NCBI GenBank assembly: GCA_013415695.1 | Contig: JAAEEP010000009.1 | Coordinates: 1-64,000, forward strand | DNA: 64,000 bases | From: Methanomassiliicoccales archaeon | GTDB lineage: Archaea; Thermoplasmatota; Thermoplasmata; Methanomassiliicoccales; JAAEEP01 | Reading direction: 5' to 3' | Part shown: piece by piece, positions 1-64,000 of the stretch | How the letters are laid out: each line of letters begins with the position of its first letter | Position numbering within the stretch: the stretch's first letter is position 1 | Position numbers and translations under genes: made by a program | The notes under the pieces: model-generated | Databases searched by the model: none | Told to the model about the DNA's origin: nothing | What the model saw: only the letters and a program-made list of their open reading frames with translations

Positions 1-555
1 CTCAGAGAACGCCTTGACGTCGATATTCATCACATCCACGAGAGGAAGAGCGTCATTGAGAGCCTCCTCAGAGATGAAACCGTTTGTGTTCAGCAGGATG
101 AATAGGCCCTCTTCCTTCGCCAATGCAGCGGTGTCCAGAATGAACTCGAGCCAGACTATTGGCTCATTGTATGTCCATGCGATGCCGTCCACGCACCTGT
201 CCACTGCAGATCTCATCACGTCCTCAGGATTCATGATCTCGCATGGCAGTTCCCCCTCATTGGCGCAAGCAACCACGAAATTCTGACAGTTATCGCAGCG
301 CAGATTGCAACCGAAGGTGCCGAGTGAAAAGAGCCTGCTGCCCGGTCTGAAGTGAAAGATGGGCTTCTTCTCGATGGGGTCTGCTGTGGATGCGCATACA
401 TGCCCGTATGATAACGATCTAAGTTCATTTCCAATGTTCCTACGGGTCCTGCAGATGCCAGTCTTCCCCTCGGCAAGCAAGCATCGATGAGGACAAAGTT
501 CGCAGCGAACATTTCCATCCTCTCTGGACCACCATCTAGCGGTAATACCATCCAT
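1..555 (-). CDS. amrS: AmmeMemoRadiSam-type radical SAM enzyme, partial (C-terminus off window)
   Basis: A radical SAM enzyme related to pyruvate formate-lyase activases. The visible 185 codons begin at ATG 555 and run off the left edge. Near residue 70 is the cluster motif C-N-L-R-C-D-N-C, the CxxxCxxC that binds the 4Fe-4S cluster and SAM. Upstream are paired cysteines (C-E-L-C-P-H-R-C), the extra N-terminal motif seen in the AmmeMemoRadiSam (AmrS) group. A downstream W-T-Y-N-E-P stretch also fits that group. In other archaea this family occurs with AMMECR1 and Memo proteins; those partners are not visible here. The gene follows the phosphoesterase by 50 bp on the same strand and may share its transcript. 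The physiological substrate is unknown. Confidence 0.85.
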   Translation of the reverse strand, partial: MDGITARWWSREDGNVRCELCPHRCLLAEGKTGICRTRRNIGNELRSLSYGHVCASTADPIEKKPIFHFRPGSRLFSLGTFGCNLRCDNCQNFVVACANEGELPCEIMNPEDVMRSAVDRCVDGIAWTYNEPIVWLEFILDTAALAKEEGLFILLNTNGFISEEALNDALPLVDVMNIDVKAFSE

Positions 556-605
556 GAATCTCAACGAATTCGTAAGGTACTCGATAGATAGAAAGATTTG
601 TCGAT

Positions 606-1325
606 TCAGACCCTGAGGCCTCTGAGATCAGTAAGCCTTCCTAATGGTAATAGACCGACCTCGCTGCAGGCGATTATCTTGGCTTCCCCAAGCTCCTTCC
701 CCTTGAGTATGGGGGATAAATATTCATCCGGAGAAACGGTGGAAAAATCCGTTCCCAGAGCCAAGGGAGAGAAGGCAGGTATGACGGTGATCCCCATTCT
801 CTCATGGTGGACGAAGCAGGGAAGCTTGACATATGCTCCCACGCTATCGATGATCTTGATGGAGGGGTGCTCATGTGCCATGACCACGGGTCTCGATCCG
901 TGGTCCTTGTGTCCGTGGACGAATGTCACACCGTTCTCATCGAACGAGTCGACCATTGGGATCCCCATCTTCGATACGATGTTCGCCAAGTAGTTGTCGT
1001 GATTGCCTCTGACCATGACAACCTCAGCCGTACTCTTGATCATTTCCAGCAGTGAACGCACCTCGCTCCACTCCTGGCTCAGGTTTCGACTGAACTCATG
1101 TTTGAAATCACCCAACACGACAACTTTCTCGATCTCGAACTTGTCGATAAGATACATCAGTTTCTCGGACATCAATCGAGTCTGCATTCTGGGCAGATGG
1201 ATCCCGTCATTCTCCAGGGCGCTCTCGTAGCCAATATGGAGATCCGCTATGATCAGAGTGTCGTCTGTGATCAGGCACCTGTCAGTGGATGCGATAATTC
1301 CAGGGGTGAGCTCCATCATCTCCAT
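606..1325 (-). CDS. SbcD/Mre11-related archaeal metallophosphoesterase
   Basis: A 239-residue calcineurin-like metallophosphoesterase of the archaeal SbcD-related family. It has the expected metal motifs in order: D-L-H-I-G, G-D-F-K-H, G-N-H-D and G-H-x-D-H. I start at ATG 1325 because a GGAG ribosome site sits about 8 nt upstream; the open frame continues to 1448, but that 41-residue extension looks unlike the family. Relatives act on phosphodiesters or phosphomonoesters, and the substrate of this group is not established. It lies head to head with the exonuclease gene at 1459 and upstream of amrS. Confidence 0.85.
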   Translation of the reverse strand: MEMMELTPGIIASTDRCLITDDTLIIADLHIGYESALENDGIHLPRMQTRLMSEKLMYLIDKFEIEKVVVLGDFKHEFSRNLSQEWSEVRSLLEMIKSTAEVVMVRGNHDNYLANIVSKMGIPMVDSFDENGVTFVHGHKDHGSRPVVMAHEHPSIKIIDSVGAYVKLPCFVHHERMGITVIPAFSPLALGTDFSTVSPDEYLSPILKGKELGEAKIIACSEVGLLPLGRLTDLRGLRV

Positions 1326-1458
1326 GTGACGATCTCCAATATCACACCTAGCCCGGTCAAGCGTATTTCTAGATTCGCCATATACAGCGGGCTTGGAGGT
1401 ACAACTTTCAAGATACCCTCCGAAACCATATTGATTCCCATCAGCCAATCACCGGGGG

Positions 1459-2232
1459 ATGATCAGGAGGACCTTCGTTATCCTGCCATCCATAGGCAAT
1501 GGTACCGAAAGGTCTCTCTGGAGAGATGGAATCAGACACTGGGATGAATTCATAGATTCACCTTCTATAAATGGCATGTCTCAAAGCCGCAAGGAGAAGA
1601 TGGACGAGCATCTCATCGAAGCCAGAGAAATGCTGAACAGTGGACATTCTCATTATTTCACCAATCTACTGGTTCCATGTGAGCAGTGGCGGCTGTTCCA
1701 GGAAATGGAGCCCAGTGTTACATATTTGGATATCGAGACCGATGGATTGAGACACGATTCCAAGGTTACCGTTGTCGGTATTCACCGAGATGGCGAGACA
1801 CGAACATTGGTGAGGGGGATTGATCTGCACTCCGACTCGCTGGCAAGAGCTCTAAGAGGGACCAAACTGCTCGTGACCTTCAATGGTAGAAGCTTCGACG
1901 TTCCGCTCCTGGACTTCAACTTCCCGTTTACGGTTCCAAGGGTACCGCACTTCGATCTCCGTCACGGATGCGCGAGGATCGGCCTGAGGGGAGGTCTTAA
2001 GAAGGTTGAGAGAGACGTTGGTATTGGGAGGCCGAAGGAGGTCGATTACGTTACCGGGGAGGAGGCTGCCTATCTCTGGAAGCTCTGGGAGCGGAAGGGC
2101 AACCAGAATGCTCTCAATCTCCTCAGGAGATACAACGAGGAGGATACCAGGAACCTCGAGCCGCTTGCCAGGCATACGTACGAGAGATTGAAATCTAGAC
2201 TTGAAGGAGAGATGATAGAATGTCAGCGATGA
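1459..2232 (+). CDS. YprB-like RNase H-fold 3'-5' exonuclease
   Basis: A 257-residue protein. The N-terminal 35 residues (F-V-x-L-P-x-I-G-x-x-T-E-R-x-L-W followed by W-D-E-F) match the short helical N-terminus of YprB-like proteins, so the far-upstream ATG at 1459 is the real start. The exonuclease core follows, with Exo I (Y-L-D-I-E-T-D-G near residue 90), Exo II (T-F-N-G-R-S-F-D) and Exo III (Y-N-E-E-D). All four acidic metal ligands are therefore present. It probably degrades single-stranded nucleic acid 3' to 5'. Its end overlaps the RecJ-like gene by 13 bp, so the two nucleases are translationally coupled. Confidence 0.82.
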   Translation: MIRRTFVILPSIGNGTERSLWRDGIRHWDEFIDSPSINGMSQSRKEKMDEHLIEAREMLNSGHSHYFTNLLVPCEQWRLFQEMEPSVTYLDIETDGLRHDSKVTVVGIHRDGETRTLVRGIDLHSDSLARALRGTKLLVTFNGRSFDVPLLDFNFPFTVPRVPHFDLRHGCARIGLRGGLKKVERDVGIGRPKEVDYVTGEEAAYLWKLWERKGNQNALNLLRRYNEEDTRNLEPLARHTYERLKSRLEGEMIECQR

Positions 2233-3782
2233 GCCGAGCCAGTGATTTCTCTAGCTTCATGGAGGTCGCGGCCGAGACCGCAAGATTCCTCACAAGGGCG
2301 AAGAGGGTGGATGTGCTGGCTCACATAGACGCTGATGGTATAACATCTGCCTCCATAGCCTCAATGGCCCTTGATAGGGCGGGAATAGATCATTCGGTTC
2401 ATTTCATCAAGAAACTGGATCCAGAAGCGATCGAGAAGATCAATCTATGCGAATCCGATGCAGTTTGGCTAGTGGATCTGGGAAGCGGATCATACAGCCT
2501 TCTTGAGCACAGGGGGGTGTGCATTTCAGACCACCACGCCCCCAACTTCAACGGGCAGACCTGTCTTACAGCTTATTTCGGTCGACATGTGAACCCCCAC
2601 CTCCACGGGAAGGATGGATCTGTCGAGATATGCGGGGCGGGGGTGACCTATCTGGTAGCGAGGATGATGGATGAGCGAAACAAAGACCTCTCCTACCTGG
2701 CCATCGTGGGAGCGGTGGGGGATTTCCAGGATTCCGGTGAGTGTCGCCTCATTGGTATCAACCGTCACATACTGCAGGATGCTGAGGAGATGGGGGTTAT
2801 CCGGGCATCCACTGACATTCGACTGTTCGGAAGGGAGACAAGACCCCTAGCGAGGATGCTCCAGTACTCCTCGGACCCTTTCTTGCCTGGCTTGACTGGC
2901 AACTACTCAAACTGCAAGGAAACGCTGCAGATACTTGGCCTGATCCCCGATGATGGTGTATTCGAGGGGGATGCACCTGAGGGAGATGATTCCATGGGTT
3001 CGAACAGAAGGTGGATCGATTTGGACCATGAGGAGAAGAAGAGACTCACCAGCTGGCTCTGCGAATTCCTTCTGCACAACGGCCTGGGATCACGAGCTGT
3101 AAGGAGGCTCATAGGCGAGGTCTACGTCCTACCGAGAGAGGAAGAGGGCACGCCCCTTCACGACGCCAAGGAGTTCGCAACCCTGTTGAACGCGTGCGGA
3201 AGGTACGGGAAGGCCGGAATGGGCATGGAGGTGTGCAAAGGAGATCGCAACCAGCATCTAAAGGAGGCGCTCACGATGCTCGGATCGCACCGCAGGTACC
3301 TCTCCGAATCCATAGGTCTGTTGACCTATCCAAACCCTTCTAGGGTGGGAGCGGAGGGAGATGCATCGCAAATTGGTACGGGGAAGGTACCAGATGATTC
3401 CATCGTTATCCTCCCCTTCGGGAAGAACATCAGGTACTTCCAGGCAGATGAAAGGATCCCGGACACCATAGTTGGAATAGTGGCTGGCATGTATCTTGGC
3501 TCAAATCAAGAGATAGCGGATAGACCACTTATCGGCATGGCCCCCGTGCAGGATGATCCAGAGAAAGTGAAGGTTTCTGCAAGGGGGACGAAGGAGCTGG
3601 TGAGGATGGGGCTGGACCTTGCCAGGGCCATGAGGCTGGCCTCGGAGAGAGTTGGAGGAATTGGCGGTGGTCACGCAATCGCAGCAGGAGCCACCATCGA
3701 AAGAGGAAGGGAAGAGGATTTTCTCGAGGAGATCGAGAGTATTGTGGGTAACCAGCTATCAGATGCTAACCGAGAAGCATGA
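2220..3782 (+). CDS. RecJ-like DHH/DHHA1 single-strand nuclease
   Basis: A 520-residue archaeal DHH-family protein. The N-terminal DHH domain shows A-H-I-D-A-D-G (motif I), V-D-L-G-S-G (motif II), I-S-D-H-H-A-P (the DHH motif) and G-A-V-G-D. The C-terminal DHHA1 domain ends with G-G-I-G-G-G-H-A-I-A-A-G, which binds the nucleic acid. Archaeal relatives are 5'-3' ssDNA exonucleases or Cdc45/GINS-associated nucleases. This copy keeps the catalytic residues, so it should be active rather than a Cdc45-like pseudoenzyme. The start ATG at 2220 lies inside the end of the upstream exonuclease gene. Its 3' end overlaps argF, which is convergent, by 17 bp. Confidence 0.87.
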   Translation: MSAMSRASDFSSFMEVAAETARFLTRAKRVDVLAHIDADGITSASIASMALDRAGIDHSVHFIKKLDPEAIEKINLCESDAVWLVDLGSGSYSLLEHRGVCISDHHAPNFNGQTCLTAYFGRHVNPHLHGKDGSVEICGAGVTYLVARMMDERNKDLSYLAIVGAVGDFQDSGECRLIGINRHILQDAEEMGVIRASTDIRLFGRETRPLARMLQYSSDPFLPGLTGNYSNCKETLQILGLIPDDGVFEGDAPEGDDSMGSNRRWIDLDHEEKKRLTSWLCEFLLHNGLGSRAVRRLIGEVYVLPREEEGTPLHDAKEFATLLNACGRYGKAGMGMEVCKGDRNQHLKEALTMLGSHRRYLSESIGLLTYPNPSRVGAEGDASQIGTGKVPDDSIVILPFGKNIRYFQADERIPDTIVGIVAGMYLGSNQEIADRPLIGMAPVQDDPEKVKVSARGTKELVRMGLDLARAMRLASERVGGIGGGHAIAAGATIERGREEDFLEEIESIVGNQLSDANREA

Positions 3783-4677
3783 GGAGTATTGCCTTCTGAG
3801 CATGCAGCCTGTTTTCTGCCTCGTCGAATACCACGCTCTGAGGCCCGTCGATGACCTCTGCACTGATCTCAAGTCCGCGATGTGCCGGCAGACAATGGAG
3901 AACGATGGCATCGCTCTTTGCCTTTGAAAGAAGCTGGGAATTGAGCTGATAGGGCTCGAATACCTTCTCGCGCTCCACTTCTTCTCCTTCCTGACCCATG
4001 GAGACCCAAACATCCGTGTAAAGGATATCAGCCCCTTTGACCGCCTCTGCCGGATCCTCGATTATCAGGGAGGAACACCCGGTTGCTGAAGCGAGAGCCT
4101 CTGCCTTCCTCGTGATTTCCCCATCCGGAAAGTATCCATAAGGGCAGCACGCCACGAAGTCCATTCCCACTATGGCGGCGGCCAGCATGAGCGAGTTGCA
4201 GACATTGTTCCCATCTCCGAGGTACACCAACTTCAATCCCCTGAGCTTGCCTTTATACTCCATTACAGTCTGAAGATCGGCGACGATCTGGCATGGATGC
4301 TCAAGGTCATCCAAACCGGATATGACCGGTATGGATGCGTTCTTGGCCAACTCTTTCATGTTCTTGTTGGAGAAAGCACGGTACATGATAGCATCCAGGT
4401 ACCTACTGAGCACCTTTGCGGTATCCGCAATGGTCTCACCCCTCCCAATCTGAAGATCCTTGGGGCTAAGGTAGAGGGCGTGACCGCCAAGCTGGAACAT
4501 ACCTGTTTCGAAGGATACCCTGGTACGCGTAGAGGATTTCTCGAATATCATCCCAAGGGTCTTTCCCTTGAGAGGAAGATCCGCGCCCTTTGTCCCTTTC
4601 TTGATCTCGATCGCATCCCGAACGAGCTGTTCTAGCTCTTCCTTGATGTCTAGAATTGAAATGACGTCCCTTTTCAT
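3766..4677 (-). CDS. argF: Ornithine carbamoyltransferase
   Basis: A 303-residue transcarbamoylase that forms citrulline from ornithine and carbamoyl phosphate in arginine synthesis. The carbamoyl-phosphate site S-T-R-T-R is at 49-53, H-P-C-Q at 127-130, and the ornithine-type H-C-L-P-A-H at about 261-266. The last motif separates it from aspartate carbamoyltransferase. Length is normal for the family. The start at ATG 4677 is followed at once by typical N-terminal sequence. No other arginine genes are nearby. A T-T-A-A-T-A stretch about 30-40 bp upstream could be its TATA element, giving a short leader. Confidence 0.95.
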   Translation of the reverse strand: MKRDVISILDIKEELEQLVRDAIEIKKGTKGADLPLKGKTLGMIFEKSSTRTRVSFETGMFQLGGHALYLSPKDLQIGRGETIADTAKVLSRYLDAIMYRAFSNKNMKELAKNASIPVISGLDDLEHPCQIVADLQTVMEYKGKLRGLKLVYLGDGNNVCNSLMLAAAIVGMDFVACCPYGYFPDGEITRKAEALASATGCSSLIIEDPAEAVKGADILYTDVWVSMGQEGEEVEREKVFEPYQLNSQLLSKAKSDAIVLHCLPAHRGLEISAEVIDGPQSVVFDEAENRLHAQKAILLMLLG

Positions 4678-4926
4678 TTTCTCGGATGTCGGAAGAACTG
4701 TTCCCTATTAACGGTTTTGTGTAATGCGGTACATTTCAAGGTAAGAATTGTCCCCTATGCTTGCCATAGTTTGACCTAGAAGTATCAATTTAAAGAATAG
4801 TAAGGAGTTTATAAATGGTTTTTCGAGATCTCATTCATCTTGGCAACAGGTAAATTCCAGGAATAACTGGCACAGGTCTCAGTTCCTTTGATCCGTAATT
4901 TTTCCTCCTCATACTATCACCCTTAT

Positions 4927-4949
4927 ACGGTAAACTCATCTATTACCGT
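4927..4949. promoter_or_regulatory. 7-bp inverted repeat, candidate operator
   Basis: ACGGTAA at 4927-4933 and TTACCGT at 4943-4949 form a perfect inverted repeat with a 9-bp spacer, so the half-sites are about 16 bp apart centre to centre. It sits 30-50 bp upstream of the TATA box of the ArsR-type gene, where an activator or an autoregulatory dimer could bind. The binding protein is not known; autoregulation by the adjacent HTH protein is an inference. Confidence 0.45.
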
Positions 4950-4978
4950 TAATATTTCATTTTAGCGTATTCTAGAGA

Positions 4979-4987
4979 TATATTTAA
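4979..4987 (+). promoter_or_regulatory. TATA box of the ArsR-type gene
   Basis: ATATATTTA lies about 50 bp before the ATG at 5035. With the usual 25-27 bp from TATA centre to transcript start, the leader would be about 25 nt. Confidence 0.5.
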
Positions 4988-5034
4988 GCCTTTTGAACAT
5001 ATTATATCGATAAAACCTTGTTTGAGTGGGAAAT

Positions 5035-5610
5035 ATGAGTAAGATTGGCATTGAACAGATCAAGGTCTTATCAGATCCCAATCGGTTGGCCATTCTATCA
5101 CTACTGTCAATGAAGGAAATGACCACCACGCAGATTTCGCAACTGCTAGGTATCAGTGTCCAGAACACGCAGTACCACATAAAGAAACTTGCCGAGGCCG
5201 ATCTCATTTCACAGACACGCCAAGAAATAGTTGGCAACCTTGTGGAGAAATATTACAGATCCGCATTCGAACCGGGCATGATTTCAGAGGCTGCGGACGA
5301 GGCGACTATTGACATTGCCGAGCGGGCCGATCTCGTGTTCGCCGCAATGGGGGCAATCAAAGGCATACTCAATCATGGCATATCAATTTTGGACGAACGG
5401 AGGAATGAATATTTCCTAAGACCAGATATTCGACCCCGATATCCCTTTGGAGCCGACTATATAATCCTACCCAATACCTCAGAGAGCGCGAAGATGGCCG
5501 AGACTCTTGTCACTGAATTCGACGATAAGATGCACGCCCTGGCCGAGGAGTTCAAGGATGAGAGGAAGGAAAAATTTGCACTTCTTTACGCCCTCTTTCC
5601 TTACGATTGA
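5035..5610 (+). CDS. ArsR-family winged-helix transcriptional regulator
   Basis: A 191-residue DNA-binding protein. Residues 1-80 form an ArsR-type winged helix: K-V-L-S-D-P-N-R-L at the start of helix 1, then M-T-T-T-Q-I-S-Q-L-L as the start of the HTH and the recognition helix V-Q-N-T-Q-Y-H-I-K-K-L. The C-terminal 110 residues are acidic and helical and contain no cysteine pair like metal-sensing ArsR proteins, so a metal ligand is unlikely. A GTG at 5026 is in frame, but the ATG at 5035 better fits the family N-terminus. The effector and regulon are unknown. Candidate sites lie in its own promoter. Confidence 0.8.
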   Translation: MSKIGIEQIKVLSDPNRLAILSLLSMKEMTTTQISQLLGISVQNTQYHIKKLAEADLISQTRQEIVGNLVEKYYRSAFEPGMISEAADEATIDIAERADLVFAAMGAIKGILNHGISILDERRNEYFLRPDIRPRYPFGADYIILPNTSESAKMAETLVTEFDDKMHALAEEFKDERKEKFALLYALFPYD

Positions 5611-5657
5611 GCCCTGTGGTAATTGGTCTGGATGAAGCTTGCTAAATACCGGAAAAC

Positions 5658-5665
5658 TTTATCTA
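5658..5665 (+). promoter_or_regulatory. TATA-like box of tRNA-His
   Basis: TTTATCTA lies about 30 bp upstream of the first tRNA base, the usual archaeal distance for a stable RNA with a very short 5' leader. Confidence 0.45.
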
Positions 5666-5693
5666 TGGCGAAGCAATCCAAGTTCTCCTGCAT

Positions 5694-5768
5694 GGCCGGG
5701 ATGGGGTAGCCTGGTTATCCTGTGGGACTGTGGATCCCTTGACTCGAGTTCAAATCTCGGTCCCGGCC
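5694..5768 (+). tRNA. tRNA-His (GTG)
   Basis: A full cloverleaf can be folded. The 7-bp acceptor stem is GCCGGGA with TCCCGGC. The D arm holds G-G at 18-19. The anticodon stem closes a C-T-G-T-G-G-A loop with anticodon GTG. The T arm contains GTTCAAATC. An extra G at position -1 faces C73, so the histidine-specific G-1:C73 pair needed by HisRS is encoded in the gene. CCA is not encoded. There is no intron. A T-rich stretch at 5770-5779 follows. The 3' three quarters of the gene are overlapped antisense by the downstream DUF835 gene. Confidence 0.93.
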
Positions 5769-6998
5769 CTTTCCTTTTTCATTCTCATCATCTGGTTGAA
5801 GGACCTCACATTCTCTCTCGAACAGGGCGAGATCTCTGGTATCCAAAGCAGCTGGATCAACTGGAATCAATATTCTGATGTCCTTATCAACGGCCTCGTC
5901 TCGGAGGGCATAAAGGAATTTCAGAACCTTCTCAACAGGATTGTTGGAGATCAGATACTCAAGGCCATCGATCATTATTACCACCCTATCAACCGAATTG
6001 GTGAACTCTACAATGGTGTGCTGAAGTATGGATAGATTGCTGGGTTCCACATGGTTCAAACCAGCTTTCTGCGCGAGCCAAATGATGGGGGTCTTGACAA
6101 ACCCGTACTTCTCCCTCAGAGTGTCTGGATGGGTTCTTGATACTATTAGGCCATGAAAGCCACCGTTGAGCTCCTCGAGGAAGAGAGAGTACGCGACCTC
6201 AGCCTTCTTCTCCTCGATTAGTACGATGGTTGAAGCCAATATCCCATTCTTTTCCGACATGACCACATTTGGTTCCTTAACACCATCCTCCTTAACCGGA
6301 GAGATGATGAACATGTTGAATTTCAGTATGCCGAAAGCGAAGATGATATTGGCGATCACGAACCCCGGGGAGAGAATCGGTACGTTGTCGATAATACCTA
6401 GGTAATTGAGCATCTCCTGACCTGTACCGTATACCAGAGGGACAATGACCGCGAGCGACATCATGAAACATTGCCATTTGACCTCATCGTTGCTTGAGGA
6501 CCTAGCGGTTCTTGCCAAGACGATTATGGAGATCAGTGCCAGACAGACCACGATGCCAATCAGAAGATTCATGCTGAGTGAGTTTGGGACTCCCCAGCCA
6601 AAACTAGTCTTCAGCATCTCATCGACGGTTACTGCGGGAATTAAGGCCATTACAACCACGATTGCCCAATATCGCTTTGGGTTGGAGTGGAGCCAATTTG
6701 AGGCACTCCCAAATGGGAAGGATGAGCCGATATAGAGATATCCTGCGAACATCACCACCATCAGGAAGAAAATGGTTCTGGCGATTAGCCTGGCGTATTC
6801 TTCGTCAGGCGCGTTCATGAGCGCAAAGTCCAAGACGCCAAGAGTAAGCATGATTAACATGAGCTGGAAGAAGAATACGGATATTCTCATGAAGGGGTTC
6901 TTCCTATAAACGTAAAGGCCAAGCAGGAATCCTGAGCCTCCAGCGGCTATTGATATAAGGGACCATATCTGGCCACCTTCCAGCAATGCCTCGAACAT
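5715..6998 (-). CDS. Seven-TM-like membrane protein with C-terminal DUF835 domain (paralogue 1)
   Basis: A 427-residue membrane protein. Residues 1-235 contain about seven hydrophobic helices resembling the N-terminal membrane sensor of some histidine kinases. Residues about 265-400 form a DUF835 domain, recognised by I-V-S-R-T-H-P, P-I-I-W-L, V-V-I-M-I-D-G-L-E-Y-L and L-I-P-V-D-P. DUF835 is an archaeal domain of unknown function, often attached to sensor modules or KaiC-like ATPases. It is paralogous to the next gene upstream, which stops right after the domain. This copy instead continues for about 25 residues (charged, E-K-G-K-G-R-D-R-D) through the tRNA-His terminator and 54 bp antisense into the tRNA. 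Confidence 0.82.
   Translation of the reverse strand: MFEALLEGGQIWSLISIAAGGSGFLLGLYVYRKNPFMRISVFFFQLMLIMLTLGVLDFALMNAPDEEYARLIARTIFFLMVVMFAGYLYIGSSFPFGSASNWLHSNPKRYWAIVVVMALIPAVTVDEMLKTSFGWGVPNSLSMNLLIGIVVCLALISIIVLARTARSSSNDEVKWQCFMMSLAVIVPLVYGTGQEMLNYLGIIDNVPILSPGFVIANIIFAFGILKFNMFIISPVKEDGVKEPNVVMSEKNGILASTIVLIEEKKAEVAYSLFLEELNGGFHGLIVSRTHPDTLREKYGFVKTPIIWLAQKAGLNHVEPSNLSILQHTIVEFTNSVDRVVIMIDGLEYLISNNPVEKVLKFLYALRDEAVDKDIRILIPVDPAALDTRDLALFERECEVLQPDDENEKGKGRDRDLNSSQGIHSPTG
5770..5779 (+). terminator. T-rich terminator after tRNA-His
   Basis: TTCCTTTTTC directly after the tRNA discriminator base fits archaeal oligo-T termination. On the other strand it is read as codons of the DUF835 gene. 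Confidence 0.4.
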
Positions 6999-7071
6999 AC
7001 TCTTCTAAACTCCGATGGGAATGAATTACTTAAATTGGACTCTGCCGCCTATCATCTTTGATAATGGAAAA

Positions 7072-8268
7072 TTATAGACTCAGGACCTCGAATTCTCTCT
7101 CGAGCAAGGCGATCTCCGATTCGCTCATGATGTTTGGATCGATTGGCAATATGAGTCTGGCGTTGCCCACGATGACCTCATCAGATATTGAATAGAGCAT
7201 CTTCAAGACCCTGTCCAAGTTGTTATTGGAGATCAGGAACTCTACACCGTCCAGCATGACTACGGCCTTCTTGCTCTTGCTCACAAAATTACCAATCATG
7301 TTCTCGAGGATGAAGAGATTGTTGGGTTCAACCCTGTCCTGGCCTGGTTGGTTCGCCAACCATATTATCGGTGTCCTCTCGAGTCTGTACCTCTCCCGAA
7401 TGGCATCGGGATGAGATCTCGATATCACAAGACCCTGCGATCCCTCGGACAGCTCTCTGATGAAGAGATCGTAGGAGCACTCGGGCCTCTTTTCCTCCAC
7501 CAGTAGGCAGGGAGGAAGCCCGAATGATTTCGGAGGCTTGTCATTTGGAATCTCTGAGAAAAGACTCTCCTCAACGACTGGGTTGATTATGAACATCTTG
7601 TACTTCATTATCCCAAAGGTGAAGACAAGCATCGTCACGAGATAGCCCAGCCCACCTAGGATAAGCGCTCCTGGAAGGACCGGCTCTAATACATACAAGA
7701 TGCCCGTGTAAAGCAGGGGGAAGAATATTCCAAAGGCTAAGAGAACGCATTGCTGGCGCGCATCCGGATTGGTGGCAAAGGTGTAGGTCTTGTGGAGCAA
7801 ATGCACGCTGAGTAACGCAATGGAGAAGGATATTACTATCAGGAACAGCATGGCCGGCTCCTCAAACGTCCAATACCCAAGAGACTTCAATGTCACTTCA
7901 TCGACGAGATAAGCGCCTAGAACTCCAATAAGAACGATGACCGTTCCATACTGGAATTTATACTTCCAGAAGGAACTGCTGTAATTCTCGAAGGGCATCT
8001 GTGACGAGAGGAAAAGATATCCTCCCAACATCAGAGTGAAGAAGAAGATGGCGCCCATGCCCATATAGCGGGCGATCCATGCATCTGTATTTCCCGCAAG
8101 AAGGAAGAAGAAAATTTCCACGAAGAAGCCCATGAGCATGGTCACGAAGAATGCCTGGGCCAAGCTGAACTTTGGGTTTTTGAAGAGAACGTACGAACCC
8201 AGGGCTAGGTGCAGGACCCCCACCGAGATAGTAGTAACGGAGTAGAATAGCACAGCCCCGTTCATCAT
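7072..8268 (-). CDS. Seven-TM-like membrane protein with C-terminal DUF835 domain (paralogue 2)
   Basis: A 398-residue paralogue of the gene at 5715. An N-terminal block of about seven membrane helices (residues 1-235) is followed by a DUF835 domain (about 255-395) with V-I-S-R-S-H-P, P-I-I-W-L-A-N-Q, V-V-M-L-D-G-V-E-F-L-I-S-N-N and L-I-L-P-I-D-P. It ends directly at the domain boundary. A minus-strand ATTTTAAG box about 25 bp before the ATG suggests a leaderless transcript. It probably forms a membrane sensor pair with its neighbour. The intracellular DUF835 output is not enzymatically characterised. Confidence 0.82.
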   Translation of the reverse strand: MMNGAVLFYSVTTISVGVLHLALGSYVLFKNPKFSLAQAFFVTMLMGFFVEIFFFLLAGNTDAWIARYMGMGAIFFFTLMLGGYLFLSSQMPFENYSSSFWKYKFQYGTVIVLIGVLGAYLVDEVTLKSLGYWTFEEPAMLFLIVISFSIALLSVHLLHKTYTFATNPDARQQCVLLAFGIFFPLLYTGILYVLEPVLPGALILGGLGYLVTMLVFTFGIMKYKMFIINPVVEESLFSEIPNDKPPKSFGLPPCLLVEEKRPECSYDLFIRELSEGSQGLVISRSHPDAIRERYRLERTPIIWLANQPGQDRVEPNNLFILENMIGNFVSKSKKAVVMLDGVEFLISNNNLDRVLKMLYSISDEVIVGNARLILPIDPNIMSESEIALLEREFEVLSL

Positions 8269-8370
8269 GCCGAGCTAAGACTTACTGTACTTAAAATAAT
8301 GTGAGCCAAACATCAAAAATGATAGGTTTGTGGCTTGAAAGAATTAATATGCCATACCAAGCATTGACTT

Positions 8371-9837
8371 ATGGTAATGAACATGGCTTGGGACGGTCCT
8401 ATCGAAAAAATCAACAATTTCCGCTGGAGGATCCCGCAGAATTATAAGGATTGCATGAACACCGATGCAGTGATCTTCGCAGACGATGAGATGATTCCAT
8501 CCATATTGAGGGACAACGCCCCGGAGCAGGCGGCAAATGTAGCCTGCCTCCCAGGAATCGTGGGTAGATCCTTGGCGATGCCGGACATCCACTGGGGATA
8601 CGGATTCCCCATAGGTGGTGTTGCGGCCATGGACTCTGAGGAAGGGGTCATCTCCCCTGGTGGAATCGGCTTCGATATCAATTGCGGGGTGAGGCTTATC
8701 AGAACCGATCTCTGGGATAAAGATGTCCGCCCCAAGATAAAAGACCTTATCGCAATTCTTCTCAAGAACATCCCCGCTGGCCTTGGTTCCAAGGGAGTGA
8801 CCGATGTCGCTGCCAGCCAGATCAACGACATCCTGGAGATGGGATCGGAATGGGCAGTGGCCAACGGATACGGCTGGCCCGAAGATCTGGAGGCGACCGA
8901 GGAGGGCGGCAGAATGAAGGACGCCGACGCCTCAAAGGTCAGTGACAGGGCTAAGAAGAGGGGGATCCCACAGGTTGGATCGCTAGGATCTGGTAACCAT
9001 TTCCTTGAGGTAGACAGAGTAGATAGGATATTCGACGAGAAGGCTGCCAAGGCGTTCGGAATCGAGGGTGAGGGACAGGTAACTGTCACCATCCACTGCG
9101 GTTCCAGGGGCTGCGGACACCAGATAGCCACTGATTACCTGAAAGTGATGGAACACTCGGTCAAGCAGCGGAACATCAGACTACCTGACAGGCAGCTGGC
9201 ATGTGCCCCGGTCACCTCCGATGATGGTCGCAATTACTTCAAGGCCATGGCCTGCGGAGCCAACTTCGCCTGGGCCAACCGTCAGATGATTCTCCATTGG
9301 GTCCGCGATTCATTCCAAGAGATGTTCAATCAACCTCCCGAAGAATTGGGTATGAGGCTCGTGTACGATGTTGCGCATAACATCGCCAAGAAGGAGAAAC
9401 ATATTGTCGAGAGAGAGAAACGGGAGGTTTACGTACACCGAAAGGGAGCAACGAGGGCATTCCCAGCTGGACATGATGAGGTTCCAGCTAAGTACTCTGC
9501 CGTAGGTCAACCTGTCATAATACCTGGAGACATGGGAACTGGCTCTTACGTTCTGGTGGGTACCCAGAAAGCGATGGAGGAATCCTTCGGGTCGACCTGC
9601 CATGGTGCTGGCCGAGTGATGTCCAGAGGGGCAGCCATCCGCAAGTACAACATCAATGATGTCAGGAGAGATCTCGAGGGAAAGGGTATCTATGTCCGAT
9701 CAGTGACCAAGGAGGGGATCCTGGAGGAGGCTCCAGGGGCCTACAAGGACGTTGACCATGTCATCAGGGTGGTTGAGGGGGCAGGATTGGCCAGGCCCGT
9801 TGTAAAACTCTCCCCCATTGGAGTCATGAAGGGTTGA
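8371..9837 (+). CDS. rtcB: RNA-splicing ligase RtcB
   Basis: A 488-residue 3'-phosphate RNA ligase that joins tRNA halves after intron removal and repairs RNA using GTP and Mn2+. Metal and catalytic signatures are visible: D-I-N-C-G-V-R-L (ligand Cys), G-S-L-G-S-G-N-H-F-L-E, H-C-G-S-R-G-C-G-H and the guanylylated-His region C-H-G-A-G-R. There is no intein, unlike several archaeal RtcB genes. ATG occurs at 8371, 8377 (out of use by alignment preference) and 8383. A TTAATAT box at 8344-8350 would place the transcript start near 8371, so a leaderless start is likely. It ends directly against the convergent HD gene. Confidence 0.95.
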   Translation: MVMNMAWDGPIEKINNFRWRIPQNYKDCMNTDAVIFADDEMIPSILRDNAPEQAANVACLPGIVGRSLAMPDIHWGYGFPIGGVAAMDSEEGVISPGGIGFDINCGVRLIRTDLWDKDVRPKIKDLIAILLKNIPAGLGSKGVTDVAASQINDILEMGSEWAVANGYGWPEDLEATEEGGRMKDADASKVSDRAKKRGIPQVGSLGSGNHFLEVDRVDRIFDEKAAKAFGIEGEGQVTVTIHCGSRGCGHQIATDYLKVMEHSVKQRNIRLPDRQLACAPVTSDDGRNYFKAMACGANFAWANRQMILHWVRDSFQEMFNQPPEELGMRLVYDVAHNIAKKEKHIVEREKREVYVHRKGATRAFPAGHDEVPAKYSAVGQPVIIPGDMGTGSYVLVGTQKAMEESFGSTCHGAGRVMSRGAAIRKYNINDVRRDLEGKGIYVRSVTKEGILEEAPGAYKDVDHVIRVVEGAGLARPVVKLSPIGVMKG

Positions 9838-11154
9838 TCAGGAAAAAAGAACCTTGTTGGCTGCTTTGGCAACGGTCTCCACCAAGGGTTTGGGGCAGGA
9901 GACCATCACCGCCCAGTCGTACACACTGCGATACTGCAATGCCCTTGCCAGGGGACTGTACTTGGAAAGGGGCTTCACCCTGCCATTGGCCAGGATAGGC
10001 ACATCCGTCTTTCCGATCCTGGGCTCGGAGAGCATCAACTCCTTAGAAGGGACATCCAATATTATGTCCGAGATGTCCACACCAGCCCTATCGGCGATCT
10101 CGGCTTCCTTTGCCTTGCGCTTCTGGTAATCGGCAAGAGGAAGCAGTCTCTCCAGCTTAGAGTCTTCGATTTCTGAGGTATTGAGGGAGAAGGCTTTCTT
10201 GTAAAGCTTCCTATATTTCATCTCTGTGACTATTTTTGCGGGTTTCCCTCCACAATCGATCAGGCTTCGGGAGAGCGAACAATCTGTCTCTCCTTGAATG
10301 TTGTCCAGTATTCTTTCGTCAGCGAGTTCCACCGCCTTGCAGAGCATCATCTCTGCTATCCTGACTGTCTTATGAAAGTAAACAGAGGTGTACATCAGAG
10401 CCCTCGCCACAAGAAGGCCCTCTATTGCTACAACCCCTCCTTTTTGAACGACCACGTCTCCGTGGAAGGTGGAGATCGTCTCCAGTATCCTGTCGAGATC
10501 TATTGTCCCGTGAGCAACCCCAGTATAGTAGGCATCACGCAGCAGGTAGTCCATCTGGTCAGCGTCGACCGGCCCGTGGATTATCTGCCTCTGGAAGTTG
10601 CTGCTCCCGAAGTGAGCCTGTCCCTCCTCCACCATCAGGTGATCCTGACCCACTCGGTCCAGCTCCTCCTGACCTATGAGGTCCCCAACCCTCCTGGCCG
10701 AAAGTCCATGAGATTCTAAGAGCTCTGAGATCGGCTCCATGTCTCCCAGCAATTCGGCTGAACGTTCTGGTAAGCCTTTCATCTCACCAAGAATTATGGA
10801 ACGGGTCACCTCCATGTGGTCCTTGCCCGTGTGGTCCCGAATAACCGTTTCCATAGTATGGGAAAAGGGCGGATGACCCAGGTCATGAAGGAGCGCAGCG
10901 GCCAGGACTTCCTCGATCTCTTCATCCTCAAGGCCAAGGGAATTGGCCATCTTTCCCGCTATGAAGAAGGTGCCTAGCGAGTGCTCGAGACGGGTGTGAT
11001 TGGCTCCTGGGAAGACCAGGTGAGCTAATCCTAGCTGATGCACGTGGTGCAGACGCTGCATCTCAGGTCTCTCGAGAAGCTTAAGATAAAGATCCCAGAC
11101 CCTGACGCTTCCATGGACACTATCGTGAATGACCTTGAATCCAGTCAACGGCAT
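9838..11154 (-). CDS. HD-domain phosphohydrolase (dNTPase-like)
   Basis: A 438-residue HD-superfamily protein of the COG1078 type, related to dNTP triphosphohydrolases and SAMHD1. The metal site is complete: H-T-R-L-E-H-S-L-G near residue 55, A-L-L-H-D-L-G-H-P-P-F-S-H near residue 90, and a later D in P-V-D-A-D-Q-M-D-Y. Relatives remove triphosphate from deoxynucleotides; the exact substrate cannot be read from sequence. Its stop codon abuts the rtcB stop with no spacer. A GTG/ATG alternative start was not needed, because ATG 11154 begins the usual G-F-K-V-I-x-D-x-V-H-G sequence. Confidence 0.85.
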   Translation of the reverse strand: MPLTGFKVIHDSVHGSVRVWDLYLKLLERPEMQRLHHVHQLGLAHLVFPGANHTRLEHSLGTFFIAGKMANSLGLEDEEIEEVLAAALLHDLGHPPFSHTMETVIRDHTGKDHMEVTRSIILGEMKGLPERSAELLGDMEPISELLESHGLSARRVGDLIGQEELDRVGQDHLMVEEGQAHFGSSNFQRQIIHGPVDADQMDYLLRDAYYTGVAHGTIDLDRILETISTFHGDVVVQKGGVVAIEGLLVARALMYTSVYFHKTVRIAEMMLCKAVELADERILDNIQGETDCSLSRSLIDCGGKPAKIVTEMKYRKLYKKAFSLNTSEIEDSKLERLLPLADYQKRKAKEAEIADRAGVDISDIILDVPSKELMLSEPRIGKTDVPILANGRVKPLSKYSPLARALQYRSVYDWAVMVSCPKPLVETVAKAANKVLFS

Positions 11155-11258
11155 TCGTATCGGATATGACTCTTAAGAAACTTACCCGTGCTTCAAGCTC
11201 TTAGTATAGAAGATCATGTCTTTCACTGGGATGGTGAAACCATTTGACAGTGGCCCTT

Positions 11259-11636
11259 TCAGAAGCCACCTTTTATCTTATGGCGATCCACCTTGATACC
11301 GTTCGGCGTGACCACGATCAGGTTCTTGCCTATGGCGGCAACATCCCCGTTTGTATCTCGGGCGACCGCCTTGAGTTCGGTGGTGATCCTCTTGAGTGTG
11401 AGCGAATCGTTCTGGACAGCGGAGTAATCTACCAAGAGTATGTTGCCGTTATAGACCGGCTTGGCGATGGATGAAACGTCCTCGTACCGGTAGATTTCAG
11501 CCACCTTCACCATTCCGCTACCCCCAAGCGGATTCTCCTCTTCAAAATTCAGCTGACCGAGATCGATGTATTGATCAGTTTCAACCGTCTGGATTTCTTC
11601 CCTCGATCGACTAAAAGGCTTCTTCAATAGCGCCAT
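11259..11636 (-). CDS. sepF: SepF-like archaeal cell-division protein
   Basis: A 125-residue SepF homologue. SepF anchors the FtsZ ring to the membrane in many euryarchaea. The N-terminus (M-A-L-L-K-K-P-F) is a short amphipathic membrane-targeting helix. An acidic linker follows, and residues about 45-125 form the SepF fold with V-K-V-A-E-I-Y-R-Y-E-D and D-G-D-V-A-A-I-G-like sequence (N-G-D-V-A-A-I-G-K-N). The longer frame to 11696 is rejected, because a TTTAAG TATA box lies inside it and M-A-L-L is the conserved start. No ftsZ gene is in the window. Confidence 0.85.
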   Translation of the reverse strand: MALLKKPFSRSREEIQTVETDQYIDLGQLNFEEENPLGGSGMVKVAEIYRYEDVSSIAKPVYNGNILLVDYSAVQNDSLTLKRITTELKAVARDTNGDVAAIGKNLIVVTPNGIKVDRHKIKGGF

Positions 11637-11717
11637 GGAATCCCACTTTGTTGTAATAGGGGGATGTGTTCTTAAACCTTTCAGTTGGGTACCCACAAAG
11701 GAAAGAGCTGGATTGAC

Positions 11718-12212
11718 TCACTTCTCATCGTACTTCCACAACTTATCCCCAACATAATGAATGGTCGCCACGGCCTTACCAGACTTGGCTGAGATCATGT
11801 CAGACCCGGACATAAGTGCTTTGCCGATGGCCAGGGGTCTTGCGTTCTTCTCATCTCGTATCCAGACCATATCCCCTTCTTCAAGCTGTAGATCTGCGTC
11901 CACTACACCTGGTGCCATGACATCTGCCCCGTTCGCCACGTAGGGGACAGCACCCATGTCCACGGTCACGAAAGCGCGGTCTGCACCGAGCTCCAGGATC
12001 CCCCTCACTGTGAGGAAGGGTTTCCCTTCCACGATGATTGCCACGATGTCACCATTCACGAAGATGACATCGTACTCCATGCTGGAAGCGATATCGACCA
12101 TGTCCTCTGTCGAAAATACGTCCATTCCCATTGTCTCATTGAGCTCTTGGGCAAGCGCCTTGACTTCCTTGTTCCTGAGGCGTCGACGCTTCCTGATCCT
12201 GATCTCCGCCAT
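11718..12212 (-). CDS. PUA-domain RNA-binding protein (MCTS1/DUF1947-like)
   Basis: A 164-residue protein with a basic N-terminus (I-R-I-R-K-R-R-R-L) and an N-terminal DUF1947-like domain. The C-terminal PUA domain spans about 80-160, with V-D-M-G-A-V-P-Y-V-A-N-G-A-D-V-M-A-P-G-V and a later G-K-A-V-A-T-I-H-Y-V-G-D. Eukaryotic relatives such as MCT-1 bind the ribosome. The archaeal protein probably binds rRNA or tRNA. A GGAG site 5 nt before ATG 12212 fixes the start; the TTG at 12221 is less likely. Confidence 0.8.
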   Translation of the reverse strand: MAEIRIRKRRRLRNKEVKALAQELNETMGMDVFSTEDMVDIASSMEYDVIFVNGDIVAIIVEGKPFLTVRGILELGADRAFVTVDMGAVPYVANGADVMAPGVVDADLQLEEGDMVWIRDEKNARPLAIGKALMSGSDMISAKSGKAVATIHYVGDKLWKYDEK

Positions 12213-12268
12213 GCTCTCCAAATATGGATATCGGCTAAAAAATGCTATTGGAGTTTTCGGGCTATTTC

Positions 12269-12790
12269 TCAGTGGGAACCTTTCTCAGTGGTTCCCCCGT
12301 CCTTGACGTCCCTCTTTGCCCCCCTGCGGTTCAACTTCTTCTCCCGTTTTTCCTGTCTCCTGAGGGATTTCTTCTCTTTCTTCTCAGCTTTGAGGGTGAC
12401 CTTCTTGATCTTTTTCTCTTTCTTTCGATCCTTGCGATGCTGTTCCATTTCAGCCAATGACATCGGTTTATCGGGATCTTCTTCAAATTCCTCAGGCTCC
12501 GTGATCGATTCGGAATCCTGCTCTTGGTCTTCAGATTCTTCCTCGACAGGTTCAGCTTCTTCAGGGATTTTTTCTACTTCGTCAGGACTCGTTTCGAGCT
12601 CCTCTTCGGATTCCACCGCCACCTGAAGAGGGGATTCAGGATAGAAATCATCGACATGTAAGGCAAGTTCCTCAAGTTCGTCAAGCCCGCTCATTGAGAG
12701 CTCTGTGCCGCAGAACTGGCACTTCTTAGACGTAGCAGGTATCGACCTGTCACATATGGGGCACTCTATAAGTATCTCATCCAGTTCCAA
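12269..12790 (-). CDS. Zinc-ribbon protein with acidic linker and basic coiled tail
   Basis: A 173-residue protein of unknown function. Residues about 9-29 form a compact zinc ribbon (C-P-I-C then C-Q-F-C). A very acidic, Glu/Ser-rich and probably disordered stretch follows at about 55-110. The tail (about 112-173) is extremely Lys/Arg-rich with a heptad-like charged pattern. The charge split suggests a nucleic-acid or ribosome-associated adaptor, which is inference. It lies 57 bp upstream of the PUA gene on the same strand and may be co-transcribed with it and sepF. Confidence 0.6.
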   Translation of the reverse strand: MELDEILIECPICDRSIPATSKKCQFCGTELSMSGLDELEELALHVDDFYPESPLQVAVESEEELETSPDEVEKIPEEAEPVEEESEDQEQDSESITEPEEFEEDPDKPMSLAEMEQHRKDRKKEKKIKKVTLKAEKKEKKSLRRQEKREKKLNRRGAKRDVKDGGTTEKGSH

Positions 12791-13000
12791 AGAATCCCTA
12801 TCATTCGCAACGAGGATTTCGTGATATAACCCTTGTGGTATTATTCACTCCTATTAATAATGAGAACAATGAGGACAATGGATGGGTCGACATTCTCATA
12901 AATGGTATCAATGCGGAAAACGAGGGATTCGAACTTCTGGTTATCAATTGAGATATTGGGCAGAGAAGGATTTAATAAACACTTGTGAGTGGGTCGGGTG

Positions 13001-13822
13001 ATGAAATGGGGATTGCTGGGTGTCAGGCTGGGCATTCTGGGCATCAATATCGTCATAATTGTCATAATCATCATGAGCATCGTTCCTCTCGCCACGGGAG
13101 GAATGGACGTCGATATCCCTGAAGGACAGACCAGCTGGACGGTTCAGGACAATGTCATCTCGTTGAGTCAACCGGTCAGAATATACAACGGCGGCTTCTA
13201 CGACTTCGAGGACTTCACCGTTCACTTCTACCTTGAGGATTCGGATGGTAGTGTGATCACCGATTACCGCAACAGCCCGGTGGACATCGATGCCGGCAAG
13301 AGGACCACTGTCAATATCAACCTGCGTATTGATCTCAACGACATGGGCGAGGAGGGGATGAGGAACCTCGTCTTCAACGGTACGACATTCAATATGCTGG
13401 TAGAGATAGACACGGCCTACATGATGAAGCTGATCTGGCTCAACGTGAATGTCTCGGAGGAGATGGAGTGGGAACCCCTGATCCAAGACTACGGGATCAA
13501 CGAATGGGGCATCCAATACTACATGGTCGGAAGCCAGATGCAGATCGACGTCCCCTATTTCATAGAAGCCTCCGAGATGCTCAATGACCAAGATGTTGGA
13601 ATAGACTGTGTGCTGAGGAACGATACCTCCGTCATGGGTAACGCCAGCGAACAGGTGACTCTCCAGGGATACACCGAGGGTACTTTGAGCTTCCTGCTCA
13701 GTGAAGAGGCGAGCCAATGGCTGCTGCACAACGAGGAGGAACTGACCTTTGATTTCCAGATCGAGGTGGAAGAAGTCACTGGAAATCAAGAATACCACTA
13801 CCACTGGGATCCGTCAACATGA
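13001..13822 (+). CDS. Membrane-anchored extracytoplasmic protein, unknown function
   Basis: A 273-residue protein with one N-terminal hydrophobic helix (about 3-32, ending S-I-V-P-L-A) and a Thr/Asn-rich exterior part. Two beta-rich repeats show alternation of V-R-I-Y-N-G-G-F-Y-D-F-E-D-F-T-V-H-type and V-P-Y-F-I-E-A-S-type sequence, reminiscent of LEA14/WHy-like beta sandwiches. ATG 13001 is preferred over GTG 12989, because TTTAATAAA at 12970-12978 would start transcription near 13000. The next gene begins 9 bp later, so the two membrane proteins form an operon. I do not recognise a named family. Confidence 0.65.
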   Translation: MKWGLLGVRLGILGINIVIIVIIIMSIVPLATGGMDVDIPEGQTSWTVQDNVISLSQPVRIYNGGFYDFEDFTVHFYLEDSDGSVITDYRNSPVDIDAGKRTTVNINLRIDLNDMGEEGMRNLVFNGTTFNMLVEIDTAYMMKLIWLNVNVSEEMEWEPLIQDYGINEWGIQYYMVGSQMQIDVPYFIEASEMLNDQDVGIDCVLRNDTSVMGNASEQVTLQGYTEGTLSFLLSEEASQWLLHNEEELTFDFQIEVEEVTGNQEYHYHWDPST

Positions 13823-13831
13823 GGTGAGAAG

Positions 13832-14578
13832 ATGGGTGATTTTGCTTTGGAAAACGGAAAGGTCAGTAAGGGCATAATCGGCGCTATCCTGGCGGCTGTG
13901 AAGTACCTGGTGATACCTGTTCTTATCGTCAGCATCATCCTTGCCATGCTGAGCGATTTCGCTGAGGGATACCTTCCACTCGAAGAGCTCGAAGCCATCA
14001 GACTCTCGTTGATCGTCTTTGCATTACCTGTCATAGCTCTTGCCTTCTTTGTCGGATTCTATCCCAAGGGTTCCTACTCAAGGATGACCTTCGGTATAAT
14101 CTACGTAGCTTCCATCTGCTTATGGCTCTGGTTGGCAGCCCAGGGGGGAAAGATCGATGCTTCGATCGAGTTCGTAGGATTGGCCCTGGACTTCACTGTA
14201 CTCCTACTGCTGTTCATATTCGCGGCTTCGCTCAAGTCGCTGTTCTACATAGCTGAGGCTCCCTCATACCGAGAGGAGTTCCTGAAAAAGAAGGAGCTGG
14301 AGCGGGGGGCACAACCAGGACCAAGCGGTTCGACCAATCAAGCTGGACCTTCCCTGCAACCACAAACCAGATCTGAGGTCCAAACCGAAGCCCAGATCAC
14401 GGAGGAGCCTAAGAGTGGTCCGGAGGATATCAACAGCCCCCAACCAGCCACTGAATCCACGACATCGGCGTCAACAAAAATCTCAATGCCGCTTCCATCG
14501 TCAACCGATTCTTCCGTTAGTGGGAGCTCAGAAGAGGTGGAAACCAACTCGGATATCTCGGATTCAGTGAGCGATTGA
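13832..14578 (+). CDS. Four-TM membrane protein with Ser/Thr/Pro-rich C-terminal tail
   Basis: A 248-residue protein. Four hydrophobic helices lie at about 13-35, 55-75, 88-108 and 117-140. The C-terminal 90 residues are low complexity, rich in Ser, Thr, Pro, Gln and Glu, and probably disordered. It starts 9 bp after the preceding membrane-anchored gene, with GGTGAG as ribosome site, so both products probably work together in the membrane. No family was recognised. Confidence 0.6.
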   Translation: MGDFALENGKVSKGIIGAILAAVKYLVIPVLIVSIILAMLSDFAEGYLPLEELEAIRLSLIVFALPVIALAFFVGFYPKGSYSRMTFGIIYVASICLWLWLAAQGGKIDASIEFVGLALDFTVLLLLFIFAASLKSLFYIAEAPSYREEFLKKKELERGAQPGPSGSTNQAGPSLQPQTRSEVQTEAQITEEPKSGPEDINSPQPATESTTSASTKISMPLPSSTDSSVSGSSEEVETNSDISDSVSD

Positions 14579-14604
14579 AAATAACTGATGGTGCCAGTAT
14601 TCGT

Positions 14605-15291
14605 TCAGGAGAGTATGTTGATGCCCTTCTTCCCTATCTCGAACACTAGGTACTCTATGGGCGCTGCCATCGATCTCATCTTAACAATCTCCATGGCTCT
14701 CTCCCTTGAGTCGGTGTAGGGATTATCTCTTTTCATCAGTTTGATTACACCGTGCACGGAGTACAGCGCCACCTCCTTCTTGTCCTTCATGAGGGTCTCA
14801 TCAGAGATTATCAGGGAGGTGCATTTCCTCTTACTAAGAGTGTAAACTAGAAAGTCCAGCTGTTGTCTGAACTGAGATAGTGCCATATCCAGTGCTAGGA
14901 TTCCCAGGTTGTCGATGACCACTACCTCAGTATCGGGTTCGATGACCTCCAGGAGTCCGCCGAAGCCGGTCTCGGGGCCAAAGAAGGTGAATTGGTACTT
15001 GGCTTCCACCATGCGTTCCTCGAGCAGCGGGACGATCCGGAGGAGACCCTCCTGTTGGTACTTGACGAAATCCCACCCGAACTGAGCCGCCTGAACAATC
15101 AAGTCCTCCTTGGTCTCCTCGATGGCAACATAGGCACATTTCTTACCTTGGGAGCAGCTCTTCTCAATGAAATGGAGCGCGAGGATCGTCTTGCCAGAAC
15201 CTGCGCTCCCCGTTACAAGAACGCACTTACCGCTAGGGTAACCGCCAATGATGCGATCGAGCTCCAGAATACCAGTGGAATTCTTCTCCAA
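14605..15291 (-). CDS. KaiC-like RecA-superfamily ATPase
   Basis: A 228-residue single-domain KaiC-like ATPase. The Walker A motif G-S-A-G-S-G-K-T is at 28-35, E-E-T follows the second strand, and Walker B is V-V-V-I-D-N-L-G near residue 124. A C-terminal M-K-R/I-V-K-M-R-S-M motif resembles the R-x-K-M-R-x-x motif of the family. Such archaeal proteins act in signalling or motility control and are often linked to DUF835 or receiver proteins. The start is TTG 15291, with GAGGTGGG as ribosome site. An ATATTATATAAC promoter element lies on this strand at about 15363-15374. Confidence 0.8.
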   Translation of the reverse strand: MEKNSTGILELDRIIGGYPSGKCVLVTGSAGSGKTILALHFIEKSCSQGKKCAYVAIEETKEDLIVQAAQFGWDFVKYQQEGLLRIVPLLEERMVEAKYQFTFFGPETGFGGLLEVIEPDTEVVVIDNLGILALDMALSQFRQQLDFLVYTLSKRKCTSLIISDETLMKDKKEVALYSVHGVIKLMKRDNPYTDSRERAMEIVKMRSMAAPIEYLVFEIGKKGINILS

Positions 15292-15543
15292 TCAAACCCA
15301 CCTCGGGCATTCGATACACTAGTGAAGACCTCACTCAGTCCTGCCCGTATCATGGGTCAGACGTTATATAATATCTTCCTGCTGAATGGCAAAATGAATA
15401 CCAATAATGAACCTTCTGGCCTGCACTGAACCGAAGTCATCGAACCCTCATTAACACAAGATTCCATTAGGTCTCAAGGTAATAAATAAATACCCGGGCT
15501 GTTTCTTCCACAAGGACAGGGGGCATGAGAACTGGGAATCAGT

Positions 15544-16257
15544 ATGGCCATCTGCGAGCTTGACAGTGATGATTCACTATGCAAGAAGGCAAAACTAACG
15601 ATCGTCAGGGTTCACCTGGACTCCATTGAGGGTCTGGAGGAATATGCGGAATACGACCTTGTAATATCCAACACCATGGCAAAGAAGGTACTGGGTGATT
15701 CATGGGAGCAGTTCCTGAAGAGGAATAGACTTGACAACGATCAGGAACAGATCTATCTAGATAAGTTGAAGAAAGAGGCTGACAGGGAGATATTGATACC
15801 ACATGCCGAGAAGCGATACACCGGCTGGTTCGTTATGGACGACCTTCCGGTAAAGGTTGCGGAGGAAGTACTATCCAGAAAAGGCGATGAGGACCTCCTG
15901 ACAGGGTGGGACATGATCTCCTTCGATGAAATGAACAGTACCTGCGCAGTTTGTGAACTGTCTTGGGATAAAGGGAGAGGATGCATTGGAACTTTCGGTC
16001 CGGACAGCGGTCTTCTCCCTGGGATCGCGGAGAAGTATGGATGTGAGATTATCGCTAACGTCCCCAAGTTGGCCGAGAATGGAGAGAAGCTTTCCACTCA
16101 GGACGCGAAGCGACTGCTCGAAGAGATCGCTCTGCTGAGGGAGAAGCTTCCTGATGAGGGGAAGATGATGGTCCGCCGATACGCAGGAGTACTCGACCGT
16201 CTTGAGAAGATGGCCGAAGTCTGCACGGGATATGGTACCAGATTCTACTTCATCTGA
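15544..16257 (+). CDS. Conserved-looking hypothetical protein with Cys cluster
   Basis: A 237-residue soluble protein I do not recognise. The first 70 residues resemble an alpha/beta segment (L-V-I-S-N-T-M-A-K-K-V-L-G). Residues about 137-150 hold C-A-V-C-E-L followed by a third Cys in G-R-G-C-I-G, and another Cys lies near 165 in K-Y-G-C-E-I. A metal or Fe-S site is therefore possible. A helical C-terminus ends the protein. Two tryptophans and G-P-D-S-G-L-L-P-G suggest a folded globular domain. It overlaps or directly precedes the PadR gene, which may regulate it. A TATA-like AATAAATAAATA lies at 15481. Confidence 0.5.
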   Translation: MAICELDSDDSLCKKAKLTIVRVHLDSIEGLEEYAEYDLVISNTMAKKVLGDSWEQFLKRNRLDNDQEQIYLDKLKKEADREILIPHAEKRYTGWFVMDDLPVKVAEEVLSRKGDEDLLTGWDMISFDEMNSTCAVCELSWDKGRGCIGTFGPDSGLLPGIAEKYGCEIIANVPKLAENGEKLSTQDAKRLLEEIALLREKLPDEGKMMVRRYAGVLDRLEKMAEVCTGYGTRFYFI

Positions 16258-16630
16258 ACGAATTAGCCTAGGGAGGAATAGTATCGAAGACAGAGAGAAG
16301 TTCAATAGGACCTTCGGGGGTCATGGGTTCAAGACCGGGTTTCTGAAGCTGATGCTTCTCAAGCTGATCTCCGAGGAACCTTCTCATGGTTATGCATTGA
16401 TGCAGAACATCGAGAGCCACACGGACCAGGACTGGAGACCGAGCCCTGGCTCCATCTATCCCGCCCTTCAAGAACTGGAGAAGAAGGGGCTGATATCATT
16501 CGAGAGCGTAGGTCGCCAGAAGGTATACCGGATAACCCCTGAGGGCGAGATAGTGCTAAAACAGGCTGTTAGTCACCTGAAGATGGTGCTCCGTCACATG
16601 AGATCCGTCTTCTCCGATGAGATTCTCTGA
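16232..16630 (+). CDS. PadR-family transcriptional regulator
   Basis: A winged-helix repressor of the PadR type. The core begins F-K-T-G-F-L-K-L-M-L-L-K-L-I, followed by P-S-H-G-Y-A-L-M-Q-N-I and S-P-G-S-I-Y-P-A-L-Q-E-L-E-K-K-G-L-I, the family hallmark. A C-terminal helix mediates dimerisation. The start is uncertain. ATG 16232 overlaps the previous gene by 26 bp, while a strong GGGAGG site at 16271-16276 is followed in frame only by ATC at 16283. Length from ATG would be 132 residues. It is probably co-transcribed with the preceding hypothetical gene. Confidence 0.85.
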   Translation: MVPDSTSSERISLGRNSIEDREKFNRTFGGHGFKTGFLKLMLLKLISEEPSHGYALMQNIESHTDQDWRPSPGSIYPALQELEKKGLISFESVGRQKVYRITPEGEIVLKQAVSHLKMVLRHMRSVFSDEIL

Positions 16631-16693
16631 CCGATTCAGGCTTGCAGAAGAGAAGATATGTGTTTAATAGGTTGATATGTCGTTATAGTGGAC

Positions 16694-17194
16694 ATGCCCT
16701 ACATTCAGAAGAAGTTCGTTGAGCTAACGGTGGAGGAGGTGGCAGATAATCTGATCGTAGAGCCTTCCGTGATCTCCCGGAATGCCAGCATAAGGGAGGT
16801 CATCGACGCCATGCTCGAGAACCCCATCACCAGAAAGGTATATGTGGTGGATAGCGAGGGCAAGCTGGTGGGAATGGTGACCACCGCTACCATTCTCCGG
16901 CTTATCGGATACAGGGTCGGGGTACGAACTGGGACGCTCTCATTCTACAAGTTCCTCAGGGATACTCTGAAGGAGGAGGTGAATTCAGTAATGGAAGCGC
17001 CGGTGTTCGTGAGACCCAAGAACAAGCTGACCGAAGCCCTCCTTAAGATGCTGGATGAGAACATGAACGACATCCCTGTGGTTGACGAGAACATGAAGTT
17101 ATTGGGGGAGCTTAATAGCCTGGAACTCTTTTCCAAGGCCAGGGATCTGTTCATAGAGGAAGGTGACCACAAACCGGACACCGTTCAGACCTAG
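16694..17194 (+). CDS. Tandem CBS-domain protein
   Basis: A 166-residue protein made of two CBS motifs (about 18-75 and 95-155), with V-G-M-V-T-T-A-T-I and D-I-P-V-V-D-E as conserved ends. CBS pairs bind adenine nucleotides or SAM and usually regulate a partner. A TTTAATAG box at 16663-16670 puts the transcript start near 16692, so the ATG at 16694 (or in-frame GTG at 16688) would be leaderless. No partner domain is fused. The 3' end overlaps the convergent ThiF-like gene by 44 bp. Confidence 0.8.
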   Translation: MPYIQKKFVELTVEEVADNLIVEPSVISRNASIREVIDAMLENPITRKVYVVDSEGKLVGMVTTATILRLIGYRVGVRTGTLSFYKFLRDTLKEEVNSVMEAPVFVRPKNKLTEALLKMLDENMNDIPVVDENMKLLGELNSLELFSKARDLFIEEGDHKPDTVQT

Positions 17195-17909
17195 AAAGCT
17201 CGATGATGTCCCAGATCTGGAACTTGAGGTCGCCAAACAGCAATCTCGACTTGAGAGGTTTTCCCACCCCAAGAATCAGCTTCAACGCCTCCGAGGCCTC
17301 CATTGCACCGAAGACTCCGGCCGTTGAACCGATTATGGGGAACTCCTCCGTGCTTGAAGGAACGCTGGGGAAGATGCATCTCAGGCATGGTGTCTCACCT
17401 GGTACGATGGTGGTAATCTGACCATTGAATGACTCGATGCCGCAATGGACGAAAGGTTTTCCAGACTCGACGCAGTAGTCATTCAATACGTACCTCGGAG
17501 CGAAATCGTCGAGGCAGTCTACGATGAGGTCCGCGTCCTCGAACACCATACCGATATTTTCTGAGTCAATTGCTATGTTGTGAGCCTCGACCTCGATATC
17601 AGAGTTCAGGTCTCGAACCCTGCGTTCGGAACTCATGGCCTTGGGAATCCCCCTCGCAACCTCGTTCTCACCGTGCAGCACCTGACGGTTCAAGTTGGAA
17701 AGCTTTGGTGGTTTTTGATCGACCAGAATGAGTTTTCCCACCCCTGCCGCTGCGAGATAGAGCGTGCATGGCGACCCCAATCCTCCTTGCCCCAGAACTC
17801 CAACGGTGGCTGATGCGAGTTTTCTCTGACCCTCCTCTCCAATATCAGGAATCAGTATCTGCCTGTGGTATCTTTCGAGATCCCTATCTGACAGCACATG
17901 TGACGACAT
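17151..17909 (-). CDS. ThiF/MoeB-family adenylyltransferase (E1-like)
   Basis: A 252-residue E1-like enzyme that adenylates the C-terminal Gly-Gly of a sulfur-carrier or ubiquitin-like protein. It has R-Y-H-R-Q at the N-terminus, the nucleotide site G-Q-G-G-L-G-S, D-x-x-x-x-x-N-L-N-R-Q, D-C-L-D-D, and two zinc pairs (C-L-R-C and C-P-V-C). There is no rhodanese tail, so it is MoeB/ThiF-like rather than MOCS3-like. ATG 17909 is chosen because GGGGAG precedes it by 7 nt. Which carrier it serves (ThiS, MoaD or SAMP-like) cannot be decided from the window. Confidence 0.88.
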   Translation of the reverse strand: MSSHVLSDRDLERYHRQILIPDIGEEGQRKLASATVGVLGQGGLGSPCTLYLAAAGVGKLILVDQKPPKLSNLNRQVLHGENEVARGIPKAMSSERRVRDLNSDIEVEAHNIAIDSENIGMVFEDADLIVDCLDDFAPRYVLNDYCVESGKPFVHCGIESFNGQITTIVPGETPCLRCIFPSVPSSTEEFPIIGSTAGVFGAMEASEALKLILGVGKPLKSRLLFGDLKFQIWDIIELSRSERCPVCGHLPL

Positions 17910-18087
17910 GGTTTGGCTCCCCATGGTTCTCATGTTCCTTAGGACCGTCCTATGCAAAATAGTTGACTACACATCATTTGAAATAAGGAGATTGGATAAT
18001 GTGTCATTTTGGATCTCGACCTTCATTGAAGTAGGATAATCTATTTATAGAATCCCTAATACGGGATAAAATAGGAGGATTACTACC

Positions 18088-19017
18088 TTGACAGAAACTG
18101 TGATCGAGGTGAAGAATCTCGTCAAGCAGTACGGGGAACTGAGAGCCGTTGATGATCTGAGTTTCGAGGTCCGAGCGGGTGAGGTATTCTCAATTCTTGG
18201 CCCCAACGGGGCGGGAAAGACCACCACCGTGGAGATCATGGAGTGTATCAGAGATCCCACATCAGGAGAGGTGAGCATCCTTGGAATGAAGACCCACAAG
18301 CGGTCTGGGGATATCATCAAGAAGATCGGTGTGCTGCCCCAGAGGTTCGACGCCTTCGACCTTCTCACGGTGAAGGAGAACATAGACTACTTCGCCAAGA
18401 TGTTCGAACACCACTTAGACGCGGCGGACCTTGTCAAGACCATTGCTCTGGAGGATAAGTCCAATGAATTGTTCCGAACGCTTTCCGGCGGAATGAAACA
18501 GCGCGTTGGTGTCGCAATTTCAATGGTCAACGATCCCGATATAATATTCCTGGACGAACCCACCACGGGTTTGGATCCCAGAGCTCGAAGAGAGGTTTGG
18601 GAGGTTGTCAGGAACCTGCGAGAGCAGGGAAAGACAGTGATACTCACCACCCACTACATGGAGGAAGCAGAGGTGCTCTCCGATAGAGTGGCCATAATGA
18701 ACCAGGGTAAGTTCATGGTCGTGGATTCTCCCAAGGATATAATCGACCGTTACGGAAAGCAGAGTACCTGCACCATCAAGGGAGGAGGGAAGACTGCATA
18801 TGAGCTCCTCTCTGGAAATGGGGACGATGTGGAACTGAAGGAGGACGACGTGGTGGTCCACCTCAAGTCAAAGCGCCACCTGACTCAGGTCATCATGCAG
18901 CTAGAGGAGAAGGACATCTACTACGATGAGGTTCTTCTCCAGAGATCGAACCTTGAGGACGTGTTCCTGGCATTGACTGGTAAGAAGATACAGGAGGGGG
19001 TGCTCACCGATGGTTAA
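18088..19017 (+). CDS. ABC-2 type exporter ATP-binding subunit
   Basis: A 309-residue ATPase of the drug/daunorubicin-type exporter group. Walker A G-P-N-G-A-G-K-T-T is near residue 40, the signature L-S-G-G-M-K-Q-R near 135, Walker B I-I-F-L-D-E-P-T-T-G-L-D near 155, and an H-loop T-T-H-Y-M. The C-terminal 80 residues are the usual extension of this subfamily. The start is TTG 18088 behind an AGGAGG site. A CTATTTATAG TATA box lies at about 18040. It overlaps its permease gene by 8 bp. The substrate is not predictable. Confidence 0.9.
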   Translation: MTETVIEVKNLVKQYGELRAVDDLSFEVRAGEVFSILGPNGAGKTTTVEIMECIRDPTSGEVSILGMKTHKRSGDIIKKIGVLPQRFDAFDLLTVKENIDYFAKMFEHHLDAADLVKTIALEDKSNELFRTLSGGMKQRVGVAISMVNDPDIIFLDEPTTGLDPRARREVWEVVRNLREQGKTVILTTHYMEEAEVLSDRVAIMNQGKFMVVDSPKDIIDRYGKQSTCTIKGGGKTAYELLSGNGDDVELKEDDVVVHLKSKRHLTQVIMQLEEKDIYYDEVLLQRSNLEDVFLALTGKKIQEGVLTDG

Positions 19018-20104
19018 CCGAATCTTGGTCGACTTCAAAGCCACGGCAAGAATGTTCTTCAGGAGCAAGAGCGCGATATTCTGGACATTGGCATTCCCGA
19101 TAATCCTAATGGTGATCTTCGGAGCGATCTTCAGCGGCTTAGGAGAGGCCACTTACAGCCTGTACATCCAGGACAAAGATGGAACGCAGACATCCCAGCA
19201 ATTCATAGAGGCACTCAAACAGACTGGCGCTCTCAATGTGGTCATGGTGGACCCGAACATCGATGCTGATCAGTACATCAAGGATAACTCACTCACCACA
19301 TTCATGATCATCCCTCTTGGGTTCCAGGAGGCGGTGATCTCGGGCGGGACACAGAACGTCACGTTGGACCTCCGCCTCGATCAGACCAGCACTTCAGCGG
19401 GCGTGGTCTCGGGCATCGTGGGTTCAGTGGCTGAGGCGTGGAATCTGCAGATCGCCCATGCGGTTCCTACAATATTCATCCACGTAGGAGGTATCATCAG
19501 TGACGGGTTCAACTTCATCGATTTCTTCCTGCCGGGAGTGATTGGCCTTACAATAATGACCTCGGCGGTCAACTACATGGTCAGCATAAACACCAGATAC
19601 CGGAACGCGGGCATGTTCGCCAAGTTCACGACCACTCCATTCAAGAGAATAGATTTTCTCCTGTCAAGGATGCTTTGGCAACTTGTGGTCACGGCGATGT
19701 CGGTAGCAGCCATCCTGCTGGTGGGAGTCGGACTGTTTGGAGTAAATGTCAACCTGGACGCTATCTCAATACTCCTGCTCATTTTCGGTAGCGTGCTATT
19801 CTCAGCCATGGGAATGGCCATGGCCAGGTTCATTAAGGAAGAGGAGACGGCAGAGACTGCAGCCGCAGCCGTCACCTTCCCGATGATGTTCCTTGCGGGG
19901 AGCTTCTTCCCCCTGGAATCCATGCCATCTTACCTTCAGACTTTCGCCCAGGTGCTTCCCCTCACCTATCTCAACGATGGCCTGCGGGATTCCATGATAT
20001 ACGGCAACTACGAGAGCGCCCTTTTCAATCTCGGAGTGGTAGCGGTAATCGCGGTGGTGCTCATGGTATTTGCCGTGGCCGTGACCAGGTGGAAGACGGA
20101 TTAG
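19010..20104 (+). CDS. ABC-2 type exporter permease
   Basis: A 364-residue ABC-2 permease. One N-terminal helix (about 20-42) is followed by an extracytoplasmic domain of about 130 residues. Five further helices follow, with the classic F-F-L-P-G-V-I-G-L-T-I-M (about 168) and a late F-P-L-E-S-M-P amphipathic element. It pairs with the overlapping ATPase upstream. The system probably exports a hydrophobic compound or lipid. It ends in a T6 run shared with the convergent second exporter. Confidence 0.88.
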   Translation: MVNRILVDFKATARMFFRSKSAIFWTLAFPIILMVIFGAIFSGLGEATYSLYIQDKDGTQTSQQFIEALKQTGALNVVMVDPNIDADQYIKDNSLTTFMIIPLGFQEAVISGGTQNVTLDLRLDQTSTSAGVVSGIVGSVAEAWNLQIAHAVPTIFIHVGGIISDGFNFIDFFLPGVIGLTIMTSAVNYMVSINTRYRNAGMFAKFTTTPFKRIDFLLSRMLWQLVVTAMSVAAILLVGVGLFGVNVNLDAISILLLIFGSVLFSAMGMAMARFIKEEETAETAAAAVTFPMMFLAGSFFPLESMPSYLQTFAQVLPLTYLNDGLRDSMIYGNYESALFNLGVVAVIAVVLMVFAVAVTRWKTD

Positions 20105-20123
20105 ATCATCCGCTTCAAACCTA

Positions 20124-20129
20124 TTTTTT
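20124..20129. terminator. T6 run between convergent ABC operons
   Basis: TTTTTT in the 55-bp space between two converging exporter operons fits archaeal oligo-T termination for the plus-strand operon. Confidence 0.35.
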
Positions 20130-20159
20130 CATCTTTCCTATAGAGGAGTGAAAGCGAGG

Positions 20160-21191
20160 TCACTTCCACCTGATGAGTATCTCCTCCCTCTTGAATACCT
20201 TCATTGCCACATAGATGATGGTGACGACAGCCGCTCCCACCACGCCGATGAACAGCAGCATGTTCAGCACATCCAAGTTGACCAATCCAAGAAGGATCAC
20301 CAGGAAGAATATCACGATCGGTAGCACGATGAGACTTCCTATCTGCTGGGAAGCCCTGACATCGCTCACCCTGGAGGACACGATCACATTGGCGAATATT
20401 GCCAGCAGACAGATCAGTGGGGCCAGGATGAAGACTCCTAGTGCCCAGACGAGGTTTGGAAGGGCATAGTATCCCAACACTGGTTGGGTGATCATATCCA
20501 CTATGATGACAAACGGAATGAGGCTGATCCAGGTGACCAACATGGTTGGAACGAAGATTGAAAGCCCCTTGCCCATGAGCAGCTCCAGGTCAGTGGTGGG
20601 AGTGGCCAGCAGGGGCTCAAGACTCCGGTTGGTCTTCTCTCCCACGAAGCTGTACGACGCTATGATGGTGGGTAGAATAGCGGGAATCAAAACGTAGAAG
20701 AACAGCAGCGCATCGATGAATGTCTTGAGCATGATGGCCATCTCGCTTTCCTCACCGATCATCACGCTGTCCGAGACTGAAGCCCTTGTCAGCGTGGTGT
20801 TCAGGAGGTTGGAGTGGGTAATGGCCATACCCTCTCCCGTTGAATTGCCCATGTACGACGATGTCGCCACCACATTTGACATGTTGCAGGCTTCAACCTC
20901 ACATCGATATAGCACTCCGCTGGCAATGGTGCAGTCCACGAGCCGGGTGTTGTTGAGCGTCACATTGTTTAGCTCCTGGCCCTGGATGGTAACCGTCGGG
21001 TCGAGGTCAAGGTCAAGGGGGGTGGTGGGGTCATTTGGAGCGAAAGAGGTGATCGGCAACAGATAGATGATAGGCAGTAAGATCGCCATTATCATCGGCA
21101 TGAGAGCCAGTGAGAACATGATGTATCGATTTGTCCTGAACTCCGATATGTCCTTCCTTGCCACCGTCCAGATCTTATCGAAGCGCATCAT
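20160..21191 (-). CDS. ABC-2 type permease with pentapeptide-like ectodomain
   Basis: A 343-residue permease. TM1 is at about 22-47, then a 100-residue extracytoplasmic insert, then five helices (about 157-335). The insert contains about eleven five-residue units with a hydrophobic residue every fifth position (N-N-V-T-L, N-N-T-R-L, V-D-C-T-I, A-S-G-V-L, Y-R-C-E-V, and later T-H-S-N-L, L-N-T-T-L). This is the pattern of a right-handed pentapeptide helix. Downstream, Y-S-F-V-G-E-K-T-N-R-S-L-E-P-L-L-A-T-P is the conserved coupling element of ABC-2 permeases of the CcmB/NatB type. It overlaps its ATPase gene by 4 bp. Confidence 0.85.
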   Translation of the reverse strand: MMRFDKIWTVARKDISEFRTNRYIMFSLALMPMIMAILLPIIYLLPITSFAPNDPTTPLDLDLDPTVTIQGQELNNVTLNNTRLVDCTIASGVLYRCEVEACNMSNVVATSSYMGNSTGEGMAITHSNLLNTTLTRASVSDSVMIGEESEMAIMLKTFIDALLFFYVLIPAILPTIIASYSFVGEKTNRSLEPLLATPTTDLELLMGKGLSIFVPTMLVTWISLIPFVIIVDMITQPVLGYYALPNLVWALGVFILAPLICLLAIFANVIVSSRVSDVRASQQIGSLIVLPIVIFFLVILLGLVNLDVLNMLLFIGVVGAAVVTIIYVAMKVFKREEILIRWK

Positions 21192-22108
21192 GACCCCTCG
21201 ATGAGCTTGAGGTAGACGTCCTCAAGGCCGTGTTTCAGTTCGTTGACGAACTCAACCTCGGCTCCCATTCGCACCAAGGTGGAGACTATCTGCGGGTTCT
21301 CATGCTCCGGATCGTCCAGATCCACCAGGATCTTATCCCCGACGACGCGGGCATCACGTGTGAAGGGCAGAGAAGAAACAGCCTTGAGCATTGGATCGGT
21401 GACCTTGGCCAGATGAAGCACAGTGGTTCGGCCATAGAACTTCCTGGCTAGGTCCTGAGGTGAGCCAATGTCCAGCAATTTGGACTTTAGCACGCCGATG
21501 GTGTCGCAAAGCCTCTCAGCATCATCCAGGTTGTGGGTGTTCAGGAATATGGTGTGACCCTCTCTTTTCAGATCTAACAGGTAATTACGGACTGTCATAG
21601 CCGCCTGTGGGTCAAGGCCAGATGTGGGCTCGTCAAGGAATAGGAACTCGGGTTCGTGGACCAATGCCCTGGCTATGGCGATCTTCTGCCTCATGCCCTT
21701 AGAGAATTTGGCCACAGCGTCCTCCCTTCTATCCCATACTCCCAGGGTGGTAAGGAGGTCCCTGATCCTTTTCTGCCTCTCTCCCTCTGGCACTCCATAA
21801 AGCTTAGCATAGAATTCCAGGTTGCGATAGGCGCTCAGGGACTCGTAGAGGCCGGGAACTTCTGGTAGAAGACCGATCATTCCCCTGATCTTGAGTCTCT
21901 CCCTCTCCTCGCGGGTGTCCATTCCGTTGATGTAGGCGGTTCCAGAGGTGGCGTTGATAAGGCAGCAGAGCATCCTTATAGTGGTGGTTTTTCCCGCACC
22001 ATTGGGCCCCAGGAATCCGAAAACCTTGCCGTCTTTGATAGTAAGTGTGAGCGAGTCAACCGCAGTGATCTCGCCGAATCGCCTGGTAAGATCAACTGTC
22101 TCGATCAT
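21188..22108 (-). CDS. ABC-2 type exporter ATP-binding subunit
   Basis: A 306-residue ATPase. Walker A G-P-N-G-A-G-K-T-T-T is near residue 37, the signature F-S-K-G-M-R-Q-K near 140, Walker B F-L-F-L-D-E-P-T-S-G-L-D near 160, and H-loop N-T-H-N-L. The F-S-K-G-M signature is typical of NatA-like ATPases. It is the middle gene of a three-gene minus operon. The zinc-ribbon gene ends 4 bp upstream, and the permease start overlaps its stop. Confidence 0.9.
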   Translation of the reverse strand: MIETVDLTRRFGEITAVDSLTLTIKDGKVFGFLGPNGAGKTTTIRMLCCLINATSGTAYINGMDTREERERLKIRGMIGLLPEVPGLYESLSAYRNLEFYAKLYGVPEGERQKRIRDLLTTLGVWDRREDAVAKFSKGMRQKIAIARALVHEPEFLFLDEPTSGLDPQAAMTVRNYLLDLKREGHTIFLNTHNLDDAERLCDTIGVLKSKLLDIGSPQDLARKFYGRTTVLHLAKVTDPMLKAVSSLPFTRDARVVGDKILVDLDDPEHENPQIVSTLVRMGAEVEFVNELKHGLEDVYLKLIEGS

Positions 22109-22112
22109 GTTA

Positions 22113-22367
22113 TCACTCGTACTTGCTTTCCTCTATACGCTTCCTCATCCTCTCCTCGGAAGAGAGGGACTCCGTCCGCTCGAGATCTGAGACCTCCTTC
22201 GTCACCATGTCCCCCGAGATTATCTCGACATTGTTACCATGGAAGTCGAAGGTGTTCCATTTGCCGCAGTGAGGACACTTCTCCTTGCGTCTGAGACCCA
22301 TGTTCAAGCCAATTATACGGCGCTTGAACTCCTGACCACAGGAAACGCATACCCTCATCAATGCCAT
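22113..22367 (-). CDS. Small zinc-ribbon protein heading an ABC operon
   Basis: An 84-residue protein. C-V-S-C at about 8-11 and C-P-H-C at about 31-34 form a zinc ribbon. The C-terminal 35 residues are charged and helical. A TATAAAAAT box at about 22390-22398 is 25-27 bp from ATG 22367, so the mRNA is probably leaderless and the operon runs zinc ribbon, ATPase, permease. The role is unknown; it could be a regulator or an assembly factor of the exporter. Confidence 0.7.
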   Translation of the reverse strand: MALMRVCVSCGQEFKRRIIGLNMGLRRKEKCPHCGKWNTFDFHGNNVEIISGDMVTKEVSDLERTESLSSEERMRKRIEESKYE

Positions 22368-22441
22368 GAGCGCACACTAAACACTATGAATATAAAAATG
22401 ATTTGTGAGCCATCCTAGACTCACTTGATCGAACCGATGGA

Positions 22442-23149
22442 TCAAAGATTCTCGAGTTTCTTTTTCCGGTCCTCTGACTCCCTATACTTGGCCTTGTAAT
22501 CGTCGTTGACCTCGAAGGGCAACCTGGACCCTTCCACCTGCATGGGCTCATCTGAGACCTCTACCGTTCCGGCAACCTTCTTTCGGGGCTTCTTATCAAG
22601 ATGGTCCTTCAGCTCCTTCATGTCGATATTGAGCATGACCATGTCCCCCACAGTCTTGATGTCTTCCGTAAGGATCTTGATAGTCTGGGTGCCCAATCGC
22701 GGCTTCTTCAGACCGAGATCTGATAACACGGATTTTTCCAGCTTCACCATCATGCAGGTGATCGTCCAATTCTTTTCGGAGGCGAAGATGAAGTTGTCAA
22801 CGTATCCGATGTGCTTTCCTCCCCGGGCAACAACCCTGGTGTCCACGATGGATCCTGCTGTGGGGATCTCATTCTCGGTCTCCAGGATGACCTCTTTGGT
22901 GGCGGTCAGGTTCGGTTTGAGCGTTACCATGTCAGAGATCGAGTCCACTCCCTCGGTATTCACGAATATCGTTGTGGACCCGAAACGCGTCTTCTTCAAA
23001 CCGATGGGTTCCTCTAAGCCCTTTCTCAATCCAATCTTCAGTGCTGGGACCTTCCAGGCTTGGATGTCGATTCCCACGCCCTCGACGTTGCCCAGGACAC
23101 GGGCGTCTCCCGTTATGACTTCCATACCCACGATATCCTCGATTTTCAT
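22442..23149 (-). CDS. Tandem PRC-barrel protein
   Basis: A 235-residue cytosolic protein with two PRC-barrel domains (about 2-80 and 92-165). Each ends with the same pattern: L-G-L-K-K or I-G-L-K-K, then a short strand and (V/I)-G-D-M-V-x-L. A Lys-rich tail follows (K-K-P-R-K-K-V, then R-E-S-E-D-R-K-K-K-L). The second barrel ends M-K-E-L-K-D-H-L, matching the single-barrel proteins at 43707 and 44571. PRC-barrel proteins of this kind have been linked to archaeal cell division as SepF partners (CdpB in haloarchaea). The ATG at 23149 has GAGG upstream; GTG 23158 is the alternative start. Confidence 0.75.
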   Translation of the reverse strand: MKIEDIVGMEVITGDARVLGNVEGVGIDIQAWKVPALKIGLRKGLEEPIGLKKTRFGSTTIFVNTEGVDSISDMVTLKPNLTATKEVILETENEIPTAGSIVDTRVVARGGKHIGYVDNFIFASEKNWTITCMMVKLEKSVLSDLGLKKPRLGTQTIKILTEDIKTVGDMVMLNIDMKELKDHLDKKPRKKVAGTVEVSDEPMQVEGSRLPFEVNDDYKAKYRESEDRKKKLENL

Positions 23150-23264
23150 ATCCCTCACCGCGTTGCTATGTTCCTCTGCTGTTTAAATCATTTGGTAGCG
23201 ATTCAAATCTTCGATATCGAAAATAAGCTTTCCGGGCAGGTTTTGAGTGTGCGCCCGGGCTCCC

Positions 23265-25541
23265 TCAACCTCTCCTGCGCCTCATCACGACAACTGCAAC
23301 CATCCCTACGACCAAGATGGCGATTACTGTTGCCCATAGGTACCACCCCGGGATCACTCCCACTTCGGCCACATCGACATTGATTGAGGCGTCGTTGTTG
23401 GTCTCATCGAGCTCGCTGGTGGAATTCTGGGGGTCGAGGAGCACCTGGATTTCATGCTCACCTTCTTCCGCAGTCCAGTTAAATGACATCGATACCGTCT
23501 CGTTCACAACGATCTCCTCGATTGTGCCGTTCGCCACCTCATCACCATCCAGCATGAGCAGGACCTTGACTTCCGAAGCATTGACCCGGCCATCGTTGTG
23601 AACATTGATGGTGATTACCGCCTGGTCCCCTTCCTTGAGATCAGTTGGAACGATGCTCAAGTCAGCATCTGAGATGTTCAGGTCAGACCTGTAATATCCT
23701 GCTGGCATCACCTGGATCTGCTCCATGATCTGGTTGTTGTTCTCATTCAGCTCCTCTATCTTGTCATCGGGATCCAGGATGACCTTGATGGTGTGGAGAC
23801 CCTGGAGCGCATTCCAGGAGGTGAACGACGTCTTAGTCTCACCAGGTTCGATCTTGGGAATGAGCTCGAGCTCACCTATCTCCACGTTGCCCCTGAGGAA
23901 CTGCACCTCAACTCCCTTGGCAGTCTTGTTTCCCAGGTTCGTGACCTCCACGCTGATGATCATGGGCTTCATCATCTCGAAGTTCGTGGGCGAGAATGTG
24001 ATGTTCCCCTCGAAGGCAAGGTCTGGCCAGAGCTGAATCTCATTCTCTATCGTCACGGTGATGGATACGATGTTGGAGTATGCCCTGCCATCGTAGGACC
24101 GTGCTTCGAACCTGTACTGCCCATTGAGAACTGTGGAAGTGTTGAAATCAAAGGACCAATTGACATTTCCCTCGATAGACATCCAACCCGAATCATAGTC
24201 GTCGATCCTGACCAGTCTGACCTCAACATCCAGATGTGAATCGTTGTCATCTGGATCGGTCGCGTTCCCCCTGAAGGTCACCCAATCGACTAAGGTATCT
24301 CCATCCCCTGGGGATGATATCTCGCAGAACGGGGGAGCGTTCAGCATCTTGGAGAACAATATGTCCCAGTTCTCTCCTCGATGATCCTCGAACACCACCA
24401 TGGGCGTGTCATTGGCCCCAATGGCAACATCTGGAGCTCCTTGATATGCGGACTCCTCCTCATCGTCTACCCTGACGCTGGAGGAGAAGCTGGTGCCACC
24501 ATCACGAGATAGGGCCCAGCCTATGTGAGGAACGCCCGTCCTCTCGTCCCTGAAAACCACTGACACATTGGCCATTGAGTCAACGCTCACCGATGGATAG
24601 CTCTGGTCGCTTCCAGGGGAAGCATCATCGACTCTGACAGAGGGAAGGAAGCCCCCACCCGACGAGCTAGAAGCCCTGATGTCAAGATCGCCCTCCCTAT
24701 CGTCCTGCCAGACTACTGTCACCTCCCCTGAAGGATGGAATGCCGCATCCGGCTGGTCCTGACGATATCCGGTCAGGCCATCATTCACCTTGAGGTTGGG
24801 AGAGAAACTCTCCCCGGAGTTGTTGGACCATGCACCATAGATGTCCATGAGGGTATCGTCCCTGCTATCGAGCCAGGCCAGGAAGACCAAATCATCCTGG
24901 GCTGCCACCGAGGGAAAGTTCTGGGTTGCATTGGTGGTACAGTCATCAGCCTTGAATGCTGGAAGGAATGAAAGACCCCCATCCATGGACCGGGCGAACA
25001 TGATATCGAGGTCCGTCCCGTTCTCCTGTGCCCAGGCTATGTAGACCATCTCACCCGATACAGCTATGTCCGGGTTGCGCTGAATCTCTGTGAAAGGCGC
25101 TACTTCAATCGCAGGGTGGAAAGATACACCAGAGTCACTCGACATGGCGAACATTATATCGGGCCCATTTGACCCAGCCTCGACCCAGGTCACGAAGATG
25201 ACCCCGGTGGAGTTGACAGCTATCTTGGGCTCGGCCTGATCCTCTCCGCTGTCGTTGACTATCGTCTTCTCGGAGAATGTCGCTCCACCATCATCGCTGA
25301 TAGCAAAGTAGATCGAAGGGGACCCGTGGTCGTCGTACTCTTCCCATGCGACTGATATGTTGCCATCTGGTGCAACAGCTATTGCAGGATTCCTCTGATC
25401 CAATCGAAGGGGGTCCTCGCCACTCACAAGCACATCATCAGAGAAGGATTTCTGAACATCACCCAGCGCTTGAGGCAAAAAGGCAATGGTCGATACAAGA
25501 ATCAGCAGCGCGGTAAGAATAGTGAACGTCCTCCTGAACAT
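23265..25541 (-). CDS. Secreted, membrane-anchored propeller protein with CARDB domains
   Basis: A 758-residue surface protein. A Sec signal peptide (M-F-R-R-T-F-T-I-L-T then a Leu/Ile core) ends near residue 27. A beta propeller follows, built from about six or seven sialidase/BNR-type blades with Asp-box motifs such as S-D-D-G-G-A-T-F, S-M-D-G-G-L-S-F and S-R-D-G-G-T-S-F. Next come an Ig-like domain (about 390-490), two CARDB adhesion-type domains (about 495-610 and 620-715), and a C-terminal helix with an R-R-R-R stop (about 725-755). No sialidase catalytic Arg triad is evident, so binding or scaffolding is likely. GAGGGG before ATG 25541 fixes the start. Confidence 0.8.
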   Translation of the reverse strand: MFRRTFTILTALLILVSTIAFLPQALGDVQKSFSDDVLVSGEDPLRLDQRNPAIAVAPDGNISVAWEEYDDHGSPSIYFAISDDGGATFSEKTIVNDSGEDQAEPKIAVNSTGVIFVTWVEAGSNGPDIMFAMSSDSGVSFHPAIEVAPFTEIQRNPDIAVSGEMVYIAWAQENGTDLDIMFARSMDGGLSFLPAFKADDCTTNATQNFPSVAAQDDLVFLAWLDSRDDTLMDIYGAWSNNSGESFSPNLKVNDGLTGYRQDQPDAAFHPSGEVTVVWQDDREGDLDIRASSSSGGGFLPSVRVDDASPGSDQSYPSVSVDSMANVSVVFRDERTGVPHIGWALSRDGGTSFSSSVRVDDEEESAYQGAPDVAIGANDTPMVVFEDHRGENWDILFSKMLNAPPFCEISSPGDGDTLVDWVTFRGNATDPDDNDSHLDVEVRLVRIDDYDSGWMSIEGNVNWSFDFNTSTVLNGQYRFEARSYDGRAYSNIVSITVTIENEIQLWPDLAFEGNITFSPTNFEMMKPMIISVEVTNLGNKTAKGVEVQFLRGNVEIGELELIPKIEPGETKTSFTSWNALQGLHTIKVILDPDDKIEELNENNNQIMEQIQVMPAGYYRSDLNISDADLSIVPTDLKEGDQAVITINVHNDGRVNASEVKVLLMLDGDEVANGTIEEIVVNETVSMSFNWTAEEGEHEIQVLLDPQNSTSELDETNNDASINVDVAEVGVIPGWYLWATVIAILVVGMVAVVVMRRRRG

Positions 25542-25710
25542 TAGAAGACCCCTCAGATGTGCTTGATAGCCTATTGGACTTAAAATAACTTTCATTGATG
25601 TTGACCTCATAATCACTGTTTTCCACGGGTAGACCTGAGAAACGCCCATATTTCAATCATTCCAGCCATACACAAAGAATTAAGTAGCGTCTCTGGAATC
25701 CGCTGGCAGT

Positions 25711-26697
25711 ATGAGGTTCGATTTTCGCAGATCCTGGGATCTGACTGGGATCATTGCGCTCTCACTCATTTTAATCGCCGTGATCATGGCAATTCCCGAT
25801 AGTGTGGTCAGAGTGATAATCGGTCTGCCCTTCATTCTGTTCTTCCCGGGATACGCATTGATCGCTTTCCTGTTCCCCAGGGAAGCAGACCTCGGCATCA
25901 TCGAGAGAGTAGCGCTCTCATTCGGCCTCAGCATTGCCATCACACCGTTGATAGGTTTGGGTTTGAACTACACTCCATTCGGCATAAGACTGGAGCCCAT
26001 TCTTGCGTGCATCACCGCCTTCAACCTGATCTTCGCGTTCCTGGCGGAATACAGGAGGTGGAAGGTCGATGGACCCTACCACCCCATTCAGCCAGAGAGG
26101 ATGAAGGGGTTTGTGAATTCTGCCTTCAAGGAGGGGACGCGGTTGGACCGTGCATTGACGGTGATATTGGTGATATCCATCGCCTGCTCCCTGATAGCCC
26201 TTGCCTATGTGATTGCCGTCCCCAAGGAGGGGGAGAAGTTCACTGAGTTCTACATCCTTGGTCCTGGAGGTAAGGCATCGGACTATCCCACCAACCTCAC
26301 CACGGGAGAGGAGGCCTCCCTCATCATGGGAATAGCCAATCACGAGTATCGGACCGTGTATTACGGAGTTGAGCTATGGTTGGTGAACGCTTCCTTTGTC
26401 GATAATCAAACGCAGGTTCACCAGATGTACTTCTTCGATTCACTCAATGTCACATTAGAATCGATACCGCCTAACATCGAGGGCAACTGGACACCTCAAT
26501 GGGAGATGAACTATAGCTTTTCAGTGGACATAGAGGGGCAGTACAAGATGTGGTTTCTTCTTTACGAGGATTCTCACGAATTCGAAGGCGTGAAGTACCA
26601 GGATTATGCCGGAACCAGCATGGAAGAGAAGATAATCCAGGCTGTTGAAGGCGATATCCTGAGTCTCAACCTCAACATGCGCATCACCGCTCCTTGA
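25711..26697 (+). CDS. DUF1616 membrane protein
   Basis: A 328-residue protein of the archaeal DUF1616 family. Four helices in the first 110 residues include the family hallmark P-F-I-L-F-F-P-G-Y-A-L-I-A-F-L-F-P and R-V-A-L-S-F-G-L-S. A fifth helix (about 148-172) is followed by an external beta-rich domain with many N-x-S/T sites (S-F-V-D-N-Q-T, N-V-T-L-E, N-Y-S-F). The function is unknown; relatives are often near surface-glycan or S-layer genes. It is divergent from the large propeller protein. Confidence 0.82.
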   Translation: MRFDFRRSWDLTGIIALSLILIAVIMAIPDSVVRVIIGLPFILFFPGYALIAFLFPREADLGIIERVALSFGLSIAITPLIGLGLNYTPFGIRLEPILACITAFNLIFAFLAEYRRWKVDGPYHPIQPERMKGFVNSAFKEGTRLDRALTVILVISIACSLIALAYVIAVPKEGEKFTEFYILGPGGKASDYPTNLTTGEEASLIMGIANHEYRTVYYGVELWLVNASFVDNQTQVHQMYFFDSLNVTLESIPPNIEGNWTPQWEMNYSFSVDIEGQYKMWFLLYEDSHEFEGVKYQDYAGTSMEEKIIQAVEGDILSLNLNMRITAP

Positions 26698-26699
26698 TA

Positions 26700-27197
26700 C
26701 TACTCGATGCGGTTCCTGTCCATGAAGCACTTTCCCCCCATGTCCAGACCAATGTCCTCTGCAATCGAACGGGTGTAATGCTCTGGGTCCTCCATTACCG
26801 AGAGCTCATTGTCTTCGGGGTCAAGGAATACGGCAAGAAGGCCTCCCCATTCCTGCCTCTCCGGTTTCAGCATGAACCTTACATCTGAGTCAACGAGACG
26901 CCTGTGGACATCGTAGATACTTTCAGTCCTGAACACGATCCCTGTTGGACCTCCAGGCTGCCTCGTGTCAAAGGGAGATGGCTCGTACAATGCGATGTTC
27001 CCAAGCAAATCGGGGGACCCTAGTTCCACCCAGTTGTTTTCCTTGCTATCAATAACCAGTTTGAGTCCAAGTACATTGGCATAGAAATCCAGCCCAGCGC
27101 CCAGATCTGAGACCGGGATTGATGCTATCCAGACACCTTTGAGCTTGCCAATTTCCCCGTATTCCTGCTCACCGCCCATGGGATCTCCAAGAGGCAT
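26700..27197 (-). CDS. VOC-family glyoxalase/bleomycin-resistance-like protein
   Basis: A 165-residue protein whose residues 20-140 form one VOC module: I-A-S-I-P-V-S-D-L, F-Y-A-N-V-L-G-L-K, then F-R-T-E-S-I-Y-D-V and F-L-D-P-E-D-N-E-L-S-V. The metal-ligand positions at strand ends (the E in E-L-S-V) are retained. The substrate is unknown. A TTTAAATA box about 28 bp upstream of ATG 27197 makes a leaderless mRNA likely. The C-terminus is 25 residues longer than the minimal domain. Confidence 0.8.
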   Translation of the reverse strand: MPLGDPMGGEQEYGEIGKLKGVWIASIPVSDLGAGLDFYANVLGLKLVIDSKENNWVELGSPDLLGNIALYEPSPFDTRQPGGPTGIVFRTESIYDVHRRLVDSDVRFMLKPERQEWGGLLAVFLDPEDNELSVMEDPEHYTRSIAEDIGLDMGGKCFMDRNRIE

Positions 27198-27242
27198 GCT
27201 TGAAGATTGAAACCAGTGATATTTAAACCTTGGATGGAGGGA

Positions 27243-28100
27243 TCAGTAGGGAAATACCGAGAACAGGAAGAAGTTGATTGCACCGTGGAGGATGGTCACG
27301 AACAGAAGGCTCCTGGTCCTTTCGTACGAGATACCAAAGATCAGGCCTATGAAGAAAACGTATACGAGATAGAATAACTGGGAGTATCCCGAGTGCATTA
27401 GAGTGAAAATCAATGAGGCCAGTAGTATCGCCGATGCTGTTCCCATCACCCTCTTGAAACGGTCCTGAAGCAGGTACCTGAAGACCAATTCCTCTCCCAG
27501 GCCCACGAATGCGAACATCACGATCCCTAAGAGTAGCAACGAGCCGAAAGTAATGTCGGGAATGAGCCTCTCTGGACCCAATACCTGATATTCTATGAAT
27601 CCAAGAAGGGCGCCCAGACCAATCCCAACAGTGATGTAGAGAACGATTGTCTTTGCGTTAGCGTCTCTGATCCTTCCACGGGCGAGTTCGATTAACCCTC
27701 TTAGAGATAGACCACCATCCGAGAAGCCGTACATGGCGATCATGAAACCCACGACTATTACCGGAGCATAAATGAACGGAAGCCAGTAGATGGTCATGTC
27801 AAAGAAGACTGGCATGCTTATGTTCATCATCCTAAGCAAGGAAACGAGTGAGAAGGCCTGGAAGATTCCAGGGGGGATGTTGAGAAGGAATGGGGCCAGG
27901 ATGCAATACATGAGGTTGAGACCGTGGATAGCCAACGGGATCTCGAGATCCTTCATGAAGAAGAAAGCCTCGGCGATGCCTATCAGAACGGTGGGGACCA
28001 GCACGGATAGTGCCAGGAATGGCATTCCCTCGGCAAGTTGGGTGGTGTGCGCACCTTCAATCTGTGTCCCTGAACTCACTCCTCCACTATCCTGGACCAC
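27243..28100 (-). CDS. CPBP-family intramembrane metalloprotease
   Basis: A 285-residue polytopic protein with about eight helices. The Abi/CPBP motifs are present: E-E-L-V-F-R (EExxxR), then L-M-H-S-G-Y and H-G-A-I-N-F as second and third His/Asn motifs. Members cleave prenylated proteins or peptides inside the membrane. The start is GTG 28100, 25 bp from a GTTTAATAT box and therefore leaderless. The substrate is not known. Confidence 0.85.
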   Translation of the reverse strand: MVQDSGGVSSGTQIEGAHTTQLAEGMPFLALSVLVPTVLIGIAEAFFFMKDLEIPLAIHGLNLMYCILAPFLLNIPPGIFQAFSLVSLLRMMNISMPVFFDMTIYWLPFIYAPVIVVGFMIAMYGFSDGGLSLRGLIELARGRIRDANAKTIVLYITVGIGLGALLGFIEYQVLGPERLIPDITFGSLLLLGIVMFAFVGLGEELVFRYLLQDRFKRVMGTASAILLASLIFTLMHSGYSQLFYLVYVFFIGLIFGISYERTRSLLFVTILHGAINFFLFSVFPY

Positions 28101-28163
28101 CTCGCTGTATTTAGAGCCATCATATTAAACAATTGCCCGTCGAAGTCAACCTGTTAGAATGAG

Positions 28164-28835
28164 TTAGAGTTCCAACGAGTCACCTGGGGCAAGGGGGTAG
28201 CACTTCCTCCCCATCTCGGCCACCTTCTCGCAGAAAACAACGGGGTCTGCTCGGATCTGGTCGAAGGTATCGTAGTGCATCGGTACCACCGCCTTGGCAT
28301 CGAGTAGACGCAAAGCTCTCAGGGCATCCTCCTGACCCATGGTATACCAACCACCAATGGGAAGGAGCGCAAGATCCAGGGAGAACTCCTCACCTATTAG
28401 GGACATATCCCCAAAGAGGGCAGTGTCACCAGCATGGTAAATGGCTCGGTCATCCATGGTAATTACGAAGGAACATGGAACTCCAATGATTCTTCCCTCA
28501 AACGAGGACGAGTGCCATGCTGGAAAGATCTTGACGGCGCAGAACCCCCTGTCGACAACACCTCCCATATGGGCGGCGATAGCATCAGCTCCCTTCTCGA
28601 TACAGAAGTGAGCGATTTCAGGCGTGGAGAGGATAGGCGCCCCGCTCGCCTTCGAGATTGGAATGGCATCGCCGAGGTGATCATGATGAGCGTGAGTTAC
28701 AAGGACAAGATCAGGGCTCACCTCCTCTGGCTTCAAGGCAGCATTGGGGTTCCCATCCAAGAATGGGTCGACAAGCACCGATCCCTCCTTCCCGGTGAGA
28801 AGGAAGGCCGCGTGTCCGAGATATTTCACCTTCAT
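28164..28835 (-). CDS. UPF0173 metal-dependent hydrolase (MBL fold)
   Basis: A 223-residue metallo-beta-lactamase-fold hydrolase of the UPF0173 group. It shows the conserved L-G-H-A-A-F start, V-T-H-A-H-H-D-H-L-G-D (HxHxDH), a later H in F-P-A-W-H-S-S-S and Y-H-A-G-D-T. GGAGGG precedes ATG 28835 by 6 nt, and CTTTTAAATG forms a TATA box at about 28863-28872. The 44-codon upstream extension of the frame is therefore not coding. The cellular substrate is unknown. Confidence 0.88.
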   Translation of the reverse strand: MKVKYLGHAAFLLTGKEGSVLVDPFLDGNPNAALKPEEVSPDLVLVTHAHHDHLGDAIPISKASGAPILSTPEIAHFCIEKGADAIAAHMGGVVDRGFCAVKIFPAWHSSSFEGRIIGVPCSFVITMDDRAIYHAGDTALFGDMSLIGEEFSLDLALLPIGGWYTMGQEDALRALRLLDAKAVVPMHYDTFDQIRADPVVFCEKVAEMGRKCYPLAPGDSLEL

Positions 28836-29056
28836 TCGATCCCTCCAATAAAAATGGGAAGTTCCATTTAAAAGGATTTGGGGGGTAGCTCGAATTTGAG
28901 AATATGGTATAGTCCCTGCAATCCATGCGAATATTTGAGTCGAAGATGCGGGTCCAAAAAAACACAATTATCAACGCTGTTTACTAATCTGGCTATAGAT
29001 TCAATATTATTGAGAAAGCGAATCGGAGACCAAGGGTTTAATAGCGCGGAGGTTTG

Positions 29057-30349
29057 GTGAACAATGAGCCAAAGTCAGGTGATCATCTGAGGATATCGAT
29101 CATTGGAACAGGCTATGTCGGTCTGGTGACAGGGGTCTGCCTTGCCGAATTGGGACACCAGGTTACCTGCTTCGACATAGTGAGGGAGAAGATCGACTCC
29201 ATCAACCGTGGAAAGAGTCCCATTTTCGAGGATGGTATAGATGAACTTATTGAAAAACATCTTTCCAGCGGCGGGTTCAAAGCCTCAGAGGACATATCAG
29301 AGATCCTAGAATCCGATGTCACATTCCTATGTGTTGGAACTCCTTCGCGGGAAGATGGGTCGCTTGACCTGACTTACCTGGAGACTTCGGCAAGAGATGT
29401 CGGCGAAATACTTCGTGAGAAAGATGGGTACCATCTGGTGGTCGTGAAGAGCACCGTCATGCCAACTACAACAGAGAGAATCATCTTGCCCATCCTTGAG
29501 ATGCATTCTGGAAAGAAAGCAGGTACAGACTTCGGAGTAGCGATGAACCCCGAATTCCTGAAAGAAGGAGTTGCTATCCATGATTTCCTGGACCCAGATC
29601 GGGTGGTGATAGGGGCTATCGACGAGAGATCATCGAAAACGCTCCTTTCCGTATACGATAGTCTGGGATGTCCTATCCTAGAAGTGTCCCTTTCCACGGC
29701 GGAAATGATCAAGGTCGCCTCCAATGCCTTCCTGGCCACCAAGATATCATTCATCAACGAGATCGGCAACATCTGCAAGGATATGGGAATCGACGTCAGA
29801 GAGGTAGCCGTGGGCATGGGGCATGACAAGAGGATTAGCCCATTGTTTCTTCGGGCAGGCTGCGGTTTCGGGGGTTCCTGCTTCCCGAAGGATGTTAGAG
29901 GTTTAATCGCGGAGGCTAGAAGGCGAGGCTTTGAGCCCTTGATGCTTGAAGCCCTGCTTGAAGTGAACAACCGACAACCTGAAAGGTTGGTGAATCTGCT
30001 GAAAAGCAGGATGGAGATAAACGGAAAGAGAATCGCAGTGTTAGGGCTTGCATTCAAACCCGGCACTGACGACATTAGGGAATCTCGGGCCATTCGCTTA
30101 GTGGAGAGTCTACTGGAAAAGGGTGCCAAGGTACTCTGCCATGATCCTCAGGCAGCGGTAAACTTTAGCAAGGTTTTTTCAACAATAACCTACTACTCCT
30201 CATTGGAGGAGTGCGTCGATGACAGTGATGCTGTCATCATAATGACGGAATGGTCCGAATACTCGAATCCTGCCTTGTATGGGGATAAGTTGGTAATCGA
30301 TGGGAGAGGGGTTGTGAGGACAGGTAATTACGAGGGTATTTGTTGGTGA
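29057..30349 (+). CDS. UDP-sugar (UDP-glucose-type) 6-dehydrogenase
   Basis: A 430-residue nucleotide-sugar dehydrogenase that oxidises a UDP-sugar to the uronate with two NAD+. The Rossmann motif G-T-G-Y-V-G is near residue 16, G-T-P-S follows, K-S-T-V is the second NAD motif, and the catalytic Cys lies in C-G-F-G-G-S-C-F-P-K-D. GalU immediately downstream supplies UDP-glucose, which favours UDP-glucose as substrate, although UDP-ManNAc-type activity is possible. GGAGG at 29048-29052 supports GTG 29057; TTG 29054 is too close. Confidence 0.87.
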   Translation: MNNEPKSGDHLRISIIGTGYVGLVTGVCLAELGHQVTCFDIVREKIDSINRGKSPIFEDGIDELIEKHLSSGGFKASEDISEILESDVTFLCVGTPSREDGSLDLTYLETSARDVGEILREKDGYHLVVVKSTVMPTTTERIILPILEMHSGKKAGTDFGVAMNPEFLKEGVAIHDFLDPDRVVIGAIDERSSKTLLSVYDSLGCPILEVSLSTAEMIKVASNAFLATKISFINEIGNICKDMGIDVREVAVGMGHDKRISPLFLRAGCGFGGSCFPKDVRGLIAEARRRGFEPLMLEALLEVNNRQPERLVNLLKSRMEINGKRIAVLGLAFKPGTDDIRESRAIRLVESLLEKGAKVLCHDPQAAVNFSKVFSTITYYSSLEECVDDSDAVIIMTEWSEYSNPALYGDKLVIDGRGVVRTGNYEGICW

Positions 30350-30353
30350 TCAG

Positions 30354-31262
30354 ATGAAAGCAGTAATTCCAGCAGCTGGCATGGGGCTCAGATTCCTGCC
30401 ACTGACCAAAGAGCAGCCAAAGGAGATGATACCCGTGCTGGACAAGCCTACCATCCAATATGTGGTGGAGGAGGCTATTGCAGCCGGCGTAGATGATATC
30501 ATTATCATCACGGGGCGCAACAAGAGGGCTATAGAGGACCATTTTGACAAGTCCTTCGAACTTGAAGCGGCATTGGAGAAGATCGAACGATTTGATATGT
30601 TGGAGGAGATCAGGAGACTTTCCAACATGGTGGATATCCACTACGTCCGCCAAAAGACGCCTCTTGGATTGGGTGACGCCATACTCAGGGCCAAGAAGCA
30701 CATCGGGGACGAGCCCTTCGCTGTGATGTTGGGAGATACCATCCACATTTCCAAGGAGCCGGTCATCGGACAGCTTATGAAGATCCACGAACGAACCAAG
30801 GGTTCAGTAATAGCTGTGGAAACAGTCCCGGACGAGAAAATCTCGGACTACGGTATCGTTGATGCCGAGCCAATTGATGACAACTTGATGCTCATTCATG
30901 ACCTAGTGGAGAAACCAACATTCGAGAAGGCTCCCTCCAACATCGGGATCACGGGACGATACATCCTTACGCCCGAGATATTCAGCTACCTGGAGCGAAC
31001 CGAAATGGGTAAGGGAGAAGAGCTCCAGCTTACCGATGCCATTCGATTGATGAACCTTGACCATGATACCTATGCTTACCGCTTCGAGGGAAGGAGGTAT
31101 GACATCGGGGACATGGTTTGCTGGCTGAAGACCATCTTCGAGCTTGCCCTGGCACATCCAGATTATTCATCACAGCTGAGAGCCTTCTTAGAAGAGCTAC
31201 TTTCCCTGAACGGGGAAGAAGTGAACTATGCCTCACTTGCATATGTTATGTCTGCCATCTGA
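30354..31262 (+). CDS. galU: UTP-glucose-1-phosphate uridylyltransferase
   Basis: A 302-residue nucleotidyltransferase that makes UDP-glucose from UTP and glucose-1-phosphate. The signature G-M-G-L-R-F-L-P-L-T-K-E-Q-P-K-E-M (about 9-25) and D-H-F-D-K-S-F-E-L-E (about 62) are GalU-specific. V-M-L-G-D is the metal-binding strand. It starts 4 bp after the dehydrogenase gene, so the two make UDP-glucuronate for surface glycans as an operon. Confidence 0.92.
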   Translation: MKAVIPAAGMGLRFLPLTKEQPKEMIPVLDKPTIQYVVEEAIAAGVDDIIIITGRNKRAIEDHFDKSFELEAALEKIERFDMLEEIRRLSNMVDIHYVRQKTPLGLGDAILRAKKHIGDEPFAVMLGDTIHISKEPVIGQLMKIHERTKGSVIAVETVPDEKISDYGIVDAEPIDDNLMLIHDLVEKPTFEKAPSNIGITGRYILTPEIFSYLERTEMGKGEELQLTDAIRLMNLDHDTYAYRFEGRRYDIGDMVCWLKTIFELALAHPDYSSQLRAFLEELLSLNGEEVNYASLAYVMSAI

Positions 31263-31377
31263 ATAGCCAAATAATAAAAGAATCTCGAAATTATTTTCGA
31301 GCGTTGGATATACTTCCCCAACGATAATATAAGGAGAATTCGTTAAGCCGCCACATCGAGACCAAGACGGTGAGGGA

Positions 31378-33195
31378 TTGAGCGGTCTGGAAGAAACCTG
31401 GTGGAAATTCGAACATTGGTTCAAGCTCATTGGAATTACAGTGGGCACCTTATTGGCCATTGAAGGAATTATCTGCATCACATACCTGGCAACCCCAAAC
31501 CTGATCTCGGGCTTCCTCCTTGAGATAATGGTGCCATTTGGAATCCACCTTGTCATCATCGGTATCGTCATGGTCGTTTACTGGATATTATGGGGTACGA
31601 GATTACCAGGATCCAAATTCACGGAAAACCGATGGTTTTCACTCTTATTATTGCTGATCGGCACACTGCTGGTTATCGAATCTTTCTGCCTTGCCTACTA
31701 CATATCATGTCATTATAGCTATCCCGGCCATATCCGCAACTTCTGGATAGCTGCCGCAGCCGCCCAACTGTTCGTCCTTGGGATGATGATCGTTCTTGGA
31801 TGGATCTCCAGGAACATGGACGAGGTGAAGACCGGCTGGGCAAGAATAGTCGCCTACACTTTCGGCTCGATTATCGCCGCTCAGGGACTTTTCGTTATGG
31901 CAGCTGCGGTCCCCCTTGAGATTGAGAACATCGGAGTTGTGACGGCAGGGACAATCTCACTGTTTGGATTACAGCTATTCGTTCTTTCCATTATCATAGT
32001 AATAATCTGGGGTTTCAAGGACAAGATACTGTTTGGAAAGAAACTTTTCTCGCACTGGCTGGTCCTGGACTTGCCCATACTGCTGGCCGAGATCGTGGCA
32101 ATCGAGGGCATACTCATCATTATCTTCGCGGCACCTATCAATCCCGATATTCTTGGAATAGAATGGCTTGGCAAGTGGGTGATGGTCGCTTTGGGAGCTC
32201 AGCTATTCTTCCTGGCGACGATATGCGCCATTGCATGGTTCTGGTTAGAGAATGGCCCATGGGAATCCAAACCCGTGACCGTGATCGGGACCCTCATCGG
32301 CGCTCTCCTGGTCACAGAGGGAATGTTCATAATGGGGGTGGCAGCCCCCATCATAGTGGACAGTATCGGAGGAATGTTGGCCCGGACAGTCACATTGGCG
32401 GGAGCCCAGCTTCTAATCATAGGAGCAATAGTACTATTCTATTGGCTCCTGAAGGATAGCACCATTTTCAAGAGGAACATCACCTCCAACAGGGTGGTTT
32501 CTCTTGCCCCTCTGATCCTTGGGGCCTTAGTGACAGTAGAGGGGCTCGTCCTCGTGGGATACGCCTCACCCGTTTACCTAGAGGGGGTCGGCCATATTCG
32601 GGCTGCCTGGATGACGCTGGCTGGAATTCAGCTTTTCATTGTAGGCGGCATAACTTGTATGCTGTGGTACTGGCGAAACCATTCAAGATCCGAGGCATCT
32701 CTAACCAAGATAGGTGAGCCAATAATAGCCTGGATCATAACTGCTCAGGGCCTTTTCATCATGGGGATAGCAGCCCCCATTACAATCGATGGAATAGGCG
32801 GATTATTGGAAAGGACCGTGGCAATTGCCGGAGCACAGCTCTTCTTACTCGCACTGGCAATCATTGGATTGAGATTCCTGAGGGGCAGAAACCTACTGCA
32901 CAGAGAGGTTATGGGGATAAGGTCATCAGAACTGCTAACCTACGTGATATGGGCACTCATCACTGTAGAGGGACTGGTGATCATGGCATTGGCAGCCAAC
33001 ATCTACATCGAGGGTTTCGGAGGAATCTCAGGCATATACATAGCTTTAGCTGGAGTCCAGCTGTCACTATTTGCACTTCTAGGGATGTCATCATGGCTGT
33101 GGAGAAATGAGGACATCAGCTATAGGAGAAGTCAGAAGCTAGCCCTCGTTATATTGTTCCTGTTACTTCTGGTTCCCCCCGCATTCATCCTGTAG
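31378..33195 (+). CDS. Multi-span membrane protein of eight two-helix repeats
   Basis: A 605-residue, almost wholly hydrophobic protein. It consists of eight degenerate repeats of about 72 residues. Each opens with (E/Q)-G-[hydrophobic] near residues 29, 101, 169, 243, 314, 388, 457 and 531, and closes with a G-x-Q-L-like motif (G-A-Q-L, G-L-Q-L, G-I-Q-L, G-V-Q-L). Each unit has two helices, giving about 16 plus one terminal helix. Central units share A-A-P-I and I-G-G. Short polar loops separate units. The start TTG 31378 is weak but no better start is visible. No named family was recognised. Its position after galU is 115 bp away. Confidence 0.7.
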   Translation: MSGLEETWWKFEHWFKLIGITVGTLLAIEGIICITYLATPNLISGFLLEIMVPFGIHLVIIGIVMVVYWILWGTRLPGSKFTENRWFSLLLLLIGTLLVIESFCLAYYISCHYSYPGHIRNFWIAAAAAQLFVLGMMIVLGWISRNMDEVKTGWARIVAYTFGSIIAAQGLFVMAAAVPLEIENIGVVTAGTISLFGLQLFVLSIIIVIIWGFKDKILFGKKLFSHWLVLDLPILLAEIVAIEGILIIIFAAPINPDILGIEWLGKWVMVALGAQLFFLATICAIAWFWLENGPWESKPVTVIGTLIGALLVTEGMFIMGVAAPIIVDSIGGMLARTVTLAGAQLLIIGAIVLFYWLLKDSTIFKRNITSNRVVSLAPLILGALVTVEGLVLVGYASPVYLEGVGHIRAAWMTLAGIQLFIVGGITCMLWYWRNHSRSEASLTKIGEPIIAWIITAQGLFIMGIAAPITIDGIGGLLERTVAIAGAQLFLLALAIIGLRFLRGRNLLHREVMGIRSSELLTYVIWALITVEGLVIMALAANIYIEGFGGISGIYIALAGVQLSLFALLGMSSWLWRNEDISYRRSQKLALVILFLLLLVPPAFIL

Positions 33196-33277
33196 ATTTA
33201 TTCTTATGCGACCGACGATATAGTTGAGGGTCACAGCCGTTCCTATTGGTCACTTAATCTCATTGTGATGGTAACTT

Positions 33278-34123
33278 TCAGCCTCGACCGATACACGGAA
33301 TGATGAGCAGAGATACGGTTGCCTTGCGAATGACCTCCTCAGACACGCTCCCCAATGTCATCTCATGGAGGAGGCTCTTACCATGGGTTCCCATCATGAT
33401 CAGTGAAGCGTTGAATTCCCGCGACACCTCAAGTATGTTGTAGACCAGGCTTCCAAAGTGGACGTGGGTGGATATATCGCAAGTTCTAGCCTCCAGCTCA
33501 CCCTTGATCTTGTTCAGCTCCTCCTTCACCCATTGGAATCGGGTGTCATCGCTGACCCTGTACTTGGACGAATCTATGGTATGAAACAACACGGCCTTCT
33601 CTAACCCATTGTCGATGAGATACTGAAGTTGTTCTAGAACAGGTTTGTTGCAGCTCGAGAAGTCAAGAGGAACTATAGCCGTGCGGAAGAGGTTGGCGCA
33701 TCGCCTAACAGCTACCAACTCGCCTTCCTCTTCGGTCACTTCAAACTTATCCAGGAATACCGGGATCAACGAGTTCCTGATGACCCCGAGGCATGTCGAA
33801 CCAACGATGAACTCTCTGGCCATTCCCTTTCCGGATGAGGCCATTGCGATCATGGTGATGCTCTCTTTTTTCGCTACATCCAAGATGCTTTCCACAGGAC
33901 TCCCAATCTCTGTACTGAACCTGGCTTTGATATCGATATTGGTTATCGAGTCAATCAGCTCCTGGACCTTGCGTTCTTGATCGTCAGTGACCTCATCGCC
34001 TTTTGCCATGACATTCAGTAGAATCATTTCCTCGTTTCCCTTTCCGCAGAATTGGGCAACGCATTGGAACATCTGAAGTGACTGATCTGAAAAATCGACT
34101 GGAATGAGAATCCTAGCGAACAT
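33278..34123 (-). CDS. Tandem universal stress protein
   Basis: A 281-residue protein with two Usp domains (about 1-140 and 150-281). Domain one opens A-R-I-L-I-P-V-D-F-S. The ATP-binding G-S-T-C-L-G-V in domain one and G-T-H-G-K-S-x-x-x-x-M-T-L-G-S-V-S in domain two fit the G-x2-G-x9-G(S/T) signature. GAGGT precedes ATG 34123; the ATG at 34159 lies too close to the TTTATAAA box at 34167-34174. It is divergent from MscS, so both may respond to osmotic or general stress. Confidence 0.86.
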   Translation of the reverse strand: MFARILIPVDFSDQSLQMFQCVAQFCGKGNEEMILLNVMAKGDEVTDDQERKVQELIDSITNIDIKARFSTEIGSPVESILDVAKKESITMIAMASSGKGMAREFIVGSTCLGVIRNSLIPVFLDKFEVTEEEGELVAVRRCANLFRTAIVPLDFSSCNKPVLEQLQYLIDNGLEKAVLFHTIDSSKYRVSDDTRFQWVKEELNKIKGELEARTCDISTHVHFGSLVYNILEVSREFNASLIMMGTHGKSLLHEMTLGSVSEEVIRKATVSLLIIPCIGRG

Positions 34124-34302
34124 GTTAACCTCTATTGGACATTGGATTTGCCCCATCATATTTTTTTTTATAAATTGAGGGGTGGATGATTCGAATCGAA
34201 TAATGATCTCGATCGCACCTTTTAAACGACATGAAACGATGCCGATTGAGATAGTAACTTTTATATTAATCTAGTTTAAATATTTAAGAATCTGGGAATA
34301 AA

Positions 34303-35112
34303 ATGGTTAGCTTAGAGGATACTATTCCCTTTACGGACATAACCCTGATGCAGCTGATCATAGCAATCGCCATCCTTATTGTGGGTTGGATCGCCATCAG
34401 GGTCGTAAAGGGGGTATTGAGACGGACTTTAGTCAAGACCAGACTCCCGGCACTCGTTGTCGAGTTCCTGACCAGATTGCTTAGCGTACTCCTTTGGGTG
34501 GTGATCATCCTATTCGCCGTGGGGGCTTTAGGTTTCGATACCTCTGCGGTGGTTCTCGGCCTCTCGGCCATAATGGGTTTGATTATCGCCTTCGGAATGC
34601 AGGATACCTTCAACAACTTCTTTGCGGGGATTTGGATAGCGATGATAAGGCCCCTGGACAAGGACGAGGTTGTGGAAGTGACAGGCTTAAAGGGGAAGGT
34701 GAGGGCGGTTGGCATCATGTCAACTGAACTGATAACACCAGACAACACCTTCATAACCATACCCAATCGATCAGTTTGGGGGGAGCCCATCGTCAACTAC
34801 TCCCGAATGCCCATCAGGCGGGTTGATGTCTCGGTGGGCACCGCTTACGATGGGGACGTCAACAGAGCCATAGAGGTGGCGATGAGTTTCATCAAGGAGC
34901 ACCCGCTGGTGTTGAACGAACCGGCCCCGGCCGTGGTGGTCACCGAACTGGGAGACTCCTCGGTGAACCTTGCGCTGAGGGCCTGGAGCGAGACGGCGGA
35001 TTACTGGACGGTCATGGGAGACCTGACCAAGGGCATATTCGAGGAATACACCAAGGAGGGAATCGAGATTCCGTTCCCGCAGATGGACGTTCATATGGAC
35101 AAGGGTGGGTGA
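34303..35112 (+). CDS. MscS-family mechanosensitive channel
   Basis: A 269-residue small-conductance mechanosensitive channel. Three helices (about 15-35, 55-80, 85-115) lead to the Gly/Ala-rich pore helix (G-L-S-A-I-M-G-L-I-I-A-F-G-M-Q-D-T). The MscS beta domain (about 120-180, with I-P-N-R) and C-terminal alpha/beta domain follow. It releases solutes on hypo-osmotic shock. A TTATATTAAT box at 34261-34270 precedes ATG 34303. A hairpin plus T7 follows the stop. Confidence 0.92.
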   Translation: MVSLEDTIPFTDITLMQLIIAIAILIVGWIAIRVVKGVLRRTLVKTRLPALVVEFLTRLLSVLLWVVIILFAVGALGFDTSAVVLGLSAIMGLIIAFGMQDTFNNFFAGIWIAMIRPLDKDEVVEVTGLKGKVRAVGIMSTELITPDNTFITIPNRSVWGEPIVNYSRMPIRRVDVSVGTAYDGDVNRAIEVAMSFIKEHPLVLNEPAPAVVVTELGDSSVNLALRAWSETADYWTVMGDLTKGIFEEYTKEGIEIPFPQMDVHMDKGG

Positions 35113-35130
35113 CCCCTCCCCACTTTTTTT
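35104..35130 (+). terminator. Terminator after mscS
   Basis: A short G-rich/C-rich arm (GGGT-GACCC) at 35108-35116 is followed by T7 at 35124-35130, a good archaeal termination signal. Confidence 0.5.
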
Positions 35131-35260
35131 CTGATGATATTGTGTCCAGTTGTCAGCGGCTTGAAGGGCATCGATGCCCATGGACTGAACGTTGATCTGC
35201 CATGCGATGGTCGACGGTTGTGCAACGGTTAAATCCCCTGGAACCTAATTGTATCAATCG

Positions 35261-35947
35261 ATGTCGGGTAAGATCGAAGCAGAGAGCGTAACGGTATCGA
35301 CTCAGGGAAAGGACATCATCAAAGAAGTGACGACGAGTATTCCTGAGAAGAAAGTCTTCACGATCGTCGGACCTTCTGGAGCGGGTAAGTCCACATTCCT
35401 CAGGACGATCAATAGGCTCATCGATTTCCGAGAAGGAGACATAAAACTGGATGGAATATCCATTAGGGATTACGAACCCATGGAACTGAGAAAGAGAGTG
35501 GGGATGGTTTTCCAGATCCCGCTGGCATTCCAGGGTTCGGTGAAGGATAACCTGCTTATGGGACCTAGACTGACCGGTTCCGCTCAACCGGATGTCGGTC
35601 AACTTCTGGACAAGGTCGGTCTAGCAAGAGAATTCGCTGAAAGAAAGGCGTCCGAGCTATCGGTGGGAGAACAGCAGAGGATGTGCATCGCAAGAGCAAT
35701 AGCGAATGAGCCTGACGTACTTCTAATGGATGAGCCAACCGCCTCTCTTGATCCTGAGTCTGCCCGCAAGGTGGAGGAGCTCATTTTGAAGCTGAGTCAT
35801 GAGGTTGAGTTGACGCTCGTGGTGGTAACTCACAACATGGAACAGGGGAGGAGAATAGGTGACTGGACCATGCTCATGAAGGATGGGAGAGCCGTGATGA
35901 CAATGTGTACCGATGAGTTCTTCGAGATATACAAGGGGGTTTTTTAG
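35261..35947 (+). CDS. FetA/YbbL-like ABC transporter ATPase
   Basis: A 228-residue ATPase with Walker A G-P-S-G-A-G-K-S-T, a Q-loop, L-S-V-G-E-Q-Q-R signature, Walker B V-L-L-M-D-E-P-T-A-S-L-D and H-loop T-H-N-M. It is phosphate-transporter-like in sequence, but its neighbour is a UPF0014 permease, so it belongs to the FetAB (YbbLM) type linked to iron homeostasis in bacteria. The ATG at 35261 (M-S-G-K-I) is preferred over TTG 35249, given the GGTTAAATC box about 30 bp upstream. Confidence 0.82.
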   Translation: MSGKIEAESVTVSTQGKDIIKEVTTSIPEKKVFTIVGPSGAGKSTFLRTINRLIDFREGDIKLDGISIRDYEPMELRKRVGMVFQIPLAFQGSVKDNLLMGPRLTGSAQPDVGQLLDKVGLAREFAERKASELSVGEQQRMCIARAIANEPDVLLMDEPTASLDPESARKVEELILKLSHEVELTLVVVTHNMEQGRRIGDWTMLMKDGRAVMTMCTDEFFEIYKGVF

Positions 35948-36727
35948 TTGAACATTGAGCAGATCGTATCGATGGAGGATCTGGTGAGATTGGCTGTTGC
36001 CTCGATTCTAATCGGAGTTGTGATGATCCTCAGCTACGTAAGGCGCCTGGAGTTGGTATCGGATCTGGCAATTTCATCCATAAGGGCGTTCGTGCAATTA
36101 TTGATCCTGGCTCTCTTCCTTCAGGTGATATTCGATATCCAGAACATATTCTGGATAAGCCTCATTCTAATCGGAATGATGGTAATAGCGTCATATACCT
36201 CAGCTAAGCGGGCTAAGGAAGTTCAACATGCGTTCCGGATCGGTGCGACCTCCATCATCGTCTCCTCCAGTGCAATCATCCTTGTAATGGTGGTCCTTGG
36301 AGTCATACCCATGCAGGCGGAGTTCATCATCCCACTGGGGGGGATGGTCATAGGGAACTGCATGAACATCACCTCACTTGCAATGGAACGACTGAAGGGC
36401 GAGGTGGCCAATAATACAATGATGATCGATAACATGTTGGCCCTGGGCGCTAGATCGGATCAGGCAATCTCGCCCCTTATCAAGAGGAGTGTCAGGGCAT
36501 CCTTGATCCCAACCCTAGACAACATGAAGACCATGGGCCTAGTATGGATTCCTGGCCTAATGTCAGGCATGATCATTGGAGGAATGGATCCAAGTAAGGC
36601 AGCCGTGTTCCAACTGATCATCATATTCATGATACTTGCCTCCAACACAATCGCTTCCATAATATCCACGATGGAGATGTCGAAGAGTATGTTCGGTAGC
36701 GCTGAACAGCTCATCTATAGACCTTGA
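35948..36727 (+). CDS. UPF0014 (FetB/YbbM-like) ABC permease
   Basis: A 259-residue permease with about seven helices. The family signature P-L-G-G-M-V-I-G-N-C-M-N near residue 125 is followed by E-R-L and by L-A-L-G-A-R-S-D-Q-A. A conserved C-terminal W-I-P-G-L-M-S-G-M-I follows. Bacterial FetB exports iron with FetA. It starts with TTG directly after the ATPase stop, without spacer, so the two subunits are strictly co-translated. The transported ion is an inference. Confidence 0.85.
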   Translation: MNIEQIVSMEDLVRLAVASILIGVVMILSYVRRLELVSDLAISSIRAFVQLLILALFLQVIFDIQNIFWISLILIGMMVIASYTSAKRAKEVQHAFRIGATSIIVSSSAIILVMVVLGVIPMQAEFIIPLGGMVIGNCMNITSLAMERLKGEVANNTMMIDNMLALGARSDQAISPLIKRSVRASLIPTLDNMKTMGLVWIPGLMSGMIIGGMDPSKAAVFQLIIIFMILASNTIASIISTMEMSKSMFGSAEQLIYRP

Positions 36728-36914
36728 ACAAACAATATCGAATCAGATTATCAGTTCAAAAACAGTCCTTTTCCCATTACCGATACCGAGAGGAAGTGTT
36801 CAAAATTGAATTATTTGCATATGCTGGCTATTATTCAAAAACGGAAATCAAATGTGATAATCAACTGAGATAGTTTTTATACCCTCATTTTGGTGCTATC
36901 ACTAAGGTGAGCAA

Positions 36915-37283
36915 ATGCACGCTCTTGAGACTTCGAGGCTGTTGACCGAGGAATACTCCGCGAAAATCCTGCTCGCAACCATGGGCAAGCCAAAGAGTGC
37001 GTTCGAACTCAGCGAGAAGCTGGGAATCCCGATAGCAGCGTGCTACCGGAAGATCAAGCTTCTCGAGAAGGCTGGCCTCATATTCTGCCATGAGAGGCGC
37101 TTGACCCGCGCTGGGAAGAGGGTGAGCGTCTACAAGTCCAGGGTAAGGAACGCCCAGATCATCTTCGAAAAGGGGAAGATCAGGGCAAGACTGGAGATGG
37201 TTGATGGCACCACGGAGGATTACAACTACAATCTTGATGCGTCAGTTCTACTTACTCAAGATTCACATATGGCCAATGCGTGA
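36915..37283 (+). CDS. Winged-helix (ArsR-like) transcriptional regulator
   Basis: A 122-residue DNA-binding protein. Residues 14-75 form an HTH (S-A-F-E-L-S-E-K-L-G-I-P, then recognition helix A-A-C-Y-R-K-I-K-L-L-E-K-A-G-L). A beta-rich C-terminal half without known ligand motif follows. The promoter element GTTTTTATAC lies 26-45 bp upstream. Half-sites GATAG and CTATC flank that TATA box, so it may repress its own gene; this is speculative. The target genes are unknown. Confidence 0.7.
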   Translation: MHALETSRLLTEEYSAKILLATMGKPKSAFELSEKLGIPIAACYRKIKLLEKAGLIFCHERRLTRAGKRVSVYKSRVRNAQIIFEKGKIRARLEMVDGTTEDYNYNLDASVLLTQDSHMANA

Positions 37284-37439
37284 TTCTATCGATATCCCCC
37301 CAGTGATTTCGAATCGCGCTTGGCCTCATTCCCTTTTCATTTCTTATTTCATCTCTTTCATTCTGTAGATCTTGGTCAATCGGCCTCAGGTCTATCAGGA
37401 TCGAACGAGATTTGATCGGTTTCTGAGAACTCTATTGAC

Positions 37440-38333
37440 CTAGGAGTCAAAGAACGCGGCCAAACCATCTCGAAGGGATATTTTGGGCTTGAAGCCAAGC
37501 AATTTTTCCGACACACTTGCATCTCCCAAGCTGTGCCTTATATCCCCTACCCTGGGGGGCCCATGAACAATCTCAACTGGTCTTGGTGCCACTGAGATCA
37601 CGGTCTCGGCAAGTGCGTTGATCGTCGTAGATTGGCCGGATCCACAATTCATAGTCACGTTCCTGATATTGGAAGTGAGACATGAGCAAATCATGCTGGC
37701 TACGTCCTTGGCGTGAATGAAATCCCTTGTCTGTTCCCCATCTCCCTCAATGGTCAGAGGCATGCCGTTCATCGCGTTCTCAACGAATCGCGTGATTACT
37801 CCGGAATATGGGCTCTTGGGATCCGCTCTCGGAGAGTAGAGGTTGAACGGCCTGATTATGATGTAATCCTGGTCGAAACTCTCCTTGAATGCCCTGACAT
37901 AATGCTCAGCGGATAGCTTGCTTGTGCCGTAGAATGACCTTGGTCGAGTGGGGTGACTCTCGTCGACCGGCAAGTAAACTGGATCCCCATAGACCGCAGC
38001 CGTTGAGATGTGGATGAATGAGGGGACTCCTTCATCATTTGCCGCCTTCAACATGCTGAGCGTGCCGCCCACGTTCACATCCAAATCCCAAGCGGGATCC
38101 TCCGTGCTCCTCACAACGCTTACTTGAGCCGCGAGATGAACTATCGCGTCTGCATCGCGGCAGGCTTCCCTCATGGATACCGTGTCCCTGATGTCCCCAT
38201 CTCTGTGGAAGGGGACGTGCTCCCTTATGCGAGGAGCTACAAGGTCAACCGATATAACCTGGTGATCTCTAGACAAATCTTCCAGCAGGTACGAGCCTAG
38301 TTGTCCCGATCCTCCCGTCAACAGCACCTTCAC
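37440..38333 (-). CDS. NAD-dependent nucleotide-sugar epimerase/dehydratase (GalE-like)
   Basis: A 297-residue extended short-chain dehydrogenase. The NAD motif T-G-G-S-G-Q-L-G-S is at about 6-14, the catalytic S/T is in I-S-T-A-A-V-Y-G-D, and Y-G-T-S-K gives the YxxxK pair. It probably interconverts UDP-glucose and UDP-galactose or a related sugar, fitting the UDP-sugar genes at 29-31 kb. The start is GTG 38333, and a GTGTATAAC box about 25 bp upstream on the same strand implies a leaderless mRNA. It is shorter than GalE (about 330), so another sugar is possible. Confidence 0.82.
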   Translation of the reverse strand: MKVLLTGGSGQLGSYLLEDLSRDHQVISVDLVAPRIREHVPFHRDGDIRDTVSMREACRDADAIVHLAAQVSVVRSTEDPAWDLDVNVGGTLSMLKAANDEGVPSFIHISTAAVYGDPVYLPVDESHPTRPRSFYGTSKLSAEHYVRAFKESFDQDYIIIRPFNLYSPRADPKSPYSGVITRFVENAMNGMPLTIEGDGEQTRDFIHAKDVASMICSCLTSNIRNVTMNCGSGQSTTINALAETVISVAPRPVEIVHGPPRVGDIRHSLGDASVSEKLLGFKPKISLRDGLAAFFDS

Positions 38334-38420
38334 AATCTCATGAATGCTGGACCGAGTTATACACTTTTTCCGACTAATACAGTTTGGAGTATGAGAAATG
38401 AAATGATGGGGGCCGCCCCA

Positions 38421-38513
38421 CTGAGTCCATAGGTATAATCAGGTGGAGCGGGCCATCTGCGCCTCCAATGGTCTCTGCCACTTCTGCGCGAACTTAGGGG
38501 GGTATGGACTCAG
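38421..38513 (-). ncRNA. Candidate structured RNA closed by an 11-bp stem
   Basis: CTGAGTCCATA at 38421-38431 and its exact complement TATGGACTCAG at 38503-38513 enclose 71 nt that is markedly GC-richer than its surroundings. On the minus strand a TATATAAAA-type box (38535-38544) lies about 27 bp before 38513, so transcription would start at the first base of the stem. Inside, AGTGG/CCATT and GGA-GCG/CGC-TCC can form two hairpins, giving a three-way junction. A GGGGCGGCCCC stretch and T-rich sequence follow the 3' arm. No known family was recognised. A 30-codon ORF (38439-38531) covers most of it but begins within 5 bp of the TATA box. Confidence 0.4.
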
Positions 38514-38534
38514 ATACTCATTTGTCATCATTGC

Positions 38535-38544
38535 TATATAAAAG
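38535..38544 (-). promoter_or_regulatory. TATA box of the candidate structured RNA
   Basis: On the minus strand this reads CTTTTATATA, one of the strongest TATA matches in the window. It is centred about 27 bp from the 5' end of the 11-bp stem at 38513. Confidence 0.45.
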
Positions 38545-38840
38545 TCTGATTCAAATTATCAAAGTAGAGAGCGAAAACAGTAGATTATTGTTGGTCGAAA
38601 TTGCGAAAAGTGAATTTCTACTAATGATATCTTCCACTGAACTTACAGGAAGCATCATTGCGATTTGATAACACTGGACAGGGAGAGCGTTCTGAAAGGA
38701 GTTCGATATCGTACGATTGTCGGTATGGACAAATGACGACATCTTTCTAATCTTGAAATACAAATGTTCCAGACTACCTACGATATCTATAAAATAATAC
38801 GACAATTAATGAATTATTCGAATCCTGTACTCCAACAAGA

Positions 38841-38921
38841 TTTATATATGCGAGTCGATGGTGTTTCAATATTAACGGTTCAAATGGCAATGGCCTGACT
38901 GGGCTGTTCCATCAAAGGAGG
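38841..38921 (+). promoter_or_regulatory. acs promoter and leader with strong ribosome site
   Basis: TTTATATAT at 38841-38849 is the TATA box, giving a leader of about 55-60 nt. AATATTAACGGT at 38868-38879 sits at the predicted transcript start; its exact reverse complement occurs in the ArsR-type promoter at 4945-4956. AAGGAGG at 38915-38921 is the ribosome site for ATG 38928. Confidence 0.5.
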
Positions 38922-38927
38922 CTCCGT

Positions 38928-40907
38928 ATGAGCAATGAAAAGACCTTCGAGTCAATTATGGAGGAAAAGCGAAGGTTCGCCCCTCCGAAAGAACTTAGCG
39001 ATCAGGCATACATCGGCAGCATGGAGGAATATGAACAACTCTATGAAGAGTCGATAAGGGATCCACAGGCATTCTGGGAGCAGAAGGCGAAGGAAGAAAT
39101 TGAATGGTCATCTCCATGGGAGAGCGTATTCGAGTGGGATGTCAATGATGCGAAGTTTACTTGGTTCAAGGGCGGCAAGCTCAACGCAACCTATAACTGT
39201 CTAGACAGACACGCGAAGAGCTGGAGGAAGAATAAGGCCGCGATAATATGGCAGGGAGAGCCGTACGAGGACGTCAGGATATTCACCTACCAGCAACTTC
39301 TGCACGAGGTATGCAAGTTTGCCAATGTGCTGAAGAAGTACGGGGTGAAGAAAGGCGATCGCGTGTCATTATATCTGCCAATGATCCCAGAACTGGCCAT
39401 CGCGATGCTGGCCTGCGCGAGGATCGGAGCGATCCACAGTATCGTTTTCGGGGGATTCAGTGCGGATTCACTGAGAGACCGCATCAGGGACAGCGATTGC
39501 TCAGTGTTGATTACATCCGATGGTAGCTTCAGGAGCGGGAAACTCATACCTCTCAAGAGCAACGCTGACATCGCGCTCTCCGCCGAGACACCGGTCACGA
39601 AGGTGATCGTGGTCAAGAGAACCGGCGTACCCGTAGAGATGAAGGAGAAAAGAGATGTCTGGTGGCACGAGGAGATGTCAGATTCCTCTCCGGTGTGCGC
39701 CCCGGAGATCATGGACGCAGAGGATCCGCTCTTCATCCTGTATACCTCCGGCTCGACCGGAAAGCCAAAGGGTGTTCTCCACACCACTGGCGGGTACTTG
39801 CTGTTCACGACTCTCACTTTCAAATACATCTTCGATTACCACGAGGATGACACCTACTGGTGCACCGCCGACATCGGTTGGATCACCGGGCACTCGTATA
39901 TCGTCTACGGTCCACTCTCGGCGGGGGCGACAAGCATCATGTTCGAGGGAGTTCCCACCTATCCTGATAAGGACAGGTTCTGGGAGATAGTGGAGAAGTT
40001 CAAGGTGTCCATCTTCTACACTGCCCCCACCGCAATCAGGTCGCTGATGAGGGAAGGAGAGGAGTGGCCGAACAGGAGGGATCTTTCCTCGCTCCGAGTG
40101 CTCGGAAGCGTGGGGGAGGCCATCAATCCGGAAGCATGGATGTGGTACTACAATGTCATCGGAAAGGGGAGATGCCCGATTGTTGATACATGGTGGCAGA
40201 CAGAGACCGGTGGGATACTCATTACCCCGCTTCCCGGAGCTAACATTCTGAAGCCAGGGGCTGCACTCCGTCCATTCTTCGGTATCGAACCACTTGTTCT
40301 GAAGGACAACGGAAAGCAGGCGGGAGTTAACGAAGGGGGCTATCTCGTCATCAAGAAACCATGGCCAGCGTTGATGAGAACGGTATACGGGCAGCATGAG
40401 AGATTCAAAGAGACATACTGGTCAATGTTCCCGGGCTACTATTTCACTGGAGATGGTGCAAGAGTTGACGAGGACGGCGACATCTGGCTGATGGGTAGGG
40501 TCGACGACGTGATCAATGTCTCGGGCCACAGGATCGGTGCCGCAGAAGTAGAGAGCGCCCTTGTCTCTCACGAGAAGGTAGCAGAGGCAGCCGTGGTTCC
40601 CATGCCTCACGAGATCAAGGGAGAGGCGATATACGCCTTCGTCACTCTAAAGGCTAACGTCGAGGAGAGCGAGGAGCTAAAGAAGGAGCTGGCAAATCAT
40701 GTCAGGAAGGCGGTGGGACCGATTGCCAAGCCTGACGTCATACAGTTCTCCACTTCCTTGCCCAAGACCAGGAGCGGCAAGATCATGCGTCGCATACTTC
40801 GAAAGGTCGCATCTGGAGAATACGAGAAACTGGGTGATACAACGACACTTGCAGATCCTACAGTGGTAAAGAAGCTCATTGAAGCAAGAGTGGGGGCGGT
40901 CAAATGA
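38928..40907 (+). CDS. acsA: Acetyl-CoA synthetase (AMP-forming)
   Basis: A 659-residue AMP-forming acyl-CoA synthetase that activates acetate to acetyl-CoA in the cytosol. The phosphate loop [11 protein letters not shown] is near residue 270, the acetyl pocket W-W-Q-T-E-T-G-G near 420, and the A10 lysine lies in T-R-S-G-K-I-M-R-R at residue 618. That lysine is the residue acetylated to inactivate Acs in other organisms. Length and the N-terminal ACAS_N domain are typical of true acetyl-CoA synthetases. The stop overlaps the next gene by 4 bp. Confidence 0.94.
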
Positions 40908-41581
40908 TCTTTCTCATGCGCCTTTACCCAAAGGATAGCGCGGTTTCCATATGGGAATTCGTGAAGTCGAGGATGCACTCCAGGAAGACCCAAAGGGTGG
41001 AACCCATACTCGTCTCAGTTCAGGAGGAGGCGAAGTGGGTCACCCTGTACCTAATGTCGGACGACGTCGAGGCCATAGGGGACTTCATCGTGAATGATTT
41101 GGGAGAATGCGATGACGTCCTATACACTATGACAGTACCTCTACTCAAGATGGTCTTCCTTCCAGTCTCTAAGAGTCTGCCTCCGGAAACGAAGAGATAC
41201 AGCATCATGATCCGCTGCGACCTGCAGCACTACTACTCGGCATTCAAGAAGGTGATAGATCTCCATCCCAAACCTGGAGTCAACCCCACGTTCTCGGCAT
41301 TCCTTCTGGGCAAGTACGACATTCTGCTGTCAATAGTGGCCGAATCGAGAGAGAAGCTGGACTCCTATGTGGAATCGGCAATCAAGACCATAATGGGGGT
41401 CCGGGAAGTGGAAGTGTTCCCGATCGACAAATCATGGATTGTGGTGGGTGAAGATGACTGGAAGCGGATCCAAAGAGCCATGCTCTACATCCCATCTTGG
41501 ATGACCCACTTCGGGGACGACATGGAGTTCGCATTCTACCTCACGGAAGAGGACATCAGTCTGTCTGGAATGATCAAGTGA
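40904..41581 (+). CDS. Tandem RAM/ACT-like (Lrp ligand-domain-like) protein, no HTH
   Basis: A 225-residue protein co-translated with acs through an ATGA overlap. Residues about 1-90 and 95-180 look like two alpha/beta ferredoxin-like (RAM/ACT) modules. The second is the clearer, with [19 protein letters not shown] then [11 protein letters not shown]. Lrp/AsnC regulators carry such a domain after an HTH, but no HTH is present here. It is probably a ligand-sensing partner of Acs or of a separate regulator. The family assignment is tentative. Confidence 0.55.
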
Positions 41582-41611
41582 TCCACTGAAGCCAGGTTCT
41601 CCCTGGCACCT

Positions 41612-43483
41612 TCATTTTTCTTCTGACATCAAGTCTATCTGGACGAAGTAGGAACCATCCTCCATCTCAGTCTCGACCTTCAACCCGATAGAGTGGAAAA
41701 CATGAAGCATGGCCGTGTTCTGGGGGAGCACCTCGGCCATGAAGGTCTTAACTCCTCTCTGCCTCGCAATTTGAACCATGTACTCAAGCAGATATTTGCC
41801 TATTCCGCGGTCCTGCCAATCATCACGCACTATGAATGAGACCTCTGCCGTGTTAGATCTCTTGTCCAATAGATACCTGGAAACCGCTATTATCTCGGAA
41901 ACCTCTTTTTCCCTGGCTATCCCCACCAAAGCCATTTCTGTATCATAGTCGATGTTGGCGAAGGGTTGCAGCTCACGGTGGGGCATTTTGATCTTCATTG
42001 CCATGAAGCGCTGATAGATGCTCTTCTCTGAAAGGGAGTAGAAGAGATCCTTTAGCAAGGGCTCGTCGGTGGGCTTCACTGGACGGAAGAATACCTGGAT
42101 TCCATCAAATTCCTCGTAGATCTCCAGCTCGTCGGGATAGGGAAGCCCATGATAAGGGACCTCCGACTGATCCAGGAAGACGTAATTGTGAAACTTGGCA
42201 GCGTGGAGGAGCTGCTCCCGGAACTTGGGGTGAGCGATGTTGATCAGGGCGAGAGCACGCTGCATAATGCTTTTACCGTGAAGCCCCGCCACACCCCACT
42301 CAGTAACAACATAATGAACATCGCCTCGTGTGGTGGTGACCCCAGCACCTTCGGAGAGACGCGGAACGATCCTTGAGACTGCTCCACCTTTGGCCGTGGA
42401 GGGCAGGGCAATTATGGGCTTTCCATTCAATGAACGGGCAGCCCCCCTCATGAAGTCAACCTGACCCCCGAGCCCCGAGTAAAATTGGTAGCCCAGCTGG
42501 TCAGCGCAAACCTGGCCGGTGAGATCCACTTCCAGCGCCGAGTTGATGGCCACCATGTTTTCATGTTTCCCTATAAGACAAGGATCGTTCGTATAGCTAG
42601 ATGGATGGAATTCGATCATGGGGTTGTTATCGATGAAATCATAGAGCTTGCGGGTCCCCATGCAGAATGAGGCCACGATCTTTCCTGAGTGCATGGTCTT
42701 CTTCTTGCCGTTGATAACGCCCTTCTCCACCAGACCGACGATCCCATCGGAGAACATCTCGGTGTGTAACCCTAGGTCCTTCTTGTCAAATAGGTGTCTG
42801 AGAACTGCGTCGGGAATAGCCCCATAGCCCACCTGGATGGTGGACCCGTTCTCCACCAGTTCCGAGACATGGATACCGATCCTGTCCACGATCTCTTCCT
42901 CGCTGTCCTGATTGGGGCTCCATTCCAGCAATGGTTCCTCGCATTCCACGATGTGCTCGATTTCAGAGACATGGATGAAGCTATCACCCAGAGTGCGAGG
43001 CATTGTTTTGTTAACTTCGGCTATTACCACATCGGCCTTATGCGCCGCCGTCTTGGTAATATCGACAGAGACGCCGAAAGAGCAGAACCCATGCTCGTCT
43101 GGGGGAGAGACCTGGATGAGGGCTACATCCACCAAGTAGCGGTCCATACGCAGGAGTCGGTCGATCTCCGAGAGATACACCGGAGTATAGTCGGCTCGAC
43201 CCTCATTCACAGCCTCTCTGACATTGGGGCCTATGAAGAAAGCTGTGGTTCGAAACTCATCCCCAAACCGCTCTTCAGTGTAAGGTGAGAGACCAAGGGA
43301 GAGGGTGTGGATGATTTCGTTATCTGCTAGAGATCCAGCTCTCTCTATCAAAGCCCTAACGAGTGATTGGGGCTCGCCGCAGGCAGTCCCGATGAAAACC
43401 TTCTCCCCCTTCTTGATGGTCGCCACTGCATCATCGGCTGTCTTCAGCTTGGCTCGATACTCCTCCCTCCAGTAATCTGACAA
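41612..43483 (-). CDS. Acetyl-CoA hydrolase/CoA-transferase fused to GNAT acetyltransferase
   Basis: A 623-residue two-part protein. Residues about 1-450 form a class I CoA-transferase of the acetyl-CoA hydrolase/4-hydroxybutyrate CoA-transferase group, with V-G-Y-G-A-I-P-D-A, the catalytic Glu in H-T-E-M-F-S-D-G, and G-L-G-G-Q-V-D-F. Residues about 460-623 form a GNAT domain, with V-R-D-D-W-Q-D-R-G-I-G-K-Y-L-L as its acetyl-CoA loop. The fusion could move CoA between acids and acetylate a protein or small molecule. It converges on the acs operon, so acetylation of Acs is an attractive guess. Similar fusions exist in other prokaryotes. Confidence 0.88.
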   Translation of the reverse strand: MSDYWREEYRAKLKTADDAVATIKKGEKVFIGTACGEPQSLVRALIERAGSLADNEIIHTLSLGLSPYTEERFGDEFRTTAFFIGPNVREAVNEGRADYTPVYLSEIDRLLRMDRYLVDVALIQVSPPDEHGFCSFGVSVDITKTAAHKADVVIAEVNKTMPRTLGDSFIHVSEIEHIVECEEPLLEWSPNQDSEEEIVDRIGIHVSELVENGSTIQVGYGAIPDAVLRHLFDKKDLGLHTEMFSDGIVGLVEKGVINGKKKTMHSGKIVASFCMGTRKLYDFIDNNPMIEFHPSSYTNDPCLIGKHENMVAINSALEVDLTGQVCADQLGYQFYSGLGGQVDFMRGAARSLNGKPIIALPSTAKGGAVSRIVPRLSEGAGVTTTRGDVHYVVTEWGVAGLHGKSIMQRALALINIAHPKFREQLLHAAKFHNYVFLDQSEVPYHGLPYPDELEIYEEFDGIQVFFRPVKPTDEPLLKDLFYSLSEKSIYQRFMAMKIKMPHRELQPFANIDYDTEMALVGIAREKEVSEIIAVSRYLLDKRSNTAEVSFIVRDDWQDRGIGKYLLEYMVQIARQRGVKTFMAEVLPQNTAMLHVFHSIGLKVETEMEDGSYFVQIDLMSEEK

Positions 43484-43706
43484 GAGTACACCTCGAGGAT
43501 AGAATCAATGAACTTTACAGACTTATATCCTTTTGTAAGAGCCCCTCAAAGGGGGACCGATGACATCACCACTGGAATGAGGAATGGAAATCTGGCGATA
43601 TTCAAAGGATTCATAGATGTCCAATGACATTGGGCACCGATCATCCAGGAACACATTGGTAGAAAAGTTAATCTTAACTTCATGGTATAATAAGAATGGG
43701 AGACAT

Positions 43707-43979
43707 ATGACAATTGAAGTCGGATGTTTGAAGGAGAGGAGTGTAATCACCAAGGACGGCAAGATGATCGGTAACCTCATCGGGGCCGACATCGATACCG
43801 AGAATTGGAGTGTCACCACCGTAAGAATCGAGATAGAGAAGGATTTCATCAAGGAGCTTGGATTAGAGAAGTCTATGATGAAGAGTACTAAGATCAAGCT
43901 TTCGACTGGACTGATCGAACTCGTCGGAGACATCGTCCAGCTTTCCGTGGATTTGAAAAACCTTAAGGACGCGCTCTGA
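43707..43979 (+). CDS. Single PRC-barrel protein (paralogue A)
   Basis: A 90-residue protein consisting of one PRC-barrel: V-I-T-K-D-G-K-M-I-G-N-L-I-G-A near the start, E-L-G-L-E-K-S in the middle, and I-E-L-V-G-D-I-V-Q-L-S-V with L-K-N-L-K-D at the end. ATG 43707 follows GGGAGA; the 30-codon upstream extension lacks any domain and contains the promoter (GGTATAATAAG). It is a close paralogue of the gene at 44571 and of the second barrel at 22442. It probably acts as a protein-protein adaptor, possibly in cell division as for haloarchaeal CdpB. Confidence 0.78.
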   Translation: MTIEVGCLKERSVITKDGKMIGNLIGADIDTENWSVTTVRIEIEKDFIKELGLEKSMMKSTKIKLSTGLIELVGDIVQLSVDLKNLKDAL

Positions 43980-44570
43980 TTTCAAGGCAATCGCAATCAT
44001 CGGAAGGGGATCGTCCATCTATTGGATCTGTACCTCTTGGAGATCTCTCGGATCCCTCTTCAATGCAGGGACTTGAGTTCTAATGAAAGGAATAGTATAT
44101 CGGATAAGTTGCGAGAATTTCCAATTCTTATGAGCAGAAGGGAGAGGAACACAAAGAGATTCCATTCGTGTCATGCTTGGACTATGGTCCTTCAACAATG
44201 CCTTGAGAACCGTTGAATTCGATGTGAATCATTACCTCGACCAGCTGTCGTTTTGAACCTATTTTATACGATATCGATCGCTGGTTTAACCATTGATGAA
44301 TGCCTAGAATAGGTTCATACAATAAGGCTTGATAAGTGAGAATGCGCAACTTAATGAGCGTGCATCTAGGAATGCTCCCCCTGCCCCGTCCCCTTAATGA
44401 ATGTAGAAATATCCATTCTCAATACTTTGCTTCTAGGGGGCAAGGAACCCCGTCACTATCTCTGCTATGATGTTACAGTTGTCTATTCCTCTGGGGGCAA
44501 TATCAATCCGGATAGGGGGACCAAAATGGTTTTTATTGCATATCACTTACATGGAAAGGGTGAATCACCT
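43980..44570. other. Gene-free region between PRC-barrel paralogues
   Basis: A 591-bp stretch without a convincing gene; the longest plus-strand frame (44022-44216) starts with TTG and has no recognisable content. It holds a 9-bp inverted repeat (GAACCTATT at 44255-44263, AATAGGTTC at 44308-44316) with a 44-bp spacer. The TTTTTATTG box at 44530-44538 is the likely promoter of the gene at 44571. Confidence 0.5.
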
Positions 44571-44837
44571 ATGGAGTTGGGGTGTACAGAGGAGAAAGAG
44601 GTCGTCACCAAGGACGGACGTAAAATAGGAATACTGGTGGGGGCAAAGGTAGATACAGATGACTGGACCGTTCATTCGATTTTGATCGAGGTCACGAAGG
44701 AAATGGTGCTGGAACTAGGACTCAAGAAATCAATGCTGAAAAGTCCCAAGACCTCGATAAGTACAAGCCATGTTAGCCTGGCTGGGGACATCATACAGCT
44801 GAATGTCACTTTGAACGAGCTGAAGGATCACGTGTGA
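44571..44837 (+). CDS. Single PRC-barrel protein (paralogue B)
   Basis: An 88-residue PRC-barrel paralogue of the gene at 43707: V-V-T-K-D-G-R-K-I-G-I-L-V-G-A, L-E-L-G-L-K-K-S-M-L-K-S, and V-S-L-A-G-D-I-I-Q-L-N-V ending L-N-E-L-K-D-H-V. About half the positions agree by eye. ATG 44571 is taken as start because the long upstream extension of the frame (to 44397) is promoter-like sequence. Function as for paralogue A: an adaptor of unknown partner. Confidence 0.75.
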   Translation: MELGCTEEKEVVTKDGRKIGILVGAKVDTDDWTVHSILIEVTKEMVLELGLKKSMLKSPKTSISTSHVSLAGDIIQLNVTLNELKDHV

Positions 44838-44861
44838 GAGAATCTGGGAATAGATAATCGC

Positions 44862-45920
44862 TCAAGAGCCTATCCACAAGATCTCCTTGATTCTGTCGCC
44901 AGCCATCTCGATTATCATTTCCACCAGTTCAGTCGCGGTGCTCCTCATCTTTGCGTGAACATCATCTCCAAAGAATCTGTCCCTTACTTCCTTTCCTAGA
45001 AAATCATCGTTTCCAGGATGGAGTTTTAGGATCACGGATCCAGAAGAAAAGACCTCCTCGCCACAAATTCCATCCTCATCTCCATCGGTTATCCCAATGA
45101 TCGACATTCCCTTCCTGTATAGGAGTGCGCCTGCAATGCGTGTCGTATCGTCCCCTACGGTTATTGCGAGCGAGGCGTCTTCGGTTTCAAAGAATGAGTC
45201 TTCAGCACAGTGATCTATGAGCATGATCTTCCCGTTACTCCTTTTATCAACCGACCTGGGAACGGCCTTTGTCCTCCTGATATGGCCCGTCCTTATCATC
45301 GCATCGTGAAGATCGAATGGCAACACCTTCCTAAGACCGTCTTCCTTCACCTCAACTCCCTCGAAGATCGGGAAACCATCATCGATTCTAATAGTGATGC
45401 TCTCATCAAGGGCCTTTCCGATGACATTCCCATTTATCCATATGTTCTCTCCAGGAATGACCCCGTGAAGAGCCCTGCTCATGTAATGTGATCGATCCGA
45501 GGTCAAACTCTCAACTTCCAGATTCAGCCTGGGGGAGATTTCCCTTGCTATGGGGTCCGCTTTCTGATTAAGTGGCAAGATGAAATCAATATCCAACTGG
45601 ATTGCGGGGTGCTCGAGCTCATGTGACAACCTCTCCATGAGGATGCTGCCAAAGGCTATGCCGCTCTCCCTGGTCTTCGCATGATTCAGCAAAACTATGA
45701 CATCACAGGATCTATCCATTCGGACCATTGCCTCGGAGACCTTCTCCCTCCTCGAGATGTCAATGACATTCTCCAAGCAAGCGTCCATCACCGCAATCGC
45801 ACCCATAACTCCCCCGATACAGACCTCACAGTACCCCATTTCGCTCAGGAACCGGATCAGATGCTCGGCCCTGCCAGTGTCAATCACCTCAGGACCGTGA
45901 ATGATGATGCCCAACCGCAT
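44862..45920 (-). CDS. DUF2117 archaeal protein
   Basis: A 352-residue protein of the archaeal DUF2117 family. It opens I-I-H-G-P-E-V-I-D-T-G, then G-G-V-M-G-A-I-A-V-M-D-A, the family hallmarks. A P-loop-like nucleotide or metal site is not evident. The central part has D-D-G-F-P and V-G-D-D-T-T-R-I-A-G-A-L-L-Y-R. The family is conserved in methanogens and related euryarchaea but has no known function. It lies 49 bp downstream of the S2P-type protease on the same strand. Confidence 0.75.
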   Translation of the reverse strand: MRLGIIIHGPEVIDTGRAEHLIRFLSEMGYCEVCIGGVMGAIAVMDACLENVIDISRREKVSEAMVRMDRSCDVIVLLNHAKTRESGIAFGSILMERLSHELEHPAIQLDIDFILPLNQKADPIAREISPRLNLEVESLTSDRSHYMSRALHGVIPGENIWINGNVIGKALDESITIRIDDGFPIFEGVEVKEDGLRKVLPFDLHDAMIRTGHIRRTKAVPRSVDKRSNGKIMLIDHCAEDSFFETEDASLAITVGDDTTRIAGALLYRKGMSIIGITDGDEDGICGEEVFSSGSVILKLHPGNDDFLGKEVRDRFFGDDVHAKMRSTATELVEMIIEMAGDRIKEILWIGS

Positions 45921-45969
45921 GAATGCTCAATACGCAAAGGGTAATTGAGTATTAAAAATTGATACATTC

Positions 45970-47118
45970 TTATTCGCCAAGGTTCTTCGGCCGGAAAGTG
46001 TCACCCGTCATGGAGAGTATCTCCATGGCCTTCACCAGGTCGGTCCTGGTCACTATGCCAACCATCTCTCCTTCTTCCATCACTATTAGTCTACCGATCC
46101 CCTTGGAGGAGACCAATCTGACAGCGTCCATGACCTCGGTCTCCGGTGAGACAGATACGATCTCACGTGACATTATCTCCTTCACCTGGATCATCCATTG
46201 CTGTTCCTTGGAGACTCGGGAGGCGTCCTGGAGGGTCACGACCCCTACCACCCTGTCCCTGTCAAGAACTGGATAACCCATGTGCTTCTCGGTCAACATC
46301 CTGTCCAGCAGTTCGCGAACTGTGTCCTCAGGAGAGACTGAGGAAACCTCTGAGGTCATCAGCTCCTTGACCCTGACGCCTTGGAAGGCCTCCGAGAGCT
46401 TGGTCCCCCGTTCCTCCTCTCCTGCCCCAAAGTAGATGAAGATCGCTAGAAGCACCAGCCAGAAATTGAGTATCAGTATCCCAAAGAATCCCATCCCAAT
46501 GGCTATTGCCTTGCCCAACGTGGCAGCGGTCTGGGTAGCCTTCATGAAGCTCATCCTTCTTGCAAGAAGGGCCCGGACAATCCTTCCTCCGTCCATGGGA
46601 AAGGCTGGAAGAAGGTTGAACGCGCCGAGGAACAGGTTGTAGAAGCCTATTAGGCCCACCATGATGGCCGGAATCTCTATCTCAAACCCTTCTCCGAGAC
46701 CGTATATCAGAAAGGACAGAGGAATGAACGCTGCACCCAAGACCATGCTTGAGGCGGGCCCCACGAACGCCATGAACGCCTCACCCGGCGCCTTGGATGG
46801 TACCTTCTCTATCTGCGAGACTCCACCGAAAATGAACAGGGTGATGCTCGATATCTCATAACCGTACTTAATGGCCACATAGGAATGGGCAAGTTCGTGC
46901 ACCAGTACGGAGAGGAAGAATAGAATCGCGGCAATGGTCCCAAGCATCAACTCGGTTGGAAGACCAAGACCCAATCCGCCAAAGCCAAGCCGAATTCCCA
47001 GTATCTCGTTGGAATACAATCCGAACACTGCAGCGAAAAGAGGCAGGATTAGCAGGAATGTCACGTGGATCCTGATGGGTATCCCGATTGCGCTGGCCAC
47101 CTTGAAAGATACTCTCAT
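45970..47118 (-). CDS. M50 site-2-type intramembrane protease with CBS pair
   Basis: A 382-residue membrane zinc protease. The active-site helix shows V-H-E-L-A-H (HExxH), and the third ligand is in P-A-F-P-M-D-G-G-R. About six helices occupy residues 10-245. A tandem CBS domain (about 260-380, with V-K-E-L-M-T and V-K-E-I-M-S starts) should sense adenine nucleotides. Such archaeal S2P enzymes cleave membrane regulators. ATG 47118 begins the typical G-I-P-I-R-I-H family start; the 59-codon extension upstream is rejected. The substrate is unknown. Confidence 0.87.
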   Translation of the reverse strand: MRVSFKVASAIGIPIRIHVTFLLILPLFAAVFGLYSNEILGIRLGFGGLGLGLPTELMLGTIAAILFFLSVLVHELAHSYVAIKYGYEISSITLFIFGGVSQIEKVPSKAPGEAFMAFVGPASSMVLGAAFIPLSFLIYGLGEGFEIEIPAIMVGLIGFYNLFLGAFNLLPAFPMDGGRIVRALLARRMSFMKATQTAATLGKAIAIGMGFFGILILNFWLVLLAIFIYFGAGEEERGTKLSEAFQGVRVKELMTSEVSSVSPEDTVRELLDRMLTEKHMGYPVLDRDRVVGVVTLQDASRVSKEQQWMIQVKEIMSREIVSVSPETEVMDAVRLVSSKGIGRLIVMEEGEMVGIVTRTDLVKAMEILSMTGDTFRPKNLGE

Positions 47119-47238
47119 CCCTAATAGATTTGTAGGCCGGAGGATAAGACTTTGTTGACTGATTTCACCACATTTCCATGTGGATTCACCAATTCTCATA
47201 TATTGGATGAGGAACATAATACAATTAGGGGCGTTAAC

Positions 47239-47646
47239 TTGACATCCCGGATTAAGGAAGAGCTCGATGAGGAGTACGAGCGCTTTGCCGACCATTCGAT
47301 CTGGGACAGGACCGAGATTATGGTCGAGGGAGATACTAGGTACTTCATCGCCTGGCTACATTCCACAGAGGGAATCGACGAGATGGTCTCAATCATGGGA
47401 AGATTGTGCGGAACCCTCAAGTGCTTACTCCAGGCCGCATCAGATTTTCAGAAAATTGGTCAGGAAAAGATGGGTAAACTCGAAGCATGGCTGGAAGCCA
47501 AGATAAGTATAGGGACCCGAAGCTCAGACGGTCGAGGTTGCTTCACACTGCGGCTTGACCCAGGGGGCATGCAGGGAGAGACGGTGACCACCTCCATAAT
47601 CTCACCCGAGGGGGATGAGGTGGGGGCCTGCGTCTTCGAGATCTGA
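47239..47646 (+). CDS. Hypothetical protein
   Basis: A 135-residue small soluble protein I do not recognise. The first 30 residues are acidic and helical (E-E-L-D-E-E-Y-E-R-F), followed by a predicted alpha/beta part ending with E-G-D-E-V-G-A-C-V-F-E. The start is uncertain. TTG 47239 has TTAGGGG upstream and a CATATATTGG box at 47198-47207; the longer frame from 47152 overlaps the divergent protease promoter. It abuts the cobalamin adenosyltransferase gene, stop codon against stop codon. Confidence 0.5.
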   Translation: MTSRIKEELDEEYERFADHSIWDRTEIMVEGDTRYFIAWLHSTEGIDEMVSIMGRLCGTLKCLLQAASDFQKIGQEKMGKLEAWLEAKISIGTRSSDGRGCFTLRLDPGGMQGETVTTSIISPEGDEVGACVFEI

Positions 47647-48189
47647 CTACTTGTCGATTCCTGGACGGGAAAGCACTCCCCTCTCATACGGGTGGCGGAC
47701 GCATTTCATCTCGGTGACATAATCGGCCAGTTCGTAGAACTCTTGTGGAGCATAGCGACCGGTGAGAACAACCTCTACATCCGCGTTTCTTGATCTTACG
47801 GCTTCCAATACATCATCGACCGAAACCAACCTCCACTTGACGGCGATGTTGATCTCATCCAGCACGACCAGCCCGTACTCCCCGGACCTCATTGCCTCGT
47901 TGGCTATCCTCAAACTCTCACTGGCCCTCTCGAAGTCCTCTGGTTTCGCCTCCTTCTCGAACACCAAGCAGGAGCGTGCCGTAGAAACTATCCTTAAGTT
48001 CTCCAATCGCTCGGCCGACCTGCATTCGCTGTAGAAGCCTGGTGTCTTCATGAACTGGACGATAAGGACTTTGAAGCCCTGTCCCATCGCGCGTAAAGCG
48101 AGACCCAAGGCGGCGGTCGTCTTCCCTTTCCCATCACCGGTGTACAAGTGCACCAGCCCCAGTCCCCTTTCCGCCTTTTCCCTCGTCAT
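47647..48189 (-). CDS. cobO: Cob(I)yrinic acid a,c-diamide adenosyltransferase
   Basis: A 180-residue ATP:corrinoid adenosyltransferase (CobO/BtuR/CobA type) making adenosylcobamides. The P-loop Y-T-G-D-G-K-G-K-T-T-A-A is near residue 17, with V-Q-F-M-K and V-V-L-D-E-I-N downstream. The name CobA is avoided because that symbol also means SUMT. GGGAGGG 6 nt before ATG 48189 decides the start over ATG 48204. No other cobamide gene is adjacent, so it may serve salvage as well as synthesis. Precorrin-2 from the operon at 55-61 kb is its distant precursor. Confidence 0.9.
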   Translation of the reverse strand: MTREKAERGLGLVHLYTGDGKGKTTAALGLALRAMGQGFKVLIVQFMKTPGFYSECRSAERLENLRIVSTARSCLVFEKEAKPEDFERASESLRIANEAMRSGEYGLVVLDEINIAVKWRLVSVDDVLEAVRSRNADVEVVLTGRYAPQEFYELADYVTEMKCVRHPYERGVLSRPGIDK

Positions 48190-48226
48190 TGCAGTCCCTC
48201 CCATACTCCTATCATGGTAACGTGGG

Positions 48227-49462
48227 CTATCTTCCGTGAACGGGTATTGCCTTGATGTTGCGTTGGGAGGCCACTAAACGAGCACGAATCGATGAGAGTG
48301 TTGTTGCCCCGATAAGCTCATCACGGGTCATCCTGAAAAGGTCGTCAGGGTCTAGGCAATCACACATCAGGAGGCCGCAGGCCACCACCTTGGTGGAAAA
48401 GGAGATGTCCGGCCTCATCCAGGTCCTCACGATAAGATCCTTGATCCCTGCCCCCAATCTAAGCTCTTCCCCCACACTCTCTGCCAGTATTTCATCATAC
48501 TTTCTAAGAGTTCTCAGATCGCCGGATTGTGATGCCATGGACGCAACCGTACCCGCGACCCTACCGCATGCGTAGGAGGGAATTATCCCCTCACCTACGA
48601 AGGCCAGAGTCTGCCCTGCTGAGTCACCAGCGAAAAGAATATTGCCCTTCCAAGGCCCGCCGGAGTATCCTGGAATGGGTGCCTCGCCCGACTTCACTTC
48701 CAGCACACCATTCATCTCGAAGTATCTAGACACAAGGGGATTGGTCTCTATCCAATCGCGGAGCACGGCACTTCTTCCCTTGACCTCTCCAACTATTCCC
48801 AATCCCACGTTTCCTCTTCTCCTCCCCTTTGGTATTATCCATCCATAACCTAGCCCGATCTCCGGCTCGAGGAATATCTGCATGCAGGGAGGCAAATCGG
48901 TCTTGGATACCATCTCGAACTCTATTCCGTTAGCGACCTCACCCTCGGGGTAGACTCTCCTCCCTGTGAGCTTTGAGATGGTGGAGTGGACACCGTCTGC
49001 AGCCACCACCACCTTTGGCTTGACCCAGATCCTCTCTCCCCTGTGGACTAGCTCGGCCTCCCTGACCACATCTCCATCCATCTCCAGCGAGAGAAGCCTG
49101 GTATCGGCCTGGACCACGGCTCCGCTAAGGACGGCTCTCTGGGCCAGGTGCTTGTCCAGTATCTTTCTCTCGACGGTCACGCTTGCCCAGTAGTCCTCGT
49201 GATTGTTGACCATCAACCGCCTGTCCAGCAGGAAACGGGTATAGGCCTGTCGTCCACAAACAGCGGACGAGGGCAGCGTTATTCCGCACATCTCAAGCAG
49301 GGATTTCCCTACAACCTCCCCGCACTGCACCGGCGTGCCTATCTCCTTCTTTCTGTCTATCACGAGGGTCTTGGCCCCAGCCTCTGCGGCACCTATCCCG
49401 GCACCGGAACCTGCTGGGCCCGCTCCCACAACGAGCACATCCCACTCTTCATCCAAGATCAA
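48227..49462 (-). CDS. Geranylgeranyl reductase family flavoprotein (paralogue 1)
   Basis: A 411-residue FAD-dependent reductase. The dinucleotide motif V-V-G-A-G-P-A-G-S-G is near residue 10, a conserved V-Q-C-G-E-V follows near residue 45, the substrate loop P-x-x-Y-x-W-I-x-P (G-Y-G-W-I-I-P) is present, and the second FAD motif is L-F-A-G-D-S-A-G-Q. Archaeal members saturate the isoprenoid chains of ether lipids. Its start directly follows the stop of paralogue 2. A menaquinone-chain reductase role is possible instead. Confidence 0.83.
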   Translation of the reverse strand: MILDEEWDVLVVGAGPAGSGAGIGAAEAGAKTLVIDRKKEIGTPVQCGEVVGKSLLEMCGITLPSSAVCGRQAYTRFLLDRRLMVNNHEDYWASVTVERKILDKHLAQRAVLSGAVVQADTRLLSLEMDGDVVREAELVHRGERIWVKPKVVVAADGVHSTISKLTGRRVYPEGEVANGIEFEMVSKTDLPPCMQIFLEPEIGLGYGWIIPKGRRRGNVGLGIVGEVKGRSAVLRDWIETNPLVSRYFEMNGVLEVKSGEAPIPGYSGGPWKGNILFAGDSAGQTLAFVGEGIIPSYACGRVAGTVASMASQSGDLRTLRKYDEILAESVGEELRLGAGIKDLIVRTWMRPDISFSTKVVACGLLMCDCLDPDDLFRMTRDELIGATTLSSIRARLVASQRNIKAIPVHGR

Positions 49463-50524
49463 TCACCATCCATATTCGCTCGTCAACCTGTAAGCCTTAT
49501 AGAGTTCCCTGTAGTTGGGCCGTGTAACGTATGCCCGTGCATATGGGAGCATACCATATCCCTTTCGGAAGGGCATGACCGAATCTGTCATCTTCTCATC
49601 CGTCATGCTCATCAGTTCCCTGTACGCCTCAAGGAATATTGGTGACGAAAACCTTGATGAGCGCCACCATCTCTCGTACGAGGTCAGGTCACCTCCAGAA
49701 ATGGCCTCCGCTGCCTGCCTGCCAGCGACCATTGCGATCCTGATACCTCCAAAGGTCAGTGGATTGGCCTGGGCCGCCGCATCACCGATCAAGCATGCGC
49801 GGCCTTGGACCACTTTAGAGAGGCCTCCCACTGGGATCCTCCTTGCATGGATCTCAATCGGATCAGAATCAATGTCATCGGTACCTGCGGGAAACCCTAC
49901 CTTCTTCATCTTTCCAAAGGGGAACTCCCACCTGTAGCCCCCTCCATACCTGGTCCCATATTGAAACCGAATTACATCTCCAGGCATCTCTTCCTCCAAT
50001 AGATACTGCCTGGCTGAGACCACGATAGGTGGACCCTCATCGAAGATATCCTTCCGCACTCTGGAGCATGCTCCATCGGCGCCTATGAGAAACGAGCAAC
50101 GCAATCCTCGCCCTGATTTCAACTCAAGATCAAAACCTTCCTTGAGAGGCACCACAACCTTGACGGAGTCGTTGAGGACCTCTCCGCCCTTGCCTTTGAA
50201 TTCCTGAATGAGATCCTCGAGAAACAATGACCGATCAATGATGTAACCGTCGGCCTTGGATGTGATATGAAGTCCATCTGGCCAGATCTCCTCTGCGAAT
50301 CTGATTCGGTTGAGTATCCTTCCTGGACGAATGGGATCTAGCTCCCTGAAAGCCCTGGAGGATATCGCCTCCCCGCACATCCGGTGGTAACGCGAGAACC
50401 GTTCGTCTTTCAACCTTTCAATGAGCAGGACATTCAGATCGGGTCGCAGTATCTTCATGAAGTAGGATGCGGCGCAGCCACCGGGACCCGCGCCCACCAC
50501 CACGACATCATGATCTTGATCCAA
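49463..50524 (-). CDS. Geranylgeranyl reductase family flavoprotein (paralogue 2)
   Basis: A 353-residue flavoprotein. V-V-G-A-G-P-G-G-C-A is near residue 10, with M-C-G-E-A-I-S near residue 50 (the CGE motif), Y-R-W-E-F-P-F-G-K as substrate loop and C-L-I-G-D-A-A-A-Q-A-N-P as second FAD motif. It is shorter than paralogue 1. The pair is adjacent with no spacer, so they may act in successive reduction of the same lipid chains. It overlaps the upstream membrane protein by 17 bp. Confidence 0.83.
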   Translation of the reverse strand: MDQDHDVVVVGAGPGGCAASYFMKILRPDLNVLLIERLKDERFSRYHRMCGEAISSRAFRELDPIRPGRILNRIRFAEEIWPDGLHITSKADGYIIDRSLFLEDLIQEFKGKGGEVLNDSVKVVVPLKEGFDLELKSGRGLRCSFLIGADGACSRVRKDIFDEGPPIVVSARQYLLEEEMPGDVIRFQYGTRYGGGYRWEFPFGKMKKVGFPAGTDDIDSDPIEIHARRIPVGGLSKVVQGRACLIGDAAAQANPLTFGGIRIAMVAGRQAAEAISGGDLTSYERWWRSSRFSSPIFLEAYRELMSMTDEKMTDSVMPFRKGYGMLPYARAYVTRPNYRELYKAYRLTSEYGW

Positions 50525-51173
50525 TACCGATACCTCCCTTGCTCAGGCTCTCGATGAATGAGTAGCCGAAGTCGAACCCTAAGAAGGCAAAGAAATACAG
50601 GTAGGACGAGAGTATCGATAGGGCACAGAGTAACAATATTGTCATCTTTAGCACAGGGCGCTGCCTCAGGATCCATCCAGCGGGCGTATCGCCTCTCTCC
50701 ACCCAATCGACATCGTTGATCTTCTCATCAATGAACGCTGCTCCGAACACGGCAATCATGCCCACAAGCATCTCCGGGGAGGGGGCGATCACCGCGGCAT
50801 ACAGGCCAATTCCTCCGGCTATCAGGAAACCGAGCTTGAAGGCTATGTTGTCGTACTTGGCCGCCACCATCAGTGCCAGAAGCAATCCGAGAAATATTGT
50901 GGCGCTGTCGACGTCCAAGAGTATCAGGGCTCCCATCCAGATACCGCCCGGGATAGCAAGTACGGTGGCGGATCTTCTGCTGAAAACATCTGTGTCGAAT
51001 GCCTGGTCGCCATACTTTATCAGCATCCCCAAGGATACGAAGGAGAACGCGATCACCAGCTGGTGGTTGAGATTCACCTCTCCCATCATATGAGCATATA
51101 CTCCTGCGCAAATGGTCACCAACACGGTCAAGAGGCCAAAGAACAGCGCCTCGCGTCTACCAGTTCTTCTCAT
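50508..51173 (-). CDS. Six-TM membrane protein heading the geranylgeranyl reductase operon
   Basis: A 221-residue membrane protein with about six helices (about 9-30, 37-53, 70-92, 95-117, 120-145, 175-200). It overlaps the reductase gene downstream by 17 bp, so it belongs to that operon. No catalytic motif is obvious; the loop A-F-I-D-E-K-I-N-D-V-D-W is charged. It may be a lipid-handling or anchoring partner, but the family is not recognised. Confidence 0.6.
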   Translation of the reverse strand: MRRTGRREALFFGLLTVLVTICAGVYAHMMGEVNLNHQLVIAFSFVSLGMLIKYGDQAFDTDVFSRRSATVLAIPGGIWMGALILLDVDSATIFLGLLLALMVAAKYDNIAFKLGFLIAGGIGLYAAVIAPSPEMLVGMIAVFGAAFIDEKINDVDWVERGDTPAGWILRQRPVLKMTILLLCALSILSSYLYFFAFLGFDFGYSFIESLSKGGIGIGSRS

Positions 51174-51296
51174 CAGAACCCTCGAGTACTGATCAACTCA
51201 GTCGCGAAAGGTCAACGCTGCAATGTGTCTTAGCATTTTTGCATATCCATTCGGATTTGTACTTGAAGCAAGTCCGAGATTAGTCAGAAGGAATTT

Positions 51297-51872
51297 TTAA
51301 TCGGCAAGCTTCTTCAAGACCCATGCCATGTTCTTTCCAAGGGTCCTCATCGTCTTCTCGGCTTCCTTGTCTTCCTCGATGTCGCCCCGATTGTTCCCGA
51401 CTCCAATGTTCCAGTAGTTGGAACCCACCACTATCATCTGGCCTATGAGGAAGAACAAGTTGATTTGATTGAAGGTGTTGAGGGCTCCTGCCCTTCTGTG
51501 GACTGCTACCGCGGCGCCCACCTTCCTCTTGAAAACATCGTCGTTTGCCTTGGCAAGCTTACCGACGCGATCGATGAAGGCCTTGGTCTGAGCGGTGACA
51601 CCGCCGAAGTATACCGGCGATCCTATCAAGATCCCGTCCGCGGCCTTCATCTTATCAAACCACTCATTGATCTTGTCGGTCTCGATCAGACAGCGACCAT
51701 CGGTGTTCTGGAGGCATGTCTGACAGACCTGACAAGGATCGATGACCTCCAGGCCCATGTCGATCATTTCAGTCTCTATCCCCTCCGCACGGAGCTCATC
51801 GAGTGCGTACTCGAGGGCCCTTCCTGTGTTACCGGCTATCCGAGGGCTCCCATTGAATGCTATGACCTTCAT
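51297..51872 (-). CDS. NADPH-dependent FMN reductase (iron-sulfur flavoprotein-like)
   Basis: A 191-residue flavodoxin-like oxidoreductase. The FMN phosphate loop is F-N-G-S-P-R-x-x-G-N-T near residue 6. C-Q-V-C-Q-T-C at about 48-54, followed by another Cys in G-R-C-L, forms the compact Cys motif of iron-sulfur flavoproteins. G-S-P-V-Y-F-G-G-V-T is the family hallmark. It should pass electrons between ferredoxin or NAD(P)H and an unknown acceptor. Confidence 0.87.
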   Translation of the reverse strand: MKVIAFNGSPRIAGNTGRALEYALDELRAEGIETEMIDMGLEVIDPCQVCQTCLQNTDGRCLIETDKINEWFDKMKAADGILIGSPVYFGGVTAQTKAFIDRVGKLAKANDDVFKRKVGAAVAVHRRAGALNTFNQINLFFLIGQMIVVGSNYWNIGVGNNRGDIEEDKEAEKTMRTLGKNMAWVLKKLAD

Positions 51873-51947
51873 CTATCTCGAGCTCTCGAATGCAATTCCA
51901 CAATAATTAGATTCCCTCGTTAACAGTACTCTAGTTCCAGGTGTCCC

Positions 51948-54866
51948 TTAGACAAGAAGCCTGTATTTGCCCTCGGGTATGAACATCTCAAACCTGACGC
52001 CCTCACCAGGAACGCCTACCTCGTGGATGGTTATGCCGGTTATCTCAAGAATATCCTTTACCATGAAAAGACCGTGCCCCAGGATCTCATCGAATAGATG
52101 GGACTTGTCCTTCAACGTGATGCCCGTTCCATCGTCCTCGTAGATCAGTTTGAGCCCGGAGGGGATTGGCTCGTAATAGACCTTGATGACTGATACTCGT
52201 TCCCCATGACGGCAGGAGTTGTCCAAGAGGTTGTGGAATACCTTCACCAACATGGGATCGGCAAATATCTCGAGACCTCCCAACTTGCGGTAGATGTCGA
52301 TATCTTGCAGCTCTACGGTGGAGGCTCCGTTCACGAAGGCCTCCTCAGCCCTGATCCAGGTCGGTTCCCTCGTCCCCATTCGCTCGTAGTCCTTGCCGAA
52401 CTCGAGGAAGTAGATGATGTTCTCACCTGCTGAAAGGGCACGGTCGATCCGCTCCATGACATCTGGATTATCGACCTTCATCTTAGCAATCTCGAGATGC
52501 CCGAATAGAGTTGTGAGTTGATTCATGAGATCGTGCCTTGTCACGCTTCCCAAGAGGTTGAGCTTCTTGTTGGCTGCCTCGAGGGCCTCCATCATCATGT
52601 TCCTCTCCCTATTGTCGCGGAAGATGCCCGCCAGGAGAGTCCTGTCTCCACTGTTTATCGCGATAGAGTTTATGTCGACCGGTATGATCTCCCCGCCCTT
52701 TCCTCTGATATGAACATTGGTGCTAACGCTGCTTCCATTCATCATCGTCTCGCCGAAACTCTCAATGATCTCCATCGTCTCAAGGAAAGGAAGCTGTTTC
52801 ATATTGAAATGGATAAGATCCTCCTTGGTGTAACCAGTGAGGTCCCTGAAAGCCTTGTTCGACTCGATTGCATTACCGTCAGTGTCCACCAGGAGAATGC
52901 CATCTGCTGATTGATTGATGATGCTCCTGTACTTCTCCTCACTCTCGAGAAGGAGGTACTCTGCGATCTTCCTCTCGTTGATGTCCTCGAACATAGAAAT
53001 TATCATTTCGGGGATACCTTCGCTGTTCCTGATCACCAATGTGGTCTGCTGAACCCACACGTAGACTCCGTCCTTTCTTCGGATCCTCAGGTCATTGACA
53101 AAGTGATCCATCCGTCCCTCAATCATATCCTGGAATTTCCCGAGTTGGAGTTTTAGATCATCAGGGTGGACGAATTCAACGACATCATTCAGATCTCTGG
53201 CATCATCGATGGTATACCCAAGAATTCTATTAGAAGCAGGATTCAAGCCCATCAGTATTCCCGCTCCGTCCGTGATCATGATGCCCAGGGCGGAGTGATC
53301 GAAGAGGCTCCTGAAGGTCGATTCGCTTTTCTGGAGAGCGCGTTCAGCCCGCCTTCTTTCTGTGATGTCTCTGATCAGGCTTATCGTTCTCTCGAAGTTC
53401 CCTTCATTATCATAAATCGCGGAGGAGTTGATGCCCACGTCAATGATCGATCCGTCCTTCCTTACCATCTTGTACTCATTGTTTTGAGAGTCTCCCTCCT
53501 CGATGATTTTCTGGAGGGCTGCCTTGACTTTCTTGTGATAGTCTGGATGGATTGTCAGAATCATGTTCTGCCCTATGAATTCTTCCCGCTTGTATCCAAG
53601 CACCTCCTCAACTCGAGAATTGCAGTCAACGATGATTCCTGCAGAGTCGACGGAGACGATGAGATTGGCCGCAGTCTCGAAGATCTTTCGATACTTCTCC
53701 TCGCTGCGCCTCAACGCATCATCTCGCTTGATCCGGTCCTCAATTGACCAGAAGTAGATCAGGATCATCTCATCTGTTGGATGGACCCTGATCTCGAACC
53801 AGTGCTTCTTCCCACTGATCTCAAGGTCTATCTCAAGTTGGACACTATCGCCCGTGATGACCCGATTGGCCAGCTCATCATTGTATAATCGGACTATCCA
53901 GGGAAAGGTCTCTAGGAACTCCTTGCCAATGACGCTTTCCCTAGTCACACCCAATAGGTCCTCCGCAGCCTTGTTGAAGTAGGTAATGATCAGATCGTAG
54001 TCAATAGCCACGAAGGCGTCAGCAGAAGCGTCCAGTATTTCCCTGATCTTCCCTTCGGACTCGACCAAGGCCCTCTCGGCCTTCTTGCGTTCGGTCACCT
54101 CATTCCCTATCGCTAGGATGCCGATTCTATTACCATCACCGTCGAGGAGTGCTTTATTGGTCCAGGATACCCAGACCCTGGTCCCATCACTGAGCATGTT
54201 CTCGTTCTCGTTCAATCTGAATGCTTCGGGATTCTCGCTGACGCCTCTGATCATGGCCGCCATGTCCTTCCCGTTGGAATCAATTTCGGGCACGATCGAG
54301 CCGACCACGCAGCGACCCACGAGCTCTTCCTCAGAGTAGCCAAAGAAATTCAGACCGAATTCATTCATGAAGATTATCTTGCCGTCCAGATCCCTCTCCA
54401 TGATGATTACGTTCGCACATTCCACTAGCTGCCTGTAGCTCTCCTCGCTCCTGAAGAGCTCCTCCTCGACATGACTCGATCTGACCGAGCGGACAATCAT
54501 GTTGCTAAGCTCCGCGAACTGGGCCTCCGTCGATCCTCCTTTCTGGATATAGAATTCCGCACCGTTGTTCAGAGCATCTATGGCAACTTCCTCACGGTCC
54601 TTGCCTGTGAAAAGAATGAACGGTGTGCTAACGCCCATTTCCTTGATGGCCTTTAGAAGCTCAAGGCCATCCATGTTTGGCATCATATAGTCCGAGACGA
54701 TAACGTCGAAATGCTCTCTTCTGATCCTGTCGAGAGCCCTTGGAGAGAAAGTCTCGATCTCGACAACACAGTTGCCCAAATCCTCAAGGTAGGTCTTTGC
54801 CAGTTCAGCGTAAATCTCCTCGTCGTCGATGTAGAGTACCCTTGGCCTTGGTGATTGTGTTTCCAT
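51948..54866 (-). CDS. Hybrid sensor histidine kinase: receiver, five PAS, kinase core
   Basis: A 972-residue cytosolic sensor. A receiver domain fills about 8-125, with acidic pair 14-15, phospho-Asp at 59 and Lys in T-G-K. Five PAS domains run from about 140 to 765, several closing with the PAC pattern (D-I-T-E-R-R). A His-kinase dimerisation segment (T-R-H-D-L-M-N-Q-L) is near 785, and the ATPase has N-box H-N-L-L-D-N-S, D-D-G-T-G-I and a G-H-G-L-F loop. It has no membrane helix. The receiver at the N-terminus suggests input from another kinase; no output regulator is near. A perfect 8-bp palindrome lies in the leader. Confidence 0.9.
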   Translation of the reverse strand: METQSPRPRVLYIDDEEIYAELAKTYLEDLGNCVVEIETFSPRALDRIRREHFDVIVSDYMMPNMDGLELLKAIKEMGVSTPFILFTGKDREEVAIDALNNGAEFYIQKGGSTEAQFAELSNMIVRSVRSSHVEEELFRSEESYRQLVECANVIIMERDLDGKIIFMNEFGLNFFGYSEEELVGRCVVGSIVPEIDSNGKDMAAMIRGVSENPEAFRLNENENMLSDGTRVWVSWTNKALLDGDGNRIGILAIGNEVTERKKAERALVESEGKIREILDASADAFVAIDYDLIITYFNKAAEDLLGVTRESVIGKEFLETFPWIVRLYNDELANRVITGDSVQLEIDLEISGKKHWFEIRVHPTDEMILIYFWSIEDRIKRDDALRRSEEKYRKIFETAANLIVSVDSAGIIVDCNSRVEEVLGYKREEFIGQNMILTIHPDYHKKVKAALQKIIEEGDSQNNEYKMVRKDGSIIDVGINSSAIYDNEGNFERTISLIRDITERRRAERALQKSESTFRSLFDHSALGIMITDGAGILMGLNPASNRILGYTIDDARDLNDVVEFVHPDDLKLQLGKFQDMIEGRMDHFVNDLRIRRKDGVYVWVQQTTLVIRNSEGIPEMIISMFEDINERKIAEYLLLESEEKYRSIINQSADGILLVDTDGNAIESNKAFRDLTGYTKEDLIHFNMKQLPFLETMEIIESFGETMMNGSSVSTNVHIRGKGGEIIPVDINSIAINSGDRTLLAGIFRDNRERNMMMEALEAANKKLNLLGSVTRHDLMNQLTTLFGHLEIAKMKVDNPDVMERIDRALSAGENIIYFLEFGKDYERMGTREPTWIRAEEAFVNGASTVELQDIDIYRKLGGLEIFADPMLVKVFHNLLDNSCRHGERVSVIKVYYEPIPSGLKLIYEDDGTGITLKDKSHLFDEILGHGLFMVKDILEITGITIHEVGVPGEGVRFEMFIPEGKYRLLV

Positions 54867-54888
54867 GACGACATCCTCTCGTCGGGAA

Positions 54889-54910
54889 CCTGGTGAGTTT
54901 AATCACCAGG
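54889..54910. promoter_or_regulatory. Perfect 8-bp palindrome in the kinase leader
   Basis: CCTGGTGA (54889-54896) and TCACCAGG (54903-54910) flank a 6-nt GTTTAA loop. The element lies between the likely TATA box (TTATAAAT on the minus strand, about 54946-54953) and ATG 54866, so it would be transcribed about 13 nt into the leader. It could be a dimer-binding operator or an RNA hairpin masking initiation. Confidence 0.5.
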
Positions 54911-55037
54911 ATCATAGCTTTTGGAATTTCCAAACATCAGAGGCATTTATAATTCATACATTACCATTATCATTTTTGAGTTTAATGTCTGTTAATAAGA
55001 TGATTGCTCATTCTTCCTGGAAAAAACGACCTGTTGA

Positions 55038-55820
55038 CTAGATCAACTCTCTCATTGACATCAGTAGGAGACGGAAATCTGCTGCTCTTGGCACTGTATC
55101 CACCCTCACGCCTTCCTCTTCCAAAGCCTTCCTTGTGGGATTGCCTATGGCTCCCACAACCGCGTTCTTCATCATTTCCATGGCCGCCTCCTTGCCTAAC
55201 CTTCTCCTTCCAGCTTCCAGAATGGTTTTAGCGGAAAGGGAGCTTGTGAAAGCGAACCCGTCTATACCGCCAGAGTTGCCCTTATCCAGGAGTGCAATCA
55301 CATCATTCCCGTCCAGATTCTTTCTGAGGTGATAGACAGCTACTTCTTCTACAAGGCCACCCGATTCTCTCAAACCTTTGGGCAGGATCTTAGAGCCCAT
55401 GTCAGAGCGAAGGATCCAGATCCTTCTTCCTTTGATCATGTCCCGAGGGATGTCTCTGACCATTCCCTCTGAGGAGAACTCATCGGGCATGATGGCCACC
55501 TCCACCCCCTCGCTTACCAGTGGGGCACGGGTATGGAGTCCGATGACCAGAACGTCGATCGAGCGCAGAATTTCCAGCATCTCATCACCCCTTCCCCGGG
55601 CTTGAGCCAACTCCATGGCTGCCTCCACCCCTGATGCCGAGGTGAAGGCTACCGCGTCCACCTTTCCTTCAGAGGCGCTCTCTATGAACCTAGTGAATGA
55701 ATGGCTGTCGTTGATGACGATCTCAACGGGTGAGGCACAGATGGGTTCGAGACCTAGCTCTCTAGCGATGTCCGCGGATTTCAGAAGCCTGTCCCTAGGC
55801 CTCATCACCGCGACCCTCAT
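55038..55820 (-). CDS. hemD: Uroporphyrinogen-III synthase
   Basis: A 260-residue cyclising enzyme converting hydroxymethylbilane to uroporphyrinogen III. The sequence is typically divergent, but F-T-S-A-S-G-V-E-A near residue 60, I-G-x-x-T-R/T-x-A (I-G-L-H-T-R-A-P) and the late G-N-P-T-R-K-A-L-E-E-E-G-V-R-V-D pattern fit HemD. It is the last gene of the operon, with start overlapping sumT by 4 bp, which supports the assignment. The product feeds the methyltransferase upstream. Confidence 0.85.
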   Translation of the reverse strand: MRVAVMRPRDRLLKSADIARELGLEPICASPVEIVINDSHSFTRFIESASEGKVDAVAFTSASGVEAAMELAQARGRGDEMLEILRSIDVLVIGLHTRAPLVSEGVEVAIMPDEFSSEGMVRDIPRDMIKGRRIWILRSDMGSKILPKGLRESGGLVEEVAVYHLRKNLDGNDVIALLDKGNSGGIDGFAFTSSLSAKTILEAGRRRLGKEAAMEMMKNAVVGAIGNPTRKALEEEGVRVDTVPRAADFRLLLMSMRELI

Positions 55821-56575
55821 TCAAGATCCCCCAGCCATTCTCTCATCGTAGCCACTCCACCCACTACGATGATCGATGGCGCATGGACATCTTCCTTTTC
55901 GCATAGTTCTGCAATACTTACCAATGTCCCCATGATAACCCTCTGATCGGTAGTGGAACCTTTTTCGATGACCGCGACCGTCGTGGAAGAGTCCATGCCT
56001 CCATTGATCAGATTGTCCATGTTGCTCCGGAGGTTGCTCATTCCCATGAGTATCACAATCGTACCTCCCAGATCGGCAAGAGACGACCAATTGACCGTCT
56101 CCTTGCCCTTATGGATGCCTTCGTGCCCGGTCACAAAGGTCACCGTGGACGAATGATCGCGATGGGTCACAGGGATACCAGCAAGACCCGGTACAGAGAT
56201 AGCGGATGTCACGCCAGGTACCAAATGGACCCTGATGCCCTCTCTGATCAGCATCTCCGCTTCCTCCCCACCCCTGCCGAACAGGAAGGGATCTCCTCCT
56301 TTCAGGCGGACTACCAGATTTCCAAGCTTGGCCTTCCTCACGAGAATATTATTGATCTCCTCCTGATCCGCTTTATGGTGTCCGCCTGTCTTCCCCACAT
56401 CAATGATCTCTGCTTCATCCCGCGCAAGTGAAAGCAGCTCCATGGGAATCAGAGAATCATGGACGATCACATCCGCCCTGGAGATGAGCTCTTTTCCCCT
56501 TATTGTGATCAGATCAGGCGCCCCAGGTCCAGCCCCCACAAGGAACACCCTGCCTTTCGTTTCCCCGGATCTCAT
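55817..56575 (-). CDS. sumT: Uroporphyrinogen-III C-methyltransferase
   Basis: A 252-residue SAM-dependent enzyme making precorrin-2 by methylation at C2 and C7. It has [12 protein letters not shown] near residue 12, D-A-x-V-x-D-x-L (D-V-I-V-H-D-S-L), [16 protein letters not shown] near 90 and P-V-T-H-R-D-H-S. It lies between hemC and hemD with 4-bp overlaps on both sides. Precorrin-2 is the branch point to siroheme, F430 and cobamides; the enzyme channels all tetrapyrrole to that branch, not to protoporphyrin by the classical route. Confidence 0.93.
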
Positions 56576-57447
56576 ATCTCCAATCCCCTCCTGAGCCTAT
56601 GAACGATTGATTCTAGTTTGTCCTCTATCTCTTCGAATCCAAGGACCTCATCCAGTCTGACGCACTTTCGCCCGTCGGGTGAGAGGGCCGCCGCCAACAT
56701 TCTGATGGCGACGCTAGTGGAAATGGCCAAGATACCTATGGGGACGGAACATCCACCCCCCAGAAGCCGAAGGACCTTCCGCTCCAGGTCCACCTCCCTA
56801 CTGGTCGGGGGATGATCGACCGTTCTCACCATGCTCGCGATCGGGTCACCATTCCTGCAGACAGCGGCAATGGCCCCCTGTCCCGGGGCTGGAACGAATA
56901 TCTGTGGATCGAGAAGGCGATATTCTTCCTCCAGGTTCAGCCTCAGGAGGCCGGCTCTTGCAAGGACTATTGCGTCATATTTGCCTTCCTTCATCTTCCT
57001 TATCCGGGTGGGAACGTTTCCCCTGATGTCCACCATCTCCAGGTCGGATCTGCGATTGAGAAGCATCGCCGCTCTTCGAACTGACGAGGTACCCACCCTT
57101 GCACCGGGAGGCAGATCGTCCAAGGCGATGTTCGGGAGGATGACATCCTCCACGGGCCCTCTGGGAAGCACCGCACATATACCAGTTCCATCTGTGGAAT
57201 CAACTGGCATGTCCTTCAGGCTGTTCACCACTACGTCCACATTCCCCTCAAGGAGCTGCTGCTCGAGCTCCTTCACGAAGGCTCCATAGCCCCCAAGCGA
57301 GCCAAGTGGACGGTCAGTGACCTTGTCACCTGTGGTCTTCACGATCCTCACCTCCACCTCCTCGTCTGGAAAATGTCCTTTGAACCGTTCGACGAAGAGT
57401 TCTGTCTGGGCAAGAGCCAGCCTGCTTCCCCTAGTGCCAATTATCAT
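56572..57447 (-). CDS. hemC: Porphobilinogen deaminase (hydroxymethylbilane synthase)
   Basis: A 291-residue enzyme polymerising four porphobilinogen units. [12 protein letters not shown] opens the protein, R-V-G-T-S-S-V-R-R is the anion-binding loop, and the dipyrromethane cofactor Cys lies in G-G-G-C-S-V-P-I-G. The length is typical of archaeal HemC. The start and stop each overlap a neighbour by 4 bp in the tetrapyrrole operon. Confidence 0.95.
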
Positions 57448-58721
57448 AATGCGTCCTCAAGTGCCTCGCCATAGGCCTCCACCGTGAGATCGATCTCAGC
57501 GTCGGTGTGAGCCGTGGAGATAAAGTTGGTCTCGAACTGCGAAGGCGGCAGATAGATCCCTCTGTTCATTAGACCGAGAAACAGTTCCCTGAAGGCCGAG
57601 GTGTCGCAGGACCTCGCTCCCGCGTAGTTCTTGACCTCCCCATCAGTGAGGAACAGCTGGAACATCGAGCCGACGCCCTGGGCTCGGAAGGGCAGTCCCA
57701 TCTCTTCGATGACTTTCATGAGACCGTACCGCATCTGCTCCCCCTTGCGCTCCAGTTCTTCATAACCAAGGGTGCGCATCTTCTTGATGGTGGCGATACC
57801 GGCGGTCAGGCTCATGGGATTCCCGCTGAATGTCCCGGCTTGATAGACCTTGCCCGTGGGGGAAACCATCGACATGATCTCTTCCGAGCCGCCGAAAATG
57901 CCTATCGGAAGGCCGCCTCCCACCACCTTGCCCAGGATGGTCATGTCAGCCCTCACTCCGAATCGCTGCTGAGCCCCTCCAAGGGCCAATCTGAAACCGG
58001 TGATCACCTCATCCAGAATGAGGAGGATGTCGTTTTCCGTGGTCGCTTCCCTGAGACCTTGTAAGTAACCTTCCTCCGGCGGTATCGGTCCGGCATTGCC
58101 GATCACTGGCTCGATGATGATGGCGGCCACTTCACCCTTATTCTCCATGATTGCAGTTCTGACCGCTTCGAGGTCATTGAACGGGACCAGCAGGGTGTTG
58201 CTGGTGACCTCTTCGGGAACTCCCAGAGAGTCCGGGGAACTGTGTGTAGTTGCTCCGGATCCCGCCTTCACCAGTACCGAGTCGTGGGCACCGTGGAACG
58301 CGCCCTCGATCTTGATGAACTTCTTCCTTCCGGTGAAGCCCCTAGCCACCCGGATAGCGTGCATGGTTGCCTCAGTTCCAGTGTTCACGATGCGGAGCAT
58401 CTCCACCGAAGGGAACGCACCCCTGATAAGTTCGGCCATCTCTATCTCCAGGGCGATGGGGGCGCCGTAGAGCATGCCCCTCGGTGCCTGTTCCCTGACC
58501 GCATTAACCACGTCAGGGTCAGCGTGACCCAATATGAGTGGTCCAAACCCCATGCAGTAATCGATATACTCGTTTCCGTCCACGTCCCATACCTTGGCCC
58601 CTGATCCCTTGGCTATGTACGAGGGATACGGCTTGAAGGCCCTTACCGGGCTTGAAACTCCCCCTGGCATGAGGATCTTTGCCCTATCGTATAGCTCCTT
58701 CGATCTTTTCCTCTCCTTCAT
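57444..58721 (-). CDS. hemL: Glutamate-1-semialdehyde 2,1-aminomutase
   Basis: A 425-residue PLP enzyme forming 5-aminolevulinate by the C5 pathway with HemA. N-S-P-V-R-like (G-V-S-S-P-V-R-A-F) near the start, T-G-T-E-A-T-M-H-A-I-R, D-E-V-I-T-G-F-R and the PLP lysine in L-G-K-V-V-G-G-G-L-P-I-G identify it. ATG 58721, one base after the hemB stop, begins the normal family N-terminus; ATG 58748 would add 9 residues inside hemB. C-terminal E-T-N-F-I-S-T-A-H fits the family. Confidence 0.95.
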   Translation of the reverse strand: MKERKRSKELYDRAKILMPGGVSSPVRAFKPYPSYIAKGSGAKVWDVDGNEYIDYCMGFGPLILGHADPDVVNAVREQAPRGMLYGAPIALEIEMAELIRGAFPSVEMLRIVNTGTEATMHAIRVARGFTGRKKFIKIEGAFHGAHDSVLVKAGSGATTHSSPDSLGVPEEVTSNTLLVPFNDLEAVRTAIMENKGEVAAIIIEPVIGNAGPIPPEEGYLQGLREATTENDILLILDEVITGFRLALGGAQQRFGVRADMTILGKVVGGGLPIGIFGGSEEIMSMVSPTGKVYQAGTFSGNPMSLTAGIATIKKMRTLGYEELERKGEQMRYGLMKVIEEMGLPFRAQGVGSMFQLFLTDGEVKNYAGARSCDTSAFRELFLGLMNRGIYLPPSQFETNFISTAHTDAEIDLTVEAYGEALEDAL

Positions 58722-58722
58722 G

Positions 58723-59691
58723 TCAATCCCTAAGTCTCTCCGCCACATCCTTGGCGAAGTATGTGAGGATTATGTCCGCACCAGCCCTCTTGATGGAGGT
58801 CAAGGTCTCCATCATTACCCTATCACGGTCCATCCATCCATTCTGGGAGGCGGCCATAATCATGGAGTATTCCCCGCTCACATTGTAGGCCGCAACCGGA
58901 AGATTGAACATCTGCTTGATGTCCCTGATCACATCCAGATAGGCCAGGGCGGGCTTCACCATGACGATATCAGCACCTTCCGCAATGTCCATCTCCACCT
59001 CGCGTATCGCCTCCCTTGCGTTCGCGGGATCCATCTGATGGGAGCGGCGATCGCCGAACTGGGGAGTGGATTCAGCGGCATCCCTGAAGGGTCCGTAGTA
59101 GGCGGATGCGTACTTTGCTGAGTAGGACATGAGGGGTATGTTGTCGAAGCCCTCGCGGTCAAGCGCCTGGCGAATTGCCGTTATCATGCCGTCCATCATT
59201 CCAGATGGGGCTATCATGTCCGCCCCCGCCTCCACTTGACTGAGAGCGGCCCGGGCGTACAGCTTCAATGTCTCATCGTTCAGTATCTCCCCACCCCTTA
59301 CCATGCCGCAGTGGCCGTGTGAGGTGTACTCGCAAAGGCAGAGGTCCGCAATCACCAGGATATCGCTCTCGGCCTTGATGCGTCTGATCGCTCCCTGGAT
59401 CACCCCGTCCTTGGTCCAAGCGCCGCTTCCCACATCGTCCTTTTTTCCGGGTATGCCGAACAGCATTATCGCCGGAATGCCAAGGTCCTCAGCTTCCTTG
59501 GCCTGATCCCCAGCCTGGTCCACAGGGTAAGAGAATATGCCAGGCATGGAGAGGATCTCCTTCGGCTGGTCGATGGTCTCGTTGAAGAACATTGGGTACA
59601 CCAGATCATTGACCGAAAGACGGGTCTCCCTGACCATGTCCCTAATCCTCGGGTTCATTCTCAATCTTCGCAATCTGACATCAGGAAACAT
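58723..59691 (-). CDS. hemB: Porphobilinogen synthase (5-aminolevulinate dehydratase)
   Basis: A 322-residue enzyme condensing two 5-aminolevulinate molecules. It is the zinc type: [14 protein letters not shown] supplies three Cys ligands near residue 120. The Schiff-base lysines lie in [12 protein letters not shown] and M-V-K-P-A-L-A-Y. It overlaps hemA by 11 bp, and hemL follows 1 bp after its stop. Confidence 0.95.
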
Positions 59692-60943
59692 TGTCCTCCT
59701 CCTTTATCTTGAATAGGAATCTTGCCAGCTCCATCATCTCTTCCCGCTCTTCACGTGAGGCTGATTTCAGGCTTTCTGTGGGATCGGCCAAGAATCGCTT
59801 GGTTAGCGAGGAGGCAAATTCATCCAGTATCTTCTGGTGGTCGCAATTCCCGTTTATTCGGTTCAGCGCCCGCCTAACCTCACGTTCCTTGATGTTATTG
59901 TATTTAAGATGAAGGGCCGATATCAGCTCTGAAGCACGCATCTCATCCAGTCTCTTTTCCAGGTACCCCAGTTCCTGGGTCACGATGAGCTCAGCTTTCT
60001 GGATCTCGAGGTTGCGACGGATCATGTTCTCCTTGGCCACGCCCCTTAAGCCATCGATATCATGGAGCCGCACGCCATCCAGCGAGCCGACCTCCGGGTC
60101 CACATTCCGTGGAAATGATATGTCGATGATCAATAGTTCCGTTCCACTCACTCGCCTGGAGAGTGCCTGCTCCACCCTTTCCCGGTCCAGGAGCATGTGG
60201 GGCGAGGAGGTCGCGACCAGCAGTATATCCATGCCTGGGAGGAAGTCGAATAGCCCATTGAATCTAATTGCCCTGCCTCCCAGATGGAATGCCAGCTCCA
60301 CCGCCCGTTCATAGGTTCGGTTGGACACGAAGATCGCGTTTGGTCCTTTGCCGATGAGATGCCTGGCAATTAACGTGGCCGTCTCACCTGCCCCCACCAC
60401 CAGGATGTTCCTTCCTTGCAGGGTGCCGAGTATGCTCTCGGCAAGCTCAACCGCTGCCGAGCCGACCGAGACCGTGCCCTTGTTGAGCAGAGTCTCGGCT
60501 CTCACCTTCTTGCCCACGGATATGGCCTTTCTGAATACCTGGGAAAGGACGGGCCCGCAGTATCCAAGTTCCTCCGCAGTCTCAAATGATGTCTTCACTT
60601 GAGCTTGGATCTGGTCCTCCCCAACAATGAGGGATTCCAGACCAGAGGCCACCCTTAGTAGATGAATTATGGAGTTCCTCCGGGCATGGAACTGGACCAG
60701 ATTGGAGAGATTGTCAAAGGGGATGTACCTGCTTATCAGGCGCTCCATCCCTTCCCTTGTGGCAGTCCGATCCGCTGTCACCGCGTACATCTCCACCCGA
60801 TTGCAGGTTCGAAGGACAACACACTCGCTGATGGCCTCCACCTGGCTCAGCTCGTGAAGAAGGGTCTCTGTCCCGACCTGGCCGATGAGCTCGAGGCAGG
60901 ACATGTCAGCGGATTTGTGGGTGATGTGAGCGCTGACTATCAT
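59681..60943 (-). CDS. hemA: Glutamyl-tRNA reductase
   Basis: A 420-residue NADPH enzyme reducing Glu-tRNA to glutamate-1-semialdehyde. The catalytic Cys lies in V-L-R-T-C-N-R-V-E near residue 46, with G-E-D-Q-I near 115, the NADPH loop V-V-G-A-G-E-T-A near 185 and [11 protein letters not shown]-terminal helical dimerisation domain is present. It follows the met8-like gene with a 4-bp overlap, so its expression is coupled to the siroheme branch. Confidence 0.95.
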
Positions 60944-61560
60944 TCATCCTCTCTCCTTGCAACTTCCCTCGCCCTGTCAATCGCTCTCTCGTAAGATGCA
61001 TCAAGCAGTTTCCATGTCTCCTCATCATCAAGGACCGAGTGCAGGAGCCTTTCCCTCTCGCCTTGATCGCTGACTGTCGATCTCAGCTCGCTCCTGAGTT
61101 CCTGCAGGAGCTGGCCCATGAGTCCAATCTCGTCGTTCAGCTCCCTCTCCAACCTTTCCCTCAGGAAACTTGAAAGGGCGGGACTACTCCCCAGGGTCGA
61201 AATGGCCACCAGGTAGGTTCCCTTGTTCACCACCGAGGGTATCAGGAAGTTGCCCGCCCCATGGGCTTGGTTGAACAACTTGCCCTTCTCCTGGGCCATA
61301 TCGCAGATCATTTGGTTCAGAGCTTCATCGTCGGTAGCGGCGATCACGATGTCGCTCCTATCTACCAGTTCAACAACGTGGTCCATGGCCTCCCCCTCGA
61401 TCCTGCTTACTCTCAGGGAATCGAAACCCGGGTGGAATTCCCTTGACACCACTATGACATCAGCCTCATCCTCGAAGTACTTCGCCTTTCGAAGACCTAC
61501 ATCTCCTCCGCCGAAGACCACCACTCGCTTTTCCAGCAGATCGAGTACCAGGGGAAGCAT
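60940..61560 (-). CDS. Precorrin-2 dehydrogenase (Met8/CysG-N-like)
   Basis: A 206-residue NAD-dependent enzyme oxidising precorrin-2 to sirohydrochlorin. V-F-G-G-G-D-V-G-L-R-K-A is the NAD motif, I-A-A-T-D-D-E-A-L-N-Q-M carries the conserved Asp of the Met8/SirC active site, and I-P-S-V-V-N-K-G-T-Y-L-V-A-I-S-T-L-G-S-S-P is the family hallmark. It lacks a ferrochelatase half, so metal insertion needs a separate CbiX/CfbA-type enzyme, which is not in the window. It heads the seven-gene operon. Confidence 0.9.
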   Translation of the reverse strand: MLPLVLDLLEKRVVVFGGGDVGLRKAKYFEDEADVIVVSREFHPGFDSLRVSRIEGEAMDHVVELVDRSDIVIAATDDEALNQMICDMAQEKGKLFNQAHGAGNFLIPSVVNKGTYLVAISTLGSSPALSSFLRERLERELNDEIGLMGQLLQELRSELRSTVSDQGERERLLHSVLDDEETWKLLDASYERAIDRAREVARREDE

Positions 61561-61812
61561 CTAGACACCGATCACTCTACCTTCTTCAATCGAGTATTGG
61601 GCGGGAACATTGAAATCTTTTTTCGCCGGAGGCTTTCATCCTTGCACCTTCAATTCATTATGCTCATATTGCTCTAGTCAGACAATCTTCTGCATCAGAC
61701 GGCGAATGGCCATTTTGGCTGCTCAATGAGTTGAACGATCTTCACCCGAATTACGAAGGTATTCGCAGTAAAGGTAATGTGCCACCCCCTCATTTACTAG
61801 GAGGCGAGGAAT
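61561..61812. promoter_or_regulatory. Divergent promoter region between tetrapyrrole operon and CfbE-like gene
   Basis: A 252-bp non-coding gap. CTTATAATCG at about 61820 and TTCATTATGC at about 61653 are possible promoter elements. No convincing open frame lies inside. The space must carry both operon promoters. Confidence 0.4.
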
Positions 61813-63105
61813 TTGAAGATCCTTATAATCGATATGACACATGGTGGCGACCTGCTCGCCCTGGAATATGCAGAACGCGAGAACGATGTCACATGCGTGG
61901 ATTGCTATGGAACCTCCAGCGAGGAGAAGAGAGTCCTTCTCGAGGAGAAAGGCATTCGCTGCATGACCACCGCTCCCGATGAGGACTTCGATCTGCTCGT
62001 ATCTCCCATCCACTGTCCAGATTCGTTCCTATCGAACACCAGGTATGAGAGCAGAAAGACCTTTCATGAGGCGGTGGGTGAGTTGGTGGTGTTCAGAGGA
62101 ATGATCTTTGAGGTGACCGGTGCAAGGGGCAAGACGACGACCTGCCACATCCTCTCGTTCATTCTCAATCGCTTCGGAAGGACGATCGCACAACTGAGCA
62201 GCCGAGGCATCCACTTCTACGATGAGGGAATAGAGACCATAGAGGAATGGGTGAGCATCGCACCTCCATCAATCCTCAAGGTCTCGAGGCTGGAGCTGCC
62301 ATATGATCATTGGGTACTGGAGGTCTCGCTTGGAGGAACTGGCCTGGCAGATGTGGGGATCATAACCACCCTGGGCGAGAACTACCCCATCGCTGCAGGC
62401 AGTCGCACGGCCTTCGACGGGAAGAAACAGATGATGAACCTGGTGAAGAAGGTGGCGGTGATCCCAGAAGAGGAGCGAGAACTATGGACTCCCCAGATCC
62501 CTCCGGGGATATGGGTGTCCACCTTTGGAGAGGGTGGAAACGTCAACGGTGTCCTGGACGGGCCGCTTGAGCTGGGCAGCGATGTTGAGGTCAGGTTCAA
62601 ATGCCTCCCTTTAGGAGAATTCTCGACCACACTCAAGGGCAACTTCCTGGTTCCGATATATCTGAGACCAATGGCGGCCGCCCTGGCTGGACTAAAATCC
62701 TGCGGAATCCCGATGCCACAGCTCTGCGAGGCACTGAAGGACTTCCCTGGTGTACCTGGAAGGGGCGAGGTCTACAAGGAAGGCGAGACATGGATCATCA
62801 AGGATCACAACCCCGGCGTCTCGGGTCACTCCATCGAGTTTGAGATCTCCATACTGGAGAAATTCTATGGTGTGGATGACGTGGGCCTGGTCATCGAACC
62901 GACTGCCAAAAGAGTGCGGGAGAGGCTCGATCTCAAGGAGATGGATCTCATATTCGATGTCCACGACTCGATCAAGGGGGCGTACCTCCTGAACCCAGAG
63001 GGTAAGGAGAAGGAAGTGAAGAACTTCACCTCCATCCAGGATATAGGAGAAGTGATGGATAGGCATCCGATCATCCTCTGGTGCACCAAAGGAGGATTCA
63101 TCTAG
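61813..63105 (+). CDS. cfbE: Mur-ligase-like protein, probable coenzyme F430 synthetase
   Basis: A 430-residue ATP-dependent ligase of the Mur superfamily. The N-terminal Rossmann-like part (M-T-H-G-G then D-V-T-C-V-D-C-Y) is followed by the P-loop V-T-G-A-R-G-K-T-T-T at 101-110, then S-x-G-G-T-G-L-A-D-V-G-I. The C-terminal ligase domain has G-R-G-E-V and D-H-N-P-G-V-S. CfbE closes the carbocycle of F430 precursor, and the T-H-G-G start, V-D-x-Y and P-I-H-C-P features match CfbE. Its siting divergent to the sirohydrochlorin operon supports this. Other Mur-like ligases remain possible, since CfbA-D are not visible. Confidence 0.72.
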   Translation: MKILIIDMTHGGDLLALEYAERENDVTCVDCYGTSSEEKRVLLEEKGIRCMTTAPDEDFDLLVSPIHCPDSFLSNTRYESRKTFHEAVGELVVFRGMIFEVTGARGKTTTCHILSFILNRFGRTIAQLSSRGIHFYDEGIETIEEWVSIAPPSILKVSRLELPYDHWVLEVSLGGTGLADVGIITTLGENYPIAAGSRTAFDGKKQMMNLVKKVAVIPEEERELWTPQIPPGIWVSTFGEGGNVNGVLDGPLELGSDVEVRFKCLPLGEFSTTLKGNFLVPIYLRPMAAALAGLKSCGIPMPQLCEALKDFPGVPGRGEVYKEGETWIIKDHNPGVSGHSIEFEISILEKFYGVDDVGLVIEPTAKRVRERLDLKEMDLIFDVHDSIKGAYLLNPEGKEKEVKNFTSIQDIGEVMDRHPIILWCTKGGFI

Positions 63106-63138
63106 CAATGAGCTCTTTGATTCAGGAGTCGGTACGAC

Positions 63139-63783
63139 CTACATTGGCTTTCTCAGCACGACCTGGTAGAGCCTTTTGGGGAGAGGACCTTCGGTGAACT
63201 CATCGATGCTCACGATATCGTATCCCTTGGCCAGCCTCCTGACCTTTTCCTCGGAGAAATAGTGGACCACGAACCCGTTCATCTCCCACATGTCCTCCCC
63301 CATATGAGTTCCATGGCGGAAATGAGGATCATCTATGTTCCTTACAGAGTAAATGTTAAATCCTCCCGGCCTCAGGACACGGAGCACCTCAGAAAATATC
63401 GCGGCCAACTCCTCCTCGCTGAGCTGCATGGTGAAGAACATGTGCGAGAAACAGGCGTCAATTGAATTATCTGGAAAAGGAATGCCCTCCCTCAGATCAT
63501 GCTCCTTGATCTCGAGCAGGCCCTCAACCCCCAATACACGGGCGTTGTCCTTGAGCTGGTTCAGACATGTTCGGGAATAGTCCAGGGCGATGACTTTCAT
63601 CCCCTCCTGCAGGAAAAGCACTGTATCCCTTCCTTGCCCGCATCCCAACTCGAGAACTTCTTTGGCTCCCTTCTCCATCAGGACCTTCAGGGCGCCAAGG
63701 CCTATGTGGCTTGGCTCGGTCCCGAACCTTTCAGGGAAATCACGGTAGATCGATTCCCAGTGCTCCCTTTGGTTATTCGTCAC
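63139..63783 (-). CDS. Class I SAM-dependent methyltransferase
   Basis: A 214-residue methyltransferase. Motif I V-L-E-L-G-C-G-Q-G-R-D-T is near residue 39, followed by V-I-A-L-D-Y-S (post I), the catalytic-strand D-A-C-F-S-H-M-F and L-R-V-L-R-P-G-G-F. The fold is like the UbiE/TehB-type small-molecule methyltransferases. No substrate can be assigned. It is convergent with the CfbE-like gene and divergent from the last gene in the window. Confidence 0.85.
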   Translation of the reverse strand: MTNNQREHWESIYRDFPERFGTEPSHIGLGALKVLMEKGAKEVLELGCGQGRDTVLFLQEGMKVIALDYSRTCLNQLKDNARVLGVEGLLEIKEHDLREGIPFPDNSIDACFSHMFFTMQLSEEELAAIFSEVLRVLRPGGFNIYSVRNIDDPHFRHGTHMGEDMWEMNGFVVHYFSEEKVRRLAKGYDIVSIDEFTEGPLPKRLYQVVLRKPM

Positions 63784-63865
63784 CGCTTCGATAATCGGAA
63801 TGCTCCCTTACAAACCTTCGTATCTTTTTTTATTATGAACCTTCCATATTCTTGATGGGAGAGAG

Positions 63866-64000
63866 ATGGACAAACCCATGGGAAAACTCAGCTTCAAGAT
63901 GATGGCAGCCATGCTCCGATTGTTCAAGAGAGGGCCGTTCATGAGACAGCGCCTGGAATTCGCCGGGATACGGGAAGGGCATGTGGTCCTGGATTTCGGT
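63866..64000 (+). CDS. SAM-dependent methyltransferase, partial (C-terminus off window)
   Basis: The first 45 codons of a protein cut by the right edge. A Met/Lys-rich N-terminus leads to E-G-H-V-V-L-D-F-G at 37-45, the beginning of the SAM-binding motif I. It starts at ATG 63866 after GGGAGAGAG. A TTTTTTTATTA promoter stretch lies about 30-40 bp upstream. Too little is visible for a family name. Confidence 0.65.
   Translation, partial: MDKPMGKLSFKMMAAMLRLFKRGPFMRQRLEFAGIREGHVVLDFG

Follow-up and report, generated by a model that had tools for sequence, protein, structure and literature searches.

A TATA box facing a GC-rich, apparently non-coding stretch upstream of an archaeal epimerase gene: a candidate orphan small RNA gene in the order Methanomassiliicoccales

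The GC-rich element in the intergenic gap at positions 38334-38927 of the window (the whole 64,000-nt stretch of DNA analysed) is tentatively interpreted here as a lineage-specific small RNA (sRNA) gene on the minus strand. It displays a promoter motif, a GC island and predicted folds, and it has no detectable relatives and no coding signal. We favour the sRNA interpretation because a strong TATA box is followed by no open reading frame (ORF) of at least 100 aa until one starts 209 nt downstream, because there are a GC island, a hairpin at 38457-38405 that is more stable relative to shuffles on the minus strand than on the plus strand, and no coding signal, and because a separate TATA-like box stands at about -26 of the downstream epimerase gene. 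The same interpretation is weakened by the lack of relatives, by a missing U4 tract, by whole transcripts that are not unusually stable and by some 50 equally stable places.

The genome that contains the window (1.99 Mb, 41 contigs) is the sole representative of its family among the genomes searched. Its 16S rRNA gene is located at the extreme end of contig C6 and carries GGAATTGGCGGGGGAGC, the archaeal form of a 16S signature; an archaeal 23S rRNA was not found in this genome, despite an assembly completeness rating of 99.6%. An RNA antisense to 16S was considered as an identity for the element and rejected, as the different 16S motif that had prompted the idea is missing from the genome's own 16S and the matches are at shuffle level. 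The gap that holds the element is 594 nt long; on one side lies the epimerase gene, on the minus strand, and on the other a gene for acetyl-CoA synthetase that diverges from it. AcsA-like genes number three in this genome (38928-40907, a C26 copy that is 80% identical and a C13 copy that is 58% identical). The end of acsA is overlapped by an ORF at 40904-41581 with a marginal match to the AsnC ligand-binding domain and an N-terminal part lacking any assignment, and 41612-43483 encodes a 623-aa protein that combines acetyl-CoA hydrolase/transferase domains with a C-terminal GNAT acetyltransferase domain. The features of the gap and its flanks are as follows.

37440..38333, minus strand: NAD-dependent epimerase/dehydratase gene (PF01370, 2.8e-53), downstream of the element and on the same strand
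38357..38364, minus strand: second TATA-like box, GTGTATAA, the centre of its TATAA about 26 bp before the GTG start codon of the epimerase gene
38374-38481, minus strand: 35-aa ORF, a stop-free frame crossing the GC island
38405..38457, minus strand: competing long hairpin, GATGG.CCGCTCCAC... / ...GTGGGGCGG...CCATC, then ATTTCATTTCTC (energy z -3.23)
38406..38421, minus strand: short terminator-like hairpin, predicted to form if the 11-bp stem forms, then a T-rich stretch without TTTT
38421..38431, minus strand: 3' arm of the 11-bp inverted repeat
38439..38456, minus strand: putative five-codon reading frame ATGGCCCGCTCCACCTGA, carried by the 5' arm of the long hairpin, with GGAGG at 38466-38462
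38439-38531, minus strand: 30-aa ORF, a stop-free frame crossing the GC island
38443-38541, plus strand: 32-aa ORF, a stop-free frame crossing the GC island
38503..38513, minus strand: 5' arm of the 11-bp inverted repeat (in the sense of minus-strand transcription)
38535..38543, minus strand: TATA box TTTTATATA, assigned to the proposed promoter, with a start predicted at about 38515-38511
38928..40907, plus strand: acetyl-CoA synthetase gene (acsA), divergent; a separate TATA box for it lies at 38841

The minus-strand TATA box reported in the preliminary description is present as TTTATATA at 38542-38535 within CTTTTATATAG. Its first base is 29 bp, and its centre about 25.5 bp, away from the first stem base, 38513, a distance at which the basal promoter of an archaeal intergenic sRNA would be expected. 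A start at the stem therefore agrees approximately with the TATA spacing, but the suggestion that it falls exactly there does not hold: 38513 is a C, and the nearest purines are A38515 and G38511. Sites of the TTTATAT/TTATATA type occur nine times on both strands of the window, this box being one of the nine, and it is a good one, among the best in the window. The GC-rich stretch behind this promoter is, judging from sequence, probably transcribed. The second box, upstream of the epimerase gene, suggests that the epimerase mRNA may be leaderless and separately started. Elsewhere in the window, a TATA-like box TTTATATTC is found at 22396 (minus strand), with no start of an ORF of 100 aa or more within 250 nt.

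Base composition sets the element apart from its surroundings, as had been stated: its GC content is 0.57 (0.61 in the interior), compared with 0.42 for gaps that are 100 nt or longer, a crudely ORF-based background in which the element's own gap is split in two at a doubtful 84-aa ORF. The GC content of the whole window is 0.51. When gaps are compared by their best 80-nt stretch, the element's gap (0.625) ranks second of 20 and is exceeded by 47507-47646 alone. That 140-nt gap, at the top of the 20 with a GC content of 0.61 and up to 0.66 per 80 nt, might be a missed gene or RNA, as its GC content suggests.

The inverted repeat bounding the element is indeed perfect, with 11-bp arms (CTGAGTCCATA/TATGGACTCAG) that are 100% complementary and a spacer of 71 nt. 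By itself such a repeat is ordinary, because the window contains four perfect repeats of this kind (arms of 11 or more, spacers of 3-150), and 40 Markov-shuffled windows contain 2.55 on average (range 0-6). Inside the 594-nt gap it is less likely: when the gap was shuffled 4000 times, an arm of 11 or more (spacer 20-150) arose in a fraction of 0.0195. The combination of a repeat with a TATA box 22-34 bp upstream is seen once in the window, in none of 60 shuffled windows and in none of 4000 shuffled gaps, although this joint test was devised post hoc, with the feature already known, and is to be discounted. A longer perfect repeat, with 12-bp arms (GTTCACAACGAT) and a spacer of 78 nt, is located at 23502-23603.

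Folded alone, the 93-nt element adopts the 11-bp stem with similar z-scores on the minus (-2.03) and plus (-2.12) strands, so that the fold leaves the strand undecided. When the 3' flank is added, the hairpin at 38457-38405 outcompetes the stem in the predicted fold: the mean pair probability of the stem is 0.98 for a 3' end at 38421, 0.67 at 38405, 0.18 at 38395 and 0.02 at 38380. For a 121-nt RNA, the predicted energies of the stem and hairpin folds are 0.4 kcal/mol apart. The hairpin has a z-score of -3.23 on the minus strand versus -1.21 on the plus strand, and its stability is equalled or exceeded by 3 of 1000 shuffles on the former and by 127 of 1000 on the latter. Whole transcripts are not unusually stable (z -0.79 for 121 nt and -0.39 for 183 nt), and 50 clusters of places on both strands, this hairpin counted, have local folds at least equally stable, in a count that pools genes and gaps. 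With a repeat number near chance and a competing hairpin that displaces it once the 3' flank is folded, the 11-bp stem is not supported as a selected structure, and these models make the earlier fold built on it doubtful.

The G/C arm and T-rich sequence described beyond the 3' arm are found at 38421-38406, without a run of four T, and TTTT is absent from the minus strand between 38534 and 38333. Termination in archaea relies on tracts of four or more U, in most cases with no hairpin, and ends lacking such a tract occur for some archaeal transcripts (PMC8716108). Among the 34 operon-final genes of the window that encode 150 aa or more, 15 have TTTT within 100 nt past the stop codon, against a background of 15% calculated from all 100-nt tiles. 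The discrete transcript of about 93 nt that had been proposed is consequently doubtful, having no archaeal-type U-tract at its end. For the sRNA interpretation, the missing tract lowers the probability but is not decisive, because some archaeal transcripts end without one.

The sequence of events that we propose for the sRNA is as follows. Directed by the TATA box at 38542-38535, RNA polymerase would start near 38513 and produce an RNA of about 110 nt with its 3' end in or just past the hairpin at 38457-38405. The 5' part, in which a CCCCCC run is found, would be single-stranded and the 3' part would form a stable hairpin, an arrangement like that of a trans-acting sRNA. In this scheme the 11-bp stem is an early or alternative fold, replaced when the 3' end emerges. 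Transcription, the position of the 3' end and a regulatory action are what we infer from the features described above.

Searches for relatives of the element returned its own copy as the only credible match at the nucleotide level in its own genome and relatives (61 genomes), in 147 genomes of the order and in 400 genomes of the class. A single-sequence covariance model, run with stricter filters against the 147 genomes, recovered the own copy at 2.4e-31 and next a match at 0.053 per genome, which is at chance level for 147 genomes. Within the order, one other match had an E value below 0.01 (24 nt in G097, 0.0045 per genome), which chance would again produce among 147 genomes. Two class-wide matches, neither of which includes the repeat, are 43 nt inside a 395-aa gene of G350 (per-genome E 2.5e-5) and 28 nt inside a 369-aa ORF of G282 (per-genome E 3.9e-4); over 400 genomes, about 0.01 and 0.16 chance matches, respectively, are expected at these values. 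The sequence of the 369-aa ORF resembles sodium-pump decarboxylase beta subunits. Of the weak matches among the relatives, the seven inspected (loci L002-L008) all fall in open frames that are 150 codons or longer from stop to stop. The phage search yielded only two records of one Lactococcus phage (E 0.6), the plasmid search yielded none, and the exact two-arm pattern was absent from viral contigs. The first 140 aa of AcsA matched 60 loci in the genome contigs, the best 59% identical, thus revealing no close relative. Upstream regions of the epimerase and AcsA genes in relatives showed no shared element; for the epimerase, 19 of 21 relatives were informative, L010 and L030 being wrongly oriented with translations that are not epimerase-like at the start. 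In agreement with the earlier statement that the element matches no familiar archaeal RNA, Rfam, whose families include SRP, RNase P, C/D, H/ACA and riboswitches, gave no match to it at the gathering score (the only match in the window is a tRNA-His), and the best match in the gap region in a permissive Rfam scan had an E value of 0.47. What survives of the new structured RNA suggested in the preliminary description is a TATA box facing a GC-rich, apparently non-coding, single-copy stretch unmatched in Rfam.

A stretch without any functional RNA, neutral or decayed, whose 11-bp repeat and TATA-like run came together by chance, is a serious if somewhat unlikely alternative. The repeat count at chance level, conservation undetected in the order (147) and the class (400 genomes) and the modest fold z-scores (-2.03, -0.79 and -0.39) are all consistent with it, as is a perfect 11-bp repeat in the 420-nt stretch upstream of the epimerase gene in one relative (L014). 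It is opposed by the repeat and TATA spacing found in 0 of 60 shuffled windows (post hoc), by a GC island that is high for a gap and by a hairpin whose z-score of -3.2 is confined to one strand. Still less likely, in our estimate, is a long 5' leader of the epimerase mRNA, transcribed from a second upstream promoter, in which the two exclusive folds could modulate read-through or processing. The element is on the same strand as the epimerase gene and 180 nt upstream of it, and read-through into the epimerase mRNA is possible since no U4 tract intervenes; the closeness in energy of the two folds in the 121-nt RNA, where the position of the 3' end switches the favourite, and a terminator-like site preceding the epimerase gene also fit. 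Against such a leader are the epimerase gene's own TATA-like box at about -26, the TATTTAT boxes seen by eye some 25-35 bp before the epimerase start in four relatives of one genus (L020, L022, L024 and L025), and the lack of a similar element upstream in relatives. Bistable mRNA leaders such as attenuators and riboswitches resemble the element in having two exclusive folds upstream of a gene, one of them with a terminator-like hairpin, and differ from it in that the element has no U-tract of four or more and no known riboswitch match. Highly improbable is a more specific version, a bistable archaeal attenuator that forms the 11-bp stem first and then the long hairpin bearing the MARST frame and its GGAGG ribosome site; a ribosome occupying the MARST codons would hold the RNA in the stem form, thereby coupling translation to downstream epimerase expression. 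Attenuators of this two-fold switching kind are, to our knowledge, unusual in archaea; the studies found concern mostly bacteria.

A small protein gene or the relic of a coding gene is very unlikely. Stop-free frames do span the island, the protein of the G282 gene reads IGGADGP at the 28-nt match, as does one minus-strand frame of the element, and the 43-nt match in G350 falls within a gene; the chance expectations given above for these two matches weigh on the other side. Stop-free runs of at least 29 codons are seen in 97% of shuffles, the six frame scores for codon usage are near or below zero, six small ORFs have no Pfam match, the ATG of the 30-aa ORF is upstream of the predicted start, and the 30-aa peptide has no relative at E <0.1 in the other 60 of the 61 genomes. 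A PDB search with this peptide returned weak eukaryotic matches alone (best E 0.027), taken as chance. A C/D-box guide RNA is scarcely plausible: ATGATGA at 38531-38525 is followed on the minus strand by 11 nt and CTGA at 38513-38510, and there is a sub-threshold match to sR3 (13.8 bits versus a cut-off of 41 bits, E 0.47), but the C box precedes the transcription start implied by the TATA box, inspection by eye revealed no terminal stem, the candidate C'/D pair comes about 50 nt later, and complementarity to 16S does not exceed that of shuffles (2 stretches of at least 8 versus a mean of 2.6). Equally remote is a short mobile element with terminal inverted repeats (MITE), which had been offered as an alternative together with the prediction of copies elsewhere with target-site duplications. 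The element resembles MITEs in the inverted repeat that bounds a short insert at both ends and differs from them in being present as a single copy in its genome and in lacking a target-site duplication beside its arms (flanks inspected by eye). The exact 11-mer arm recurs once elsewhere, unpaired and inside a 560-aa ORF, and matches to the arm with up to one mismatch number 21 versus 29 for a reversed control.

Returning to the sRNA interpretation, a literature search on Methanomassiliicoccales found nothing relevant. A 2018 review (PMC5867862) gives archaeal sRNAs a length of 50-500 nt and reports that only 21% of intergenic sRNAs are conserved among three Methanosarcina species, which makes orphan status ordinary. 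Archaeal transcriptomes contain hundreds of intergenic RNAs, mostly not conserved (PMC5867862 and PMC4983044). If transcribed, the element would add another orphan to these RNAs, from an archaeal family represented by one genome among those searched; it would gain greater importance only if switching between its two folds proved to control the downstream gene. Two archaeal intergenic sRNAs, Methanosarcina mazei sRNA154 and Haloferax volcanii sRNA132, are proven to be transcribed and have known targets or phenotypes (PMC5867862 and PMC6560208), whereas the element is a candidate predicted from sequence. In common with both, it is intergenic, has a TATA promoter of its own and predicted hairpins, and would give an RNA of about 100 nt.
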